Part shown: in pieces, positions 1-64,000 of the stretch
How the letters are laid out: the number at the start of each line of letters is the position of its first letter
How positions within the stretch are numbered: position 1 is the first letter of the stretch
NCBI GenBank assembly: GCA_002748265.1
Contig: PDRY01000013.1
Location: 248,001 to 312,000, forward strand
Source of the DNA: Rhodobacterales bacterium
GTDB taxonomy: Bacteria > Pseudomonadota > Alphaproteobacteria > Rhodobacterales > Rhodobacteraceae
Direction of reading: 5' to 3'
DNA length: 64,000 nucleotides
The notes under the pieces: model-generated
What the model saw: only the letters and a program-made list of their open reading frames with translations
The model's database searches: none
Told to the model about the DNA's origin: nothing
Translations under genes and position numbers: made by a program

Positions 1-21
1 TTCGGCAATGTGGATGCCTGA
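1..21 (+). CDS. secF: C-terminal end of a gene, probably secF (partial)
   Basis: The first 21 bases read FGNVDA followed by TGA in the frame starting at base 1. The gene begins outside the window. The assignment to SecF, the inner-membrane Sec accessory subunit, rests only on gene order: in Rhodobacterales secD-secF commonly precede an Mth938-like gene and ccmA, as found here. Six residues cannot prove it. Confidence 0.35.
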   Translation, partial: FGNVDA

Positions 22-58
22 GGCGCGCGGCGCGCTCAGGTATTTGAACAAATAAGAA
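17..58 (-). repeat. Intergenic repeat element, copy A (divergent copy)
   Basis: Read on the minus strand this begins TTCTTATTTGTTCAAATACC and continues into a GC-rich inverted repeat at 17-40 (arms CCTGAG and CTCAGG, then CGCG/CGCG with one bulged base, 3-nt loop). The same A/T-rich head followed by a GC hairpin occurs at 46954 and 52404. It contains a perfect palindrome TATTTG-AA-CAAATA at 41-54. The hairpin overlaps the secF stop codon and could terminate that transcript, while the palindrome lies just before the ribosome-binding region of the next gene. Confidence 0.5.
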
Positions 59-70
59 GAGAGAGGCGCC

Positions 71-424
71 ATGCGGCTGACCGAAATCGCCTTTGAAACC
101 GGGGTGCCCGTGGATGGATACGGGCCGGGGTTCTTCCGCATCGGCGGAGAGGTGATCGAGGGCGCCGTTCTGATCGCGCCGGGCGGCGTGGCGACCTGGG
201 GCGGCTTGGAGGATGCGGATCCTCTGGAGGCTCTGGTCGGCAAGGTTGATATTCTCTTCCTTGGCACGGGTGCCGAAACCGCCCATCCTCCGCGCGATTT
301 GCGGGAGCGGCTGGAAAGCGCGGGGCTGGCGATCGAGTCCATGGCGAGCCCCTCCGCCGCGCGGACCTATAATGTGCTGTTGAGCGAGGGGCGGCGCGTG
401 GCTGTCGCTCTGTTGCCCGTCTGA
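71..424 (+). CDS. Mth938-like domain protein
   Basis: A 117-residue protein with the compact alpha/beta pattern of the Mth938/NDUFAF3-like family. Motifs include GYGPGFFRIGGEVIEGAVLI near the start and VDILFLGTGAE in the middle. Human NDUFAF3 of this family helps assemble complex I, but the bacterial members have no established role. The ATG at 71 follows GAGAGAGG. Its stop overlaps the ccmA start (TGATG), so it is translationally coupled to the cytochrome c maturation genes. There is no signal peptide, so a cytoplasmic protein is expected. Family assignment is good; function unknown. Confidence 0.8.
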   Translation: MRLTEIAFETGVPVDGYGPGFFRIGGEVIEGAVLIAPGGVATWGGLEDADPLEALVGKVDILFLGTGAETAHPPRDLRERLESAGLAIESMASPSAARTYNVLLSEGRRVAVALLPV

Positions 425-1038
425 TGCTGCAGGTCCGCGATCTGGGCGTGGCGCGGGGCGGGGTGCCGGTGCTGGAGGGGGTGCGCTTTGAGCTCGCCGC
501 CGGGGAGGCGCTGATCCTGCGCGGGCCCAACGGGATAGGTAAGACAACGCTCCTGCGCACGCTGGCGGGGCTGCAGCCTGCGCTGTCCGGCGAGATCGAG
601 ATGCCCGAGGATTGCGCCGCCTATGCCAGCCACAAGGATGGCATCAAGAGCCAGCTTACGGTGGAGGAAAACCTTGAGTTCTGGGCGCGCATCTATGGCC
701 GCTCCGTCCCCGAGGAGGTCTATGCCGATTTCGATCTGACCGATCTGCGGACCCGGTTTGCGGGCACGCTGTCTGCGGGGCAGACGCGGCGGCTGGGGCT
801 GGCGCGGCTTGGGGTGATCGGACGCGATCTGCTGCTGCTGGATGAGCCGACGGTGTCGCTGGACACGGCGTCGGTCGCTCTGTTCGGAGATTTCCTGCGC
901 ACGCGCCATCTGGCGCGGGGCGGGGCGGCGGTGATCGCCACCCATATCGATCTGGGGCTGGAGGCGCCTGTGCTCGACCTGACCCCCAACAAGGCCGCGC
1001 CCCATGCGGGCGGCGGCCGCGACGAGGCCTTCTTGTGA
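424..1038 (+). CDS. ccmA: Heme exporter ATP-binding protein CcmA
   Basis: ABC ATPase of 204 residues, the usual CcmA length. Walker A is GPNGIGKTT (about residues 37-45), the signature is LSAGQTRRL and Walker B is LLLLDEP. CcmA powers the CcmABCD complex, which releases heme-loaded CcmE for cytochrome c maturation in the periplasm; ATP hydrolysis occurs on the cytoplasmic face. The ATG overlaps the stop of the preceding gene, and its own stop overlaps the GTG of ccmB, so the cluster is a tightly coupled operon. Confidence 0.95.
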   Translation: MLQVRDLGVARGGVPVLEGVRFELAAGEALILRGPNGIGKTTLLRTLAGLQPALSGEIEMPEDCAAYASHKDGIKSQLTVEENLEFWARIYGRSVPEEVYADFDLTDLRTRFAGTLSAGQTRRLGLARLGVIGRDLLLLDEPTVSLDTASVALFGDFLRTRHLARGGAAVIATHIDLGLEAPVLDLTPNKAAPHAGGGRDEAFL

Positions 1039-1691
1039 TTGCGCTTCTGATCCGCGACTTGCGCCTTGCTGTGCGCGCCGGAGGGGGCTTTGGCCTGGGG
1101 CTCGCGTTTTTCCTGATCGTGGTGGTGCTGGTGCCGTTCGGCGTGGGGCCGCAAAGCGATCTGCTGGGCCGGATCGCGCCGGGCATCTTGTGGGTGGCCG
1201 CGCTGCTGGCGGCGCTGCTCTCGCTGGATCGGATCTTTGCGCTTGATTTCGAAGATGGCTCGCTGCCGCTGCTGGCCACGGCGCCGTTGCCTCTGGAGGC
1301 GGTCGCCCTGATCAAGGGGCTGGCCCACTGGATTACCACCGGGTTGCCGCTGACCCTGGCGGCGCCCGCTCTGGGCGTTTTGCTGAACATGCCGGGGCCC
1401 GCCTATGGCTGGCTTCTGGCCACGCTTGCGCTTGGCACCCCGGCGCTGAGCATGATTGGAGCCTTTGGCGCGGCGCTGACCGTGGGCCTGCGGCGCGGGG
1501 GGCTGCTGATGTCGCTTCTGGTGCTGCCGCTTTATGTGCCCACGTTGATTTTCGGCGCCGAGGCGGTGCGGCGCGGGGCCGAGGGGCTCGATGCCGTGGT
1601 GCCGCTGATGATGCTCACGGGGATCACGTTTGCGAGCGTGGCGCTTTTGCCCTTCGCGGCGGGGGCTGCGCTTCGCATTAACTTGCGCTAG
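1035..1691 (+). CDS. ccmB: Heme exporter membrane protein CcmB
   Basis: An integral membrane protein of 218 residues with six predicted helices, matching CcmB. It starts with GTG at 1035, overlapping the ccmA stop by four bases. Recognisable CcmB features are the N-terminal LIRDLRLAVRAGG and the cytoplasmic segment around LDRIFALDFEDGSLPLL. It forms the permease part of the CcmABCD complex that acts on holo-CcmE. The next gene ccmC starts 40 bases downstream. Confidence 0.94.
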   Translation: MIALLIRDLRLAVRAGGGFGLGLAFFLIVVVLVPFGVGPQSDLLGRIAPGILWVAALLAALLSLDRIFALDFEDGSLPLLATAPLPLEAVALIKGLAHWITTGLPLTLAAPALGVLLNMPGPAYGWLLATLALGTPALSMIGAFGAALTVGLRRGGLLMSLLVLPLYVPTLIFGAEAVRRGAEGLDAVVPLMMLTGITFASVALLPFAAGAALRINLR

Positions 1692-1730
1692 GTCAAGGAA
1701 CGCGCACGGTGTGCGGTTAGAAAGGCTCAC

Positions 1731-2453
1731 ATGTCGATCTGGGAATATGCCAACCCCAAGAAGTTCACCGAAACCTTCGGGCCTGCGATCCCGTGGTTTA
1801 TGGGGCTCGCCATTGCGTGTCTTGTCGGCGGGCTGATCTGGGGCTTTTTCTTCACGCCTGAGGATTACCGTCAGGGCTCTACCGTCAAAATTATGTACAT
1901 CCATGTGCCCGCCGCTTTGATGGCGATCAATGCGTGGTTCATGATGCTGGTCACGTCGCTGGTCTGGCTGATCCGCCGCCACCATGTGAGCGCGCTTGCC
2001 GCCAAGGCGGCCGCGCCCATCGGGATCACGTTCACGCTGATCGCGCTGATCACCGGGGCGATCTGGGGTCAGCCCATGTGGGGCACGTGGTGGGCCTGGG
2101 ATCCGCGGCTGACCTCGTTCCTGATCCTGTTCCTGTTCTATCTGGGCTATGTTGCCCTGTGGGCCGCAATCGAAGACCCGGACACCGCCGCTGATCTGAC
2201 ATCGGTGCTGTGCATCGTGGGATCGGTCTTTGCGGTTCTGTCGCGCTATGCGGTCAATTTCTGGAACCAGGGGCTGCACCAGGGCGCGTCCCTGTCGCTC
2301 GACAAGGAAGAGAACGTGGCCGACGTGTTCTACCACCCGCTGCTGGTCTGCATCGCGGGGGTGATCCTTTTGTTCATCGGGCTGGTGTTCATGCGCACGA
2401 TCTCCGAGATCCGCGTGCGCCGGATCGCCGCCCTGCAACGTCGGAGCGCCTGA
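1731..2453 (+). CDS. ccmC: Heme exporter protein CcmC
   Basis: A 240-residue, six-helix membrane protein of the heme-handling family. It carries the tryptophan-rich WWAWD motif (WGTWWAWDPRLTS, about residues 116-128) that presents heme to CcmE on the periplasmic side. Histidines flank the motif at MYIHVPAA and NQGLHQG, as expected for axial heme ligands. ATG at 1731; ccmD follows after one base. Length and motifs are complete. Confidence 0.96.
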   Translation: MSIWEYANPKKFTETFGPAIPWFMGLAIACLVGGLIWGFFFTPEDYRQGSTVKIMYIHVPAALMAINAWFMMLVTSLVWLIRRHHVSALAAKAAAPIGITFTLIALITGAIWGQPMWGTWWAWDPRLTSFLILFLFYLGYVALWAAIEDPDTAADLTSVLCIVGSVFAVLSRYAVNFWNQGLHQGASLSLDKEENVADVFYHPLLVCIAGVILLFIGLVFMRTISEIRVRRIAALQRRSA

Positions 2454-2454
2454 C

Positions 2455-2601
2455 ATGCCCGATCTTGGAAAATACACCGCCGAGGTGCTGGCCGCCTACG
2501 GGATTTCGATCACACTGGTCGCGGGGCTGATCTGGGTGAGCTGGCGCCGGTTCCGCACGACCGCCCGCGCCATGCAGGAGGTGGAGCGCCGCCATGGCTA
2601 A
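2455..2601 (+). CDS. ccmD: Heme exporter protein CcmD (48 residues)
   Basis: A short reading frame directly after ccmC: MPDLGKYTAEVLAAYG followed by one hydrophobic helix (ISITLVAGLIWVSW) and a basic cytoplasmic tail ending ERRHG. This is the usual size and topology of CcmD, which helps release holo-CcmE from CcmABC. It starts one base after the ccmC stop and its last eight bases overlap the ATG of the thioredoxin-like gene. Assignment depends mainly on position and topology, since CcmD is poorly conserved. Confidence 0.9.
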   Translation: MPDLGKYTAEVLAAYGISITLVAGLIWVSWRRFRTTARAMQEVERRHG

Positions 2602-3136
2602 AGTTTCTCCGCTGATGTTTGTCCCGCCGCTCGTCTTTGCCGCGATTGCGGGGGTCTTTTTCCTGGGGCTGGGGGATGACCATCAGGAACTGCCATCGGT
2701 TCTGGTCGGCACTCAAGCGCCGGTTGTGCCGGAGGACGCCCTGACCGGAGAGCCGACCTTCACGCTGGACGATCTGACCGGAAATGGCGTGCAACTGGTC
2801 AATTTCTGGGCCAGCTGGTGCGGCCCCTGCCGGGTCGAGCACCCCAATCTTGAAGCCCTGGCCGAGAAAGGGCTGGTGATCTACGGCGTCAACTATAAGG
2901 ACCAGCCCGGGAACGCTGCCGATTTCCTCGCCGAGATGGGCAATCCCTACACCGCCCTGACCGCAGACACGAATGGTCGAGCGGCCTTGGAATGGGGCGT
3001 CTATGGCGTGCCCGAGACCTTCATCGTCGGCAATGACGGCACCATTCTGGGCCGTATGGCCGGGCCTGTGACCACCACCACGATCGAGCAGCGGCTGCTG
3101 CCCGTGCTGGCCAAAGCCGGGGTGACGCTGGACTGA
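2594..3136 (+). CDS. ccmG: Thiol:disulfide interchange protein CcmG/DsbE
   Basis: A membrane-anchored thioredoxin-fold protein of 180 residues. An N-terminal helix (about residues 5-24) anchors it in the inner membrane. The active site is WASWCGPC, followed by the GVPETFIV cis-proline loop. CcmG keeps apocytochrome c cysteines reduced for heme attachment in the periplasm. It closes the ccmABCDG operon and overlaps ccmD by eight bases. A hairpin follows its stop, and the next gene converges from the other strand. ccmE, ccmF and ccmH are not in the window. Confidence 0.95.
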   Translation: MAKVSPLMFVPPLVFAAIAGVFFLGLGDDHQELPSVLVGTQAPVVPEDALTGEPTFTLDDLTGNGVQLVNFWASWCGPCRVEHPNLEALAEKGLVIYGVNYKDQPGNAADFLAEMGNPYTALTADTNGRAALEWGVYGVPETFIVGNDGTILGRMAGPVTTTTIEQRLLPVLAKAGVTLD

Positions 3137-3167
3137 CTTGGGCGCCGCCAGCAGGCGGCGGGCCAAG
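3137..3167. terminator. Bidirectional hairpin between ccmG and trpE
   Basis: Inverted repeat CTTGG-g-CGCCGCC, loop agca, GGCGGCG-gg-CCAAG, starting at the base after the ccmG stop and 12 bases from the trpE stop on the other strand. No U tract is visible, so termination efficiency is uncertain; the position between convergent genes supports a shared terminator. Confidence 0.6.
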
Positions 3168-3179
3168 CCCACCTAAGGA

Positions 3180-4691
3180 TCAGCCGTTGCCGTCTGGCGT
3201 GAAGTCACGCGCGCCTTGTGCGGCTCGCCAGATGGCGCGGGACTTGTGCACGGTTTCCTGGAACTCCGCCTCGGGGTCGCTGTCATAGACCACGCCGCCG
3301 CCAGCCTGCACATGGAGCGTATTGCCCTTCAGCACAGCGGTGCGCAGCGCGATGCACATGTCCATGTCGCCCCCGGCGCTGAAATAGCCCACGCCGCCGC
3401 CATAGATGCCGCGCTTTTCCGGCTCCAGCTCGTCGATGATCTCCATCGCGCGGACCTTTGGCGCGCCCGAGAGCGTGCCCGCGGGCATCCCGGCAAAGAA
3501 GGCCGAAAGCGCGTCGTGCTGATCGTCCAGCTCGCCCACCACGTTGGAGACGATGTGCATGACGTGGCTGTAGCGCTCGATGGTGAACTGCTCCGTCGGG
3601 CGCACGGTGCCGATCTTGGCCACGCGGCCCACATCGTTGCGGCCCAGATCGAGCAGCATCAGATGCTCGGCCAGCTCCTTCTGGTCGGCCATCAGGTCGG
3701 CCTCAAGCGCCTTGTCCTCGTCGGGCGTGGCGCCGCGCGGGCGGGTGCCGGCGATGGGACGAATGGTGATCTGCCCGTCCATGACCCGCACCAGGATCTC
3801 GGGCGAGGCGCCGATGACCTGATAGGGCCCGAAATTGAAGAAGAACATGAAGGGAGAGGGGTTCGTGCGCCGCAGGCTGCGATAGAGCGCGAAGGGCGGC
3901 GCATCGAAGCGCTGCGTCCACCGCTGCGACGGCACCACCTGGAAGATGTCCCCGGCGGCGATGTAGTCCTTCGCCTTGGCCACGGCGGCCAGGTAGGCGT
4001 CCTTGGTGAAGTTCGACACCGGCTCTTCCGGCGCCTGTTCGGGCACCGGCATCGCGATCTCACGCGGGACGGGACCATCGAGCGCGCGGCCCGCGACGCT
4101 CAGCCGTTCAGCCGCCTGCGCGTAGGCGGCGCGGGCGGACATGTCATCGCGCGCCCAGACCGGCGCGACGAGGATCACTTCGCCCTTCACCCCGTCGAGC
4201 ACCGCAACCACAGAAGGCCGCAGCATGACGGCATCGGGCAGGTCCATCGGATCGGGGTTCGGCGCGCCAAGCCGTTCGACCAGCCGCACGGTGTCGTAGC
4301 CCAGATAGCCGAACAGCCCGGCCGAGGCCGGGGGCAGATCGGCGGGCAGGTCGATCCGGCTTTCTGCCAGAAGGCCGCGCAGGGTGGTGAGCGGATCTTC
4401 CTCCCACGCGCCCCAGCCTTCCGGGTTCCAGCGGGCCTCGCGGTTCACACGGGACTGCGTGCCGCGGCATTCCCAGATCAGGTCCGGGTCCATGCCGAGG
4501 ATCGAATAGCGCCCGCGCACCTCGCCGCCGGTGACGCTTTCCAGAAGGAAGGCGTGCTTCCCGGCGCCGGTGAGCTTGAGCATCAGGGACACGGGCGTGT
4601 CGAGATCAGCCGGTCGGCGGGTATAGAGGCACTGGTTCTGGCCCGCTTCGAACCCCGCGGCGAAGCTGTCGAAATCCGGCAGCAACGGCAT
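3180..4691 (-). CDS. trpE: Anthranilate synthase component I
   Basis: A 503-residue chorismate-binding enzyme that makes anthranilate from chorismate, using ammonia supplied by TrpG, as the first committed step of tryptophan synthesis. Characteristic segments are the LLES feedback-site motif (FLLESVTGGEVRGRYS), IRPIAGTRPRG, LGRNDVGRV, ERYSHVMH, PAGTLSGAPKVRAMEII and GGGVGYF. Its ATG overlaps the TGA of the upstream chaperone gene by one base, suggesting coupling. trpG, trpD and trpC, often nearby in this group, are absent: the gene runs straight into a hairpin and the convergent ccmG. Confidence 0.97.
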   Translation of the reverse strand: MPLLPDFDSFAAGFEAGQNQCLYTRRPADLDTPVSLMLKLTGAGKHAFLLESVTGGEVRGRYSILGMDPDLIWECRGTQSRVNREARWNPEGWGAWEEDPLTTLRGLLAESRIDLPADLPPASAGLFGYLGYDTVRLVERLGAPNPDPMDLPDAVMLRPSVVAVLDGVKGEVILVAPVWARDDMSARAAYAQAAERLSVAGRALDGPVPREIAMPVPEQAPEEPVSNFTKDAYLAAVAKAKDYIAAGDIFQVVPSQRWTQRFDAPPFALYRSLRRTNPSPFMFFFNFGPYQVIGASPEILVRVMDGQITIRPIAGTRPRGATPDEDKALEADLMADQKELAEHLMLLDLGRNDVGRVAKIGTVRPTEQFTIERYSHVMHIVSNVVGELDDQHDALSAFFAGMPAGTLSGAPKVRAMEIIDELEPEKRGIYGGGVGYFSAGGDMDMCIALRTAVLKGNTLHVQAGGGVVYDSDPEAEFQETVHKSRAIWRAAQGARDFTPDGNG

Positions 4692-6535
4692 CAGCGGAAC
4701 CTCGCGTGGACGGCATCAATCGCCGCGCGATCGACGGTCACGTCGGTGTTCACCTGCACATCGCGGGCGAAGGCGCCGAAGATGTCATTGGCGATGGCCT
4801 GAGACAGGCTCTGGTCCAGTTGCGCGCGGGGGGCGGCCAGCTCTTCGCTGTCCGGCGAGCCCTTGGTGATCGCATCGACGCGCAGAACGGCGTCTTCGCC
4901 AGCGGCGGAAACGTGGGCCACGGCCCCGTCAGCGGTGTCAAAGGCGGTGCCCAGGAACCCGTTGGGGGCCGCCGCGATCACATCGGAGCGGCGCAGCGTG
5001 TCGATGGTTTCGGGAGTCAGGCCCAGCTCTTCGAAGCTGGCGCCGCCGTTCAGGCCCTGCACCAGCTCTTGCGTGCGGGCGGCCAGCCGGGTGGCCAGCT
5101 CTTCGGCGCGCCAGGCCGTTTCAACCGCGTCGCGGCTGTCTTCGAACGACAGCGGTGCGGGCGGGGTCACGTTGTCGAGCCGCAGCGCAGCAAGCCCGCC
5201 ATCGTCCAGCTCGATCAGCTCGGGCAGGGCGCCCTGTTCGAGCGTGGGGATCGCGTCGTCAATGGCGGCATAGGCGGCCAGCCCGCCATCCATGCCATTG
5301 CCGGTCCAGTCAAAGCTCTCCAGCTCCATGTCGGAGCGCTCCGCCAGGTCTTCGAGCCGCGCACCGCCCGCGAGCAGGTCGGTGAGCCCCTCGCGGGCCT
5401 GAGCAATCTGGCGGCGGGCCGCTTCGGCGGCCAGCTCTTCGCGCAGGGCGGGGCGGGCGTCTTCGAAGCTGGTGGTTTCGGCGTTCAGCACCGCGTTGAC
5501 GCGGAACAGCGCCGGGCCAAGCCGCGAGGGGGCCGGGCCTGCCACATCGCCCACGGCGGCGGCAAAGACGGCATCGGCGGCGCCGCCCAGATCGTCGCGG
5601 GTCTGATCTCCCAGATCGACATCGTGAAGCGCCAGTCCGCGCTCGGTCACGAGCGCTTCGAAATCGGCCTCGCCAGAGGCGATGCGGGCCATGGCGGCGT
5701 CGGCCTGGGCCTGATCGGCAAAGACCAGACGTTCCACCAGCCGCCGTTCGGGGCGGGCGAATTCATCGGCGCGCTCATCATAGAGCGCGCGCAGGGCGTC
5801 TTCGTCCACGGTTACCGTGTCCTGAAGGCGTTCGGGCAACAGCACAGCGGCGGAGATGCGGCGGGTCTCGGGGGCCATGAAGGTGTCCGCGTTGGCCGTG
5901 TGATAGGCGCGCAAGGTCGCATCATCCGGGGTCGGGATGGGCTGCGTCAGGTTGGCTTCGGTCACCGGGGCCCAGGTGACGGTGCGGGTTTCATCCGCGA
6001 AGGTGATGATCGCATCGCGCAGCGAGGCGGGGGCGGACACGCCCAGAAACACTGCGCTTTGCAGCAGGCCGCGCGACAGCTCATCGCGCAGCTCGCCTTC
6101 GAACTGCGCCTCGGTCAGGCCGGTGCGCTCGAGCTGATAGGCGTAAGCGTCGCGGTCGAACTGGCCGTTCAGCCCCTGGAACGCGGGGCTGGCCACGATC
6201 TGATCGCGCACTGCTTCATCGCCGACGGACAGCCCGAGTTGGGCGGTTTCGTTGTCCAGCACGCGGTTCGTCACCACCCGTGCGAGCACCTGTTCAGTGA
6301 TCCCGTTGGCTTGCGCGGTGGCGATGGACATCGGGCTGCCATCGGCGGCGCGTTCGGCCATCAGCCGCTCCGACAGGGCGTTGGTGTAGGTCTGGAGCGA
6401 GATGCCCTTGTCACCGGCTTGTCCCAGATCGCGGCGCCCGCCAGAGATCCCCGTGGCGCCAAAGCCCATGAGGCCGACGATGAGGAGCGCGAGGACGATC
6501 CAGACGATGAAGTTCTTGGGGCTGGCTGCGGACAT
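4691..6535 (-). CDS. SurA/PpiD-type periplasmic folding chaperone (peptidylprolyl isomerase)
   Basis: A 614-residue protein with a short cytoplasmic N-terminus, one membrane helix (FIVWIVLALLIVGLMGFGA, about residues 9-27) and a large periplasmic part. Residues about 40-165 match the SurA N-terminal chaperone domain (ITEQVLARVVTNRVLDNE). A parvulin-like segment follows around residues 240-350. The layout is that of PpiD, an inner-membrane chaperone for secreted proteins. It is translationally coupled to trpE, an arrangement seen in related bacteria but with no known functional reason. Catalytic activity of the parvulin part is uncertain. Confidence 0.85.
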   Translation of the reverse strand: MSAASPKNFIVWIVLALLIVGLMGFGATGISGGRRDLGQAGDKGISLQTYTNALSERLMAERAADGSPMSIATAQANGITEQVLARVVTNRVLDNETAQLGLSVGDEAVRDQIVASPAFQGLNGQFDRDAYAYQLERTGLTEAQFEGELRDELSRGLLQSAVFLGVSAPASLRDAIITFADETRTVTWAPVTEANLTQPIPTPDDATLRAYHTANADTFMAPETRRISAAVLLPERLQDTVTVDEDALRALYDERADEFARPERRLVERLVFADQAQADAAMARIASGEADFEALVTERGLALHDVDLGDQTRDDLGGAADAVFAAAVGDVAGPAPSRLGPALFRVNAVLNAETTSFEDARPALREELAAEAARRQIAQAREGLTDLLAGGARLEDLAERSDMELESFDWTGNGMDGGLAAYAAIDDAIPTLEQGALPELIELDDGGLAALRLDNVTPPAPLSFEDSRDAVETAWRAEELATRLAARTQELVQGLNGGASFEELGLTPETIDTLRRSDVIAAAPNGFLGTAFDTADGAVAHVSAAGEDAVLRVDAITKGSPDSEELAAPRAQLDQSLSQAIANDIFGAFARDVQVNTDVTVDRAAIDAVHARFR

Positions 6536-6604
6536 GTTTCGCTCCGGTTTGGTGACGGGAAATGTCTAGGGCTGGGAGCCGGGGGGCGCAAGGGAGCGTT
6601 GCCG

Positions 6605-6632
6605 CCGGGGTGAGCAGGCGGTCTGCCCCCGG
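6605..6632 (-). terminator. Hairpin between aminotransferase and PpiD-like gene
   Basis: Inverted repeat with outer arms CCGGGG/CCCCGG and inner arms GCAG/CTGC, located 37 bases after the aminotransferase stop in the direction of transcription and about 70 bases before the chaperone gene. No U tract. It may separate the two transcripts. Confidence 0.4.
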
Positions 6633-6668
6633 ATGCGGCTCCGAGGGCGTTTCCATCCTGTAGATGAA

Positions 6669-7832
6669 TCAGGGGGTGAGCAGGCTCAAGCGCTCCGCAA
6701 GCGTGGCGATGCCGGTGGCATCGACATTGGCAAAGGCGATCCGCACGCTGTGCGCGCCGCTCGGGTCATTCTTTGGTTTGAACATCGTGCCCGGCAGCAG
6801 CAGCACGCCCGCCTCGCGCACCAGGCGCGGGGCAAGGGTGGCAGAGCTTTCGTTGAACGGGTGGTCGAGCCAGGCGAAATAGGCGCCGCAGCCGCGCAGG
6901 CGCCAACCTTCGGGGAGGGGAGCCGCGCGCATGGCCGCGCCCCGGGCGAGGATCTCGCCGCGCTGCTCTGCCAGCCAGGGATCGAGGTTTTCGATCCCCC
7001 AAAGCGCCGCGTGCTGGCCGAGCTGGGCCGGGCAGATCGTCACCGTGTCGAGGTATTTCTCCATCTGCGAGAGCAGGTCCGCGCTCGCCGTGATGGCGCC
7101 AACCCGGTGGCCGGTGAGCCGGTAGGATTTGGAGAACGAGTAGAGCTGGATCAGCGTGTCGTCCCAATCGGGATCGGTAAAGAGCCCATGGGGCGCTCCG
7201 TCCACGCTGTGGAAGTCGCGGTAGGTTTCGTCGATCACCAGCTTGATACCGCGCGCCCGCGCCAGATCTAAGAAGGCGCGCAGGAGCTCCGCGGGATATT
7301 CGACGCCACCGGGGTTGTTGGGCGAAATCAACAGGATCGCGCGGGTCTTTGATGTGATGAGCGAGGCGGCGCGCTCCGGGTCGGGCAGAAGGTCATCCCC
7401 CGTGGGCAGATCGCGCAGGCGCACCCCGGCCATGTCGCAGGCCATGGCATGGTTGAAATACCAGGGCGTGGGCGCGATCACCTCATCGCCCTCACCGCAT
7501 AGGGCAGCGAGCGTGGCGGTGAAGGCCTCGTTGCAGCCGGACGTGATGGCGATATTCGCCGCGCTCGTGCTGGCGCCGTAAAGCCGGTTCCAGCGGGCGG
7601 AGATCGCCTCGCGCAGGGCGGGCAGGCCCAGCACCGGGCCATAGAGATGGACGTCCGGGTTTTCTTCGATCAGCCGGGCCATATGCGCCCGCATCGGCGC
7701 CGGGGGCGGGTCCACCGGTGCGGCTTGCGAGACGTTCAGGAGGGGGCGGCCTTCGGGAAAGCGCACGCCGTCAAGCCAGCGGCGCGCCTCCATCACGGGC
7801 GGCGCGAAGGTCTGCGCGGTGCGGGCGGTCAT
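6669..7832 (-). CDS. Pyridoxal-phosphate-dependent aminotransferase, class I/II
   Basis: A 387-residue fold-type I aminotransferase. The lysine that binds PLP sits in YSFSKSYRLTGHRVG (about residues 230-244). The cofactor-binding region TSGCNEAFTATLAALCGEGDEV, the LISPNNPGG loop and the DETYRDF aspartate are all present. Related proteins act on aspartate, aromatic or other amino acids; substrate cannot be read from the sequence. Six bases separate it from the upstream phosphoribosyltransferase gene, so they are probably co-transcribed. ATG at 7832. Confidence 0.88.
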   Translation of the reverse strand: MTARTAQTFAPPVMEARRWLDGVRFPEGRPLLNVSQAAPVDPPPAPMRAHMARLIEENPDVHLYGPVLGLPALREAISARWNRLYGASTSAANIAITSGCNEAFTATLAALCGEGDEVIAPTPWYFNHAMACDMAGVRLRDLPTGDDLLPDPERAASLITSKTRAILLISPNNPGGVEYPAELLRAFLDLARARGIKLVIDETYRDFHSVDGAPHGLFTDPDWDDTLIQLYSFSKSYRLTGHRVGAITASADLLSQMEKYLDTVTICPAQLGQHAALWGIENLDPWLAEQRGEILARGAAMRAAPLPEGWRLRGCGAYFAWLDHPFNESSATLAPRLVREAGVLLLPGTMFKPKNDPSGAHSVRIAFANVDATGIATLAERLSLLTP

Positions 7833-7837
7833 GGAGG

Positions 7838-8338
7838 TCAGCCCTCGCCGCGATACGGTTGGACATATTGCAGCGCGAGATCCCAGGGGAAGAAGATCCA
7901 GGTGTCCTGGCTGACTTCGGTGATGAACGTATCCACCATCGGGCGCCCCATCGGTTTGGCGTAGACGGTGGCAATATGGGCCTTGGGCATCGCATCGCGC
8001 ACCACCTGAAGGGTGCGGCCGGTATCGACCAGATCGTCGATGATCAGAACGCCGTCGCCATCCCCGATCGCATCCGAAGACGGGGCCTTGATGATTTCGG
8101 CCTTGCCCTGCTGCTGGTGGTGGTAGCTCTTGACCGAGATCGTATCGACAAGGCGCACGTCCAGTTCGCGGGCGACGATCATAGCGGGGGCCATGCCGCC
8201 GCGGGTGATCGCGACCACAGCGCGCCAGCCGCCTTCCGGAGCGATTCCGTCAAGCCGCCAGGCCAGGGCGCGGGCGTCTCGGTGAAGTTGGTCCCAGCTG
8301 ACGTGGAAGCCTTTTTCATGGGGCAAGCGGTCGGTCAT
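7838..8338 (-). CDS. gpt: Xanthine phosphoribosyltransferase
   Basis: A type I phosphoribosyltransferase of 166 residues that salvages xanthine and guanine to nucleotides using PRPP. The PRPP motif is [14 protein letters not shown], and the N-terminal [16 protein letters not shown] loop is typical of Gpt. The start at 8338 ([10 protein letters not shown]) is chosen because AAGGG lies nine bases upstream; the alternative ATG at 8347 directly abuts that site. It precedes the aminotransferase on the same strand with six bases between them. Confidence 0.9.
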
Positions 8339-8385
8339 GGCAGTCATCCCTTTTTGGTGGGCACGCGATAGCTTTATCATTCCGC

Positions 8386-8997
8386 CTAGCCAAGAGCGAT
8401 CTTCACCCCGAAGGCGGTGATCAACCCGGCGAAGACGCGGTCAACTGTGGTCTTGACCCTGGCATATCCTGCGCGGGCCTTCGGCATGGAAAACACGCGG
8501 GCCACGATGATAAACCACAGCGTTTCATTCGCAAAGAACGCGGCCATGATCAGCGCGAGCCAGGGCAGGGGCGTGCCCGGAGGGACCAGCCCTACAAACA
8601 CCGCGCCAAAGAACACGGCCGCCTTGGGGTTGGTGGCGAAGGTCAGCAGCCCGAGCCGGAAGGCGCTCGCGCGGGAGCGGGGCGGGGCGCCCGTCTCTTG
8701 CATGAGCGGCGCGGGGGCGTGGCGCCAGATCTGCAAGCCGATCCAGAGCAGGAACAGCCCGCCCATGATCTTCATCCCCGCAAAGATCCCGGGGACGAGT
8801 TCGAACAGGATCGCCAGCCCGGCAAGCGCGGCGAAGGCCCACATCACGGCCCCCAGCCCATAGCCAAAGGCAAGCGCGGTGGCGGTGCCAAACCCTTCGG
8901 TCGCCGCGGTGCGGACCGCGACCACGAAAGCCGGGCCCGGAGAGATCACGGCCAGAAGGTGGATTGCGACCACCGAAGCAAAAGCAGCAAGTGTCAT
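8386..8997 (-). CDS. LysE/RhtB family amino-acid exporter
   Basis: A 203-residue membrane protein with about six hydrophobic helices. The N-terminal [16 protein letters not shown] segment carries the PGP motif characteristic of LysE/RhtB exporters, which remove amino acids or homoserine lactones from the cytoplasm. The C-terminal half has the [15 protein letters not shown] motif also typical of the family. Substrate is unknown. It ends 47 bases before the gpt start and begins three bases after the DUF4329 gene stop, so the minus-strand genes from here on may share a transcript. Confidence 0.9.
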
Positions 8998-9000
8998 GTG

Positions 9001-9651
9001 TTAACGCTCGATATTGGGGCAGATGCCATCGGGGCCGTTCGCCCGAAGGTGCAACTCCTGCAGGGTGTAGCTCTCTTGCAGGGCGCGGGTTTCGCAATCG
9101 AGATAGCGCGCATCGCGGCGCACGCAGCCCTTGGCGCAGATCAGATCGACCCGCGCGCGGTCCGGGTTGGTCCGCCAGAGCCGCCCGCCCGGCGTGGACA
9201 CATAGCCGGGATTGCCCTCGGCCATATCGCTTTCCAGATCGACATCGGAGGGCACTTCGCCATCCGCCATGAGATCATCGCCCGCATGGGTGTGGTAAGA
9301 CGCGAGCACCGTCAGATCGGCGTCCACCTCTGGCAGCACGCAAGAGGCCGCGCGGCCCCGCCGGGGCTCTGTCGCAAAGAGCTGCTTGCCGCGCTTCGTG
9401 AAAATATAGCCGCAGTATTCCCGGTTCTCGGTAAAGGAAGGCTTTTGCAGCCCGTCCAGAAGCTCCGCCGCGAAGGCGTCCATCTCATCCAGTGTGACCC
9501 GGTAGGGACGACTGCCGATGACGGTGCCATCCGGGTCCAGATAAAGCCCGTACCGACGCTCGACCTGAGCCGATTCCGGCGCGGGGCCGGTGTCGGGCAG
9601 CAGCCCAGGCAGGGCAAGGGCGGCAATCAGGCTGAGGCTGAGGATCTGCAT
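9001..9651 (-). CDS. Secreted DUF4329-type protein with a JAMM-like HxH/SxxD motif
   Basis: A 216-residue exported protein. The start at 9651 gives a clear signal peptide (MQILSLSLIAALALPGLLP); a longer TTG-started version from 9693 would bury it. The mature part carries YHTHAGDDLMADGEVPSDVD (about residues 140-159). The HTH and the later SDVD recall JAB/JAMM metalloprotease metal ligands and match what I remember of DUF4329. Four cysteines in the last third may form disulfides. Periplasmic location is likely. Enzymatic activity is inference only. It sits between fabI and lysE on the same strand. Confidence 0.65.
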   Translation of the reverse strand: MQILSLSLIAALALPGLLPDTGPAPESAQVERRYGLYLDPDGTVIGSRPYRVTLDEMDAFAAELLDGLQKPSFTENREYCGYIFTKRGKQLFATEPRRGRAASCVLPEVDADLTVLASYHTHAGDDLMADGEVPSDVDLESDMAEGNPGYVSTPGGRLWRTNPDRARVDLICAKGCVRRDARYLDCETRALQESYTLQELHLRANGPDGICPNIER

Positions 9652-9705
9652 GGGCAAAGAATGCGCGGCCCGGGCCGCCAATTCAATGCCCAAAGCAGAG
9701 GAGTG

Positions 9706-10512
9706 TCAGCCCTTTGCGATATCGGGGGCTTCGGGGTTCTTCATGCCTATGACATGATAGCCGCTGTCGACGTGGTGCACTTCGCCGGTGACGGCGGAGC
9801 CCATGTCCGACAGCAGGTAAAGGGCGGAGTTGCCGACCTCGTCTTGGGTGACCGTGCGGCGCAGCGGGGCGTTATATTCGTTCCACTTCATAATGTAGCG
9901 GAAATCACCGATGCCCGAAGCCGCCAGCGTCTTGATCGTGCCCGCCGAGATCGCGTTGACGCGGATGCCGTCGCGGCCAAGGTCTTCGGCCAGGTAGCGC
10001 ACGGAGGCTTCCAGAGCCGCCTTGGCCACGCCCATGACGTTGTAATGCGGCATGACCTTTTCGGCGCCATAATACGTGAGCGTGATGGCGCTGCCGCCAT
10101 CGGTCATCAGCGGGGCGGCGCGCTGCATCACGGAGGTGAAGGAATAGACCGAGATGTCCATCGACGTCAGGAAATTCTGCCGCGACGTGTCGAGGTAGCG
10201 CCCGCGCAGCTCGTTCTTGTCCGAAAAGCCGATGGCGTGAACGATGAAGTCCAGCTTGCCCCATTTTTCCCGAAGCGTGTCGAACAATGCGTCAACCGAC
10301 GCCTCGTCGCCCACATCGCACGGCAGGACAATGTCGCTTCCGACCTGCTCGGCCAGCGGCGTCACGCGTTTGAGCAGGGCATCCCCTTGGTAGGAGAACG
10401 CCATCTCGGCGCCCGCGTCGTGAAGCGCCTTCGCGATCCCCCAGGCGATGGATTTGTCATTGGCCAGCCCCATGATAAGGCCGCGCTTTCCCGCCATGAG
10501 TGTGCTGGTCAT
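9706..10512 (-). CDS. fabI: Enoyl-[acyl-carrier-protein] reductase (NADH)
   Basis: A 268-residue short-chain dehydrogenase-like enzyme that performs the last reduction in each round of type II fatty acid synthesis. The N-terminus MAGKRGLIMGLANDKSIAWG is the FabI nucleotide-binding signature. The catalytic Tyr-x6-Lys is present in YNVMGVAKAALE. The start at 10512 follows AAGGGACAG; the open frame continues upstream to 10938 but without coding character. A good promoter lies 29-56 bases upstream. FabI is the classic target of triclosan and isoniazid-type inhibitors. Confidence 0.96.
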   Translation of the reverse strand: MTSTLMAGKRGLIMGLANDKSIAWGIAKALHDAGAEMAFSYQGDALLKRVTPLAEQVGSDIVLPCDVGDEASVDALFDTLREKWGKLDFIVHAIGFSDKNELRGRYLDTSRQNFLTSMDISVYSFTSVMQRAAPLMTDGGSAITLTYYGAEKVMPHYNVMGVAKAALEASVRYLAEDLGRDGIRVNAISAGTIKTLAASGIGDFRYIMKWNEYNAPLRRTVTQDEVGNSALYLLSDMGSAVTGEVHHVDSGYHVIGMKNPEAPDIAKG

Positions 10513-10540
10513 GGACTGTCCCTTCTGGTTGTCTCTCCGC

Positions 10541-10568
10541 TTTATAGGGCTTGAGCCATGCGCTGCAA
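10541..10568 (-). promoter_or_regulatory. Probable sigma-70 promoter of fabI
   Basis: On the minus strand -35 TTGCAG (10568-10563), a 16-base spacer and -10 TATAAA (10546-10541). Transcription would start near 10534, giving a leader of about 22 bases that holds the AAGGGACAG ribosome-binding site. Confidence 0.6.
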
Positions 10569-10683
10569 GCAGGGTCGCCATGTAGCATTGACGTGAGGTC
10601 ACTTTGACGGCAGCAATGAGACGGTGTTGATTATTGTTATTGGGTAAGCAATTTTGACCCTTCTTTGAAGGCAGGGGGCTAAT

Positions 10684-11286
10684 TTGGATAGAACAGGGAT
10701 CTTCGCGGGAGACGATCCGTTCGTGATCGCGCGTGACTGGCTTCGGGAAGCTGAAGACAAGGAGCCTAATGATCCGAATGCGATAGCCCTTGCGACGGTG
10801 AATGCCGACGGAATGCCGAATGTGCGTATGGTGCTGTTGAAGGAGATCGAAGACGATGCCTTCGTGTTCTACACCAACTACGGCAGCGCCAAAGGGCAAG
10901 AGATCGAGGCGAGCGGCAAGGCGGCTTTTGTGTTGCATTGGAAATCGCTGCGCCGCCAGATCCGCGTTCGCGGGATCGTGACCCGAGAGGAAGGGCCGCA
11001 GGCGGACGCTTATTTCCGCTCCAGGTCCCTCAAGAGCCGACTTGGCGCCTGGGCCTCACATCAAAGCGCCGAGCTGGAAAGCCGGGCGGCGCTTGTGGCC
11101 GAGGTCGCTCGTGTGACGGTGAGTCATGGCCCCAATCCGGCTCGACCTCCGTTTTGGGGGGGGTATCGGATCGTGCCATGTGAGATCGAGTTTTGGTGTG
11201 ACGGGGCGTTTCGCTTGCATGATCGCTTTCGCTGGCATCGGAATGCGCCGAGCGACGATTGGGATGTGGCGCGTCTGTCGCCGTGA
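10684..11286 (+). CDS. pdxH: Pyridoxamine 5'-phosphate oxidase
   Basis: A 200-residue FMN-dependent oxidase that makes pyridoxal 5'-phosphate from PNP or PMP. Family motifs are [34 protein letters not shown] and the C-terminal [12 protein letters not shown] start at 10684 is preferred: AGGGGG lies five to six bases upstream and [12 protein letters not shown] is the expected N-terminus. It is transcribed divergently from fabI over 171 bases. A stable hairpin follows the stop codon. Confidence 0.95.
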
Positions 11287-11294
11287 AGACACCT

Positions 11295-11322
11295 CTGATT
11301 GATGGCTTATGCTATCGATCAG
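11295..11322 (+). terminator. Twelve-base-pair hairpin between pdxH and the cold-shock gene
   Basis: CTGATTGATGGC, loop TTAT, GCTATCGATCAG: twelve pairs in RNA, two of them G-U, starting eight bases after the pdxH stop. The stem is A/U-rich and no U tract follows. It lies about 80 bases before a cold-shock gene, so it could be a terminator or part of that gene's leader. Confidence 0.5.
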
Positions 11323-11402
11323 GTGGATAAATTGAATGGAATCAAGAATGTCTGCTGCGTTGTTGGGGAGCAATGCAGGACAGGCCAGAAAGAGAAAGAG
11401 AT

Positions 11403-11930
11403 ATGGGACGCAAAGCGGCGCCTATCCATGGGCGCGTGAAGTGGTTCGATAGTGGAAAGGGTTTTGGGTTTATTGTGAGCGATGAGACGGACGGGGGTGA
11501 CATCCTGCTCCATGCCAACGTGCTGCGCAACTTTGGGTTGGGCTCCGTGGCGGAGGGTAGCCGCATCACGCTCACCGCTCAGCGGTCTGATCGCGGCCTG
11601 CAGGCGGTCGAAATCCTGGATCTGACGCCGCCGGATGCACCGCCGGACAGTGATCTGCCGGATCTGGCGGAACTGACCAGCGAAGAGATGGCGGCGATCC
11701 CACTGGAGCCCGCCCGGGTGAAGTGGTTCGACCGCGCCAAGGGGTTCGGGTTTGCCAATGTGTTTGGCAAAGCTGAGGACGTATTCATCCACATCGAAGT
11801 GCTCCGGCGCTCGGGCCTGGCTGAGCTGAGCCCCGGCGAGGCGATCGCTTTGCGCGCTATAGAAGGGGCCCGGGGCCGCATGGCGACTATGGTCGCTGGC
11901 TGGGATTCGGCGTGCCTGCAAGGGGGGTAG
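11403..11930 (+). CDS. Double cold-shock domain protein
   Basis: A 175-residue RNA/DNA-binding protein with two cold-shock domains. The first (about residues 6-70) has RVKWFDSGKGFGFI; the second (about residues 104-170) has RVKWFDRAKGFGFA and the RNP2 strand DVFIHIEVL. An acidic, proline-rich linker (PPDAPPDSDLPDLAELTSEE) joins them. Tandem-CSD proteins are common in Alphaproteobacteria and act as RNA chaperones in cold or stationary phase. The start at 11403 is used because an upstream start would add a charged extension not seen in the family. Two bases separate its stop from the DUF192 gene. Confidence 0.9.
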   Translation: MGRKAAPIHGRVKWFDSGKGFGFIVSDETDGGDILLHANVLRNFGLGSVAEGSRITLTAQRSDRGLQAVEILDLTPPDAPPDSDLPDLAELTSEEMAAIPLEPARVKWFDRAKGFGFANVFGKAEDVFIHIEVLRRSGLAELSPGEAIALRAIEGARGRMATMVAGWDSACLQGG

Positions 11931-11932
11931 GG

Positions 11933-12427
11933 GTGAAGTCACTCGCGACTGGCCTTGTTCTGTGTTTCTTGATGACGGCGGTGGCCGCACAGGAGTCGGT
12001 CTGTGCGCCGGACCGTCTCGCGCTGCGCGGCAATTGGGGTGAGGCTCGGTTCTCCGTGTCGGTGGCCGACAATGAGATCGAGCGGGCGCAGGGCCTTATG
12101 CATGTGGAGCAGATGCCCACCATGGCGGGCATGCTGTTCGTGTATGACTTCCCGCGTGAAGTCGCCTTCTGGATGAAGAACACGCTGATCCCGCTGGACA
12201 TGATCTTTGCGGATGATCAGGGGCGGGTGGTCCATGTCCACAAGATGGCCCGCCCGCTGGACGAGACCCCGATTCCCGGCGGCGGAGAGATTCGCTACGT
12301 GCTGGAGATCAACGGCGGCTTGGCGGCAAAGCTGGGGATCGCGCCGGGTGACGAGCTTCAGCACCCCTCGATTGAACATGCCGTGTGGTCTTGCGTGCCC
12401 GGACCGGAAGAGAACGGCGCGCAATAG
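11933..12427 (+). CDS. DUF192 family secreted protein
   Basis: A 164-residue exported protein. The GTG at 11933 follows AGGGGGG by about four bases and yields a signal peptide (MKSLATGLVLCFLMTAVAAQ). The mature part matches DUF192: EIERAQGLMHVEQMPTMAGM, then FWMKNTLIPLDMIFAD and ISEL-like C-terminal strands (YVLEINGGLAAKLGI). The family fold is known but its function is not. It is probably co-transcribed with the cold-shock gene two bases upstream. Confidence 0.88.
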   Translation: MKSLATGLVLCFLMTAVAAQESVCAPDRLALRGNWGEARFSVSVADNEIERAQGLMHVEQMPTMAGMLFVYDFPREVAFWMKNTLIPLDMIFADDQGRVVHVHKMARPLDETPIPGGGEIRYVLEINGGLAAKLGIAPGDELQHPSIEHAVWSCVPGPEENGAQ

Positions 12428-12438
12428 GGGCTTGCAGA

Positions 12439-12466
12439 CGCGCCTCCTGAGGCGTTAGGAGGCGCG
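12439..12466 (+). terminator. Hairpin after the DUF192 gene
   Basis: Perfect ten-base stem CGCGCCTCCT/AGGAGGCGCG with an eight-base loop, 11 bases after the DUF192 stop and eight bases before the tRNA gene. No U tract. It may end the mRNA or mark a processing site for the tRNA. Confidence 0.5.
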
Positions 12467-12473
12467 GGTGGTC

Positions 12474-12550
12474 CGGGGCGTGGCGCAGTCTGGTAGCGCA
12501 CCTGTTTTGGGTACAGGGGGTCGTGAGTTCGAATCTCGCCGCCCCGACCA
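12474..12550 (+). tRNA. tRNA-Pro (anticodon UGG)
   Basis: A 77-base cloverleaf with encoded CCA. The acceptor arms CGGGGCG (12474-12480) and CGCCCCG (12540-12546) pair fully. The anticodon arm CCTGT-TTTGGGT-ACAGG puts TGG at 12508-12510. The D arm contains GGTAGCGCA and the T arm contains GTTCGAATC. It reads proline CCN codons. tRNA 3' ends are frequent integration sites; no second copy of its 3' end was seen in the window. Confidence 0.97.
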
Positions 12551-12610
12551 CGGTTCCGATATCTCTGGGTTCTGCTGGGCAATGGTGTGCCGGTTCGATA
12601 CCTAGGACGG

Positions 12611-15322
12611 ATGAAACCATCAGCCTCCCTTCCCTTCGTCGCGGTTGCTGCCGCCACTGCCGTGGCGTTCTGGGCGCTCAAGCCGATTTTCATATCCATG
12701 ATCGGGGACCGCGCCGGCTACGCAGAGGTCTTCGTCGCGGCTGGCCTGATCTCCGTGGCCTCAAGTCTGTTCTGCGCCGTCCTGATGTGGCGCCGGTCAT
12801 TCCGTCTGCTACGTGATCGGCGCGCGCTTTACGGGCTGGCCCAGGCCGCGATCTCCGGAGGATTTCTGGCGCTTTGGTACTATGGGTTCTATCGGGCCCT
12901 TTATGGCGCGGCCAAGGTGGACGCGACGGTCATCGCCTTTACCTGGCCGCTTATATCCATCCTGGCCATGCGGCTATTTGCACCGCACCATGGGCGATCT
13001 CTCAAAGGCAGCGAATACGCGTTGATCTTCGTGTCCTTTGCCGGGGCCGTATCCATCGGATTGTCGGGTCTGACATCGGGTGGGGGCAGTGGCGAAGAGA
13101 TCATTTTCGCGTTTGTCGCTGCGATCGGTTCGGGCTTTTACCTGCCCTTCGCGATCAACGCGATCAGCCGCTTCAGTGACATCTTGGGATCCAAGATCAC
13201 GGGCACCTTCTACGTCATTTCGGTCGCGAATGCCGTGGCCCTGCTGGCGGTGTCCGTGCAACTGAAGCTGAGCGGCTCGGCGCTTTATTTCTACGGGTTC
13301 GACACGCAGGTCTGGCTGATCTGCGCATTGATCGGGATCGGCACATATCTGGTTGCGGAAATCACATGGACCTGGGCCTTCTCCGAATACCAGTCGCTGA
13401 CACTGTCCACACTGCCCTACTTTTCGCCCGCCCTGTCGGTGATCCTCCTCTATATACTGTTCGATGAGCCCGTGGCCCCGATTGCCGCGTTCGGGCTGGT
13501 GCTGGTCCTGTTTTCAAACATGACGCTGCACGGGATGTATAAATCCAACAACGCGATGATCATGGCCCTGATCGGCACGATTTACGTCGCTTTAGCCTCG
13601 CAGATCGTGCCGCCCTTGCGCAGTGATCTGGCGGTGGACCTTTTGTTTGCGATCTCTGGACTGTTCGCGATCCTCGCGGGTTTCGTCTTGTCTCGGGTCT
13701 CCGGGCGGCGGGCGCAGGAGTTGGATGCCAGGTCCCGACTGGTCAGGGCGGTTCTCGCACAGCAGGACAGCGCGCCTGCGGATCATCTGGATGCGATTTT
13801 CCGCGATCTGGTTGATCTGCAGTTCACGCCCGGTGTCGCAGCCCAGGAAGCGCAGGCGGGTGTGCTGCGCAGACGGCTGGCGGAGTTGGGAGCCTCCGCG
13901 CCCATGGAGGCTTTTGATGCATGGTTCACGATCCACGGAGACCGGCTGTCACTAGGAGAGAAGGCGGCTCTGTGGATCACCGGCCTTGGCAGCATTCTGT
14001 TCCTGATGATCGTGCGCGACGATAGCCCTATTGGGCTTATCGGCCTCTATGTCTTTGCGGCCGGTTGTCTTCTGATGATTTTTTCCATCAGCGACTATGA
14101 GCAAAACAACCTGCACGGCTTTCGAAACCAGATCATGCGGCTGCAACAAGGGTTTGTCGAACTCGGCCGTCCATATTACCTGCCTGCGGCCCTGATCGGT
14201 AGCCGCGAGCTGAGCGCTCTACCTGCGGGGGCCGTCGTGCGCCACAAATCCGAGGGCGGATTGCTGGCCGAAGACCGCGTGGCCCCTCGGGGCGGGGCTT
14301 TCCGTGTGATCTATTGGCTGTCTGCCGCGCTCGTCGCTGCGTCTCTTGTTGTCTTGCCGCTCAGCGCCCGGCAGGACGCCGACCGCGGGTTGGGGCGGGT
14401 CATGCGTCCCGAGCAGATTGCCGGGCGTCTCCTTGACCAACTGCGTCCCGGCGTGGCGGATGTGACAATCGCGCGCCTGGACTGGGATGCAAGCCGAGTG
14501 ATCGCAGAGATTTTGCGCGCGGTCATTGTCGAAGGACACGGGCTGAACGTGTCCATTCGAGATGCGCGGGTCGATGAGGTCTTCCCCGAGATGGCCTCTG
14601 ATGGAGGAAGCATCGACGTTCACCCCGATCTCTGGACGGGCAACCAGGCCGAGAACCTGCGCCGCTACATCGAGGACCAGGCCGCCGTCCGGCTCAATAT
14701 TATGCCGTACCAAGGTGTGCAGGGCGTGTTTGCGCCGCGGGAGATCGTTGAACAGCTTGCGCTGCGGGGCATTGAAGATCTCCGCCGCCCCGACGTCATC
14801 GCCCGGTTTGATTCTGACAAGGATGGCCGCGGTGAAATATGGCTGGGCGCCCAGGGGTGGAAGTCGACCGACCTGATGGCGCAGATGCTGCGCAATTCGG
14901 GGCTCGATGCGGATTGGGAGGGGCAGGTCTTCTCGGACCGAATCTTTAAGGCCAAGCTGGAGCGTGACCGCGCGCGCGGCGTCGCGACGCTGTTCTATGG
15001 CTATGCCCCCGACTGGATTCACGCGGTCTACGATCTGACAGAGATCACCGGCCTTGCCGAAGCCGGTCAGCATACCTGCCTGGACACGGTGCCTGATCCG
15101 CTATGTGCGCTGTCCCCGGTGGCCGTGCATGTCGCCTACGCGGCGCGGCTCGAGGAATCGTTTCCTGAGGTGGCGCACACCCTTCGCCATGTGTCCTTTC
15201 GGGTCGAGGACCTGAATACATGGCTGGCCGCCACGTCCCATGACGGGGATCGGCCCGAGGACGTGGCCGCAAGATGGCTGTCGCAAAACCCCCAAAGAAT
15301 TAAAGAGTGGCTGGGCCGGTGA
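12611..15322 (+). CDS. EamA/DMT transporter fused to a periplasmic OpuAC-like (betaine-binding) domain
   Basis: A 903-residue protein with an unusual domain order. Residues about 5-150 and 160-308 look like two EamA units, ten helices ([38 protein letters not shown]). One or two more helices reach residue 362, then a soluble stretch to about 450, a helix pair at about 453-494, a further linker and a helix at about 565-585. Residues about 610-903 resemble the glycine-betaine/choline-binding OpuAC domain: [41 protein letters not shown] and a C-terminal [15 protein letters not shown]. Drug/metabolite transporters normally lack a binding protein. The ATG at 12611 is chosen; a GTG at 12587 is possible. 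It lies 60 bases after tRNA-Pro and 140 bases before nuoG. Substrate is inference. Confidence 0.8.
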
Positions 15323-15461
15323 GCCCCCGCCAAGGGGGTGGAATGCGGTTGAGAAACATTCCGGTTTTCTAATGCTTGCGGTAATGTCGCGGCCCCTCTG
15401 GCCACGGCGGAAAGTTGGTATTAGAACCGCCCGCAATGGCACCACGACCGGAGGCGGCCCC

Positions 15462-17480
15462 ATGTCCGACAAGCGCGCAATCGTCATCGACGGAAAAGAG
15501 ATCGAGGTCGATCCGGCCATGACCCTGCTTCAGGCCTGCGAACAGGCCGGGGTCGAAGTGCCGCGCTTCTGCTATCATGAGCGCCTGTCCATCGCCGGCA
15601 ACTGCCGCATGTGCCTTGTCGAAGTTGTGGGCGGCCCGCCCAAGCCCGCCGCCTCCTGCGCCATGCAGGTGCGCGATTTGCGCCCCGGGCCCGAAGGCCA
15701 GCCGCCGGTGGTGAAAACCAACAGCCCGATGGTCAAGAAAGCCCGCGAAGGGGTGATGGAGTTCCTGCTCATCAACCACCCGCTTGATTGCCCGATCTGC
15801 GATCAGGGCGGCGAATGCGATCTTCAGGATCAGGCCATGGCTTATGGCGTCGATTTCTCGCGCTACCGCGAGCCCAAGCGTGCGGTCACCGATCTGGATC
15901 TGGGCCCGCTTGTGGAAACCCACATGACGCGCTGCATCTCCTGCACCCGCTGCGTGCGGTTCACCAGCGAAGTCGCCGGGATCAGCCAGATGGGCCAGAC
16001 CGGGCGCGGCGAAGATGCGGAGATCACCTCCTATCTGAACCAGACGCTCGATTCGAACCTTCAGGGCAATATCATCGACCTGTGTCCGGTGGGCGCGCTG
16101 ACCAGCAAGCCCTACGCCTTCACCGCCCGCCCTTGGGAGCTGACCAAGACCGAATCCATTGACGTGATGGATGCTCTGGGCAGCAATATCCGCGTGGACA
16201 CCAAAGGGCGCGAAGTGATGCGGATCATGCCGCGCAACCATGACGGCGTGAACGAAGAGTGGATCTCCGACAAGACCCGGTTCATCTGGGACGGCCTGCG
16301 CCGCCAGCGTCTGGACACGCCCTATATCCGTGAGAACGGCAAGCTGCGCAAAGCCGATTGGGATGAGGCTCTGGGCCTTGTCGCCGAAAAGGTGAAAGGC
16401 GCCGAAAAGCTGGCTGGGATCGTCGGTGATCTTGCGCCAGTGGAAGCGGTGTTCAGCCTCAAGCAGTTCATTGAAGGTCAGGGCGGTGTTGTCGAATGCC
16501 GCACCGATGGGGCGAAGTTGCCTGCGGGGAACCGCTCTGCCTATGTCGGCACCGCCACCATCGAAGAGATCGAGGATGCGAAGTTCATCCAGTTGATCGG
16601 CACTGATCCCCGGGTTGAGGCGCCGGTCCTGAACGCCCGGATCCGCAAGGCCTGGCTGAACGGGGCCGAGGTCGGTCTGGTGGGCGAGCCCGTCGATCTG
16701 ACCTATGACTACGCCCATGTTGGCACCGACCGTGCGGCGCTGCAAAGCCTGCTGGATCGCGACTACGGGGCTGTGAAAGATGCGGCGTCGGTCGTGATCG
16801 TGGGGCAGGGCGCTCTCAATGAGGCCGACGGTGCTGCCGTGCTGGCCGCTGCGATGGCGCTGACGGAAGCTACGAATTCCAAACTCTTGGTTCTGCACAC
16901 CGCCGCTGCACGCGTTGGCGCTCTGGATGTGGATGCCACCAATGAGCGCGGCATGGATGCCGTCTCCGAAGCGGACGTGATCTACAATCTCGGCGCCGAT
17001 GAGCTGGAGATCGGCGAAGGCGCCTTTGTGATCTACCAGGGCAGCCATGGCGATCGCGGCGCGCACCGGGCCGATGTGATCTTGCCCGCGGCCACTTACG
17101 CCGAAGAAAACGGGCTGTTCGTGAACACCGAAGGCCGTCCGCAACTGGCGATGCGCGCCGGGTTCGCACCGGGCCAGGCCAAGGAGAACTGGGCGATCCT
17201 GCGGGCGCTGTCGGCCCGCTGCGAGGCCACGCAGCCTTGGGATTCGCTGGCCGCGCTGCGCAGTGCACTGATCGAGGCGGTGCCGCATCTGGCGCAGATC
17301 GACACGGTGCCCGAAAACGACTGGCAGCCGCTGGAGCGGCGCGATCTGGGTAAGGCCGATTTCCGCGGCGCGATTCGCGACTTCTACCTGACCAACCCGA
17401 TTGCCCGCGCATCGGCCACCATGGCCGAGCTGTCGCAGCAGGCGCAGGCGCGCCGGAACGGAAAGATTGCGGCGGAGTAA
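15462..17480 (+). CDS. nuoG: NADH-quinone oxidoreductase subunit G
   Basis: The 672-residue iron-sulfur subunit of the complex I peripheral arm. Cluster ligands are visible in order: the 2Fe-2S set ([15 protein letters not shown], then ASC), the His-Cys3 set ([14 protein letters not shown]) and two 4Fe-4S sets (CISCTRC, CPVGAL). A molybdopterin-oxidoreductase-like domain without cofactor follows. The ATG at 15462 has GGAGG six bases upstream. It is the first nuo gene here; nuoA to nuoF are not upstream, unlike the contiguous Paracoccus cluster. Starts the 14 kb nuo-birA-coaX-rnj gene run. Confidence 0.96.
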
Positions 17481-17483
17481 GCC

Positions 17484-17879
17484 ATGCACCGCGCCGCGTT
17501 GCTACTGTTGATGGCCGGGGCCTGTGTGGAAACCGGGCCGGGCGGATCGCCCGTTCCGCCCCCGCTGCCCGAGGGGCCTTGGCTGGGGGTCGAGACGCGG
17601 CTTCTGGCCGATGATCTGGTGGGACTTGTGGTGTCCATGGCAGGAGAGCCATCGCGCGAGGCGCTCTCTGGCTATGCCGATTGTGCGGTGGCGCAATACG
17701 CCACCATTCGGGGCTTCGGATTTGCTCGTCAGATCCGCACAACTTACGCCGAAGAGGGTGGCATCCATCGCGCGGATGCTGTTTACACGGTGTCGAAAGC
17801 CTTCGCTGAAGGGCTCAAGACGATCGACGCCGAAGTCAAGCTGGCAGACTGCCGAGACCGCGGCATTCCGACGATCTGA
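17484..17879 (+). CDS. Small exported protein encoded between nuoG and nuoH
   Basis: A 131-residue protein beginning with a short hydrophobic leader (MHRAALLLLMAGACVETGPG). The cysteine after AGA could be a lipidation site, although the residue three before it is alanine, so the lipobox is imperfect. The rest is soluble, with two cysteines (YADCAVAQY, ADCRDRG) near the middle and end. I recognise no family. It starts three bases after nuoG and ends 12 bases before nuoH. The Paracoccus nqo cluster also has unidentified frames in such positions. Function unknown. Confidence 0.8.
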   Translation: MHRAALLLLMAGACVETGPGGSPVPPPLPEGPWLGVETRLLADDLVGLVVSMAGEPSREALSGYADCAVAQYATIRGFGFARQIRTTYAEEGGIHRADAVYTVSKAFAEGLKTIDAEVKLADCRDRGIPTI

Positions 17880-17891
17880 AAGGGACAGGAT

Positions 17892-18932
17892 ATGGTGCAC
17901 TTCTTTACCGAAACCCTTACGGGCCAGGTCCTCTTGATCGTGCTGCAATGCCTTGCGGTGCTGGTTCCGCTGCTGGTGGCACTGGCCTTCCTGATGTATG
18001 CGGACCGCAAGGTATGGGCCGCCGTTCAGATGCGCAAAGGTCCGAACATTGTGGGCCCCTGGGGGCTGCTGCAGTCCTTTGCCGACTTCCTGAAATACAT
18101 CGTCAAGGAAATCACCGTGCCCGCCGGGGCGGACCGCGTGGTGTTCTTCCTGGCGCCGATGATCTCTTTGGTTCTCGCCTTCATCGCCTGGGCCGTGATT
18201 CCCTGGGCCGATGGCTGGGTGATCTCGGATATGAATGTGGCCATTCTCTATATCTTCGCGGTGTCCTCGCTTGAGGTCTACGGCGTGATCATGGGGGGCT
18301 GGGCGTCCAACTCCAAATATCCGTTCCTGGGCTCGCTGCGCTCTGCGGCGCAGATGATCTCCTATGAGGTGTCCATCGGGCTCATCATCATTGGCGTGAT
18401 CATCTCCACCGGGTCGATGAACTTTGGCGACATCGTGCGTGCGCAAGATGGCAACTGGGGCCTGTTCAACTGGTACTGGCTGCCGCACTTCCCGATGGTG
18501 TTCCTGTTCTTCATCTCGGCTCTGGCAGAAACCAACCGCCCGCCTTTCGATCTTCCCGAAGCGGAATCGGAGCTGGTGGCAGGCTATCAGGTGGAATACT
18601 CCTCCACCCCGTTCCTGCTGTTCATGATCGGAGAGCTGACCGCCGTCGTTCTGATGTGCGCTCTGACCTCGCTGCTGTTCTTCGGCGGCTGGCTGTCGCC
18701 CATCCCGTTCCTGCCCGATGGCGTGATCTGGATGGTGCTGAAGATGACCTTCTTCTTCTTCATCTTCGCGATGGTGAAGGCGATTACTCCGCGCTACCGC
18801 TACGACCAGCTGATGCGCCTGGGCTGGAAAGTGTTCCTGCCGATGTCGCTGGCCTGGGTTGTGATCGTGTCCTTCCTGGCGAAGTTCGAAGTGCTGGGCG
18901 GTTTCTGGGCCCGCTGGGCGATCGGGGGCTGA
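17892..18932 (+). CDS. nuoH: NADH-quinone oxidoreductase subunit H
   Basis: A 346-residue membrane subunit that forms part of the quinone-binding chamber at the junction of the two arms of complex I. Eight helices are predicted. Signature segments are [17 protein letters not shown] near the N-terminus and [23 protein letters not shown] (split here: [18 protein letters not shown]) in the loop lining the quinone site, plus FVKA-like [11 protein letters not shown] near the end. ATG at 17892 follows AAAGGGACAGG. Full length for the family. Confidence 0.97.
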
Positions 18933-18933
18933 G

Positions 18934-19119
18934 ATGTCTGATCTGAAAACCGCGATCATCAACGCAAAATACATCGACCTGATGGATCTGGCCGGGTCTT
19001 TGGTGGCCGAGTTCGGAGAAGCCACCGGGGAACAGGGCATGGCCAGCCCCGAGGATCAGGCCATGGCCGCAGCGATCTTCCGCTGGGCCGCAGACCGTTA
19101 CGAGGAGGCCGCCGAATGA
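18934..19119 (+). CDS. Small helical protein encoded between nuoH and nuoI
   Basis: A 61-residue acidic, alanine-rich protein with no signal peptide or membrane helix: [20 protein letters not shown] followed by an acidic glycine-containing turn and a second helix ending [11 protein letters not shown]. Its start is one base after the nuoH stop and its TGA overlaps the nuoI ATG by four bases, so translation is coupled to both. I recognise no family. The position suggests a local complex I assembly or stability factor, but that is inference. Confidence 0.75.
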
Positions 19120-19613
19120 GCACTCAGATCGACTATGGCCGTGCGGCCGGGTATTTCCTGCTCAAGGATTTCATCGGGGGCTTCAAGCTGGGCTTGAAGT
19201 ACTTCTTCGCCCCCAAGGCGACGATCAACTACCCCCACGAAAAGGGCCCGCTGTCCCCGCGTTTCCGCGGTGAGCATGCGCTGCGCCGCTACCCCAACGG
19301 GGAAGAGCGCTGCATCGCCTGTAAGCTCTGTGAAGCGATCTGTCCGGCGCAGGCGATCACCATCGACGCCGAGCCGCGCGATGACGGCTCGCGCCGGACC
19401 ACCCGTTATGACATCGACATGACCAAATGCATCTATTGCGGCTTCTGCCAGGAAGCCTGCCCGGTGGATGCCATTGTCGAAGGCCCGAACTTCGAATTCT
19501 CGACCGAGACCCGCGAAGAGCTGTTCTACACCAAGGAGAAGCTCCTTGAGAACGGCGACCGCTGGGAGGCCGAGATTGCCCGCAACCTGGAAGCTGACGC
19601 GCCCTATCGCTGA
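19116..19613 (+). CDS. nuoI: NADH-quinone oxidoreductase subunit I
   Basis: A 165-residue ferredoxin-like subunit carrying the N6a and N6b 4Fe-4S clusters that pass electrons to N2. Two complete motifs are present: [12 protein letters not shown] (about residues 67-78) and [12 protein letters not shown] (about 107-118). The amphipathic N-terminal helix ([13 protein letters not shown]) lies on the membrane surface. ATG overlaps the preceding stop. Two carboxymuconolactone-decarboxylase-like genes separate it from nuoJ. Confidence 0.97.
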
Positions 19614-19622
19614 GGACCGACC

Positions 19623-20027
19623 TTGAGCCAGCCCACCCGCCAGCCCGACCCGATGGAGACCGGCCGCGAGATCGCGGAACGGCTCAATCCGGGTATCGAG
19701 GCGGCGCTGCGGGATCGCTATGAGCAATGGCTCCCCGGCGGCGTGGCGGACAGCGTGATCGGCCATGCCTGGGGGCAGGTCTATGCCCGTGAGGGGCTCG
19801 ATATGAAGACGCGGCACCTGGTGACCGTGGGCGCTCTGGCGGTGCTGGGCGGTCAGACCCGTCCGCAGCTCAAGGTGAATGTGGCAGGCGCTCTTCACGC
19901 CGGGGCCTCCCCGCGCGAGGTCTGTGAGGCCATCTTCCAGATGCAGCTTTACGGCGGGCTTCCGGCCATGATCAACGCGCTGAACGCCGCCATTGAAGTG
20001 TTCGAAGCTGAAGGGGTGTCCGCATGA
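19623..20027 (+). CDS. Carboxymuconolactone decarboxylase (CMD/AhpD-like) family protein 1
   Basis: A 134-residue all-helical CMD-family protein. The core [20 protein letters not shown] and the C-terminal [19 protein letters not shown] match the fold. The AhpD catalytic CxxC pair is absent, so a peroxidase-type thiol reaction is unlikely; the true decarboxylase also lacks this pair. It begins with TTG at 19623 after GAGG and its stop overlaps the next gene. Its place inside the nuo operon, with a second family member, corresponds to extra reading frames in the Paracoccus nqo cluster. Role unknown. Confidence 0.85.
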
Positions 20028-20431
20028 GCGATCAGAACCCTTTTGATGCCATGATGCAGATGGGCCAGGACTGGGCGCGCGCGCTCAACCCCGCGCTTGG
20101 AAGCTTCATGCCGCAGGTCGAGAAGCTTTGGCCGACCATGCCGAAAGAGTGGATGGAGACGGTGATGGGCAAGACCTTCAATCCTGAAGGTCTGGATGCC
20201 AAGACCCGGATGCTTCTGACTCTGGCCGGGATGACCATGCAGGGCGTGCCGGCCGAGCCCGCCTTCCGCGCTGCCGTGCGCCACGCGCGCGAAGCCGGAG
20301 CAACGAAACAGGAGATCGCAGAAGCGATCGGGCAGATGGGGCTGTTCGCGGGCGTTCCCGCGATGTCCCGCGCTCTGCAAATGGCGCAAACCGCGCTGAG
20401 CGAAGACGACGAGGGGGAGCCCCGCACATGA
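20024..20431 (+). CDS. Carboxymuconolactone decarboxylase (CMD/AhpD-like) family protein 2
   Basis: A 135-residue paralogue of the preceding gene. Shared core: [20 protein letters not shown] and [22 protein letters not shown]. An N-terminal extension rich in methionine ([19 protein letters not shown]) resembles helical packing segments. No CxxC is present. ATGA overlaps tie it both to the first CMD gene and to nuoJ. The two proteins may form a hetero-oligomer, since CMD proteins commonly assemble as trimers or hexamers; this is inference. Confidence 0.84.
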
Positions 20432-21027
20432 CCTTTTTCTTCTATCTCTTTGCGATTTCGACCCTGACGGGCGGTCTGATGACCGTGGTCAGCCGTAATC
20501 CGGTCCATTCGGTGCTGTGGCTGATCCTGGCCTTCATCTCGTCGGCCGGGCTCTTCGTGATGCTGGGGGCGGAGTTCATCGCGATGCTGATGATGATCGT
20601 CTATGTCGGCGCGGTCGCGGTGCTGTTCCTCTTCGTGGTCATGATGCTGGATGTCGATTTTGCGGAGCTCAAGGGCGAGATGGCCAAATACATGCCTCTG
20701 GCGCTGCTGATCGGGGTCATCATCCTGCTGCAACTGGGCATGGCCTTTGGCGCCTGGAGCTTTGCCGACGGGGCCGAAGCGGCCCGCCAGGCGGCAACGC
20801 CCGAAGGTCTGGGCAATGCGCAGGCTCTGGGGATGCTGCTCTATGACCAGTATTTCTTCGCTTTCCAGATGTCGGGTCTGATCCTGCTGGTCGCCATGAT
20901 CGGCGCCATCGTTCTGACCCTGCGGCATCGCAAGGACATCAAACGCCAGAACGTGCTGGCGCAGCTTTACCGCGACCCGGCAACGGCGATGGAGCTGAAA
21001 GACGTGAAACCGGGGCAGGGGCTATAA
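20428..21027 (+). CDS. nuoJ: NADH-quinone oxidoreductase subunit J
   Basis: A 199-residue membrane subunit with five predicted helices. The ND6-like segment [28 protein letters not shown], read in two pieces here ([20 protein letters not shown] and [11 protein letters not shown]), contains the pi-bulge helix that links quinone chemistry to proton movement. ATG at 20428 overlaps the CMD2 stop. Ends two bases before nuoK. Confidence 0.96.
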
Positions 21028-21029
21028 AG

Positions 21030-21335
21030 ATGATCGGACTTGAACACTATCTTGGCGTCGCAGCGGCGCTATTCGTGATCGGGATTTTTGGGCTGTTCCT
21101 GAACCGCAAGAACGTCATCATCCTGCTGATGTCCATTGAACTGATGCTCTTGAGCGTGAACATCAACTTCGTGGCCTTTTCGAGCTACCTCAACGACATG
21201 GCCGGGCAGGTCTTTACCCTGTTCGTGCTCACCGTCGCTGCTGCCGAAGCCGCGATCGGGCTGGCCATTCTGGTCTGCTTCTTCCGCAACCGGGGCACGA
21301 TCGACGTTGAAGACGTCAACGTGATGAAGGGCTAA
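21030..21335 (+). CDS. nuoK: NADH-quinone oxidoreductase subunit K
   Basis: A 101-residue, three-helix subunit homologous to ND4L. The two membrane-embedded glutamates of the family are present in [17 protein letters not shown] and [20 protein letters not shown] at 21030; nuoL follows five bases after the stop. Standard family length. Confidence 0.97.
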
Positions 21336-21340
21336 GAGAC

Positions 21341-23515
21341 ATGGAACAAATCACTCTCTTCGCACCATTGTTCGGCGCGATCATCGGCGGCTTTGGCCAC
21401 AAGATGATCGGGGATCGCGGCGCCATGTGGATCACCACGGGGCTCCTGTTCCTCGCTTGCGCGTTCTCCTGGATCCTGTTCCTGGATTTCGACGGCGTGA
21501 CCCGCCAGATCCATGTGCTGGATTTCATCCAGTCGGGCACGCTGGACACGTCCTGGTCGATCCGTCTGGACCGGCTGACGACCATCATGCTGATCGTGGT
21601 GACGACCGTCTCGGCGCTCGTGCACCTCTACAGCTTCGGCTACATGGCCCATGACGACAACTTCCGCGATGGCGAGAGCTACAAGGCGCGGTTCTTTGCG
21701 TATTTGTCGTTCTTCACCTTTGCGATGCTGATGCTGGTGACCTCGGACAACCTCGTCCAGATGTTCTTCGGCTGGGAAGGCGTGGGGCTCGCCTCGTATC
21801 TTCTGATCGGCTTCTATTTCCGCAAGGACAGCGCCAATGCCGCGTCGATGAAAGCGTTCATCGTCAACCGGGTGGGCGACTTTGGCTTCGCTTTGGGCAT
21901 CTTTGCCCTGTTCCTTCTGACCGACAGCATCCGCTTTGACGATATCTTCGCCATGGCGCCGCAACTGGCCGAAACCAATCTGCATTTCCTGTGGACGGAC
22001 TGGAACGCGGCCAACCTGATCGGCGTTCTGCTGTTCATCGGTGCGATGGGGAAATCGGCGCAGCTGTTCCTGCACACCTGGTTGCCGGACGCGATGGAAG
22101 GCCCGACCCCGGTGTCGGCGCTGATCCACGCCGCGACCATGGTGACGGCGGGGGTTTTCCTTGTCTGCCGGATGTCGCCCATCTATGAATTCGCGCCGCA
22201 CGCGCAGCAGATGATTGTGTTCATCGGCGCATCGACCGCGTTCTTTGCCGCGACCGTGGGGCTGGTGCAGACCGACATCAAGCGCGTCATCGCCTACTCC
22301 ACCTGTTCGCAGCTGGGCTACATGTTCGTGGCGGCAGGCGTTGGCGTCTACTCGGTCGCCATGTTCCACCTGCTGACCCACGCCTTCTTCAAGGCGATGC
22401 TGTTCCTTGGGGCCGGTTCGGTCATCCACGGGATGCATCACGAGCAGGACATGATGAACTATGGTGGCCTGCGCAAGAAACTGCCTGTGACCTTCTGGAT
22501 CATGCTGATCGGCACGCTGGCCATCACCGGGGTGGGCATCCCGCTCACCACCATCGGCTTTGCCGGGTTCCTGTCCAAAGACGCGATCATCGAGAGCGCC
22601 TTTGCCGGTGGCACCGCCTATGCCTTCTGGCTGCTGGTGATTGCCGCTGCCATGACCAGCTTCTACAGCTGGCGCCTGATGTTCCTGACCTTCTGGGGCA
22701 AGCCGCGCGGCAACAAGCACACCCACGAGCACGCCCATGAAAGCCCGACCGTCATGCTGGTGCCGCTCTATGTGCTGGCTGTGGGGGCGATCTTCTCGGG
22801 CATGGTGTTCTACAAGCCCTTCTTTGGCGATCACCACGCGGTGACGGAGTTCTTCCACATGGAAGCCCATGGCGATGCCCATGGTGACGCGGCCCATGGC
22901 GATGACCATGCTGCTGCCACCGAAGCCGCCACCGATACCCATGGAGGCGATCATGCCACGGCCGCCGAGGCCGGGCATGGCGAAGGGGATCACGCCGCAG
23001 CTATGGCCGATGACGGCCATGCCGCTATGGCGGATGGCCACGAGACGGAGGCGCATGCCTCCCCCTACGGCGCCATCTTCATGGCGGAGGACAACCACGT
23101 TCTCGATGAGGCCCACCACGCGCCGAAATGGGTGAAGGTGTCGCCCTTCATCGCGATGGTTCTGGGCTTCCTGCTGGCGTTCCAGATGTATATCCGCCGC
23201 CCGGATTGGCCCGCCAAGCTGGCCGAGAACCAGGCGCCGCTCTACCGCTTCCTCAAGAACAAGTGGTATTTCGACGAAATCTACGACGCGATCTTCGTGC
23301 GTCCCGCCCAGGCTCTTGGCCGTTTCCTTTGGAAGAAGGGTGATGGCGCTGTGATCGACGGCGGGATCAACGGGCTGGCCATGGGGGCGGTGCCCTTCAT
23401 CACCCGGATGATCAACCGGGCCCAGTCGGGCTACGTCTTCCACTACGCTTTCGCCATGGTCTTGGGGATCACGATCCTCCTGATCTGGATGACCCTTGCC
23501 GGAGGGGCGAACTGA
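21341..23515 (+). CDS. nuoL: NADH-quinone oxidoreductase subunit L with a histidine-rich insert
   Basis: A 724-residue antiporter-like proton-pumping subunit, longer than the E. coli protein (613 residues). Conserved parts include [18 protein letters not shown], the [20 protein letters not shown] pump motif and the [14 protein letters not shown] helix. Extra length comes mainly from residues about 460-592, a loop dense in histidine, aspartate and alanine ([25 protein letters not shown] and similar). The C-terminal lateral helix and last membrane helix follow. The insert falls between conserved membrane segments and could bind metal ions. Overlaps nuoM by one base. Confidence 0.96.
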
Positions 23516-25068
23516 TGCAGAACCTTCTTTCGATCGTCACCTTCCTGCCCGCGATTGCGGCGGCCATCCTGGCGCTGTTCCTGCGCGGGGATGACGAGGC
23601 GGCGCAGCGCAATGCCAAGATGGTGGCCCTGGTGGCCACGCTGGCGACCTTTGCCGTGTCGCTCTTCATCCTGGCGCAGTTCGATCCGGCCGATACCGGC
23701 TTCCAGATGGTGGAAGAGCGCGAATGGCTCGCCGGTCTGAAATACAAGATGGGCGTGGACGGGATCAGCGTGCTGTTCGTCATGCTGACCACGTTCCTCA
23801 TGCCGCTGACCATCTGGTCCGCCTGGGGCGTGACCTCCCGCGTCAAGGAATACATGATCGCGTTCCTCTTGCTTGAGACGCTCATGCTGGGCGTGTTCAT
23901 GGCGCTCGATCTGGTGTTGTTCTACCTCTTCTTCGAAGCGGGTCTGATCCCGATGTTCCTGATCATCGGGATCTGGGGCGGGCAGAACCGGATCTATGCC
24001 GCGTTCAAGTTCTTCCTCTACACCTTCCTTGGCTCCGTGCTGATGCTGGTCGCGATGGTCGCCATGTTCGCGGATGCAGGCACGACCGACATCCCGACGC
24101 TGCTGATGCATGAATTCTCGACCGGTCCGATCACGATCCTGGGCTGGCAGATCATGGGCGGTGCGCAGGTGCTGATGTGGCTCGCCTTCTTTGCCTCCTT
24201 CGCGGTGAAGATGCCGATGTGGCCGGTGCACACCTGGCTGCCCGATGCCCACGTGCAGGCGCCGACGGCGGGCTCCGTGGTGCTGGCGGCGATCTTGCTG
24301 AAGATGGGCGGCTACGGCTTCCTGCGCTTCTCGCTGCCGATGTTCCCGGTGGCCTCCGAGATCCTGGCCCCGTTCGTCTTGTGGCTGTCGGCCATCGCCG
24401 TGGTCTACACCTCGCTCGTGGCGCTCGTGCAGGAGGACATGAAGAAGCTGATCGCCTATTCGTCCGTCGCGCATATGGGCTTTGTGACCATGGGCATCTT
24501 TGCGATGAACCAGCAGGGTCTGGATGGCGCGATCTTCCAGATGCTGTCTCACGGCTTCATCTCGGGCGCGCTCTTCCTCTGCGTCGGGGTCATCTATGAC
24601 CGTATGCACACCCGCGAGATCGACGCCTATGGCGGGCTCGTGAACCGGATGCCGGCCTATGCGCTGATCTTCATGTTCTTCACCATGGCCAATGTCGGCC
24701 TGCCCGGCACCTCGGGCTTTGTGGGTGAATTCCTGACGATGATGGGCGCCTTCAAGGCGAACACCTGGGTGGCCGCTGTGGCCGCGACGGGTGTCATCTT
24801 CTCGGCAGGCTACGCGCTTTGGCTTTACCGCCGGGTCGTCTTTGGCGATCTGATCAAGGAGAGCCTGAAAACCATCACCGACATGACCACGCGCGAGAAA
24901 CTGATCTTCGCGCCGCTGGTCGTGATGACGCTGTGGCTGGGGGTCTATCCTTCCGCCGTGACGAACATCATCGGCCCGTCGGTGGAAAATCTTCTGACCC
25001 ATGTCACCGCCGCTCAGGAGGCTTACGCCCCTGCGGGTGAGGGCCTGGCCCAAGTGGAGACGCACTGA
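23515..25068 (+). CDS. nuoM: NADH-quinone oxidoreductase subunit M
   Basis: A 517-residue antiporter-like subunit with about fourteen helices. Signature parts are [18 protein letters not shown], the [20 protein letters not shown] motif with its pumping residues, and [18 protein letters not shown] overlaps the nuoL stop by one base and its own stop overlaps nuoN. Full length for the family. Confidence 0.97.
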
Positions 25069-26504
25069 TGATCGGACCTTCGCTGCAACTCATCCTGCCC
25101 GAGATCATCCTCGCGCTCAGCTCCATGCTGCTGCTGCTGGTGGCCGTGTACACGGGGAAGGACCGGCTCGCGGCCGTTATCCTGTGGATCATGGCGACGA
25201 TCTTCGTCGCGCTCGGTCTGTGGATCGCCTTCGGGGACGTAGAGCCCGCCACCGCCTTCAACGGCATGGTCGTGGTGGACGGCTTTGCCCGCTTCGCCAA
25301 GGTGACGATCCTTCTGTCCGCCGCCGCCGTTCTGGTGATGTCGGAGCGCTACATGGTCGAACGCGATCTGCTGCGCTTTGAATACCCGATCCTCGTCGGC
25401 CTGGCCGTGGTGGGCATGATGCTCATGGTCTCCGCCGGAGACCTGATCGCGCTCTACATGGCGTTGGAGCTGCAATCGCTTGCGCTCTATGTCGTCGCGT
25501 CCCTGCGCCGCGACAGCGTGAGATCGACGGAGGCCGGTCTGAAATACTTCGTGCTGGGCGCGCTGTCCTCGGGCCTGCTGCTCTATGGCGCGTCGCTCAC
25601 CTATGGCTTTGCGGGCACCACGCAGTTCGCGGGCATCCTCGACGCCGTCGGCGGAGAGATCAGCCTTGGCCTTCTCTTCGGGCTGGTCTTCGTGCTGGCC
25701 GGTCTGGCCTTCAAGGTCTCGGCCGCCCCGTTCCACATGTGGACGCCGGACGTTTACGAAGGCTCGCCCACGCCGGTCACGGCCTTCTTCGCCACCGCTC
25801 CGAAAGTGGCGGCCATGGCGCTGCTCGCCCGGGTCGTGCATGACGCCTTTGGCGGGGTCGTCGGGGACTGGCAGCAGATCCTTGGCCTGCTTGCCGTGCT
25901 GTCGATGTTCGTCGGTGCCTTTGCCGCGATCGGCCAGACCGACATCAAGCGCCTGATGGCCTATTCCTCCATCGCCCATATGGGCTTTGCCCTTCTGGGC
26001 CTCGCCGCCGGGACCGCGTTCGGCGTGCAGGCGATGCTGATCTACATGGCCATCTATGTGACCATGAATATCGGCACTTTCGCTTTCATCCTGTCGATGG
26101 AGCGCGACGGCCACGAGGTGTCCGACATTGCCTCACTGGGCGGTTACGCCGCCCGTGAGCCGCTCAAGGCGCTCGCCGTTCTGGTGCTGATGTTCTCGCT
26201 GGCTGGCGTGCCGCCGCTGGTGGGCTTCTTCGGTAAGTTCTACGTGCTGCGCGCGGCCTATGACGCCGGGCTGGTCTGGCTGGCGGTGGCTGGTGTGATC
26301 GCCTCCGTGATCGGGGCGTTCTACTACCTGCGCATCGTCTACCTCATGTATTTCGGCGAGGACGCCGAGCCGCTGGATCAAGGCACCGCGCCCGCCGTTT
26401 GGGTGTGCCTGGTCGGTGCGGCGGTCGTGATGGTGATCGGTGTCGTGAACCTCTTTGGGGTTGAGCCTTCCGCCGCTGCCGCGGCTGCGCAACTTGTCAA
26501 CTGA
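25068..26504 (+). CDS. nuoN: NADH-quinone oxidoreductase subunit N
   Basis: A 478-residue antiporter-like subunit. Typical segments are [17 protein letters not shown], the [20 protein letters not shown] motif, and [18 protein letters not shown]. It is the last complex I subunit of the operon. Its final codons overlap the proposed start of birA. Family length is normal. Confidence 0.97.
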
Positions 26505-27249
26505 TCACGACATCTGGGGCCTTTGGCCCGAGGAGCATGATCGGGTCTTCCTGCGCGAAGTCGATAGCACCATGGCCGAGGCGGCTCGGATCGCCCCGGC
26601 TCTGACCCGCCCGACCTGGATCGTGGCCGAACGCCAGACCGCAGGTCGGGGCCGCCAGGGGCGGGCCTGGGCGGATGGCGCGGGCAATCTGATGGCGACG
26701 CTGGTCTACCGCCCCGACGCCGCCCCAGCCGAGGCCGCCAAACGCAGCTTCATGGCCGCCAATGCGGTGTTCGAGGCGCTAGCCCTTTATCTCGACCGCA
26801 ATCGCCTGGCCAAGAAATGGCCCAATGACGTGCTGCTGGATGGCGGTAAGGTCGCGGGGCTGCTGCTGGAGGCCTCGGGTGTAGGGCCCAAGGTGGACTG
26901 GCTTGCGATTGGCATCGGTGTGAACCTCGTCTCCGCGCCCGAGATCGAAGCGGCCTTCGCCCCCGTGAGCCTGACCGGGCAGGGGGTGGCCGCGCCCGAC
27001 CCGCGCCGCCTTCTCTCAGAAATCGCGAGCAACATCGCGACCGAGGAACGGATGTGGGCGGAGCTTGGCTTTGGCCGCATCCGCCGTGACTGGCTGCGCG
27101 ACGCCGCCCGCCTGGGCGAGGTCATCACCGCCCGCACCGCGCGCGAAGAGGTCACCGGCACCTTCGACAGCATCGACGAAGAGGGCAATCTTGTCCTCAT
27201 CACCGGCGCGGGACCGCGCCTCATATCCGCAGGGGAGGTGTTTTTCTGA
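26494..27249 (+). CDS. birA: Biotin--[acetyl-CoA-carboxylase] ligase
   Basis: A 251-residue biotin protein ligase without the N-terminal helix-turn-helix of E. coli BirA, so a ligase but probably not a repressor. Catalytic features are [10 protein letters not shown], the [15 protein letters not shown] biotinyl-AMP loop and the [19 protein letters not shown] core; an SH3-like C-terminal domain ends ISAGEVFF. No ATG is available: TTG at 26494 overlaps nuoN by 11 bases, and a TTG at 26455 is an alternative. Neither has a strong ribosome-binding site, so coupling to nuoN translation is likely. The same nuoN-birA order is known from Paracoccus. Confidence 0.9.
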
Positions 27250-28025
27250 TGCTTCTGGCCATCGACACCGGCAACACCAACACCGTGTTCACCGTCTTCG
27301 ACAAAGCGCGCAACAGCGTCGCTACATGGCGCACGGCGACCGAACATCAGCGCACGGCGGATCAGTATTTCGTCTGGCTCTCCACCCTGATGGAGGCCAA
27401 GGGCATTGAGTTCGACATCAACGAGGTGATCATCTCCTCGACCGTGCCGCGCGTGGTGTTCAACCTGCGTGTCTTTGCTGACCGCTACTGCAACTGCCGC
27501 CCGGTGGTGGTGGGCAAGCCCGACTGCGCTCTGCCGGTGGCCCCGCGAGTCGATCCGGGGGCAGGGGTGGGCCCCGACCGGCTGGCCAATGCGGCGGGGG
27601 CGTTTGATCGCCATGGCGGCGACGTGATCGTTGTGGATTTCGGCACCGCGACCAATTTCGACGTGGTGGCCGAAGACGGCGCTTATGTCGGCGGCATCAT
27701 TGCTCCGGGGGTGAACCTGTCGCTGGAGGCGCTGCATATGGGGGCCGCGGCTCTGCCTCATGTGGACATCACCCGCCCGGAGCGCGTGATCGGCACCAAC
27801 ACCGTCGCCTGCATCCAATCCGGGGTCTATTGGGGCTACACGGGCCTTATTCAAGGGTTGATCGCCCGGATCAAAACCGAATATGACCGCCCGATGAAAG
27901 TCGTCGGCACCGGGGGGCTCGCGCCCCTGTTTGCCCAAGGCGAAGACCTGTTCGACGTGATCGAAGACGATCTCACCATGCACGGCCTGACCGTGATCCA
28001 CCGTTTCAACAAGGAAACCGCATGA
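27249..28025 (+). CDS. coaX: Type III pantothenate kinase
   Basis: A 258-residue ASKHA-fold kinase that phosphorylates pantothenate in the first step of coenzyme A synthesis. Motifs: DTGNTNTVF at the N-terminus, the GPDRLANAAGAF catalytic segment and DFGTATNFDVV, followed by the GGIIAPGVNLS loop. ATG at 27249 overlaps the birA stop by one base; its stop overlaps rnj by four bases. Confidence 0.95.
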   Translation: MLLAIDTGNTNTVFTVFDKARNSVATWRTATEHQRTADQYFVWLSTLMEAKGIEFDINEVIISSTVPRVVFNLRVFADRYCNCRPVVVGKPDCALPVAPRVDPGAGVGPDRLANAAGAFDRHGGDVIVVDFGTATNFDVVAEDGAYVGGIIAPGVNLSLEALHMGAAALPHVDITRPERVIGTNTVACIQSGVYWGYTGLIQGLIARIKTEYDRPMKVVGTGGLAPLFAQGEDLFDVIEDDLTMHGLTVIHRFNKETA

Positions 28026-29686
28026 GCCGTAAACACCGTCTGTTCTATCTCCCCCTTGGCGGGGCCGGTGAAATCGGCATGAACTGCTATGTCTACGGCT
28101 ATGGGCCGGTGGGGGATGAACGGCTGATCGTCGTCGATCTGGGCGTGACCTTCCCCGATATGGACAGCACGCCCGGCGTGGATCTGATCTTTGCCGATGT
28201 GACTTGGCTGGCGGAGCGCCGCGACCGGATCGAAGCGATCTTCATCACCCACGCCCACGAAGACCATGTGGGCGCTGTCGGTCACCTGTGGCACCGCCTC
28301 GGCGCACCGATCTACGCCCGCCGCTTCACGGCGAATATCGCGGCGCGCAAGATGTCCGAACACGGCGTGTCCGAAGACAACCTGAATATCGTCTCCGCCT
28401 GGCCGGAAACGGTCAAGGCCGGTCCGTTCACGGTGGGCTTTGTGCCGATCTCGCACTCGGTGCCGGAAAGCTCGGGTCTGGTGATCGACACGCCCAAGGG
28501 GCGTCTGATCCACACCGGCGATTTCAAGATCGACCCGACCCCGATCGTCGGCGAGCCGTTCGACCCGGAGCTGTGGGCGAGCGTATCCGAGAAGGGTGTG
28601 AAGGCCCTGATCTGCGATTCCACCAATGTCTTCTCGCCCAAGGAAGGGCGCTCCGAGGCGTCCATCGCGCCCGATCTGACCCAGCTCATGAAGGAGCAGG
28701 AGGGCATGGTCGTCGCGACCACCTTCGCGTCGAACATCGCGCGGGTTAAGACGCTGGCCGAAGCCGCGCGCGGCGCCGGGCGGCAGGTCTGCCTTCTGGG
28801 CCGGGCCATGCGCCGCATGGTCGAAGCCGCGACGCTGGAAGGGATCCTCACCGATTTCCCGCACACGATTTCGCCCGAAGAGGCGGCGGACGTGCCGCGC
28901 GATCAGCTCTGCCTTCTGGTCACCGGCTCTCAGGGTGAGCGCCGGGCCGCTTCGGCGCAGCTCGCGAATGGCAAATATATGGGCCTGAAAATGGCGGAGG
29001 GCGATACCTTCCTGTTCAGCTCCAAGACCATCCCGGGCAATGAGCGCGGCGTGATCCGCATCATGAACCAGTTCTCGGAAATGGGCGTTGAGGTTGTCGA
29101 TGACAGCCACGGCGAATACCACGTGTCGGGCCATGCGAACCGCCCGGATCTTCTGCGCATGCAGGAGATCGTGAAGCCGCAGGCTCTGATCCCGATGCAT
29201 GGCGAACATCGCCACCTGCGCGAACACGCACGGCTGGCCAATGGCATTCCGGGTATTCTGGCCGTGAATGGCACGCTGGTGGACCTGACGGACGACACGC
29301 CAAAAGTGGCGGAGTTCATCGAGACCGGGCGCACCTATCTGGACGGCAAGGTGCAGATCGGTGCCCTCGACGGAGTGGTGCGCGACCGGATCCGCATGGC
29401 CTTGAACGGCCAGCTTACCGTGACGTTGATCATCGACGAAGAAGACGAGCCTCTGGGCGGCGCCTGGGTGGAAACCAATGGCCTGCCCGAGATCGGGGAG
29501 AGCGGTGCGCCGCTCGCGGAAGTCGTGGAAGAGGATCTCAACCAGTTCCTGGGCCGTGTGAAGGCGCAGACGCTGGCCGATGAGGCCAAGCTGGAGCGCG
29601 AGCTGGTCAAGATCGCGAAGAACAGCGCGCAAAAGGAAATCGGCAAGAAGCCGGAAACTCAGATCATCGTGAGCCGCCTGAGCTGA
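28022..29686 (+). CDS. rnj: Ribonuclease J
   Basis: A 554-residue metallo-beta-lactamase/beta-CASP ribonuclease with 5' exo- and endonuclease activity in RNA maturation and decay. The metal-binding signature THAHEDHVGAVGH (about residues 76-88) is intact, with the later HTGDFKID and SGHANRPD motifs; the C-terminal oligomerisation domain ends MSR-like QIIVSRLS. It closes the nuo-birA-coaX-rnj run and is followed by a strong intrinsic terminator. Confidence 0.95.
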   Translation: MSRKHRLFYLPLGGAGEIGMNCYVYGYGPVGDERLIVVDLGVTFPDMDSTPGVDLIFADVTWLAERRDRIEAIFITHAHEDHVGAVGHLWHRLGAPIYARRFTANIAARKMSEHGVSEDNLNIVSAWPETVKAGPFTVGFVPISHSVPESSGLVIDTPKGRLIHTGDFKIDPTPIVGEPFDPELWASVSEKGVKALICDSTNVFSPKEGRSEASIAPDLTQLMKEQEGMVVATTFASNIARVKTLAEAARGAGRQVCLLGRAMRRMVEAATLEGILTDFPHTISPEEAADVPRDQLCLLVTGSQGERRAASAQLANGKYMGLKMAEGDTFLFSSKTIPGNERGVIRIMNQFSEMGVEVVDDSHGEYHVSGHANRPDLLRMQEIVKPQALIPMHGEHRHLREHARLANGIPGILAVNGTLVDLTDDTPKVAEFIETGRTYLDGKVQIGALDGVVRDRIRMALNGQLTVTLIIDEEDEPLGGAWVETNGLPEIGESGAPLAEVVEEDLNQFLGRVKAQTLADEAKLERELVKIAKNSAQKEIGKKPETQIIVSRLS

Positions 29687-29762
29687 CACTCAGTACCGTG
29701 CGTCGACGGGGGCCTTTGGCCCCTTGCCGCGTAGCCACGCTCTCCAACGCATCTGCATCACG

Positions 29763-29796
29763 AAAAAAAGGGCACGGAGCGATTCCGTGCCCTTTT
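29763..29796. terminator. Rho-independent terminator after rnj, bidirectional
   Basis: Stem GGGCACGGA (29770-29778) and TCCGTGCCC (29784-29792) with a five-base loop, preceded by seven A and followed by four T. It is the clearest intrinsic terminator in the window; the A and T flanks let it work on both strands, serving rnj and the convergent helicase gene. Confidence 0.88.
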
Positions 29797-29835
29797 CGAA
29801 TTGTTCTGCGGGCGGGGGGCAGCCCCCTAATTCGC

Positions 29836-29889
29836 AGCTTACAGCTTACAGCTTACAGCTTACAGCTTACAGCTTACAGCTTACAGCTT
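29836..29889. repeat. Heptanucleotide tandem repeat AGCTTAC (7 copies plus 5 bases)
   Basis: Seven exact copies of AGCTTAC at 29836-29884, then a partial copy AGCTT. The helicase stop codon (29881-29883 on the minus strand) lies in the last copy, so the array forms the immediate 3' flank of that mRNA. Copy-number change would lengthen or shorten the untranslated tail without changing the protein. Confidence 0.95.
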
Positions 29890-31410
29890 GCGGCGCTCGT
29901 CGAAGCTGAGCGCGATGAAGGAGGGCATGTCCTCTCCGAGCCCGGCGGGTGCATCGTCCTTGCTCCCACGATCGCGTCCGCCGCGGCGGCGGCTGGAGCC
30001 CGACGGCTTGCTGTCGCGGCTCTCGGGTTGCTCGGGCTTGGGCGCGCGTTGGCGCGTCTCTTCGGGGGCCTGAGGGGCCTCCGCCTCGTCTTCCTTGCGC
30101 TTGCCACGGCTGCGGCTGGGCTTGGACATCTCTTCCGGCAGGTCGAGCCGGGGGATCTCGTGCTGCACCAGGCGCTCAATGTCTTCGAGGTTCTTCTCGT
30201 CGCGCGGCACGCAGATCATCATGGCCACGCCCTTCTTACCCGCGCGGCCGGTGCGGCCGATGCGGTGGACGTAGTCTTCGGAATGCGAGGGCACATCGAA
30301 GTTGAAGACATGGCTCACATCGGGAATGTCGAGCCCGCGCGCGGCCACGTCAGAGGCGACGAGGAAGCGAACCGACCCGTCGCGGAACCCGTCAAGCGTC
30401 TTCATCCGCACGGATTGGTCCAGATCGCCATGGATCGGAGCGGCGTTGAGCCCGTATTTCTTCATCGACTTGGCGACGATATCCACATCGACCTTGCGGT
30501 TGCAGAAGATGATCGCGTTGCGGCAGGCTTCGCCTTCCTGGTCGATCAGGGCGCGCAGCAGGCGGCGCTTTTCGCTGCCTTCGCGGTCGCGGCGCGACGC
30601 TTTGAACATCACGACGCCCTGACGAATGTTTTCATTGGTGGTCGCGGCGCGCGCCACCTCGATCCGCACGGGGTTCGACAGGAAGGTGTTGGTGATCCGC
30701 TCAATCTCGGGCGCCATGGTAGCCGAGAAGAACAGCGTCTGGCGGGTGAACGGGGTCAGGCCGAAGATGCGTTCGATGTCGGGGATGAACCCCATGTCGA
30801 GCATCCGGTCGGCTTCGTCCACGACCATGACCTTCACGTCATTGAGCAGCAGCTTGCCACGCTCGAAATGGTCCAGAAGGCGGCCCGGCGTGGCGATGAG
30901 CACATCGGCGCCCTTGTCGATGGCGGCATCCTGATCCTTGAAGGACACGCCGCCGATCAGCAGGGCCTTGGTCAGGCGGGTGTGCTTGGCATAGGCTTCG
31001 AAGTTCTCGGCCACCTGCGCGGCGAGCTCGCGCGTGGGGGCCAGCACGAGGCTGCGCGGCATGCGCGCCTTGGCCCGGCCGCGCCGCAGCATGGAGATCA
31101 TCGGCAGGGTGAAGCTGGCGGTCTTACCGGTGCCGGTCTGGGCGATGCCCAGCACATCACGGCCCGACAGCGCCGGAGGGATTGCGTTGGCCTGGATCGG
31201 GGTCGGGGTGGTGTACCCGGTTTCCTCAACGGCTTTGAGCACCTTTCGATCCAGTCCCAGATCGGCAAAGGTCACCGTGATTTCCGCGTTGGGGTCCAGC
31301 TTGGTGGGGGCCTCGTCCTCTGCCGGAATGTCAGCGGGGGCGTCGGCCGGGCTGGCTTCAGCGGCGGCGGTGTCTTCGATCTGGTCGGGGGTCGTTTCGT
31401 CGGTGGTCAT
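29881..31410 (-). CDS. DEAD-box RNA helicase, RhlE-like
   Basis: A 509-residue ATP-dependent RNA helicase. Motifs in order: Q motif TPTPIQANAIP, AQTGTGKT (Walker A), PTRELAAQ, TPGRLLDH, DEADRMLD, SATM, ASDVAARGLDIPDV and HRIGRTGRAG. Before the core is an acidic, alanine-rich N-terminus of about 45 residues; after it a basic RGG-like tail (SRRRGGRDRG) likely to bind RNA. Start at 31410 is chosen with AAGG six bases upstream. The stop lies inside a tandem repeat. Probable roles are ribosome assembly and cold adaptation, by analogy with RhlE. Confidence 0.93.
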   Translation of the reverse strand: MTTDETTPDQIEDTAAAEASPADAPADIPAEDEAPTKLDPNAEITVTFADLGLDRKVLKAVEETGYTTPTPIQANAIPPALSGRDVLGIAQTGTGKTASFTLPMISMLRRGRAKARMPRSLVLAPTRELAAQVAENFEAYAKHTRLTKALLIGGVSFKDQDAAIDKGADVLIATPGRLLDHFERGKLLLNDVKVMVVDEADRMLDMGFIPDIERIFGLTPFTRQTLFFSATMAPEIERITNTFLSNPVRIEVARAATTNENIRQGVVMFKASRRDREGSEKRRLLRALIDQEGEACRNAIIFCNRKVDVDIVAKSMKKYGLNAAPIHGDLDQSVRMKTLDGFRDGSVRFLVASDVAARGLDIPDVSHVFNFDVPSHSEDYVHRIGRTGRAGKKGVAMMICVPRDEKNLEDIERLVQHEIPRLDLPEEMSKPSRSRGKRKEDEAEAPQAPEETRQRAPKPEQPESRDSKPSGSSRRRGGRDRGSKDDAPAGLGEDMPSFIALSFDERRKL

Positions 31411-31573
31411 ACAGAGCCTTGAGAAGGGAGTTGGGGTCCAATGGAGCGGACCTGTCCCACGGCCCGGCAGCGTCATGGCGCCGCCCGCATGGCGGTGCCT
31501 GATGCGAGCGGCTTAGACGAGCGCACTGCGCGGGTCAAGGAAGCGGCGCAAGACCTGCCGAAGGGTGCAGTAT

Positions 31574-33169
31574 TTAAACCATCATTTCCTTGGTGGCGGT
31601 CAGCGTCACTTCGGGGTGGTCGCGCTCCACCCGGTCGATGTCCCATTGCAGGCGGGTCAGATAGACCAGATCGCCGTCATGGTCATTGGCCATGTGCTGC
31701 TTGTTCTTCGCGGCGAAGCCGTCGACGGCGGCCTTGTCGCCGGCGACCCAACGGGCGGAGGTGAATTGGGACTGTTCGAACCGCACGGGCAGGCCGTATT
31801 CCAGCTCGATCCGGCTGGCGAGCACTTCGAACTGGAGCGCGCCGACGACGCCGACGATGAAGCCCGAACCGATCTGCGGCTTGAACACCTTGGCCGCGCC
31901 TTCTTCGGCGAACTGCATCAGGGCTTTTTCCAGGTGCTTGGCCTTCATCGGATCGCCCGCGCGCACGCCTTGCAGCAGCTCGGGTGCGAAGGACGGAATG
32001 CCCGAGACGCGCAGCGCCTCGCCTTCGGTGAGCGTATCCCCGATGCGCAACTGTCCGTGGTTGGGAATGCCGATGATATCGCCCGCCCAGGCCTCTTCGG
32101 CCAGCTCACGGTCCGAGGCGAGGAACAGCACCGGGTTGGAGATCGCCATCGGCTTTTTGGAGCGGACATGGGTCAGCTTCATGCCGCGTTTGAAATGGCC
32201 AGATGCCATGCGTAGGAACGCGACGCGGTCGCGGTGCTTCGGGTCCATATTGGCCTGCACCTTGAACACGAAGCCCGCCACCTTGGTTTCCTCGGGCAGG
32301 ATCTGGCGCGGCTCTGCGCTTTGGGGTTGGGGTTCGGGGCCGTAGGTGCCGATGCCCTCCATCAGCTCCTTCACGCCGAAGGAATTGATGGCGGAGCCGA
32401 ACCAGATCGGGGTCATGGTGCCGTCCAGAACCGCCTGCGGGTCGAGCTTGGGCAGCAACTCGCGGGCCATCTCGACCTCTTCGAGGAAGGGCTCCAGCAG
32501 GTCGGCGGGCACATGTTCGGCCAGCTTCGGATCGTCGAGCCCCTCAATGGCGACGCTCTCGGCCACCTTGTTGCGGTCGGCCCGGTCCATCAGCTCCAGC
32601 CGGTCGCGGAGCAGATCGTAGGTGCCGATGAATTCCGAGCCCGACCCGATCGGCCAACTGGCCGGGGTCACGTCGATGGCGAGGTTTTCCTGGATCTCGT
32701 CGATGATCTCAAAGGTGTCGCGGCTCTCACGGTCCATCTTGTTGCAGAAGGTGAGGATCGGCAGATCACGCAGGCGGCAAACCTCAAAGAGCTTCTGCGT
32801 CTGGCTCTCCACGCCCTTTGCGCCGTCGATCACCATCACCGCGGCATCCACGGCGGTCAGCGTGCGATAGGTGTCTTCGGAGAAGTCCGAGTGGCCGGGC
32901 GTGTCGACGAGGTTGAACCGGAAGCGGTCATAATCGAACGACATCGCGGAGGCCGAGACAGAGATGCCCCGGTCTTTCTCCATCTGCATGAAGTCGGACC
33001 GCGTGCGCCGCGCTTCGCCCTTGGCGCGGACCTGGCCCGCCATCTGGATGGCGCCGCCGTAAAGCAGGAACTTTTCGGTCAGCGTGGTCTTCCCGGCGTC
33101 GGGATGCGAGATGATCGCAAAGGTCCGGCGGCGGGCAATCTCGGGCGGGAGGGCAGGGCGGTTCGACAT
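31574..33169 (-). CDS. prfC: Peptide chain release factor 3
   Basis: A 531-residue translational GTPase that recycles RF1/RF2 after termination. GTPase motifs: SHPDAGKTTLTEK (G1), DTPGHSDFSEDTYRTL (G3) and NKMDRE (G4). The N-terminal RRRTFAIISHPDAGK is characteristic of RF3 rather than EF-G. Gene is monocistronic by spacing: 163 bases lie between it and the helicase gene downstream, and 84 bases to the SH3 gene stop upstream. Confidence 0.97.
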   Translation of the reverse strand: MSNRPALPPEIARRRTFAIISHPDAGKTTLTEKFLLYGGAIQMAGQVRAKGEARRTRSDFMQMEKDRGISVSASAMSFDYDRFRFNLVDTPGHSDFSEDTYRTLTAVDAAVMVIDGAKGVESQTQKLFEVCRLRDLPILTFCNKMDRESRDTFEIIDEIQENLAIDVTPASWPIGSGSEFIGTYDLLRDRLELMDRADRNKVAESVAIEGLDDPKLAEHVPADLLEPFLEEVEMARELLPKLDPQAVLDGTMTPIWFGSAINSFGVKELMEGIGTYGPEPQPQSAEPRQILPEETKVAGFVFKVQANMDPKHRDRVAFLRMASGHFKRGMKLTHVRSKKPMAISNPVLFLASDRELAEEAWAGDIIGIPNHGQLRIGDTLTEGEALRVSGIPSFAPELLQGVRAGDPMKAKHLEKALMQFAEEGAAKVFKPQIGSGFIVGVVGALQFEVLASRIELEYGLPVRFEQSQFTSARWVAGDKAAVDGFAAKNKQHMANDHDGDLVYLTRLQWDIDRVERDHPEVTLTATKEMMV

Positions 33170-33222
33170 GGGGCCGGGAGTATCCGTCCCGGCGCCCGGA
33201 GGGAAGGCCCGATATGCCCGTT

Positions 33223-33267
33223 CCCAGCCCTGAAAAGCCCAGTCCCGAAAAGCCTAGTCCAGAAAAT
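33223..33267. repeat. Three imperfect 15-base tandem repeats at the end of the SH3 gene
   Basis: Units at 33223-33237, 33238-33252 and 33253-33267, consensus CCCAGTCCCGAAAAG with two or three differences each. The stop codon of the SH3-type gene (33254-33256, minus strand) falls in the third unit. It is the second tandem array in the window that lies across a stop codon. Confidence 0.85.
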
Positions 33268-33640
33268 CGCACAGATAGGCGTCATGAGCCCATCCGGTCA
33301 CGTGAAGCGATTTGTAGTCCTGCGGCCAGCCGTCCTTTGTATGCGTGCGATAGGCCGTATGGACCCGGATCCAGTGGCCGTGGCGCTGTGCGGTGTCCAC
33401 TTCCAACACGGCCAGGCGGTTGAGCTTGCGCTCCGCCTCAAACTCCGTTCCGGGGCCGGAGCGGATGGAGAGGAACCCGTCGGGGCCGTTCACGTTGCAG
33501 ACCATGGCCAGATAGACGCCCTCCGGGTTGTAGGGCCAGCTTTCGCGGGCCAGGCCCGTCAGGTCGACGCGGCCATATGTGGCGGTTTCCGCAGCGGCCG
33601 CGCCGCCCAGCAGGGCAAGCGCCAGAGCAAGGTATTTCAT
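33254..33640 (-). CDS. Secreted SH3-domain protein
   Basis: A 128-residue exported protein with a signal peptide (MKYLALALALLGGAAAAE). The mature part resembles a bacterial SH3 domain: FLSIRSGPGTEFEAERKL, a spacer strand LAVLEVDTAQRHGHWIRVHT, and a C-terminal VTGWAHDAYLCDFLD. Such domains bind peptidoglycan or protein peptides in the periplasm. Two cysteines may pair. The gene is transcribed away from the SnoaL-like gene, with a palindrome in the shared intergenic region. Confidence 0.8.
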   Translation of the reverse strand: MKYLALALALLGGAAAAETATYGRVDLTGLARESWPYNPEGVYLAMVCNVNGPDGFLSIRSGPGTEFEAERKLNRLAVLEVDTAQRHGHWIRVHTAYRTHTKDGWPQDYKSLHVTGWAHDAYLCDFLD

Positions 33641-33684
33641 GTCAGAGGTCCTTCATCGTGATCCCAGACCAGTCTGTCTTGATC

Positions 33685-33700
33685 CTGTAACAATTTACAG
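33685..33700. promoter_or_regulatory. Palindromic operator candidate
   Basis: Perfect inverted repeat CTGTAA-CAAT-TTACAG between the divergent SH3 and SnoaL-like genes. It covers the -35 box of the SnoaL-like gene promoter, a position typical of a repressor site. Flanking TTGA (33679-33682) and TCAA (33701-33704) extend the symmetry loosely. Confidence 0.6.
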
Positions 33701-33722
33701 TCAATGTATGAGAACATTTAAT
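33694..33722 (+). promoter_or_regulatory. Probable sigma-70 promoter of the SnoaL-like gene
   Basis: -35 TTTACA (33694-33699), a 17-base spacer and -10 TTTAAT (33717-33722). Each box matches five of six consensus bases, making this the best promoter seen in the window. The start point would be near 33729, giving a leader of about 12 bases with GAGG before the ATG. Confidence 0.7.
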
Positions 33723-33740
33723 GAACAAATGAGGTTTGCC

Positions 33741-34115
33741 ATGACTTTCGAAGAAATTGCTCAGAAACTGGTGGAAGGGTGCCGAGAGGGGCTCGCCAAG
33801 GAGAACCTGTCGCTGCTCTACGCCGATGATGCGGTCTCTGTGGAGCCCAGACCCGACGAGTCCGGTCAGCGTGAAGCGCATGGCCGCGACGCGATCCGTG
33901 CCAAGCACATCTGGTGGGAAGAGAACTTCACCGTCCACTCCGCCAGCGTCGAAGGCCCCTTTCCGGGCGGGGATGGCCGCTTTGCGGTGCTCTTTGAGCT
34001 GGACGCCGAGGTGAACGCCACTGGCGCACGCTCTCACATGAAGGAAGTCGCGCTCTACACTGTCGCGGATGGCAAGATCACGCGGGAAGAGTTCTTCTAC
34101 GCTCCCGGCGCGTAA
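33741..34115 (+). CDS. SnoaL/NTF2-like protein
   Basis: A 124-residue protein with the cone-shaped SnoaL/NTF2 fold pattern: N-terminal helix (FEEIAQKLVEGCREG), LYADDAVSVEP, a central helix REAHGRDAIRAKHIWWEEN and long C-terminal strands ending REEFFYAPGA. Members bind small ligands or catalyse simple isomerisations; no catalytic set can be assigned. The ATG at 33741 has GAGG six bases upstream; the open frame extends to 33579 but that part overlaps the divergent SH3 gene. Controlled by a strong promoter overlapped by a palindrome. Confidence 0.8.
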   Translation: MTFEEIAQKLVEGCREGLAKENLSLLYADDAVSVEPRPDESGQREAHGRDAIRAKHIWWEENFTVHSASVEGPFPGGDGRFAVLFELDAEVNATGARSHMKEVALYTVADGKITREEFFYAPGA

Positions 34116-34127
34116 CGCCGCGCGCCG

Positions 34128-34757
34128 TTAGCCCGAAACGCCGGGTCCGGCGGTTGCCAGCACGAACCGGGTGGCTTCGGCCACGGCGTTTTGCATGGCC
34201 AGATCAAGCGCGGCGGTGACATCCGCCGCCGCGTCACTGGCCGCAGGCCGGGTCTGGCGGATTGTCTTTGTGCCCATGACCCGCGCATCGCTCTCGCGCA
34301 CGACGGAGACGCGCATTTCAACGACGCCTGAGATGGTTTCACCCTCTGCGCCCGCCGTGATCCGCCCCTCAAGAGCGGAGAGCTCAGTCAGGACCGCGTA
34401 GTCGCCCGACAGTCCCAGCGGCTCACGCCCGACATAGGAGAACCCGCCGGAGCCCTGTAGCGCCCGCACCAGCAGCGTCTGCACCATGAGCGGCGCGTCA
34501 TTTGTCCACTGAGCACCGGGCAGGTAGCTGGCCTCAATCCCCGTGGGGCGGATGAGCACGCGATCCGTCATCAGCGCGCCCGAGCTGTCGGGCACTTCCA
34601 CGGTCAGATGCCGGTCAAGCGCGCGCGCCGCCTGCACCGGGGCAGGGCCGCGCAGCTCGTAGCCTTGCAGCGGCTCGCCGCCGCCAAGCGCCGAAAGTGC
34701 GGCACAGCCGTTCAAGGCAATCAGCCCGAAGGCGGCGATCAGGGGACGCGGGTGCAT
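34128..34757 (-). CDS. ABC-type lipid transport auxiliary lipoprotein (PqiC/ABC_trans_aux-like)
   Basis: A 209-residue lipoprotein with signal peptide and lipobox (LIALNGC, cysteine at residue 18). The mature part has the ABC_trans_aux pattern: YELRGPAPVQAA, VLIRPTGIEASYLPGAQWTN, then a C-terminal helix AALDLAMQNAVAEATRFVLA. Such lipoproteins sit at the outer-membrane end of MCE transport systems. It is the last gene of the Mla-like operon, five bases after the MlaD-like gene. Confidence 0.85.
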   Translation of the reverse strand: MHPRPLIAAFGLIALNGCAALSALGGGEPLQGYELRGPAPVQAARALDRHLTVEVPDSSGALMTDRVLIRPTGIEASYLPGAQWTNDAPLMVQTLLVRALQGSGGFSYVGREPLGLSGDYAVLTELSALEGRITAGAEGETISGVVEMRVSVVRESDARVMGTKTIRQTRPAASDAAADVTAALDLAMQNAVAEATRFVLATAGPGVSG

Positions 34758-34762
34758 GGCAG

Positions 34763-36505
34763 TTACCTCCGGCGGTATTCGGGCGTCGATCCGCCCAGAA
34801 GGAATCGGGCGGGGTCGCGTTCAATCTTGCTAACAAGACTTTCCATGATCTGCACCAGTCGGCGCGATTCATTGGCCAGCTGCGTGTATTGCGGCAGGCC
34901 CGCGCGCACGAAGTCATCCACCGGCCCGGCCGCGCCGCTGATCACCTGATCCAGGTTGCGCGCGGCCTCGGCGGCGTCATTGCTGGCGCGGCGCAGATCG
35001 GCGCTGATGCCGGGCAGATCGGTCGACACCTGGTCAAGCGCCGTGTTGAGCCGATCAATCGTGCCACGCAGATCGGCGGTCAGCGGGCCGATATCGGTGT
35101 TGATCACGCGGTCGGCCCCGGCAAAGGCGCTGTCCGCCGACTCCAGCATGCTCTGCGCCGTGCCAAGCGCGCTGTCGAACGCATCAAGCGTCTCGCGGGC
35201 GCGCACCATCGTGGTGCTGGCCTCGGTCAGGGCGGTTTCGGCAGAGGCCGAGATGCCATCGACCCGGCCTGTCGCGGCGCTCAGATCTGCGCCTGCGGTG
35301 CGCACGGTCTCTTCGACCTGCCGCGCGGCGGCGCGCACATCTTCGAGGATCGCGGGCAGGTCCGATTCCGCAGCATCGGCCAGCGGGATCAGGGCGCGTT
35401 CTGCGGTGCTGACTGCGTTGCGGGCCTCTGCAATCAACAGCACCCCTTCGGAGGACATGAGCGTGTCAAAGCTGGCGGCGGCGGTGTCGATGGTTTCGAG
35501 CGTCTGGGTCAGATCGTCGACCATAACCGAGGTCTGAGTGAGCAGATCTTCCGCCTGGTTCAGCCGGGTGGTGGCCGCCGATCCTGTCTCCTCCCAGGTG
35601 ACGAGCAGCTTGGAGGCATCCCCACCCAGAACCTGCATCTGCGCGCGCAGCTCTTCGGATGTGGCGGTCATATCGTTGATCGCGCGTTTGAAGTCCTCTT
35701 CGATGAACTGGCCGGCGATGCTCACGGTCTCATCGGCAGAGGTCAGCATCTTGGTCCCGGCCTCCAGCGTCGTCTGGGCGTCGCGGGCAAAGGCGTCGAT
35801 TGTCTCAAGCGCCCCCGAGGCAAGTTGCAGCGTCGAATCCACCGATTGCGACAGACCTTCCAGCTCGCCGGTGAAGCCCGAGATTTCGCTCACCGAAGCG
35901 CCGACGTCCTGCGCCACGGTCGAGAAATCGGCCAGCGTGCTTTCCAGATCGGCAGAGGCCGAGGCGAGATTTGCAAGGATAGTGTCCACCTGCGCGCGGT
36001 TCTCATCCGACAGGAACCCGTTGATCCGGTCGATGGTTTCAAGCGTCTTGTCGATCACGCGCGGGGCGTCTTCGGTCAGTGTCTGAAAGGTCGATTTCCC
36101 GGCGATGATGTCGGGCACGGCGTCCCCTGCGTCTCCGCGCAAGAGCGGCTGCTCCGGTGATCCGGCGCTGATCCCGACAAAGCTGACCCCGGTGACGCCC
36201 TGCGCCTCGATGGTGGCTTCGCTGTCGATGCGCACGGGGGTTTCGGCGGCGACCTCCAGCCGGACGCGCACGGATCCGTCCCCGCTCTCTGCCAGCGACA
36301 TGTCCACGACCTGGCCTACCGCGAGGCCTGCGAATTTCACCGTGGAGGCGCGATCCAGGCCCGAGACATTTTCAAAATAGACGTCGTAATAGGCATATTG
36401 CCGATCCAGTTCGACCTTCGAGAACCACGCGAAGAAGCCCAGGATCCCGAGAAACCCAAGCAGGGTAAACACGCCGATCAGCAGATAGTTGGCTTTGGTT
36501 TCCAT
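34763..36505 (-). CDS. MCE/MlaD family protein with a long helical C-terminus
   Basis: A 580-residue inner-membrane protein. One N-terminal helix (LLIGVFTLLGFLGILGFFAWF) is followed by a single MCE domain (about residues 38-118: VSGLDRASTVKFAGLAVGQV, VTGVSFVGI). The remaining 450 or so residues are a predicted chain of helices rich in alanine, serine and threonine with heptad-like spacing. E. coli MlaD is 183 residues, so this resembles long MCE proteins that may form needles or tunnels across the periplasm. It sits between the ATPase and lipoprotein genes of a lipid transporter. Confidence 0.88.
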   Translation of the reverse strand: METKANYLLIGVFTLLGFLGILGFFAWFSKVELDRQYAYYDVYFENVSGLDRASTVKFAGLAVGQVVDMSLAESGDGSVRVRLEVAAETPVRIDSEATIEAQGVTGVSFVGISAGSPEQPLLRGDAGDAVPDIIAGKSTFQTLTEDAPRVIDKTLETIDRINGFLSDENRAQVDTILANLASASADLESTLADFSTVAQDVGASVSEISGFTGELEGLSQSVDSTLQLASGALETIDAFARDAQTTLEAGTKMLTSADETVSIAGQFIEEDFKRAINDMTATSEELRAQMQVLGGDASKLLVTWEETGSAATTRLNQAEDLLTQTSVMVDDLTQTLETIDTAAASFDTLMSSEGVLLIAEARNAVSTAERALIPLADAAESDLPAILEDVRAAARQVEETVRTAGADLSAATGRVDGISASAETALTEASTTMVRARETLDAFDSALGTAQSMLESADSAFAGADRVINTDIGPLTADLRGTIDRLNTALDQVSTDLPGISADLRRASNDAAEAARNLDQVISGAAGPVDDFVRAGLPQYTQLANESRRLVQIMESLVSKIERDPARFLLGGSTPEYRRR

Positions 36506-36508
36506 CGT

Positions 36509-37297
36509 TCAGTCCTTCTGCGGGATCGGCGCGTCGAAGCTTTCGCGCGCCCGTTCCCCGTGGAAATAGTCGTGGACCCAAGGGTGGTCCACCTGCCGCA
36601 GCTCGGCAATCGTGCCGCTGACCAGAACGTGCTTTTCGGCCAGCACGGCGATGCGATCGCAACAGGCGGCCAGACTGTCCAGATCATGGGTCACCATGAA
36701 CACGGTCAACCCCAGATCGCGCGAGAGATCGCGGGTCAGCTTGTCGAACTGCGCCGCGCCAATCGGGTCGAGCCCGGCGGTCGGTTCATCCAGGAACACG
36801 ATGTCCGGGTCCAGGGCAAGGGCCCGCGCCAGCCCCGCGCGTTTGCGCATCCCGCCCGACAGCTCGGAGGGGTATTTGTCCCCGGCCAGATGCGGCAGCC
36901 CGGCCATGGAGATCTTCAGATCGGCGAGCTTGGCGCGCGCCTTGGGGTCGAGCCCGGCAATCTGGCGCAGCGGCACTTCGACATTCTCGCGCACGGTGAG
37001 AGACGAGAACAGCGCCCCGTCCTGAAACATCACGCCCCAGCGGCGGCGGATGGCGCGGCGCTCCGCGTCGCTGGCGTGGACCATATCGGTGCCCAGCACC
37101 TCGATTGAGCCGGTGCGCGGGGTTTGCAGCCCCACGATTGTCCGCAACAGCACCGATTTGCCGGTGCCCGATCCTCCGACCACGCCCAGAACCTCGCCGC
37201 GCCACACGTCGAGATCCAGATTGTCATGGACAACCTGAGGACCGAACTGGTTGCGGATCCCGCGCAGGCGGATGACGGCTTCGCGCTGCTCGCTCAC
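36509..37297 (-). CDS. mlaF: Mla-type lipid ABC transporter, ATP-binding protein
   Basis: A 262-residue ABC ATPase of the MlaF/Mkl group. Walker A is GGSGTGKSVLLRT, the signature is LSGGMRKRAGLARA and Walker B is VFLDEPTAGLDPI. The GTG at 37297 is preferred: GGAG lies eight bases upstream and it overlaps the permease stop (GTGA). The C-terminus HDYFHGERARESFD is typical of MlaF. It energises phospholipid movement between inner and outer membranes. Confidence 0.92.
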   Translation of the reverse strand: MSEQREAVIRLRGIRNQFGPQVVHDNLDLDVWRGEVLGVVGGSGTGKSVLLRTIVGLQTPRTGSIEVLGTDMVHASDAERRAIRRRWGVMFQDGALFSSLTVRENVEVPLRQIAGLDPKARAKLADLKISMAGLPHLAGDKYPSELSGGMRKRAGLARALALDPDIVFLDEPTAGLDPIGAAQFDKLTRDLSRDLGLTVFMVTHDLDSLAACCDRIAVLAEKHVLVSGTIAELRQVDHPWVHDYFHGERARESFDAPIPQKD

Positions 37298-38412
37298 ATT
37301 CCCATCTCCGCGAAAAAGATCGAAAACAGCGCGTCTGCCACGATCACCGCGAAGATCGCGATCACCACCGCGCGCGAGGTCATCATGCCCAGGCTTTCGG
37401 CATTGCCGCGCACCTGCATCCCGCAATAGCAGCCCACCACGCCGATGATGACGGCAAAGACGGGCGCCTTGGTCATGCCCACGGTCACATGGCTCAACGC
37501 GGTGCCGTCGATGAGGCGGGTCATGAACATGGCGGGGCTGATGCCCAGGTCTATCCAGCTCATCAGGGCACCGCCGAACAGGCCCATGACATTGGCGATC
37601 AGCCCCAGGATGGGCAGCATCAGGATCAGCGCCAGCACGCGCGGCACGATCAGCGCCTGCACCGGGTCGATCCCCAGCGTGCGCATGGCGTCCACCTCCT
37701 CGCGCATCTTCATGGAGCCGATGGCGGCGGTGAAGCTTGACGCCGTGCGGCCCGCCACGATGATCGAGGTGAGCAGAATGCCCAGCTCGCGGATCACCGA
37801 CACCGCGATCAGGTCGACGACGAACACTTCTGCGCCGAACTGCTTGAGCTGGGTGGAGCCCTGGAAGGCCAGCACGACGCCGATGAGGAACGCCATGAGC
37901 GCCACGATCGGCACCGCCTTAACCCCCACATCCGCGCAATGCGCCACCAGAGCGGTCAGGCGAAAGCGCGCCGGGTGCAGGATCGCGCTGACCAGCCCGG
38001 CGAGGAACAGCCCCAGATAGGTGGTCAGCCCGGACAGCAAGGCGATCCCGTCCAGCACCCCGCGCCCGATCCCTTCGATGCGCGTGCGCAGCCCGCGCGG
38101 GGCGGGGGGCGGCGGCGCATCGTCGGGATCGGAGGTCGCGACGAGCTCGATCAGCCGGGCGTGCTCCTCGCGCAGGCCTTCAAGCTGCAGCGCGCCGCCC
38201 GCCGCCTCCAGCCGCTCCCGCGCTTCAAGAAGCGCCCAGGCGCCTGCGGTATCCAGTTTCGACAGGTCCGACAGATCAAGCCGTGCATGCCCATCGAGCC
38301 GCGCCAGGGCCGTGCGCAAGGGCGGCAGATGCGCCAGCACCGCCGCGCCCTGAAGGGCCGCGCCCTCGGGATCGGAGATGATCTCCAGGCGATCAGAAAT
38401 GGGCTCGGACAT
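37294..38412 (-). CDS. mlaE: STAS-MlaE fusion: lipid ABC transporter permease
   Basis: A 372-residue protein with an N-terminal STAS-like domain (about residues 10-95: ARLDLSDLSKLDTAGAWALL) joined to an MlaE permease (about residues 110-372). The permease signature is GSMKMREEVDAMRTLGIDPV, with LFGGALMSW further on. E. coli encodes the STAS partner MlaB separately; here it is fused, as in many Alphaproteobacteria. It is the first gene of the mlaE-mlaF-mlaD-lipoprotein operon. ATG at 38412. Confidence 0.93.
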   Translation of the reverse strand: MSEPISDRLEIISDPEGAALQGAAVLAHLPPLRTALARLDGHARLDLSDLSKLDTAGAWALLEARERLEAAGGALQLEGLREEHARLIELVATSDPDDAPPPPAPRGLRTRIEGIGRGVLDGIALLSGLTTYLGLFLAGLVSAILHPARFRLTALVAHCADVGVKAVPIVALMAFLIGVVLAFQGSTQLKQFGAEVFVVDLIAVSVIRELGILLTSIIVAGRTASSFTAAIGSMKMREEVDAMRTLGIDPVQALIVPRVLALILMLPILGLIANVMGLFGGALMSWIDLGISPAMFMTRLIDGTALSHVTVGMTKAPVFAVIIGVVGCYCGMQVRGNAESLGMMTSRAVVIAIFAVIVADALFSIFFAEMGM

Positions 38413-38462
38413 GGGTCAACACCGCTACTACAAGGTCTTGATGTTAGGTCGGTCTCGCCCTG

Positions 38463-38489
38463 ACCGCCAGAGCGATCGCGCCTGGCGGT
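38463..38489. terminator. Hairpin between the aspartoacylase-like gene and mlaE
   Basis: Stem ACCGCCAG (38463-38470) and CTGGCGGT (38482-38489) with an 11-base loop that itself contains GCGATCGC. It lies about 30 bases after the aspartoacylase-like stop on the minus strand. The T-rich flank is on the plus-strand side, so use as a terminator on the minus strand is uncertain. Confidence 0.4.
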
Positions 38490-38520
38490 TGTTTGGTGCG
38501 AGATTTCGGGCGGGCGGGGG

Positions 38521-39567
38521 TCAGATGATTTCGTCTTCGTCGAAAAGGGTCACCTGTTCAAGCTGGGCGGTCAGGCTTTCCATGGTCTCCTCCGCCAGAT
38601 CGGCAGAGCGCAGCTCGGCCAGATGGCACAGGGCGTCGCCTTCATTGACCACGGGCATGGTGGCGCGCCCAATGATGAGCCCGGCGGCAGGGGCGGTCAG
38701 CTCTGTCTCGGTTTCTCCGAACGGGTCGGAGACATGGGCCAGCACGTCGCCTTCGCTCACCACATCCCCTTCCGAGCGGTACATGCGCAAAAGGCCCCCT
38801 TGCGGGGCGCGCAGCCAGCGGGAGGTGCCGCACAGGATCGGGGCCTTGCGGGGCTTGGCAATGCCGCGGGCGGCGATCATTCCCTGCGCGTGGAGCACCC
38901 GCAAGATGCCCATGACACCCGCGCGGGCCGAAAATTCGTCAAAGCGGAGCCCTTCGCCCGCCTCGAAGAGGAGCATTTCGATCCCGCGCTCCAGAGCGGC
39001 GGCGCGCAGGCTGCCCTCGCGCAGCTTGGAGGGCAGGATCACCGGGGCTCCGAAATCGCGGGCCAGCCGCAGCAGGGCGGGGCTGTCGGGCGAGATGCGG
39101 ACCTGCGGGAGGTTGATCCGATGCACGGCAGCCGAATGCAGGTCGATCCCCAGATCGGCGCGGCCGATCACCTCTTCCATCAGAAGATAGGCCAGCCGCG
39201 ACGCCAGCGAGCCGCCCGGATAGCCCGGAAAGCAGCGGTTCAGATCGCGCCGGTCCGGCAGGTAGCGAGACCGGTTCAGGAATCCGTAGGTGTTCACGAT
39301 CGGCACAGCGATCAGCGTCCCCGCCAGCCGATCCAGAGCGGGCTGGGCCAGCAGGCGGCGCACGATCTCGACCCCGATCACCTCATCGCCGTGAATCCCG
39401 GCGGTGATGCTGACCACCGGGCCGGGGCGGCGCCCGTGGACCACATGGGCGGACAGCGTGACCGGCGTGTGGTCCGACAGCACCGAAACGGGCAAATCAA
39501 CCGTGCGGCGGCTGCCCGGCGCCACGACCTTTCCGGCGATGTGAAACGGCTCTCGGCGCAGGGGCAT
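38521..39567 (-). CDS. Succinylglutamate desuccinylase/aspartoacylase family protein
   Basis: A 348-residue zinc carboxypeptidase-fold protein. Metal and substrate motifs are GIHGDEVIGVE (first His and Glu), NRCFPG (arginine motif DRRDLNRCFPG) and DLHSAA (second His). The C-terminal third (about residues 240-325) resembles a biotinyl/lipoyl-like barrel (GDVVSEGDVLAHVSDPFGE). Members hydrolyse N-acyl amino acids or related amides. Start at 39567 overlaps the rimK stop by one base. Co-transcription with an amide-bond-forming RimK suggests that it cleaves a product of that ligase; this is inference. Confidence 0.87.
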   Translation of the reverse strand: MPLRREPFHIAGKVVAPGSRRTVDLPVSVLSDHTPVTLSAHVVHGRRPGPVVSITAGIHGDEVIGVEIVRRLLAQPALDRLAGTLIAVPIVNTYGFLNRSRYLPDRRDLNRCFPGYPGGSLASRLAYLLMEEVIGRADLGIDLHSAAVHRINLPQVRISPDSPALLRLARDFGAPVILPSKLREGSLRAAALERGIEMLLFEAGEGLRFDEFSARAGVMGILRVLHAQGMIAARGIAKPRKAPILCGTSRWLRAPQGGLLRMYRSEGDVVSEGDVLAHVSDPFGETETELTAPAAGLIIGRATMPVVNEGDALCHLAELRSADLAEETMESLTAQLEQVTLFDEDEII

Positions 39568-40472
39568 CAGCCTTTGCCTTTCGTGCGGGTCTTCCACGGG
39601 GCGGCGGATTTTTCGATATAGTCGATCACCAGCCCGGCGATGTCCTTGCCGGTTGCGTTCTCGATCCCTTCGAGCCCCGGCGAGGAGTTCACCTCCATCA
39701 CCACCGGCCCGTGATTGGAGCGCAGCATATCCACGCCGCAGAAATTGAGCCCCATGGATTTGGCCGCGCGCACCGCCGTCGAGCGCTCCTCGGGCGAGAT
39801 CTTGATGACCTTGGCCGAGCCGCCCCGGTGCAGGTTGGAGCGGAATTCGCCCTCCGCGCCGGTGCGCTGCATGGCGCCCACGACCTTGCCGCCGATCACG
39901 ATGGCCCGGATGTCGGTGCCGCCCGCTTCCTTGATGAACTCTTGCACGAGGATATTGATGTCGGCCCCCCGGAACGCCTCAATCACCGAACGGGCGGAGC
40001 GGTCGGTATCGGCCAGCACCACGCCGATGCCTTGCGTCCCCTCCAGCAGCTTGATGACCAGGGGCGCGCCGCCCGCGACCTTGACCACCTCGTCGGTCTG
40101 CTTGGGATCATAGGCAAAGGTTGTCACCGGCAGCCCGATCCCGTCCCGCGCCAGCAGTTGCATGGAGCGCAGCTTGTCCCGCGAGCGGCCGATGGCGACG
40201 CTCTCATTGAGGGGATAGACGCCCATCATCTCGAACTGGCGCAGCACCGCGAGGCCGTAGAAGGTGACAGAGGCGCCAATGCGCGGGATCACCGCGTCAA
40301 AGCCCTGAAGCTTCTCGCCGTTGTAGTAGATCTCGGGCCGACGCGAGGCGATGTTCATGTAGCAGCTAGTCGTGTTGATGATCTGCAACTCGTGGCCGCG
40401 TTCTACGGCGGCTTCCTGCAGGCGCGTGTGAGAATAAAGGTTCGGCGCGCGGGACAGCATCGCGATCTTCAT
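39567..40472 (-). CDS. rimK: RimK-type ATP-grasp glutamate ligase
   Basis: A 301-residue ATP-grasp enzyme closely matching RimK, which adds glutamate residues to the C-terminus of ribosomal protein S6 in E. coli. Recognised parts are [49 protein letters not shown] (ATP loop), [29 protein letters not shown] and the metal site [12 protein letters not shown]. It overlaps the upstream protease gene by four bases and the downstream aspartoacylase-like gene by one. The true target here is unknown. Confidence 0.92.
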
Positions 40473-40966
40473 TTGGCAGGCTCCTTGCGGTCGGAGAGAA
40501 GAGGAGTGGGGGCGGTCAGGAACGATCTGCCCGCATCGACCAAAAGCCGGTGGCCCCGGATCGCGGTGCGCCCGACGATCATCGGAAAGGCCATATCGGC
40601 GCGGTCGGCGAGGCTGATCTCGATCAGGAAGTTGCGATCGGCAATGTGCAGATGCGAGCGGATCACGATCCTCTCCTGCGGCACGCCAGAGGTGTTTCGG
40701 ACGGGGCGGCGGGCGTGGATGCGCGCGCGCACCCGGCGGGCCTGGGCCAGCCCCATGTGCCGCGGGTGGAAGGAGACATACTCCACGTCGTCGATCCAGT
40801 CGGTGCGGATATCAGAGGCATGGAGCGCGGTTGTCCGTGCACCTGTGTCGATCTTGGCCTTGAACTGCTCCAGCCCCAGATCGGGCAGAGACACGGTTTC
40901 ACGCCAGCCGATCACAAGAGGCGGCTTGCGGGGCGATTTTCGGGACTCGCGCGGCGCGTCTTTCAT
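40469..40966 (-). CDS. Retropepsin-like ATP-dependent zinc protease family protein (COG4067 type)
   Basis: A 165-residue protein with a single retropepsin-like aspartyl-protease motif, [14 protein letters not shown] (about residues 36-49), and a flap-like [12 protein letters not shown] near the C-terminus. Databases usually name this family ATP-dependent zinc protease, but the motif is that of aspartic proteases. It often occurs next to RimK-type ligases, as here. ATG at 40966 has AAGGGAG seven bases upstream. It is first in a three-gene overlapping operon. Confidence 0.85.
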
Positions 40967-41192
40967 GAGTGTGCTCCCTTGGGAAGAGTAGCAGGCGGGG
41001 CGTCTCCGACCAAGCGAGAGTCGTTGCCACACCGTGCCTGCGCGGCCTCTAGGCCCGCCCGTGGATTCTGTCCATCCCGATTTTTGAGCGGCGCATGACA
41101 AGCGCGCGTTGCGGCGGGCGGGACACAGGCTTGCGTTGCGCTTTGCGGCCCATGGCCCTATGGGCGTGCACGAGTTTCACGGGGAGGGCCGC

Positions 41193-41744
41193 ATGGGCCG
41201 GATGATCGACAGGCTGGCCATTGGCATGGCGCTCGCCGGGGGCGGGGTGCTTCTGGTGTTGATCGTGCTGACCTGCGTGTCCGTTGCCGGGCGCGGGTTG
41301 GGCGTCGCCTTTGATTGGGCGGGGCCGGTTAAGGGCGATTTCGAGATCATCGAAGCCGCCATGGCCTTTGCGATCTTTGCATTCCTGCCGCTGGCCCAGC
41401 TTCGCGGAGGCCACCCGACGGTGAACCTGCTCACCGACCGGCTTGGCGCAGGTGTCAGCCGTGTCCTGGCCGCGTTCTGGGAGATTGTCTTTGCGGGCGC
41501 GCTGATCCTGATCACATGGCGTCTGGCCGTCGGCACGCTCGACAAGGCCTGCCTGCCGGAACGCTGGGAGGGGGCGTGGTGCTCTCTTGAGACCTCGTTC
41601 CGGTTGGGCTTTCCGCTGTGGTGGTCCTACGCGGCGTGTCTGGTCGCCGCTGCACTGGCGGCGCTGACCGCGCTCTACTGCGCGTGGAGCCGCGTGGCCC
41701 TGGGCCGCCTGCCGGAACGCCCTGACCTGCACGGGAGCCTTTGA
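41193..41744 (+). CDS. TRAP transporter small permease (DctQ-like)
   Basis: A 183-residue membrane protein with four helices, typical of DctQ. Conserved region: DFEIIEAAMAFAIFAFLPLAQLRGGHPTVNLL. A tryptophan-rich third loop (ERWEGAWCSLET, FPLWWSY) follows. Start at 41193 chosen because GGGAGG lies six bases upstream. Five bases separate it from the large permease gene. TRAP systems import organic acids with sodium; the binding protein (DctP) is not encoded on either side. Confidence 0.9.
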   Translation: MGRMIDRLAIGMALAGGGVLLVLIVLTCVSVAGRGLGVAFDWAGPVKGDFEIIEAAMAFAIFAFLPLAQLRGGHPTVNLLTDRLGAGVSRVLAAFWEIVFAGALILITWRLAVGTLDKACLPERWEGAWCSLETSFRLGFPLWWSYAACLVAAALAALTALYCAWSRVALGRLPERPDLHGSL

Positions 41745-41748
41745 AGCC

Positions 41749-43092
41749 ATGGATCCGTTGACCCTGGGCGCCTGGTCGGTGCCGGTTCTTCTGCTGATGA
41801 TCTTCCTGCGCGCGCCGATCGGGCTGGCCATGCTGCTGACCGGGATCGGAGGGCTGTGGCTCGTGACCGGCAGCCCCAATGTGTTCATGGCGCGGCTCAA
41901 GAACGAGGTCTGGACGACCTTTTCGAACTATAACCTGTCGATCATCCCCATGTTCCTGCTCATGGGGCAGTTTGCGACCCTGTCGGGCATGTCGCGCAGC
42001 CTGTTCCGCGCGGCGGAAGCCTTCCTGGGCCATCGCAAGGGCGGGGTGGCTATGGCCACCGTGGGCGCCTGCGCGGGGTTTGGCGCGATCTGCGGATCGT
42101 CGCTGGCGACCGCCGCCACCATGACCCGCGTCGCGCTGCCCGAGATGAAGAGCTACGGCTATTCGGGCGGCTTCGCCACGGCCACGCTGGCCGCCGGGGG
42201 GACGCTGGGCATCCTGATCCCGCCTTCGGTGATCCTCGTGATCTATGCCATCCTGACAGAGCAGAACATCGCCAAGCTGTTCACCGCCGCCGTCATTCCG
42301 GGCCTGCTGGCCATGATCGGCTACATGATCACCATCGGGCTTTATGTGCGGCTGGTGCCGGGCGCCGCAGGCGTGCGCGCTCCGCAGCCCTGGGGTGAGC
42401 GGCTCAAGGCGCTGCTGGGCGTGTGGCCGGTGATCCTGATCTTCGGGTCGGTCATCATCGGCATCGCCGGGGACTGGGACTGGAGCAAGCCGGGCTTTCA
42501 GGCGCTGTTCACCCCGACCGAAGGGGCGGCCATCGGGGCGGCGGGCACGGCGCTTGTCGCGCTGTTCTCCGGCGCGCTGAGCGGCAAGGTGCTGGCCTAT
42601 TCAATCCGCGAAACTGCGATCTCCACCGCCATGATCTTTGTGATCGTGCTGGGGGCGGGGTTCTACAACGGCTTTCTGGCCTATACCCAGCTGCCGCAGG
42701 CTCTGGCCGAATGGGTCGGCGCGCAAGGCTTTGCGCCCCTTGGCGTGCTGATCGCCATCCTGGTCGTCTACCTGCTGTTCGGCTGCGTCATGGACAGCCT
42801 GAGCATGATCCTGCTGACGATCCCGATCTTCTGGCCGTTGATCTCTCAGCTCGATTTCGGACTGCCCGAAGACCAGCTTGCGATCTGGTTCGGCATTCTG
42901 GTGCTGATCGTGGTGGAGGTCGGGCTGATCACCCCGCCCGTGGGGCTGAACCTGTTCATCATCAGCGGCATGGCGCCCGAGACGCCGATCACCAAGACCT
43001 ATCGTGCGGTCGTGTGGTTCGTGATGTCCGATCTGCTGCGCGTGGCGGTTCTGATTGCCTTCCCGGCCATCACGCTCGCGCTGATCCGCTAG
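41749..43092 (+). CDS. TRAP transporter large permease (DctM-like)
   Basis: A 447-residue membrane protein with about twelve helices. DctM signatures: FLLMGQFATLSGMSRSLFRA, GACAGFGAICGSSLATAATM, TLAAGGTLGILIPPSVILVI and the late EVGLITPPVGLNLFIISG. It forms the ion-coupled channel of the TRAP importer with the small permease encoded just upstream. Full length. The substrate cannot be inferred without the binding protein. Confidence 0.94.
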   Translation: MDPLTLGAWSVPVLLLMIFLRAPIGLAMLLTGIGGLWLVTGSPNVFMARLKNEVWTTFSNYNLSIIPMFLLMGQFATLSGMSRSLFRAAEAFLGHRKGGVAMATVGACAGFGAICGSSLATAATMTRVALPEMKSYGYSGGFATATLAAGGTLGILIPPSVILVIYAILTEQNIAKLFTAAVIPGLLAMIGYMITIGLYVRLVPGAAGVRAPQPWGERLKALLGVWPVILIFGSVIIGIAGDWDWSKPGFQALFTPTEGAAIGAAGTALVALFSGALSGKVLAYSIRETAISTAMIFVIVLGAGFYNGFLAYTQLPQALAEWVGAQGFAPLGVLIAILVVYLLFGCVMDSLSMILLTIPIFWPLISQLDFGLPEDQLAIWFGILVLIVVEVGLITPPVGLNLFIISGMAPETPITKTYRAVVWFVMSDLLRVAVLIAFPAITLALIR

Positions 43093-43110
43093 GGCGCGCG
43101 GCGCCCGCCT

Positions 43111-43314
43111 TCAGAGAAAGCCAAGATGGGACAGAGCGGCCTTTGCCTGGGTCTGCTCTGTCGGGGTGCCGGTGAGAAGCTGCATGTTGAGCGCGCCCAT
43201 CACGTCGCTGAGTTGACGATTGAGCCGCCAGTCACGGATCAGATCTGCGATGTGGTTTGCCTCGGTGTTGAGGATCCTCGTCGTCAGGTCCGCTTGGATT
43301 TCATCGGGGATCAT
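43111..43314 (-). CDS. Small uncharacterised helical protein
   Basis: A 67-residue protein (MIPDEIQADLTTRILNTEAN...) predicted to be all helix, with no signal peptide, cysteine pair or known motif. The start at 43314 has GGAG ten bases upstream; an eight-residue TTG-started extension from 43338 is possible. It lies downstream of the PhnM-like gene on the same strand, 111 bases away, and converges on the TRAP permease gene. Coding potential rests on codon pattern and ribosome-binding site only. Confidence 0.6.
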   Translation of the reverse strand: MIPDEIQADLTTRILNTEANHIADLIRDWRLNRQLSDVMGALNMQLLTGTPTEQTQAKAALSHLGFL

Positions 43315-43425
43315 CTTCGAGCATCTCCGCAGCAGCAACAGAGCGTCAGTTTAGACCGGCGCATGCGGGCTGTCTTGCGAAATGTCGCCTAAAACATCAG
43401 CCGCTTGCGCGACATTGCGTCACTT

Positions 43426-44469
43426 TCACTCGGCTGCGGCGATCAGGGTTGGTGCGGGTATCACCTGCGCGAAACGCTGCCGGAGCGGGCCGCTGAGCCA
43501 GACCGGACGACCGGCCACAATTGTGCCGGCCAGTTGCCGCGTGGCCGTGTCGATGATCACGAGATCGGCGCGCAGACCGCGTGCGATGATGCCGCGATCG
43601 GGCAGGCGCATGATCTGCGCGGGAAGCTCGGCAACGATGCGCCAGGTTGCCGCGAGCCGGTCGAGATCGTCTCCGGCCAGCGTGAGCACCGCGTCCAGAA
43701 GGCTTCCGAGGCGCGTGCCAGAGCGCAGGGCCTGACAACGGCCCGCGCGGAGCAGGGGCTGCGCGCTGACCGGTCCTGACCATCCGGGCAGGGCGGAGGC
43801 GGCCTCCATGACCACGGGGTCTCCGACCGCATGGGCAACAGAAGCTGCCGCGTAGGAATCGGGGGAGTCGCACAACCGGGCGCCCAGCATCGAGCTGGTC
43901 TCGCGTGTTTCGCCGTCGGGGTCGGCCAGGCTGCCATAGACCACGCCGAGGGCGTCGAAGGCTTCGGCCAATTGGCACAGGCGGCGCGGCGCGGCGCTGC
44001 CGTTGCGCCAGTCGGTCGTCGCCTTATCGGATCTGGCGTTTTGCCCGGGGCGCGTGTCGTGAAACAGAACCATATCGAGATCGAACCGCCGCACCCGCTC
44101 GATCAACCGCTCGGGCGCAGTGTGGTCCATCCGGTCACTCAGGAGGCGTCCGCGCAGATCGGGGCCCTTGCGCGCTGCAAGCTCGGTCAGGCTTTGGTCC
44201 GCAGCAAGATCCTGCGCCAGCGTGATCCAGCCCGTGGTGACCCCCGCCTTTGCCGCGTCGGCCCGCAGCTCAGCGATCGAGCGTGTGTCGCGCGGATCGT
44301 GACCCAGGTCCACCATTCCCGGCATGATCATATAGCCGCTCAGATCCACGGCCGGGAAAGGACCGGCACTGATCCGGCTGCCTTCGATGGCCACGGTACG
44401 CTGTGTAAGCGCACCGTCACGCAAGGTCAGTGCGCCGCGAAGGCGCAAGGCTTGGGGCGGGGTGGTCAT
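43426..44469 (-). CDS. PhnM-like amidohydrolase family protein, probably inactive
   Basis: A 347-residue protein with the amidohydrolase layout: N-terminal strands (LRLRGALTLRDGALTQ), an entry motif GYMIMPGMVDLGHDPRD where active members have an HxH metal pair, and a C-terminal strand domain (GIIARGLRADLVIIDTATRQ). The overall pattern resembles PhnM, the triphosphate diphosphatase of phosphonate breakdown. Here the first motif has GHD instead of two histidines, so metal binding is doubtful. No other phn gene is nearby. It may be a non-catalytic relative. Confidence 0.68.
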   Translation of the reverse strand: MTTPPQALRLRGALTLRDGALTQRTVAIEGSRISAGPFPAVDLSGYMIMPGMVDLGHDPRDTRSIAELRADAAKAGVTTGWITLAQDLAADQSLTELAARKGPDLRGRLLSDRMDHTAPERLIERVRRFDLDMVLFHDTRPGQNARSDKATTDWRNGSAAPRRLCQLAEAFDALGVVYGSLADPDGETRETSSMLGARLCDSPDSYAAASVAHAVGDPVVMEAASALPGWSGPVSAQPLLRAGRCQALRSGTRLGSLLDAVLTLAGDDLDRLAATWRIVAELPAQIMRLPDRGIIARGLRADLVIIDTATRQLAGTIVAGRPVWLSGPLRQRFAQVIPAPTLIAAAE

Positions 44470-44567
44470 GGCGATAGGGCTACAGCTCGATTGCAGTCAT
44501 TGGTTTGACGCAACCTAGGGCTTTGCCATGTCAGTCCCGTGACAGGGGGTGCCAAAGAGGCGGGGCG

Positions 44568-45194
44568 CTAGCCCAGAACGATATCCGCCGGAAGCGCGGC
44601 AGCCTTGACCCTGCGCGCATTGGGTAAATCGTTTTGCTCCGCGCGCCGTGTTGCAACGACGGAGGACAGGTTCTGGCGCAACCAGCGGTGGATCAATCGC
44701 GGGCGCAAATCTGCTTCGACGACATCAAGCCAGACGGACAGATCCCAATTCTGCTGGAGCCTGCGCCAGGGCGTCTCATCAAAAAGAAGGTAGTTGCCTT
44801 CGATAATGATCACGTCATTCGTTGCCGACACGGCCCGCGCCCCGGCAATGCTAAGGTCCCGCTCCCGTACGAAATCGGGTACAATGACATCTGCGCCCCG
44901 CCGCAGCCGCTCCACGACGGACAGGAACCCCTCCGCATCAAAGGTTTCCGGTGCGCCTTTGCGCTGCAAAAGGCCGCGTTGTTCGAGCAGCCGGTTGTCC
45001 AGATGGAACCCATCCATCGCCAGAACGTCGGTCGTGCATTTCTGGTCATTCAACCGCCGGGCCAGCTCTGCTGCGAGGGTGCTTTTACCGGCACCGGGCG
45101 GTCCGGAGATCGCCACGAGAAGGGGGGATGCGCTGTCGCGCAATGCGTGAATCCGCTCTGATACGGTATTCACTTGGGGGGTAAGATCGAGCAC
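44568..45194 (-). CDS. P-loop sugar/nucleoside kinase (uridine kinase/PRK-like)
   Basis: A 208-residue P-loop kinase. Walker A is SGPPGAGKSTLAAEL, followed by MDGFHLDN, PDFVRERDLSIAGA and IIEGNYLLF, all usual for the uridine kinase/phosphoribulokinase-like group that includes fructose- and pantothenate-type kinases. Substrate is not identifiable. GTG start at 45194 with GAGG about seven bases upstream. It is upstream of the PhnM-like gene on the same strand with 98 bases between them. Confidence 0.85.
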   Translation of the reverse strand: MLDLTPQVNTVSERIHALRDSASPLLVAISGPPGAGKSTLAAELARRLNDQKCTTDVLAMDGFHLDNRLLEQRGLLQRKGAPETFDAEGFLSVVERLRRGADVIVPDFVRERDLSIAGARAVSATNDVIIIEGNYLLFDETPWRRLQQNWDLSVWLDVVEADLRPRLIHRWLRQNLSSVVATRRAEQNDLPNARRVKAAALPADIVLG

Positions 45195-45304
45195 CGCCGT
45201 GCCTCTTGATATTGCTGCCTCGCCCCAGAAGGGCGTGCGGCGCGGGCCGGGTCAAGACGGGCCGTGCCGAGCGGCGGCAAACCGGCGGAGGTCGGCTCGG
45301 CGGA

Positions 45305-45745
45305 TTAGTGCTCAAGCACGCCAGGCTTGCCGTGGCTGAACTCGTCGAAGCGCTCGGCGAGGTTGCGCACGGATACGGGCACCTCGCGGTAGGCCACGAT
45401 CCCGGCGAAGCGATCTGCGTCCAGCACGGGGACATGGCGGTAGCCCTTGGCGTGCATCAGCCGATAGGCATCGGCCAGTGTCTCTTCGGCGGTGAGCGCC
45501 TCCGGGTTGGGGGTCATGACATCGCGCACGGTCGCGCTGTCGAGGTCCATGCCCTTGTCGATGCCCCGGCACAGGATGTCGCGCTTGCTGACCAGACCGG
45601 TCAGCTTGCCGTTCTCCACCACGCCAAGCGCCCCGTGAGTCCAGTCCGCACACAGCAGCCGCACCGCGTCGCGCAGGCTCGCGTCGGGCGCGATCTCCGG
45701 GCGGTCTCGGTCGGCAACAAGGGTGGAAAGCGGGATGCGGGCCAT
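45305..45745 (-). CDS. Double CBS-domain protein
   Basis: A 146-residue protein built of two CBS motifs (about residues 12-65 and 75-130): ASLRDAVRLLCADWTHGALG with NGKLTGLVSKRDIL, then TVRDVMTPNPEALTAEETLADAY with GYRHVPVLDADRFAGIVAYR. Paired CBS domains bind adenine nucleotides and act as energy sensors for partner proteins. The ATG at 45745 is preferred because AAGGAG lies eight bases upstream. It is divergent from the FAD oxidoreductase gene. Partner unknown. Confidence 0.9.
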   Translation of the reverse strand: MARIPLSTLVADRDRPEIAPDASLRDAVRLLCADWTHGALGVVENGKLTGLVSKRDILCRGIDKGMDLDSATVRDVMTPNPEALTAEETLADAYRLMHAKGYRHVPVLDADRFAGIVAYREVPVSVRNLAERFDEFSHGKPGVLEH

Positions 45746-45864
45746 TGGCACTCCTTCGTGAAACTTGGGGCTGTCACTAATCTGTTACAAATGCGCCTGA
45801 GGGGCCGCAAAATCAAGGGTAAATCACTCTTTTCCGGGCTGTTTCGCCGTGACATGCTGGGCGC

Positions 45865-46935
45865 ATGACAGACATTCTCATCATCGGCGGCGGGGTTGCG
45901 GGGCTGGGCGCTGCGGCAGAGCTGGCGCCCCACGCCAAGGTCACTTTGATCGAGGCCGAGCCAGCCTTCACCTATCACGCCTCGGGCCGTTCGGCGGCGA
46001 TCTATCTGCCGGGCTATGGCAACGCGGCGGTGCGGGTGCTGAATGATGCAAGCGCGCTTGGCCTGCGTGCCGCCGGTGTGCTGTCCCCGCGCGGCGTTCT
46101 TCTTCTGGGAGCAGCGGGGGATGAGGCCGATCTGCGCAGCGAGGCCGCAACCATGGGCATCCCCGAGATCCCCGTGGCGCGCGCCCAGGCGCTGCTGCCG
46201 ATTCTCGATCCGGACCGGATCACCTGTGCGGCCTGGACTGAAGACGCTCTGGCCATCGACACGGATGCGCTGTGCCAGCACTACCTGCGCCGGGCCCGTG
46301 CGGCAGGGGCTGATCTGCGCACCCGCGCGCCCGCGCAGGCCATTCGGCGCGAAGGCGGCCTTTGGCACGTGACCACGCCTGACGGAGAGATCACCGCGCA
46401 GCGGCTGGTGAACGCGGCAGGTGCCTGGGTCGACGGCATCGCCCGCATGGCCGGGGTCAGGCCGCTCGGGTTTCAGCCTTTGCGCCGCTCCATGGCGGTG
46501 CTGCCCGCGCCCGGAGGCCATGACGTGTCAAGCTGGCCCTTCACCTTGTTCGTCCGGGACGCGTGGTATGCCAAGCCCGAGGGCGGGCGGTGGCTGGTCT
46601 CGCCGTCTGAGGAAGATCCGGCAGAGCCTCACGATGCCTTCGCCGACGACATGGTGATCGCAGAAGGCCTCGCCCGCTATGAAGCCGCCGTAAACATGCC
46701 AGTCACCCGCGTGGAGACGACTTGGGCCGGTCTGCGCACCATGGCGCCGGACCGCGCGCTTGTGCTGGGACCCGACCCCGAAGAGCCAGATTTCATCTGG
46801 TGCGCCGGGCAGGGCGGCTATGGCTTTCAGTCGGCCCCTGCGGCGTCAAAGCTGCTCGCGGATCGGGTGCTGGGACGCAGACCCGACTTGCTCCCCGCCC
46901 AGGTCGAGGCGCTTTCCCCTTCACGTTTTACGTGA
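45865..46935 (+). CDS. FAD-dependent oxidoreductase (D-amino-acid/glycine oxidase-like)
   Basis: A 356-residue flavoenzyme of the DAO family. The dinucleotide-binding motif is IIGGGVAGLGAAAEL at the N-terminus, followed by SGRSAAIYLPGYGN. The late motif WCAGQGGYGFQSAPAASKLLA binds the flavin tail. Such enzymes oxidise glycine, D-amino acids or N-methyl amino acids; the substrate is not evident. It stands alone on the plus strand between divergent CBS and convergent DUF1489 genes. ATG at 45865. Confidence 0.88.
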   Translation: MTDILIIGGGVAGLGAAAELAPHAKVTLIEAEPAFTYHASGRSAAIYLPGYGNAAVRVLNDASALGLRAAGVLSPRGVLLLGAAGDEADLRSEAATMGIPEIPVARAQALLPILDPDRITCAAWTEDALAIDTDALCQHYLRRARAAGADLRTRAPAQAIRREGGLWHVTTPDGEITAQRLVNAAGAWVDGIARMAGVRPLGFQPLRRSMAVLPAPGGHDVSSWPFTLFVRDAWYAKPEGGRWLVSPSEEDPAEPHDAFADDMVIAEGLARYEAAVNMPVTRVETTWAGLRTMAPDRALVLGPDPEEPDFIWCAGQGGYGFQSAPAASKLLADRVLGRRPDLLPAQVEALSPSRFT

Positions 46936-46953
46936 GGAGTGTATCGTAACCTA

Positions 46954-47002
46954 TTCTTATTTGTGAAAATACCTCGGGGAGCGCGAGGGGCTGGCCCCTC
47001 GC
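46954..47002. repeat. Intergenic repeat element, copy B, with terminator hairpin
   Basis: Starts TTCTTATTTGTGAAAATACC, then CGGGGAG, then a nine-base stem GCGAGGGGC (46983-46991) and GCCCCTCGC (46994-47002). It lies between convergent genes for the FAD oxidoreductase and DUF1489, 19 bases after the first stop and touching the second. The hairpin can serve both strands as a terminator. The head sequence is shared with the elements at 17-58 and 52404-52455. Confidence 0.7.
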
Positions 47003-47004
47003 TT

Positions 47005-47421
47005 TCACAGCACCCCAATCTCGGCCAGAGCGGCGGACAGCTCAGGCGGTAGTTCGGTGTCGCTGTCCCGCACGGTCAGATCGGGCGGCGCATCCGCAGG
47101 CTCCAGATAGCGCCAGCCCTGGAACGGGCGGCGGGGCGCGGCGGCGACGGGGATGATCTCGGGGTCGAGGCAGATCGCGCAGCGGCGAATCCCATCTTCC
47201 CCCGTCACCTCTTCCAAAGCGCGAATCCGTTGGCGGCACTGGATTACGCCTTGGATCACCCAGTAAATCGACCCACCCTCCAGAATCTCGGCCGCGCGTT
47301 TGGGCCACATACGGGTGACATGGGCGGGCAAGCCGTTGATCTTGCGGGCGCCGCCAGCCTGCCATGCGGCCAGGCTTGCCGGGCTTTGGGTGCCGACGGA
47401 CAGTTTGATAAGATGGATCAC
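47005..47421 (-). CDS. DUF1489 family protein
   Basis: A 138-residue cytoplasmic protein recognised as DUF1489 by MIHLIKLSVGTQSPASLAAW, VTRMWPKRAAEIL, GSIYWVIQGVIQCRQRI and RPFQGWRYLEPADAP. The family is widespread in Alphaproteobacteria and has no known function; the QCRQRI segment and the pair of cysteines (RRCAICLDPE) are well marked. It is divergent from nrdJ over 108 bases. Confidence 0.9.
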   Translation of the reverse strand: MIHLIKLSVGTQSPASLAAWQAGGARKINGLPAHVTRMWPKRAAEILEGGSIYWVIQGVIQCRQRIRALEEVTGEDGIRRCAICLDPEIIPVAAAPRRPFQGWRYLEPADAPPDLTVRDSDTELPPELSAALAEIGVL

Positions 47422-47467
47422 GTGGGGCGGGCCTTTTGCATTCGCTCAAGATAGGCCATCCTTGCCG

Positions 47468-47497
47468 TTGACCCAAGGCCCCTTGGGCGCGTATGTC
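47468..47497 (+). promoter_or_regulatory. Candidate nrdJ promoter with palindrome in the spacer
   Basis: -35 TTGACC (47468-47473), an 18-base spacer and a weak -10 TATGTC (47492-47497). A perfect palindrome CCCAAGG-CC-CCTTGGG occupies 47472-47487, between the boxes, where a bound regulator would block or remodel the promoter. The -10 match is poor, so the promoter call is tentative; the palindrome is clear. Confidence 0.4.
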
Positions 47498-47529
47498 ACG
47501 CTTCCCTGTCGCCACCCCTGGAGTGCCCC

Positions 47530-49803
47530 ATGACCCGCTTTGCCGCCCCCATCGCCGCGCAGATTTGGGATATGAAATACCGCCTTAAAGAGGCCGATGG
47601 CACGCCTATCGACGGCAGCGTCGAAGACAGCTGGCGCCGCATCGCCAAGGATCTGGCCAAGGTCGAAGCCGACCCCGCCCAGTGGGAAGATCGCTTCTAC
47701 GCTGCGCTTGAGGATTTCAAATTCCTGCCCGCAGGCCGCATCACCGCCGGGGCAGGCACCGGGCGTGCGGTGACGCTGTTCAACTGCTTTGTGATGGGGA
47801 CGATCCCGGACACGATGGCGGGCATTTTCGACATGCTCAAGGAAGCTGCTCTGACCATGCAGCAGGGCGGCGGCATCGGCTATGATTTCTCGACCATCCG
47901 GCCCAAGGGCGCGCCGGTGGCGGGGGTGGCGGCGGATGCTTCCGGGCCGCTGTCTTTCATGGATGTGTGGGATGCGATGTGCCGCACGATCATGTCGGCG
48001 GGCTCGCGCCGGGGGGCCATGATGGCGACCATGCGCTGCGATCACCCCGATATTGAGGACTTCATCGGCGCCAAATCCGATCCGGCCCGGCTACGCATGT
48101 TCAACATGTCCGTGCTGGTCACCGATCCGTTCATGGAGGCCGTGAAGGCCGACACCGACTGGGACCTTCGTTTTGGTGAGACCGTCTATCGCACGGTCAA
48201 GGCCCGCGATCTGTGGGAAAAGATCATGCGATCGACCTATGATTACGCCGAGCCGGGCGTGATCTTCATCGACCGCATCAACCAGATGAACAACCTCGCC
48301 TATTGCGAGGATATCGCTGCGACCAACCCCTGCGGTGAGCAGCCCCTGCCGCCCTATGGCGCCTGTCTCCTTGGCTCGATCAACCTCGCGCGGCTCGTGG
48401 CGGAGCCCTTCGCGGAGGGCGCCGATCTGGACGAGGACGCGCTGAGCGATCTGGTCGCGACCGCTGTGCGGATGATGGACAATGTGGTGGATGCCAGCCG
48501 GTTCCCGCTGGAGGCGCAGGCGCAGGAGGCCGCGGCCAAGCGCCGGATCGGGCTGGGCGTGACCGGGCTGGCCGATGCGCTCTTGATGGTGGGCTTGCGC
48601 TATGGATCGCCAGAGGCGGCGCGTCAGACCGAACGCTGGTTGCACCGCATCGCCCGCGCCGCGTATCTGGCCTCTGCGCAGTTGGCTGCCGAAAAGGGCG
48701 CCTTCCCGCTGTTCGACCGCGACGCCTACCTGGCCTCTGGCACCATGCAGATGATGGATGACGATGTGCGCGCGGAGATCGCAAAGCACGGCGTGCGCAA
48801 CGCGCTGCTGACCTCGATCGCGCCCACCGGGACGATTTCGCTCTATGCTGGGAACGTGTCGTCGGGGATCGAGCCGGTCTTTGCCTATGCCTATACCCGC
48901 AAGGTCCTGCAAAAGGACGGCACCCGCACCGAAGAAGAGGTGGTCGATTACGCCGTGCAGATGTGGCGCGACCTGAAAGGCGACGCCCCGCTGCCCGACC
49001 ATTTCGTCAACGCCCAGACGCTGGCCCCCATGGACCATGTGCGGATGCAGGCGGCGGCCCAGAAATGGGTGGACAGCTCGATCTCCAAGACGATCAACTG
49101 CCCGGCGGATATCTCTTTTGAGGCGTTCAAGGACGTCTACATGGAAGCCTATGAGACCGGCTGCAAAGGCTGCACCACCTACCGGCCCAATGACATTACC
49201 GGATCCGTGCTCAGTGTGTCCGAAAGCGCCGATACCGCGCCCGGTGAACATGACGGCCCGCAGGATGCTGAGGGCGACGTGATCTACATGTCCGAGCCGC
49301 TGGACCGCCCGGCGGAGCTGGAAGGCGCGACCTACAAGCTCAAATGGCCCGACAGCGAACATGCGATCTACATCACCGTGAACGATCTGGTGGTGAACGG
49401 CCACCGCCGCCCGTTCGAGGTGTTCATCAACTCCAAGAATATGGAGCATTTCGCCTGGACCGTCGCGCTGACCCGCATGGTATCAGCCGTGTTCCGGCGC
49501 GGCGGCGATGTCAGCTTTGTGGTCGAAGAGCTTAAGGCCGTGTTCGACCCGCGCGGCGGCGCCTGGATGAAGGGCAAGTACGTGCCCTCGATCCTGGCCG
49601 CCATCGGCGGGGTGATCGAACAGCACATGATCTCGACCGGGTTCCTGGCGGCGGAAGGCGAGGGGCTCAAGAGCGATCCGCAAGCCGATATGGCTATGGG
49701 CGCGCGGCCCAAGAAAGCCTGCCCGTCCTGCGGAAGCTACGCGCTGCGGATGGTCGAAGGCTGCCTGACCTGCGCCGATTGCGGCCACTCGAAATGCGGG
49801 TGA
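47530..49803 (+). CDS. nrdJ: Adenosylcobalamin-dependent ribonucleotide reductase (class II)
   Basis: A 757-residue enzyme that reduces ribonucleotides to deoxyribonucleotides using coenzyme B12, with no oxygen requirement. Active-site parts: AGRITAGAGTGRAVTLFNCF, the NPCGEQPLPPYGACLLGSIN loop with its cysteine, and a TSIAPTGTISLYAGN loop. The C-terminus has a zinc-ribbon-like set of cysteines (CPSCGSYALRM, CLTCADCG) that may hold the redox-active pair. ATG at 47530 follows GGAG. No B12 riboswitch was seen upstream. Confidence 0.95.
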   Translation: MTRFAAPIAAQIWDMKYRLKEADGTPIDGSVEDSWRRIAKDLAKVEADPAQWEDRFYAALEDFKFLPAGRITAGAGTGRAVTLFNCFVMGTIPDTMAGIFDMLKEAALTMQQGGGIGYDFSTIRPKGAPVAGVAADASGPLSFMDVWDAMCRTIMSAGSRRGAMMATMRCDHPDIEDFIGAKSDPARLRMFNMSVLVTDPFMEAVKADTDWDLRFGETVYRTVKARDLWEKIMRSTYDYAEPGVIFIDRINQMNNLAYCEDIAATNPCGEQPLPPYGACLLGSINLARLVAEPFAEGADLDEDALSDLVATAVRMMDNVVDASRFPLEAQAQEAAAKRRIGLGVTGLADALLMVGLRYGSPEAARQTERWLHRIARAAYLASAQLAAEKGAFPLFDRDAYLASGTMQMMDDDVRAEIAKHGVRNALLTSIAPTGTISLYAGNVSSGIEPVFAYAYTRKVLQKDGTRTEEEVVDYAVQMWRDLKGDAPLPDHFVNAQTLAPMDHVRMQAAAQKWVDSSISKTINCPADISFEAFKDVYMEAYETGCKGCTTYRPNDITGSVLSVSESADTAPGEHDGPQDAEGDVIYMSEPLDRPAELEGATYKLKWPDSEHAIYITVNDLVVNGHRRPFEVFINSKNMEHFAWTVALTRMVSAVFRRGGDVSFVVEELKAVFDPRGGAWMKGKYVPSILAAIGGVIEQHMISTGFLAAEGEGLKSDPQADMAMGARPKKACPSCGSYALRMVEGCLTCADCGHSKCG

Positions 49804-49832
49804 GCCGTGGCGCCGTTTAGGCCAAAGTCAGC

Positions 49833-50639
49833 TTAGCGGATCAGGCGGGGCCGGATTTTCAACCGGCTGCGCCCGGCGGGCTCCAGATGGCGGTTCAGGC
49901 GCCGGTTCATAAGCCCGAAGAACCCGATCACGGTCAGCGTCAGCAAGATGAAGTAGAACGCCAGGATCGGGTAGGGGATGAACGGATTGAACGTCTTATC
50001 CGCGAAATAGTTCGCGTAATAGAGCGCATCCCCACGCTGCCTCACAGCCGGGAAGCCGGTGAAAAAGACCAGTGTCGTGGCGTGGAACAGGAAGATCGCC
50101 TCATTCGTGTAGGCGGGCCAGGCCAGCCGCAGCATGGTGGGCCAGACGATCTTGCGAAATTTCAGCGCCCCGGTGAGGCCATAGGCATCGGCGGCCTCGA
50201 CCTCACCTTTGGGGATCGAGCGCAGGGCGCCGTAGAAGATCTCTCCGGTATAGGCGGCGGTGTTGAGGAACAGCACGATCAACGCCCCCAGCCAGGCCGA
50301 GGTGAAGGCATCAAAGGCTGCGAAGTTCTTCTTCAGCGTCAGGAACAGGAAATAGGCGAAGAACATCTGGATGAAGAGCGGCGAGCCCCGGAACAGGAAG
50401 ATGAACCATTCCGACGGCTTGCGCAGCCACCGCGAGGCCGAGGCCTTGCCCAAGGCGACCAGCGTGGCCAGGAAGAACCCGGCCAGCAGCGCCAGCACCC
50501 CGAAATAGATGTTCCAGATCATCCCCGACCCGATCAGGGTGAATTGCTGGCACAGCGTGAAATCCCCACGCGGCAGCAGCCGTTCGCCATAGCCCAGCGA
50601 GCGCAGCCCGTAATCCGCAATGGTCTGCATACAGCTCAT
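49833..50639 (-). CDS. Polar amino-acid ABC transporter permease 2 (HisM/OccM-like)
   Basis: A 268-residue permease of the His/Glu/Gln/Arg/opine group. The EAA loop is EVEAADAYGLTGALKFRKIVWPTMLRLA, given here as EAADAYGLTGALKFRK and PTMLRLAWPAYTNE. The FRGSPLFIQMFFAYF motif near residue 90 is typical. Five helices predicted. ATG overlaps the other permease gene by four bases. With its partner it forms the membrane channel. Last gene of the operon; converges on nrdJ. Confidence 0.9.
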   Translation of the reverse strand: MSCMQTIADYGLRSLGYGERLLPRGDFTLCQQFTLIGSGMIWNIYFGVLALLAGFFLATLVALGKASASRWLRKPSEWFIFLFRGSPLFIQMFFAYFLFLTLKKNFAAFDAFTSAWLGALIVLFLNTAAYTGEIFYGALRSIPKGEVEAADAYGLTGALKFRKIVWPTMLRLAWPAYTNEAIFLFHATTLVFFTGFPAVRQRGDALYYANYFADKTFNPFIPYPILAFYFILLTLTVIGFFGLMNRRLNRHLEPAGRSRLKIRPRLIR

Positions 50640-51526
50640 GCGGGGGCTCCATCGGCTTTGCGCAGCGCCTCGCCGCCCATCGTGGCCTGACCATGGGATA
50701 GCCGCACCATCAGCTTTTCAAGCACGATCTCGGACACCCGTGTGAAGGCGAGGTAGAACACCAGAAGCGCGAGGAAATACCACACGCGCCAGTCTCCGTG
50801 CGGGTAGTCGGTGAATTTCGGGGTCTTGGTCCCGCCCAGCTCGCGCGCCCAGTAGACGATGTCTTCGACCCCCAGCAGGAACAGCAGCGGCGTCGCCTTG
50901 ATCAGAACCATCCAAAGGTTCGACAGGCCGGGCAGGGCATAAACCCACATTTGCGGCACAATGATCCGCCAAAAGGTCTGGCGGTGCGACATGCCATAGG
51001 CATGGGCGGTTTCGACCTGCCCGTTGGGCACCGCCTTCATCGCACCGGAAAGGACATTGGCGGCGAAGGCGCCGAACACGATGGCAAAGGTCAGCACCGC
51101 GATCCAGAACCCGTAGACCTCGTGCACCCATTGCGGCGCGCTGCTCAGGGGCAGCTTGGCGTCGGGGCAGACCAGGAAATCATTCCCCTGCCGGATCGGC
51201 TGGTCCCAGTCCGGGCATTTCACCTGATGGCGGAGCCACTCGAAGGCCTGATCCAGTGCGATCACAAAGAACAGGAAAAACGCGATATCGGGGACGCCGC
51301 GCACAATCGCAATATAGGCTTTGCCCAGCCACCGCAGCGGCGCGATCCGTGCCCTCGCCAGCATGGCGCCGCCAAACCCGAAGGCAAGAGCAGCAGGCGC
51401 GGTCACCGCCAGCAAGAGCAGGACCGTCCCGAAAGCCTTGTAGAACGCCAGATGCTTTCCTGTGCCCAGATAGCACAAGAGCCAGTTGAGCCCGCTCAGG
51501 GTCTCGGGATCGGCACAGGAAAACAT
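50636..51526 (-). CDS. Polar amino-acid ABC transporter permease 1 (HisQ/OccQ-like)
   Basis: A 296-residue permease, longer than the usual 230-240 residues because of a periplasmic loop with two cysteines (KCPDWDQPIRQGNDFLVCPD, about residues 102-121). The core has the ATP-subunit contact loop VETAHAYGMSHRQTFWRIIV and the RGVPDIAFFLFF motif. It starts 43 bases after the binding-protein gene, separated from it by a strong hairpin, and overlaps the next permease gene. A disulfide in the loop is possible. Confidence 0.9.
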   Translation of the reverse strand: MFSCADPETLSGLNWLLCYLGTGKHLAFYKAFGTVLLLLAVTAPAALAFGFGGAMLARARIAPLRWLGKAYIAIVRGVPDIAFFLFFVIALDQAFEWLRHQVKCPDWDQPIRQGNDFLVCPDAKLPLSSAPQWVHEVYGFWIAVLTFAIVFGAFAANVLSGAMKAVPNGQVETAHAYGMSHRQTFWRIIVPQMWVYALPGLSNLWMVLIKATPLLFLLGVEDIVYWARELGGTKTPKFTDYPHGDWRVWYFLALLVFYLAFTRVSEIVLEKLMVRLSHGQATMGGEALRKADGAPA

Positions 51527-51537
51527 CTTCAGAAAAC

Positions 51538-51561
51538 GGGGCGGGCGCGAAGGCCCGCCCC
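51538..51561 (-). terminator. Intercistronic hairpin between binding-protein and permease genes
   Basis: Perfect nine-base stem GGGGCGGGC (51538-51546) and GCCCGCCCC (51553-51561), loop six bases, followed on the minus strand by GTTTTCT. It begins eight bases after the binding-protein stop. In ABC operons such a hairpin commonly stops part of the transcription and protects the upstream mRNA, giving an excess of binding protein over permease. Confidence 0.75.
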
Positions 51562-51568
51562 TTTGATC

Positions 51569-52291
51569 TTATTCGTAGACTTTGGCGTCTTCGCCAAACC
51601 ACTTGATGATCAGCTCATTGAGAGAGCCATCGTCCTTCATGGACTGGATGGCCACATTGAGCTTCTCTTTCAGTTCGGTGTCGCTTTCGCGCAGGCCCAG
51701 GCCGATGCCATCGCCCAGCGGAACATCATCGCCCGACCAGACCAGTTCACCGCCCGAAGCCTCGACGACCGGGGCCAGGAAGTCCTTGTCCGCGAACACG
51801 GCGTCGGCCTCACCATTGCGCACGGCGGCAACGGTTTCATCGGGGGTGGCGAATTCCAGCAGAGCGGCGCCGGTTTCGGCAACATGCGCGGCCTGGATGG
51901 TGGCGGCCTGTGCGGCCACGACGCCGCCCATGATGTCCGCATCGGCGCTCAGCGCGGCATAGGCGGACGCAGCAGGCGGGAAGTAGTTCTGGGTGAAGTC
52001 GATGACTTCGTCCCGCTCATCGGTGATGCTCATGCCCGCGATGATCGTGTCGTAGTTGCCCGACACGAGGTTGGGAATGATGCTGTCCCATTCGTTGGTG
52101 ACCCACTCACAGGTCAGCTCGGCGCGCTTGCACAGCTCATCGCCCACTTCGCGTTCGAACCCGTCCACTTCGCCCGCGTCGTTGAGGAAGTTGTACGGAG
52201 GGTAGGCGCCTTCGGTGCCCATGCGCACGGTGTCGGCAAATGCGGTCGTGGCAGCAAACGCCAGAGCGGCGGTGGTCAGAAGCAGTTTCAT
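51569..52291 (-). CDS. Polar amino-acid ABC transporter substrate-binding protein
   Basis: A 240-residue periplasmic protein with a signal peptide (MKLLLTTAALAFAATTAFA). The mature part is an SBP family 3 protein: VRMGTEGAYPPYNFLNDAGE, FEREVGDELCKRAEL with CEWV giving a cysteine pair, WDSIIPNLVSGNYDTIIAGM and TDERDEVIDFTQNYF. The pattern is closest to lysine/arginine/ornithine or opine binders. The ATG follows GGGAG. It lies downstream of its ATPase gene across a 181-base gap that contains a repeat element. Confidence 0.92.
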   Translation of the reverse strand: MKLLLTTAALAFAATTAFADTVRMGTEGAYPPYNFLNDAGEVDGFEREVGDELCKRAELTCEWVTNEWDSIIPNLVSGNYDTIIAGMSITDERDEVIDFTQNYFPPAASAYAALSADADIMGGVVAAQAATIQAAHVAETGAALLEFATPDETVAAVRNGEADAVFADKDFLAPVVEASGGELVWSGDDVPLGDGIGLGLRESDTELKEKLNVAIQSMKDDGSLNELIIKWFGEDAKVYE

Positions 52292-52403
52292 TCAGTGGTC
52301 TCCCAGTTGTATCGCCGGTGTCCCCCGGCTGATGGTCGAGCAGATTAAAGCGCCTCTCGTCCTAGCGCCAGAGCGATTCTGCCCGCTGTGTCGTGCCCCC
52401 ACG

Positions 52404-52455
52404 TTCTTTTGGTCCCAAATATCCCGGGGGAGCCAAAGGCGGGGGCAGAGCCCCC
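52404..52455. repeat. Intergenic repeat element, copy C
   Basis: TTCTTTTGGTCCC followed by AAATATCCCGGGGGAG (52417-52432), a short spacer and a hairpin GGGGGC-AGA-GCCCCC (52441-52455). Same order of parts as the element at 46954. It lies between the ATPase and binding-protein genes of the amino-acid importer, so it may end the ATPase mRNA; a separate promoter would then be needed for the binding protein. Confidence 0.65.
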
Positions 52456-52472
52456 ACACGCCCGAAGCGCTT

Positions 52473-53243
52473 CTACATCACGGTGTGCGACAGGAACCCG
52501 CGCAGGCGTTCGGATTTCGGAGCGCCGAACAGCTCTTCCGGCGTACCCTCTTCCTCGATCAGGCCCTGATGCAGGAACACGACATGGTCTGACGTATCGG
52601 CCGCCATCTTCATGTCGTGGGTCACGATCACCATGGTCCGGCCCTCTTCGGCCAGGGCTTTGATGACCCGCACCACTTCCTGCTCCAGCTCGGGGTCGAG
52701 CGCGGAGGTCGGCTCATCGAACAGGAGCGCCTTGGGCTCCATGCACAGCGCCCGCGCGATGGCCGCGCGCTGCTGCTGGCCGCCGGAAAGCTGGGCGGGA
52801 TAGGCATCCGCCTTATCCCCGATCCCCACCTTGTCGAGATAGAGCCGCGCCTTCTCCTCGACCTCGGCCTTGTCGCGCCCCAGCACGGTGACGGGCGCCT
52901 CCATGACGTTCTGGAGGATGCTCATATGGGCCCAAAGGTTGAACTGCTGGAACACCATCGACAGGTTGGTGCGGATCCGCACGAGCTGCTTGTGATCGGC
53001 CGGACGCCGGGCAAGGCCCTCGCCCTTCCACGCGACGGGCTCGCCGCAAAAGAGGATCTCGCCCTGCTGGCTGTCTTCCAGAAGGTTCGCGCAGCGCAGA
53101 AGCGTGGATTTCCCCGAACCTGACGAGCCGATCAGGGACGTCACATGCCCCGCCGGAGCGGCCAGGCTGACGCCCTTGAGCACTTCGAGCGCGCCGTAGC
53201 TTTTGTGCAAATCACGGATTTCGAGGACGTTGTCAGCGCTCAT
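52473..53243 (-). CDS. Polar amino-acid ABC transporter ATP-binding protein
   Basis: A 256-residue ATPase of the HisP/GlnQ type. Walker A GSSGSGKSTLLRC, signature LSGGQQQRAAIARAL, Walker B LLFDEPTSALDPEL. ATG at 53243 chosen because AGGAG lies five bases upstream; an upstream extension to 53297 is non-coding in character. The gene stands 181 bases before the binding-protein gene and is the first of this transporter set on the minus strand. Confidence 0.94.
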   Translation of the reverse strand: MSADNVLEIRDLHKSYGALEVLKGVSLAAPAGHVTSLIGSSGSGKSTLLRCANLLEDSQQGEILFCGEPVAWKGEGLARRPADHKQLVRIRTNLSMVFQQFNLWAHMSILQNVMEAPVTVLGRDKAEVEEKARLYLDKVGIGDKADAYPAQLSGGQQQRAAIARALCMEPKALLFDEPTSALDPELEQEVVRVIKALAEEGRTMVIVTHDMKMAADTSDHVVFLHQGLIEEEGTPEELFGAPKSERLRGFLSHTVM

Positions 53244-53293
53244 AAAGGCTCCTGTTACAGATCTGAGCAGTAAGAGACAGATTGCCCATCGGT

Positions 53294-53314
53294 GCAAGGG
53301 GGCTTGGCCCTTGC
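53294..53314 (-). terminator. Hairpin after the second TerB-like gene
   Basis: Stem GCAAGGG (53294-53300) and CCCTTGC (53308-53314) with a seven-base loop, 34 bases after the stop of the TerB-like gene and 50 bases before the ATPase gene. No U tract. It probably separates the two operons. Confidence 0.45.
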
Positions 53315-53347
53315 GCGCTCCGGGAACCCGTTATCGGAAGGGGCAGA

Positions 53348-53791
53348 TCAGCCGCGGCGGGCCTCGACGGTCTGGCGCGCGCGGGCGCTGTCCTGATCGG
53401 TGATGCCCAGCATTGGGGCGACCATGCGCAGCAGCGCGTCTTCTTCCGCGTCGCGCACGCCGTCGGCTAGGGCGACCTCCCACAGGGCTTCGATCACGGC
53501 CTGCCGGTCCTCATAGGGCACGGCCTCCTTGATCGCGCGGGTGAAGCGGACCGTATCGGGGGCCTGATGTTCCATGTCTTCGGCGCGGGCCCGCAGTTGG
53601 GCGGCCTCCACGGCGTTCAGATCGAAACGCCCCGAAAGGATACGGTCGATGCGCTTGATCTCGGCCACGTCGTATTCGCCATCGGATTTCGCGATCCGCA
53701 CCAGCAGCGCGCCAAGCGCAAGGCGGGCGTCGCTGTCGTCGAGCGGCTGCGGGTTGGGAGCGAGGAGGCGGTTGAGGAATTCGGTGAACAT
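53348..53791 (-). CDS. TerB-like protein (TerB-A)
   Basis: A 147-residue helical protein of the TerB/DjlA-like fold. Key stretch: ARLALGALLVRIAKSDGEYDVAEIKRIDRIL (read as ALGALLVRIAKSDGEYD and EIKRIDRILSGRF), followed by VIEALWEVALADGVRDAEED. The acidic residues after the ALxxLxRxAKxDG motif are possible metal ligands in the family. It is a paralogue of the protein encoded at 54691. Start at 53791 chosen (GGAG upstream). Name from the tellurite cluster; there is no evidence for tellurite resistance here. Confidence 0.82.
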   Translation of the reverse strand: MFTEFLNRLLAPNPQPLDDSDARLALGALLVRIAKSDGEYDVAEIKRIDRILSGRFDLNAVEAAQLRARAEDMEHQAPDTVRFTRAIKEAVPYEDRQAVIEALWEVALADGVRDAEEDALLRMVAPMLGITDQDSARARQTVEARRG

Positions 53792-53830
53792 GGGCTCCGA
53801 TATAGCGATCTGCACGCGCGGCGCAAAGGG

Positions 53831-54694
53831 CTATCGCGGGACGTTGATCTGACCCTGCGCCACCGGCACCGCGCGCCCGGCGATCCGCACCGGGCCAAGT
53901 GCGCCTTGCGCCTGCGTGATCGTCAGGCGCAGCTGGCTGGGGCGGCCCATCTCCACGCCCTGCGTGACATCCCATTTCGACGTGCCTTCGGGCAGGGCGC
54001 TGTTGGCGCGAAGCTGGCTGGCGAGGATCGCCGTGGCGGATCCGGTGGCCGGATCCTCGGGAATGCCAGCGGTCGGGGAATAGAGGCGCGCGCGAATCTG
54101 CGGGCCGTCCTGATGATATAGATAGACGCTGTCCACCGCGCAGGCCTCCATGAGCTGCGACCAGTGGGGCTCCATGGGCTTCGCGCGGGCGAGCGCCTCC
54201 AGGCTGCGCAGGGGGGCATAGGCAAAGCGCGGCCCGCCCTCGTGGGTGCCGGGGCAGTGTGGGCCCAGATCGGCGGGGGCAAGCCCAAGCGCCCTGGCCA
54301 GAAGATCGGGATCGGGCGCATGGGGGCTGGCGAAGGGAGGGACCGGCGCGGTCAGCTCCGCCAGCCCGTCTTGCAGCGTGACGGGGACGATCCCGGCTTC
54401 CTCCTCCAGGATCACGTGATCGAGCCCGCGTTTGCCGGACAGGTGCAGCGCGCAGCCAATGGTCGGATGCCCGGCAAAGGGAATTTCCGCGGTCGGGAAA
54501 AAGATCCGCACCCGCGCCGTATGGGCCGGATCGCGGGGGGCCATGACGAAGATCGTCTCCGAGAGGTTGAATTCCCGCGCGATGGTTTGCATCTGCGCGG
54601 TGCTCAGCTCATCGGCGTCTTCGACGATGGTCAGGGGGTTTCCGGTGAACGGCGTTTCAGTGAACACGTCCCAGACGGAATAGGGCAGCATCAT
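53831..54694 (-). CDS. PhzF family isomerase-like protein
   Basis: A 287-residue two-domain protein of the PhzF/DapF-like fold. Catalytic-site glutamate lies in [12 protein letters not shown] (about residues 43-54), with the [11 protein letters not shown] and [16 protein letters not shown] motifs also intact. PhzF of the phenazine pathway isomerises a dihydro-hydroxyanthranilate; most family members have unknown substrates. Its ATG overlaps the upstream TerB-like stop by four bases, and a second TerB-like gene follows 39 bases downstream, so the order is TerB-PhzF-TerB. Confidence 0.88.
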
Positions 54695-55140
54695 CCCAGA
54701 TCCAGCCGCGCCTTGGCAGCATCGCGCAGGCGCACGCCATCCTCGGGCGAGACGCCCAGTTCGGTTTCCACAAGCGCCAGCAGGTCTTGCTCGCTCTCAT
54801 GGCTGATGCCGTCGGCCAAGCAGACCCGCCAGAGGGCCTCGACGGTTGCCGCGCGCTCTGCTTCGCTTGTGGCGTTGCGGATGACGGTGGTGGCGTCGGC
54901 ACTGGCCGGGAGCTGTTCTTCCAGCCGCTCGCACTGCGCGCGCATCTTGGCGGCCTCGACCGGGTTCAGCCCGCTGTGTTCCGCCAGAATGCGGTCGATC
55001 TGGGCGATTTCCTCAAAAAGGTAGGCGTGGTCAGCCTTGGCCATCCGCACCAGCAGAGCTCCGAGCGCCAGACGGGCGTCCAGCTCGGGGAGAGGCTCGG
55101 GGGTGTCGCTTTGGAATAGCGAAAGGATGCGTTCGAACAT
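54691..55140 (-). CDS. TerB-like protein (TerB-B)
   Basis: A 149-residue paralogue of the protein encoded at 53348. Matching core: ARLALGALLVRMAKADHAYLFEEIAQIDRIL (read as ALGALLVRMAKADHAY and EEIAQIDRIL), then VEALWRVCLADGISHESEQD. The DGEYD of the first copy is replaced by DHAYL, so any metal site has changed in one of the two. ATG at 55140 follows GGAGG. It is the first gene of the overlapping TerB-PhzF unit and lies 61 bases after the ATP-grasp gene. Confidence 0.82.
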   Translation of the reverse strand: MFERILSLFQSDTPEPLPELDARLALGALLVRMAKADHAYLFEEIAQIDRILAEHSGLNPVEAAKMRAQCERLEEQLPASADATTVIRNATSEAERAATVEALWRVCLADGISHESEQDLLALVETELGVSPEDGVRLRDAAKARLDLG

Positions 55141-55200
55141 GGGGCCTCCGGCGGAACTGATCAAAGCCAGTGTCGCCGGAGCCGGGGCCGGGTGCAAGGC

Positions 55201-56316
55201 TCAGAGGTCGGTCAGCCCGCAACGGTGCCAGAATGCGCGGAAGGCATCAGTCATCACGCCCTTGCCCATGGCCATTTGCGGAAGATCGAATCCGCCGCCG
55301 GCGTTGATCTCGATCAGCACGGGGCCGCGATCAGTCAGCGCGACATCAAGCGTCTGATAGCGCAGCGGCTGGTGGATGCGGGCTGCGGTGCGGGCCAGAT
55401 CCTGCAGCGCATCCCATCCCGGAAGCTGCGTGCCGATGATCGGCGTGCCGCTGGTCGGGTGGGTGTCGACATGCTCGGTCTCAAGCTCGGTCTTGCGGCG
55501 GGCGGTGCGGATCACGCCGGTTTCGGGGTCCACGTCGCAGGAAATGTTGCCGGGGCGCCAGAAGCTGTCGGCCAGGTTGTCGCCCGTCGGCAGCTTGATG
55601 ACCGTGATCGGCAGGCGCACGGCGTCTTCTTCGCAGGTCATCACCACGCGCACGGTGGGGATGGTGTCGCCCCAGGCGGACAGGGCAGGGTGGATCCGTT
55701 CCATGCGCTGCACCAGCATGGCGGCGTCGCCCACCGCGTCTGAGAGGAACGCCGCGCGGGTTACCGCGCCGCGCCCGCGCAGATGGACATGGGTTGCGTC
55801 GATGGCGTCGATCACCAGCACACCAAAGGAGCAGATCCCGCGCACTTCCTTGCAAAAGAGCGGACCATCCTGGACCAGCTCGGCCAGCACGTTCAGCCCA
55901 TCGTCATCGGAGACCTTGGGCAGGCCGGGATAGAGCCGAGGGCCCTTGTCGATCACAGCGAGCGTGTGAGGGGTCGGGATGCCGCTGCCTTCGAACATGC
56001 GGGAGGAGACGAATTTGTCCTCGCATACGTCTTCGAAGGTCATCGGATTGATCTGGCGCACTAGGGGCCAGTGCATCTTGTTCGACACGAAGCGCGCGCG
56101 GTCCTCGTCGCTATGCTCGGGGCGGTAGACGCCGTAGCGGATGTATTCTTCGAGCGTGAGCTTACCGGGGGCCTTGGACAGGCGTCGGAATTCGCGGCCA
56201 AGCGCGAAGGCGCTGCGTCCGCTTTGGCGGGCCGCATAGAGGAAATACTCCGATGCCGGGCGGGTGGCGGCCTCGTGGGCTTTCGTGTCGGCGGTGATCG
56301 AACTTTGCATCGTCAT
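55201..56316 (-). CDS. ATP-grasp protein of the sugar-transfer-associated type
   Basis: A 371-residue ATP-grasp enzyme resembling the sugar-transfer-associated family (ATPgrasp_ST). Visible parts: CEDKFVSSRMFEGSGIPTPH (N-terminal lobe), FCKEVRGICSFGVLVID (ATP-binding lysine), RVVMTCEEDAVRLPI, and the metal site DVALTDRGPVLIEINAGGGF. About 100 N-terminal residues precede the domain. The family is usually found with polysaccharide genes; none is near. Start at 56316 with AGGAG seven bases upstream. Substrate unknown. Confidence 0.78.
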   Translation of the reverse strand: MTMQSSITADTKAHEAATRPASEYFLYAARQSGRSAFALGREFRRLSKAPGKLTLEEYIRYGVYRPEHSDEDRARFVSNKMHWPLVRQINPMTFEDVCEDKFVSSRMFEGSGIPTPHTLAVIDKGPRLYPGLPKVSDDDGLNVLAELVQDGPLFCKEVRGICSFGVLVIDAIDATHVHLRGRGAVTRAAFLSDAVGDAAMLVQRMERIHPALSAWGDTIPTVRVVMTCEEDAVRLPITVIKLPTGDNLADSFWRPGNISCDVDPETGVIRTARRKTELETEHVDTHPTSGTPIIGTQLPGWDALQDLARTAARIHQPLRYQTLDVALTDRGPVLIEINAGGGFDLPQMAMGKGVMTDAFRAFWHRCGLTDL

Positions 56317-56407
56317 GCTCCGGCTCCTGTCTGCCTTGTGCCCGCTGCTCTGCAGGGCGTTTGGTGACAGGGGTGCCGGGGGATGCGTGCACAAGCGGGG
56401 CCGCATT

Positions 56408-56442
56408 GGGGCAAGATTGGGGAATTTGCCCCCTCTTGCCCC
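56408..56442 (-). terminator. Nested hairpin after pyrG
   Basis: Outer stem GGGGCAAGA (56408-56416) and TCTTGCCCC (56434-56442), inner stem GGGG (56419-56422) and CCCC (56429-56432). On the minus strand it begins eight bases after the pyrG stop. No U tract. A long, very stable structure that probably ends or protects the pyrG mRNA. Confidence 0.7.
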
Positions 56443-56450
56443 GGCGCGCG

Positions 56451-58094
56451 TCAGACGAGCCGCGAGTTGTCCACGGCCGCGCGCACGAAATCGGCAAAGA
56501 GCGGGGACGGCTTGAACGGCTTGGAGGTCAGTTCGGGGTGGAACTGCACGCCGATGAACCACGGATGATCCGTCCACTCCACGATCTCAGGCAGGCGGCC
56601 ATCGGGCGACACGCCAGAAAAGCGCAGCCCGGCTTTCTCCAGCGGCTCGCGGTAGCGCATGTCCACCTCGTAGCGGTGGCGGTGGCGCTCGTCGATCACC
56701 GGGGCGCCGTAGATCTCGCGCACCTTGGAGCCCTCGGTCAGGTGGGCGTCATAGGCGCCCAGCCGCATCGTGCCGCCTTTGTCGTCGTCATGCTTGCGGG
56801 TGACCTTTTCGTTGCCCTGCACCCATTCCTTGAGGTGGTAGACCACGGGCTCAAACCGCTTCTCGCCCGCTTCGTGATCGAACTCTTCCGATCCGGCCTT
56901 AGTCAGGCCCGCGACATTGCGCGCGGCCTCAATCACGGCGAGCTGCATCCCCAGGCAGATGCCCATATAGGGCACCTTGCGGGTGCGCGCGAATTCGGCG
57001 GCCTTGATCTTGCCCTCGGTGCCGCGCTCTCCGAACCCGCCGGGGACGAGGATGCCGTGAAAGCCTTCCAGATAGGGCGCCGGGTCTTCCTTATCGAAGA
57101 CTTCCGAATCGACCCATTCGACCTTGACCTTCACGCGGTTGGCCATGCCGCCATGGGTCAGGGCCTCTTTCACGGATTTATAGGCGTCTTCGAGCTGGGT
57201 GTATTTGCCGACGATAGCGATCTTCACCTCACCATCGGTGTTGTGCAGGCGGTCTTCCACATCGTGCCAGGTGGCCATGTTGGGCGCGGGTGCCGGGCTG
57301 ATCTGGAACGCATCCAGCACTGCCTGGTCCAGCCCTTCGCGGTGATAGGCCAGCGGGGCTTCGTAGATCGATTTCAGGTCATAGGCCGGGATCACGGCGT
57401 TTTTGCGCACGTTGCAGAACAGGGCGATCTTCTCGCGCTCGCGTTCCGGAATCGGCTGTTCCGAGCGGCACACCAGCACATCGGGCGCGATGCCGATGGA
57501 GCGCAGCTCCTTGACGGAGTGCTGGGTCGGCTTGGTCTTCAGCTCACCGGAGGCGGCGAGGTAAGGCAGCAGCGTCAGATGCATGAAGATGCACTGGCCG
57601 GGCGCCTTGTCCTGGCTGAACTGGCGGATCGCTTCAAAGAAGGGCAGGGCCTCGATATCGCCCACCGTGCCGCCGATCTCGCAGAGCATGAAATCGACCT
57701 CATCCTCGCCGATGGCGATGAAGTCTTTGATTTCATTTGTGACGTGCGGGATCACCTGGATCGTCTTGCCCAGATAATCGCCGCGCCGCTCTTTCTCCAG
57801 CACGGTGGAATAGATGCGGCCCGAGGACACGCTGTCGGTGCTGCGCGCGGCCACGCCGGTGAACCGCTCATAATGGCCCAGATCCAGATCGGTTTCGGCG
57901 CCGTCATCGGTGACGAAGACCTCGCCATGCTCGAACGGGGACATCGTGCCCGGATCGACGTTCAGATAGGGATCCAGCTTGCGCAGGCGCACCGAGAACC
58001 CGCGGGCCTGCAGCAGCGAGCCCAAAGCGGCCGAGGCCAGCCCCTTGCCCAGCGAAGAAACCACGCCGCCTGTGATGAAGATAAAGCGCGCCAT
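56451..58094 (-). CDS. pyrG: CTP synthase
   Basis: A 547-residue enzyme that converts UTP to CTP with ATP and glutamine. The N-terminal synthase domain begins with [20 protein letters not shown]; the C-terminal class I glutamine amidotransferase domain has [12 protein letters not shown] and the nucleophile in [16 protein letters not shown], with [15 protein letters not shown] near the end. It follows secG with a 171-base gap rich in hairpins. Full length. Confidence 0.97.
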
Positions 58095-58147
58095 GTGCGA
58101 AAGCCCCCGTGCCAGCCTGCCACATCGGGCAGAGAATCATCTGTGAA

Positions 58148-58218
58148 CCGTCTTGAGACGGCCCATGTCACGGGACTCCAGTCTATTGCACAGCACCCGG
58201 TCCCGCGCAAGCGGGTGC
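58148..58218 (-). promoter_or_regulatory. Hairpin-rich leader between secG and pyrG
   Basis: Three inverted repeats on the minus strand: GCACCCG/CGGGTGC (arms at 58193-58199 and 58212-58218), an overlapping CCCGC-TTGC-GCGGG (58202-58215), which competes with it, and CCGTCT-TG-AGACGG (58148-58161) nearer to pyrG. The first two cannot form together. This could be a secG terminator, an attenuator for pyrG, or both. Confidence 0.4.
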
Positions 58219-58265
58219 CGCAAGATCATGCGGCCCGCGCGAGGCGCGAGCCCAGTTGTAGTGGG

Positions 58266-58631
58266 TTAGTCGAGCGTCGGCACAAGGCCGCCGTCTTCGG
58301 GCGTGGGCGGAAGAAGGTCTTCGCCGCTGCCGGTCAGGTCGGTGGCCGGGGCTTCGGGCTCCGGCTGGTCGGTGATGCGATCCACCACTGAGGCGCCCGC
58401 GCTTTCCTTGGCCGCCAGAATCGTCAGCGCCAGAGAGGTGCACAGGAAGGCAATCGCCAGCCCCCAGGTGATCCGGCTCAGAGCCGAGGCCGCGCTGCGA
58501 CCCGACATCACGCCGCCCCCGGCACCGCCTCCGCCAAGCCCGAGGCCGCCGCCTTCGGAGCGCTGAAGCAGCACGACGCCGATCAGGGACAGGGCCAACA
58601 CCAGATGGATGATGAGAATGACGTTATGCAC
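58266..58631 (-). CDS. secG: Protein translocase subunit SecG
   Basis: A 121-residue membrane protein with two helices (VILIIHLVLALSLIGVVLLQ and ITWGLAIAFLCTSLALTILA), a glycine-rich loop (GGGLGLGGGGAGGGV) and the family motif RSEGGGLGLG. SecG assists SecYEG translocation. The C-terminal tail, about 45 residues rich in proline and acidic residues, is longer than in E. coli. Located directly before pyrG, the usual order in this group. Confidence 0.93.
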   Translation of the reverse strand: MHNVILIIHLVLALSLIGVVLLQRSEGGGLGLGGGGAGGGVMSGRSAASALSRITWGLAIAFLCTSLALTILAAKESAGASVVDRITDQPEPEAPATDLTGSGEDLLPPTPEDGGLVPTLD

Positions 58632-58655
58632 GAGCGCTCTCCGCGGATCGGATCA

Positions 58656-58678
58656 ATTCGGGACGGACTGTCCCTAAT
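58656..58678. promoter_or_regulatory. Palindrome upstream of secG
   Basis: ATT-c-GGGAC-ggact-GTCCC-t-AAT: symmetric over 23 bases with one mismatched pair, 25 bases before the secG start. A candidate operator in the secG/lipoprotein intergenic region. Confidence 0.4.
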
Positions 58679-58740
58679 GCGCAAACCCGCGCCCCGCAAC
58701 CCCTCGCTGGTCGCTTGCCCGTGAGCGCGCCGCTGCGGCG

Positions 58741-58756
58741 TTAAGAATGCCTTAAC
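58741..58756 (+). promoter_or_regulatory. CtrA-type binding site TTAA-N7-TTAAC
   Basis: TTAA (58741-58744), seven bases, TTAAC (58752-58756): an exact match to the full CtrA box of Alphaproteobacteria, 66 bases before the lipoprotein gene. With the preceding G it forms the palindrome GTTAAG-AATGC-CTTAAC. TTAA pairs are rare in GC-rich DNA, which supports the call. Confidence 0.65.
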
Positions 58757-58821
58757 CTTGTACGGTGCATCCCGAGGGAGCGGGGCTTGGGCCTTCATGG
58801 CCTGCAACGGGAGGATGGCGA

Positions 58822-59487
58822 ATGCGCGCATGGTTTTGGGTCGCGGGGCTGGGCATGCTGGCCGGATGCGGTGGGAGTGGCGGCGGGGACGACGGACCGG
58901 CCGATGGCGGATCGGGCCCCTATGACGCCGGGCAGGTGCAGGAGGAGACCGTTGATTTCCTCACCCTGCTGCAAGGCGACATCCCGACCGGCGTTCTGGC
59001 GCCGGACGCGGTGCCGCCGGGCACGGTCGTGATGGAGGGCGGCGCCGCCGCGCGGATTGGCTGGACCAATGAGGCTCTGATGGGCGCCGCGCGCCTAAAT
59101 GCCGATTTCGACCGCGCCCTCGTGAGCGGGCAGGTGACGGAGCTGGGGCTGTATTCCGTCTCCACCGATCTGCCGCTTTATCAGGCCACGCCCGAGAAAA
59201 TCTCCGATCTTGACGGGCAGATCACCTTTTCGGGTCCGATCACTTCTGGTGCGACAGTCGGCTTTGATCTGACCCATAGAGGCACGCTTTCCGGCGTAAC
59301 GCAGCAACAGCCGGTGCTGATGGATATCGCCGCCACGACCCCCGATGGGATCTTCTTGACCGAAGGGGATACGCTGGCGGGCTTTGGCCAGATTGTTGGC
59401 ACCGTGACCACCCGCCAGCCGAACGGCAGCCATGGCGTGAGCGCGAATCTGAACGAAGGGCGCATCTTTGTGATCGAGCCAGAGTGA
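58822..59487 (+). CDS. Putative lipoprotein, possibly CtrA-regulated
   Basis: A 221-residue protein with signal peptide and lipobox (MRAWFWVAGLGMLAGCG, cysteine at residue 16), then a glycine/aspartate-rich tether (GGSGGGDDGPADGGSG). The C-terminal part is strand-rich (QITFSGPITSGATVGFDLTH, GHVSANLNEGRIFV-like ending), loosely recalling small beta-barrel lipoproteins of the transferrin-binding type. I cannot name the family. ATG at 58822 follows GGAGG. A CtrA-type box lies upstream. Location outer or inner membrane, facing the periplasm. Confidence 0.78.
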   Translation: MRAWFWVAGLGMLAGCGGSGGGDDGPADGGSGPYDAGQVQEETVDFLTLLQGDIPTGVLAPDAVPPGTVVMEGGAAARIGWTNEALMGAARLNADFDRALVSGQVTELGLYSVSTDLPLYQATPEKISDLDGQITFSGPITSGATVGFDLTHRGTLSGVTQQQPVLMDIAATTPDGIFLTEGDTLAGFGQIVGTVTTRQPNGSHGVSANLNEGRIFVIEPE

Positions 59488-59604
59488 CGGCTTTCACCGG
59501 CCCTCATGTGGCCTGGCTCGCGCCCCGCGGCGCTTTTCGGTTTCGCCCGCCAACGCCCTTCGCTACAAGCGTCGCGGTTTGAGACACGCTGAAGGACGGG
59601 CGAA

Positions 59605-60897
59605 ATGGCGAATGTGGTCGTGGTCGGCACCCAATGGGGTGACGAAGGCAAGGGCAAGATCGTGGATTGGCTCTCGGAACGGGCCGATGTGATCGCGCGG
59701 TTCCAGGGCGGCCACAATGCCGGGCACACGCTGGTGATCGACGGTGCGGTGTTTAAGCTATCGGCGCTGCCTTCGGGCATCTTGCGGGATGAGAAGCTCT
59801 CCGTCATCGGCAATGGCGTGGTGCTGGATCCCTGGGCCCTGGTCGATGAAATCGCCCGCATCGAAGGGCAGGGTGTGTCGGTCACTCCCGAAAAGCTGAT
59901 GATTGCGGAAAACACGCCGCTGATCCTGCCGCTCCATGGGGAGCTGGACCGCGCCCGCGAGGCGCAGAACTCCGTCGCCAAGATCGGCACCACCGGGCGT
60001 GGCATCGGCCCCGCCTATGAGGACAAGGTGGGCCGCCGCGTGATCCGCGTGGCCGATCTGGCCGATGAGGCGACGCTGGACACCCGCATCGGGCGCCTGT
60101 TGACCCACCATAACGCGCTGCGGCGCGGGCTGGGGCTCGACGAGGTGAATGCCGAGGCGCTCAAGGCGCAACTCCTTGAGATCGCGCCGAAGATCCTGCC
60201 CTATGCCGGGCCGGTGTGGAAGCGCATGAACGAAGACCGCCGCGCCGGGAAGCGGATCCTGTTTGAGGGCGCGCAGGGCTCGCTCTTGGATGTCGATTTC
60301 GGCACCTACCCGTTCGTGACCTCCTCGACCACGCTGGCCGGGATGGCAGCGACAGGCACCGGGCTGGGCCCGACCGCCATCGACTTCGTGCTCGGCATCG
60401 TGAAGGCCTACACCACCCGTGTCGGCGAAGGGCCGTTCCCTTGTGAACTCGATGATGAGATCGGTGATTGGCTGGCCGACAAGGGCCACGAAAAAGGCAC
60501 CGTCACGGGCCGCGGCCGCCGCTGCGGCTGGTTCGATGCGGTGCTGGTGCGCCAGACCTGCGCGCTGTCGGGGGTGAGCGGGATCGCTCTGACCAAGATG
60601 GACGTGCTGGACGGGCTCGAAGAGCTGAAGATCTGCGTGGCCTATGAGCTGGACGGCGAACGTCTGGACCACCTGCCCACCGCCGCTGACAAGCAGGCAC
60701 GCTGCACCCCCATCTATGAGACGATCCCCGGCTGGACCGATTCGACCGCCGGCGCCCGGAGCTGGGCCGACCTGCCCGCCGAGGCGATCAAATATGTCCG
60801 CCGTATCGAAGAACTGATCCAGTGTCCGGTTGCGCTTGTGTCCACTTCGCCCGAGCGTGAAGACACGATCCTCGTCACTGACCCGTTCGCGGACTGA
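59605..60897 (+). CDS. purA: Adenylosuccinate synthetase
   Basis: A 430-residue enzyme that joins IMP and aspartate using GTP in AMP synthesis. The N-terminal GTP site is [45 protein letters not shown] and the later [20 protein letters not shown] are all family motifs. ATG at 59605. Its stop overlaps the DUF2842 start by one base, so the two are co-transcribed. Confidence 0.97.
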
Positions 60898-61124
60898 TGC
60901 GGCATCGGACAAAGCGGCGGCTCAGCCTGCTGATCCTGCTGGTCGGGCTGCCGCTCTACATTCTGATCGCAACGGGGATCATGGCCGTCCTGAACAGGCC
61001 GCCGATCTGGGTCGAGATCCTGATCTACGCAGCGCTGGGCCTGCTTTGGGCCTTGCCGTTCAAAGCGGTGTTCCGGGGCGTCGGCCAGGCGGCGCCGGAC
61101 GACGATCCCGACCGGCGAGGGTGA
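60897..61124 (+). CDS. DUF2842 family small membrane protein
   Basis: A 75-residue protein with two hydrophobic helices (LSLLILLVGLPLYILIATGI and VEILIYAALGLLWALPFKAVF) and a short acidic tail. The spacing LLILLVGLPLYI and the end WALPFKAVFRGVG match DUF2842, known from Alphaproteobacteria, with no assigned function. The ATG overlaps the purA stop by one base. Inner-membrane location is predicted. Confidence 0.85.
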   Translation: MRHRTKRRLSLLILLVGLPLYILIATGIMAVLNRPPIWVEILIYAALGLLWALPFKAVFRGVGQAAPDDDPDRRG

Positions 61125-61131
61125 TCGCCGC

Positions 61132-63228
61132 TCAGGCGCTGTCTTTGGATTTTGCCAGTTCAAACGCTCCATTTCCGATCCGGATCAGAGCGCCGCGCTG
61201 AATGAGCGCCGCGACCGCGTTGAGCGCCCGTTGCCGGGTCACCCCGCCGACACCGCCATTGAGCATCAGATGGACAAGCGCGGTGCGCATCACCGGCTCG
61301 CCATGCTCCCGGGCGAGAAACGTTGCGGCCGCTTGGGCGATCTCGGGATCGGTTTCAGCGCCGATCTGGCTGCAATATCCGCGAAAGCTGTCTTCCACGG
61401 ACAGATCATCGGCCACCGTAGCGCTCTCTTGCGGGGGGGCCACCGGATCAAGCGTATCAATGTTGAGCTCTGCGGTCAGATCGAGCTCCTGTTCCGGCTG
61501 CTCCTCGGGGGCGGAGACCGGTTGGGGTGCGGTCTGCGCGGCCATGGCGGTTGCCGCGCCGCCAACCCGGCGCGGGATCACGCGTGTGGGGGCCGGTTCG
61601 GAGGCGTCAATGCGTTGCGAGGGGACAAGGCGCAGCGGGGAGGGCCGGGCCTCGCGGGTTTTGCCGGTGACCGGACGGCGCGGACGCACGGCTTGGTCCA
61701 GATCATCGCGGAAGATGGAGGCATCGTCGTCGTCTGACTCTTCGGCTTCCCCCATCTGCCGCGCGGCCTCGGTGGCGGCGACGGCGGCTTTCAGATGGGC
61801 CATCGCCTGACGGCGGCGGCTCAACTCAGGGGCGTCCATCTCGGCATCGGTCTGGGACAGAAGGCGGGACAAATCGGCATCGCCCTGGGGAGGAGAAGCA
61901 GGCGCTTCCGGCGCGGCGGTCGGGGCGTCGTCCGCCTCGTCGTCGCTGTCGTCTTCGAAGTCGAACTCAATCTCGTCGCTTCGATCCGCATCGGGGTCGA
62001 AATCATCCACGCCGTCCAACTCGGCCAGGTTTGGCGCGGTCAGAATCGTGGCTTCAGGGTTGCGCATGCGGATCACGCTGGCCCGGATGCGGGGCTGCGG
62101 GGCGGTGTGATCGTCTTCGACCGGGTCTTCTTCGTCTTCTTCGCCGGCGCTCTCGTCTTGTGTGCCAAGGGCACCCGCGATGCGCGCGACGATGTCGTCG
62201 TCGGCCTGATCGTCAGCCATAGCATTGTCGGAGCGATCATCCGCTTCCGCCGGAGTATCCTCAGTGGTGTCGACGTCCGGGGTGCTGAGGGATGAAATCG
62301 CAATCGCCGCGTCTTCCTCGGGCTCCTCGGGCGTCGCGGCAGGCGCTTCGGACTCCTCAGCGGCGTAGGTCACGAGGGTTTGAGACGCGTCGGCCTCTTC
62401 GATCTCTGTGGGGGCCTCAGCCTCTTCCGGAGCCACCTCTGCGGCACCCTCAGGGGCCGATGCAGGGGCGTCCGCCTCGGGGGCAACGTCGGGCGCGATC
62501 GGAGCCTGCTCTTCTGCGTCAGCGGGGGCCGCGGATGCGGCCACCGGAGCATCGGGTGCGATCTCGGCGGGCGTCTCTTCCGCGGCGGGCGCCTCTTGCG
62601 CGATCGAGGGGGTGTCGACGGCAGGGCTGTCATCCGCTTCGACGTCCGCCCCAGAGGGCGACGTCGCCGCGCGAGCAGTCGCGACGACGTCGGGTTGCGG
62701 CAACGGCGCGGTTTGCGCGCTGTCGCTGGCCATGGGGACGTGGGAGGGCTGACCCAGCAGGTCGCTATCCTCGGCCCAGACATCGGGGGATTCGCTGCGA
62801 TGCACGATGGCGCGGATGCGCTGCAGCTTTGCGGCGATAGAGTCGCTGTCGGCGGCGCGGGCAGAGGGCATCTGCTGCGTGCGCGGCAAGTTGGGTTCTG
62901 TCAGGACAGCGGTCTGTCGGTCGGGCCGCACCGGCGCAGTCTCGGGGGCGGGGGCGCGCTTGGGCTCTTCTTCGCGCGCGGCCCGCAGGGTCACGCCCGA
63001 ATCGTCGCGATGCGCTTCGACCCGGCCTTCGATCTGCTTGGCCGCGATCTGCGCCAGCATGTCGGTGTCTAGCTGTGGCGGCTCCGCGCCGAAGTAGCGG
63101 TCATCGGCGGCCAGATCCCGGAAATACTCTGCGATTGCCTTCATGGTCTCGAAGGAATCGTCAAAGCCCTCCAGCGTGCAGGAGAACGTGCCATAGGACA
63201 CAGTGAGGATTTTACTCGGACCAACCAT
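61132..63228 (-). CDS. Large acidic modular protein with conserved ends
   Basis: A 698-residue protein. The N-terminus (about residues 1-75) is compact: SKILTVSYGTFSCTLEGFDD, AIAEYFRDLAADDRYFGAEP. The C-terminus (about residues 600-698) is another helical module: FRGYCSQIGAETDPEIAQAA, VHLMLNGGVGGVTRQRALNA. Between lie roughly 500 residues of low-complexity acidic, alanine- and proline-rich sequence, likely disordered. Relatives are sometimes labelled CheA-like in databases, but no histidine-kinase motif is visible. No signal peptide. ATG at 63228 follows GAAGG. Function unknown. Confidence 0.75.
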   Translation of the reverse strand: MVGPSKILTVSYGTFSCTLEGFDDSFETMKAIAEYFRDLAADDRYFGAEPPQLDTDMLAQIAAKQIEGRVEAHRDDSGVTLRAAREEEPKRAPAPETAPVRPDRQTAVLTEPNLPRTQQMPSARAADSDSIAAKLQRIRAIVHRSESPDVWAEDSDLLGQPSHVPMASDSAQTAPLPQPDVVATARAATSPSGADVEADDSPAVDTPSIAQEAPAAEETPAEIAPDAPVAASAAPADAEEQAPIAPDVAPEADAPASAPEGAAEVAPEEAEAPTEIEEADASQTLVTYAAEESEAPAATPEEPEEDAAIAISSLSTPDVDTTEDTPAEADDRSDNAMADDQADDDIVARIAGALGTQDESAGEEDEEDPVEDDHTAPQPRIRASVIRMRNPEATILTAPNLAELDGVDDFDPDADRSDEIEFDFEDDSDDEADDAPTAAPEAPASPPQGDADLSRLLSQTDAEMDAPELSRRRQAMAHLKAAVAATEAARQMGEAEESDDDDASIFRDDLDQAVRPRRPVTGKTREARPSPLRLVPSQRIDASEPAPTRVIPRRVGGAATAMAAQTAPQPVSAPEEQPEQELDLTAELNIDTLDPVAPPQESATVADDLSVEDSFRGYCSQIGAETDPEIAQAAATFLAREHGEPVMRTALVHLMLNGGVGGVTRQRALNAVAALIQRGALIRIGNGAFELAKSKDSA

Positions 63229-63292
63229 AATGTGACCTTCTTCCGCTTGCGGACAAAACTGTTACCTTCTCCTGACGGCGAAAGGGGAAAGC

Positions 63293-63343
63293 ATGAAGAG
63301 CATCACGCGATTATTTCTGGGCACTTTTGCGGCAGCACAATGA
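63293..63343 (+). CDS. Sixteen-residue leader peptide candidate
   Basis: ATG at 63293 follows a strong AAAGGGGAAAG site and encodes MKSITRLFLGTFAAAQ, then TGA. It resembles the first part of a signal peptide. The stop overlaps an ATG that opens a five-codon frame ending (63357-63359) just before the ATG at 63362. This places two tiny frames in a coupled chain before thiN. It could be a leader peptide or the remnant of an exported-protein gene. Confidence 0.4.
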   Translation: MKSITRLFLGTFAAAQ

Positions 63344-63361
63344 TGCGAGGTCAATTTTGAC

Positions 63362-64000
63362 ATGAATGAAGCAATTGTTTCCAGCCTTGAACCAATCGGG
63401 CTTGTCGGAGGCGGGGCCAGTTCGGACGCCCTGATCGAGCTGGCCGAGCGGATCGTGACCGGCTGGGTTGCGGCGGATGGTGGTGCGGATGCCCTGCTTC
63501 AGGCTGGCCGCCACCCGCGCGCCGTCATCGGGGATATGGATTCGCTGTCTGACCGGGCGCGCGCGCGTTTTGCCGCCGAACTGCACCCGATCCCCGAACA
63601 GGAGAGCACCGATTTCGACAAGGCGCTGCGCTCGATCCGGGCGCCTTTGGTTGTCGGGGTTGGCTTCACAGGCGGGCGCGTCGATCACGAATTGGCCGCG
63701 TTCAGCACCCTTCTTAAGCGGGCCGATTGTGCGTGCATTCTGCTCGGCGCGCAAAGCCTCGTCTTTCACTGCCCGCCACAGTTGTCGTTGACGCTGCCCA
63801 AGGGCGATCTGGTGTCATTGTTTCCGCTTCAGCCTCTCCAAGTGGCCTCAACGGGGCTGGTTTGGGAGACAGAGGGGCTCACCTTGCAGCCGGGGGTCCG
63901 GGTCGGCACGTCGAACGAGGTGCGCGAAGACGGGCCGGTGCGTTTGGCTCCGTCGGGGGACGGGCTTCTTGTGATCCTGCGCTCCAGCCAGCTGGTCGAG
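63362..64000 (+). CDS. thiN: Thiamine pyrophosphokinase (partial, runs off the window)
   Basis: The frame from ATG 63362 is open to the last base: 213 residues without a stop. It begins MNEAIVSSLEPIGLVGGG and contains VAADGGADALLQAG, the catalytic GDMDSL and STDFDKAL, the signature of thiamine pyrophosphokinase, which transfers pyrophosphate from ATP to thiamine. GFTGGRVDHELA fits the thiamine-binding part. The C-terminal domain is nearly complete. The only site upstream is GAGG, 12 bases away, so translation may rely on coupling to the short frames in front. No TPP riboswitch was seen. Confidence 0.9.
   Translation, partial: MNEAIVSSLEPIGLVGGGASSDALIELAERIVTGWVAADGGADALLQAGRHPRAVIGDMDSLSDRARARFAAELHPIPEQESTDFDKALRSIRAPLVVGVGFTGGRVDHELAAFSTLLKRADCACILLGAQSLVFHCPPQLSLTLPKGDLVSLFPLQPLQVASTGLVWETEGLTLQPGVRVGTSNEVREDGPVRLAPSGDGLLVILRSSQLVE

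Follow-up and report, generated by a model that had tools for sequence, protein, structure and literature searches.

A single uninterrupted reading frame, running from an ATG at 12611 to a TGA at 15322 on the forward strand of the 64,000-nucleotide stretch of DNA analyzed here (the window), encodes a protein of 903 aa; an alternative GTG start at 12587 would add 8 residues. This gene starts 60 bp downstream of a tRNA-Pro(TGG) gene detected by a tRNA scan on the same strand (12474..12550), and tRNA genes are common insertion sites for foreign DNA. No tRNA was detected in the seven homologue loci scanned, namely, those of six full-length homologues and one from Tsukamurella. The gene ends 139 bp before nuoG, which was named by eye and starts at 15462. 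ABC-like genes were present in the window only at about 0.4 to 1.7 kb and 49.8 to 53.3 kb. Another contig (C39, locus L066) opens with the better of two matches to PF01512 (NuoF) and a NuoE-like fragment, with no nuoG gene after them; this points to a rearranged nuo cluster or, alternatively, to misjoined contigs, some of these genes having been named by eye.

The protein begins with an EamA/DMT-type carrier of 10 helices (residues 1 to 312; 12611..13546), assigned from the Pfam EamA match, hydropathy and identity among homologues. An extension follows, consisting of helices 11 and 12 (residues 313 to 372; 13547..13726), which end in a conserved RVSGRR stretch, a variable stretch predicted to be cytoplasmic (residues 373 to 445; 13727..13945; 32 to 41% identity), helices 13 and 14 (residues 446 to 496; 13946..14098), a second predicted cytoplasmic stretch (residues 497 to 563; 14099..14299) and helix 15 (residues about 566 to 584; 14306..14362), which is predicted to take the chain outside. 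The chain is completed by an OpuAC-type quaternary-amine binding domain (residues 617 to 892; 14459..15286); all of these parts are read from the forward strand. Pfam searches to an E value of 1 matched EamA and OpuAC alone, and TRAP, TTT or ABC permease domains were absent. The intact frame, the Pfam matches and the hydropathy profile together bear out the proposal of an earlier note on this DNA that a carrier, additional helices, a cytoplasmic middle region and a C-terminal OpuAC domain are joined in one chain.

Six full-length homologues carrying both domains in the same order were found in a Rhodobacteraceae MAG (52% identity to the window protein), Tropicimonas marinistellae (52%), three Promicromonospora genomes (47, 47 and 48%) and Gordonia amarae (44%). 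The fusion of an EamA/DMT-type carrier to OpuAC is, therefore, confirmed as genuine and is not due to chance, since the whole architecture recurs in six other genomes at 44 to 52% identity. The extension and its two cytoplasmic stretches were kept in all seven full-length fusions. Across the six homologues, identity to the window protein was 60 to 65% in the carrier, 50 to 63% in helices 11 and 12, 55 to 69% in helices 13 and 14, 32 to 48% in the cytoplasmic stretches, 20 to 40% around helix 15 and 31 to 46% in OpuAC.

EamA (PF00892) was matched in two stretches of the window protein with an E value of 4.5e-5 and 24.2 bits, below the cut-off of 28.2. Among three homologues scanned, Promicromonospora sukumoe scored 31.6 bits, above the cut-off, and Gordonia (22.9 bits) and the MAG (15.2 bits) fell below it. 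Hydropathy averaged over the seven homologues exhibited ten peaks in residues 1 to 306, in agreement with the ten carrier helices described previously. Further peaks of >0.9 were detected at residues 324, 354, 461, 484, 575 and 638, giving a total of 16; the weakest of these, at residue 638 (0.94), lies inside OpuAC, and we interpret it as a helix buried in that domain, not one in the membrane. The full-length model was poor (pLDDT, 57.4), and its Foldseek matches to 5i20, which we take to be the structure of YddG, and to LicB (7paf) had E values of only 0.02 to 0.04; unrelated carriers (PepT and MATE) also appeared in this list with lower probability. When the carrier alignment was used for a profile search of the PDB, no carrier was returned, just four triose phosphate isomerases with E values of 0.75 to 0.98. 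No Pfam family exceeded its cut-off in residues 313 to 600, and a PDB profile search with this middle part found nothing credible, the best match being a KRas chimera with an E value of 0.055. Matches in the same region to YrhK (one of seven members; E value, 0.077) and DUF7262 (two of seven members; E value, 0.023 or worse) were taken as chance.

The last 290 residues could be assigned to OpuAC both by profile and by fold. PF04069 was matched over nearly its complete profile at residues 617 to 892 with an E value of 1.7e-37 and 129.9 bits (cut-off, 21.2 bits), and all three of the OpuAC-like motifs noted earlier fall within this part; NCBIfam matches to ProX and to the choline-binding subfamily were far under their cut-offs. 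When the domain was modeled with AlphaFold from seven rows (pLDDT, 73.5; pTM, 0.70), its best structure matches were TmoX, ChoX, ProX, OpuAC and DmpX, which places it in the two-lobed fold of ProX, ChoX and OpuAC. Ligand residues of ChoX and ProX, as given in a table in PMC10087775, were mapped onto the domain, the ChoX residues through an alignment with five of the seven fusions. W625 (14483..14485) aligned with ChoX W43, W675 (14633..14635) with ChoX W90 and W750 (14858..14860) with both E. coli ProX W140 and ChoX N156; these three residues are invariant in all seven fusions. Y798 (15002..15004; Tyr or Phe in seven of seven) aligned with ProX W188 and ChoX W205. The aromatic cage anticipated for the OpuAC part was, hence, recovered as four matching positions in an alignment, not as a geometry. 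A cage of three Trp residues and one Tyr or Phe residue would fit a methylated ammonium or related ligand.

An inside N terminus is usual for DMT-type carriers; with the N terminus inside and fifteen helices, the OpuAC domain is predicted to be outside. Short loops had on average 2.3 Lys and Arg residues if predicted inside versus 1.1 if predicted outside, with the exceptions of the N terminus and the inside loop before helix 9, which average 1.0, and of two outside loops with 2.0. The domain of the window protein also contains a pair of cysteines, C823 and C832 (15077..15106), both or neither of which are present in each fusion: two cysteines were detected in the C-terminal domains of four of the seven fusions and none in the other three. 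Exactly two were present in the matched regions of all 29 free-standing relatives, in the same loop in 6 and elsewhere in 23; the ChoX sequence, for which reading began at its start, contains three. The cytoplasmic stretches of all seven fusions together contain a single cysteine. The presence of cysteines in pairs fits a disulfide and, hence, an exported domain. Predicted topology and paired cysteines thus agree, and the OpuAC domain is apparently held outside, anchored by helix 15. Neither of the two outcomes that the earlier note named as fatal to the fusion idea, a C-terminal part unlike OpuAC or one predicted to be in the cytoplasm, was observed.

The fusion is a small family in two phyla and is rare. 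Homologues were located by scanning genome contigs with exact short patterns, an approach that may miss members and that gave 16 matches, 6 of which were relatives. Of the 394 genomes of the window's family searched with a profile of the fusion core, and of the 346 Actinomycetota around P. sukumoe, one each was matched, namely, the genome at the center of the search. With residues 1 to 600 as the query, the fusion's own genome was the sole match among 385 of the class, and among 201 genomes of the Gordonia family two were matched, Gordonia itself and one carrier-only gene. These genome profile searches score few candidates per genome. A plasmid search with the window protein produced 295 matching records, none of which covered 80% of the protein, so that no plasmid fusion was found, and the viral-contig scans contained no relative. 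In a tree of 7 fused OpuAC domains, 29 free-standing relatives and one ChoX, for which the program warned of long branches meeting, a branch split the seven fused domains from all the others (99/99; recovered in 99% of 200 bootstrap trees). This topology would fit one fusion event with later transfer between phyla.

An ABC ATPase gene was close by in 10 of 12 chosen regions encoding free-standing OpuAC relatives (L044 to L053), as judged from a Walker motif in nine and a cut ATPase frame in L046; the nearby free-standing relatives are, hence, mostly binding proteins of ABC importers. No ABC ATPase was close by in the other two regions, L043, which contains the best match of all, and L054. The proteins concerned (L043 6231-7187 and L054 5696-6709) are free-standing and OpuAC-type, and no Walker motif matching the search pattern was present within 13 kb. 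The fusion's own genome has one further OpuAC gene, located on contig C1 beside bet-type genes and a Walker-bearing frame (assigned by eye).

Carriers with an extension and no OpuAC domain were found in the window's family in genomes G097 (576 aa), G080 (551 aa), G069 (539 aa) and G048 (533 aa), and a relative of the G080 protein was split over two frames in G100. Profile comparison with the fusion core gave a probability of 95.2 and an E value of 2.5e-8 for G080 (residues 93 to 514; carrier and helices 11 to 14), 91.4 and 9.1e-7 for G097 (carrier and helices 11 and 12) and 75.6 and 2.4e-5 for G069; the region of helices 11 and 12 was matched by all three of these cores. For G048 the comparison did not confirm a relationship (probability, 4.6; E value, 0.0087), and this protein is tied to the group through G097 alone (E value, 2.1e-6). 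In a tree of the carrier part the four proteins and the fusions were separate (98/99), the former having very long branches. When four such carriers were scanned for Pfam EamA (L042, L071, L072 and L073), one was over the cut-off, two were under it and one had no match to an E value of 1. A plasmid search with the G080 core found no match.

The carrier gene of G080 follows choV at a distance of about 60 bp, on the same strand as choX-choW-choV (L071 1692-8595), and betI and the choline sulfatase gene betC adjoin it on the opposite strand; choX, choW, choV, betI and betC were all over their NCBIfam cut-offs. The G080-type carrier is, hence, possibly an extra transporter of this choline locus, as judged from gene order. 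Of the other four loci of this kind, three have AraC-like or LysR-like neighbors and one is next to a gene for a solute-binding protein, as named by eye. A 313-aa homologue comprising the carrier only was detected on a Tsukamurella tyrosinosolvens plasmid and also in genome G1282, with the same printed N terminus. This protein falls with the four actinobacterial fusions (support, 100/100), and its grouping with Gordonia is less certain (84/78), suggesting that the extension and OpuAC were probably lost in the Tsukamurella lineage.

We consider there to be an even chance that the fusion works as a secondary transporter that depends on the binding domain in its own chain and serves betaine-type quaternary ammonium or related methylated compounds; the class of ligand, the inward direction, the docking, the hand-over and the source of energy are inferred. 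OpuAC, held outside on helix 15, would capture the ligand in its aromatic cage and close. The closed domain would then dock onto the outer face of the DMT carrier of the same chain and pass over the ligand, which the carrier would take inward on an ion gradient without an ABC ATPase. Delivery of this kind and sensing were both put forward as possibilities in the earlier note, whose interpretation is supported in part.

To our knowledge, DMT carriers and their fold are not elevators, known EamA/DMT carriers are about 300 aa without an extension or binding domain, and the membrane parts and binding proteins of TRAP and TTT systems are unrelated to those of the fusion. The fusion, if it transports, would resemble TRAP and TTT in that secondary transport is fed by a binding protein. 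Its carrier half is linked to EamA/DMT carriers, among them YddG and LicB, an importer of choline, by profile matches on either side of the cut-off and by weak fold matches of a poor model. PMC12155760 describes LicB as a transporter of choline and places an EamA gene in a choline-demethylation gene cluster. The OpuAC domain shares its fold with ChoX, ProX and TmoX and its aromatic-cage positions with the former two; these proteins are free in the periplasm, whereas the fusion's domain is covalently attached behind helix 15 of the carrier. OpuA of L. lactis (7ahd and 3l6g; PMC2861598) likewise has an OpuAC domain tethered in the chain to its membrane part, and the structure matches indicate the same fold. 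The membrane part of OpuA, however, is an ABC permease driven by an ATPase, while the fusion has an EamA/DMT-type carrier and no ABC domain was found in it. As PMC12344293 (2025) recounts, no secondary transporters other than TRAP and TTT were known to work with a soluble binding protein until TAXI-GltS; this article asks why binding proteins do not occur with more kinds of secondary transporter, considers that an elevator mechanism may be required and states that further classes would test this requirement. TAXI-GltS, as presented there, is similar to the fusion in that a single chain holds both a substrate-binding domain and a secondary carrier that otherwise occurs unfused, and in its rare and patchy distribution, but differs in having a TAXI binding protein, a GltS carrier (an elevator in the authors' model) and an N-terminal binding domain. 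A conserved OpuAC-EamA fusion is, hence, a candidate for a further class with a non-elevator fold that could test the proposal of that article. As one gene small enough to express, it could reveal whether a tethered binding protein is able to supply an ordinary carrier and, if it transports, would represent a compact, ATPase-free route for osmoprotectants. The earlier statement that no such fusion is known agrees with searches of open-licence PMC text, in which no listed title or abstract opening dealt with an EamA-plus-OpuAC fusion, but the protein itself is not unique, being one member of a family.

Several findings count against the transporter reading. The EamA score of the window protein is under the cut-off, and OpuAC is less conserved than the carrier. 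Two ChoX ligand residues are not kept, D45 being replaced by A627 and Y119 by G705, so that the site is not ChoX-like throughout. In genome searches the fusion-core profile did not reach the OpuAC-less cores at an E value of 1e-5, nor did the G080 protein as the query reach the fusion, and choline genes adjoin just one of the five OpuAC-less core loci seen. The position of the Tsukamurella homologue inside the actinobacterial fusions indicates that the OpuAC domain can be lost. Moreover, apart from the shared site of the three Promicromonospora genomes, no partner gene common to the fusion loci was observed by eye, and the fusion protein, hence, seems to act alone.

Chief among the rival readings is a carrier that is gated by a ligand or acts as a sensor, in which OpuAC would report an outside quaternary amine via the extension and either switch the carrier, an importer or exporter of something else, or signal inward. 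This is the main rival because the conserved extension sits between the carrier and OpuAC and exists also without OpuAC: its presence in all seven fusions, and at least partly in the OpuAC-less cores, would provide a conserved part for attaching a sensor. No known signaling domain was over its cut-off in residues 313 to 600, however, and conservation in the cytoplasmic stretches (32 to 48%) is among the lower values in the protein; this reading is a tentative one. It is doubtful that the DMT part acts as an exporter, of a quaternary amine or some other metabolite, with OpuAC retaining, buffering or recapturing the exported compound outside. Many EamA proteins are exporters, and the sole NCBIfam match of the Tsukamurella carrier-only homologue was to the exporter YddG (E value, 1.2e-5; far under the cut-off); against this, LicB, which was among the fold matches, is an importer, and OpuAC-type binding proteins serve uptake in the characterized cases known to us. 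A membrane-anchored receptor for a separate ABC permease, with the DMT part as a mere anchor, is improbable: the ABC ATPases close to most free-standing relatives favor such a role, but no ABC permease or ATPase genes were observed by eye among the neighboring translations of the window's gene or beside the other fusions, and a carrier that is the best-conserved long part of the protein is under strict constraint for a mere anchor. An accidental fusion or assembly chimera without function is barely credible; the window's assembly is fragmented (56 contigs, 88% complete), but a chimera is ruled out by the six other assemblies with the same full-length architecture.

In the Rhodobacteraceae MAG (L035 94-2714), TRAP-type genes, named by eye, are located upstream of the fusion gene on the same strand.
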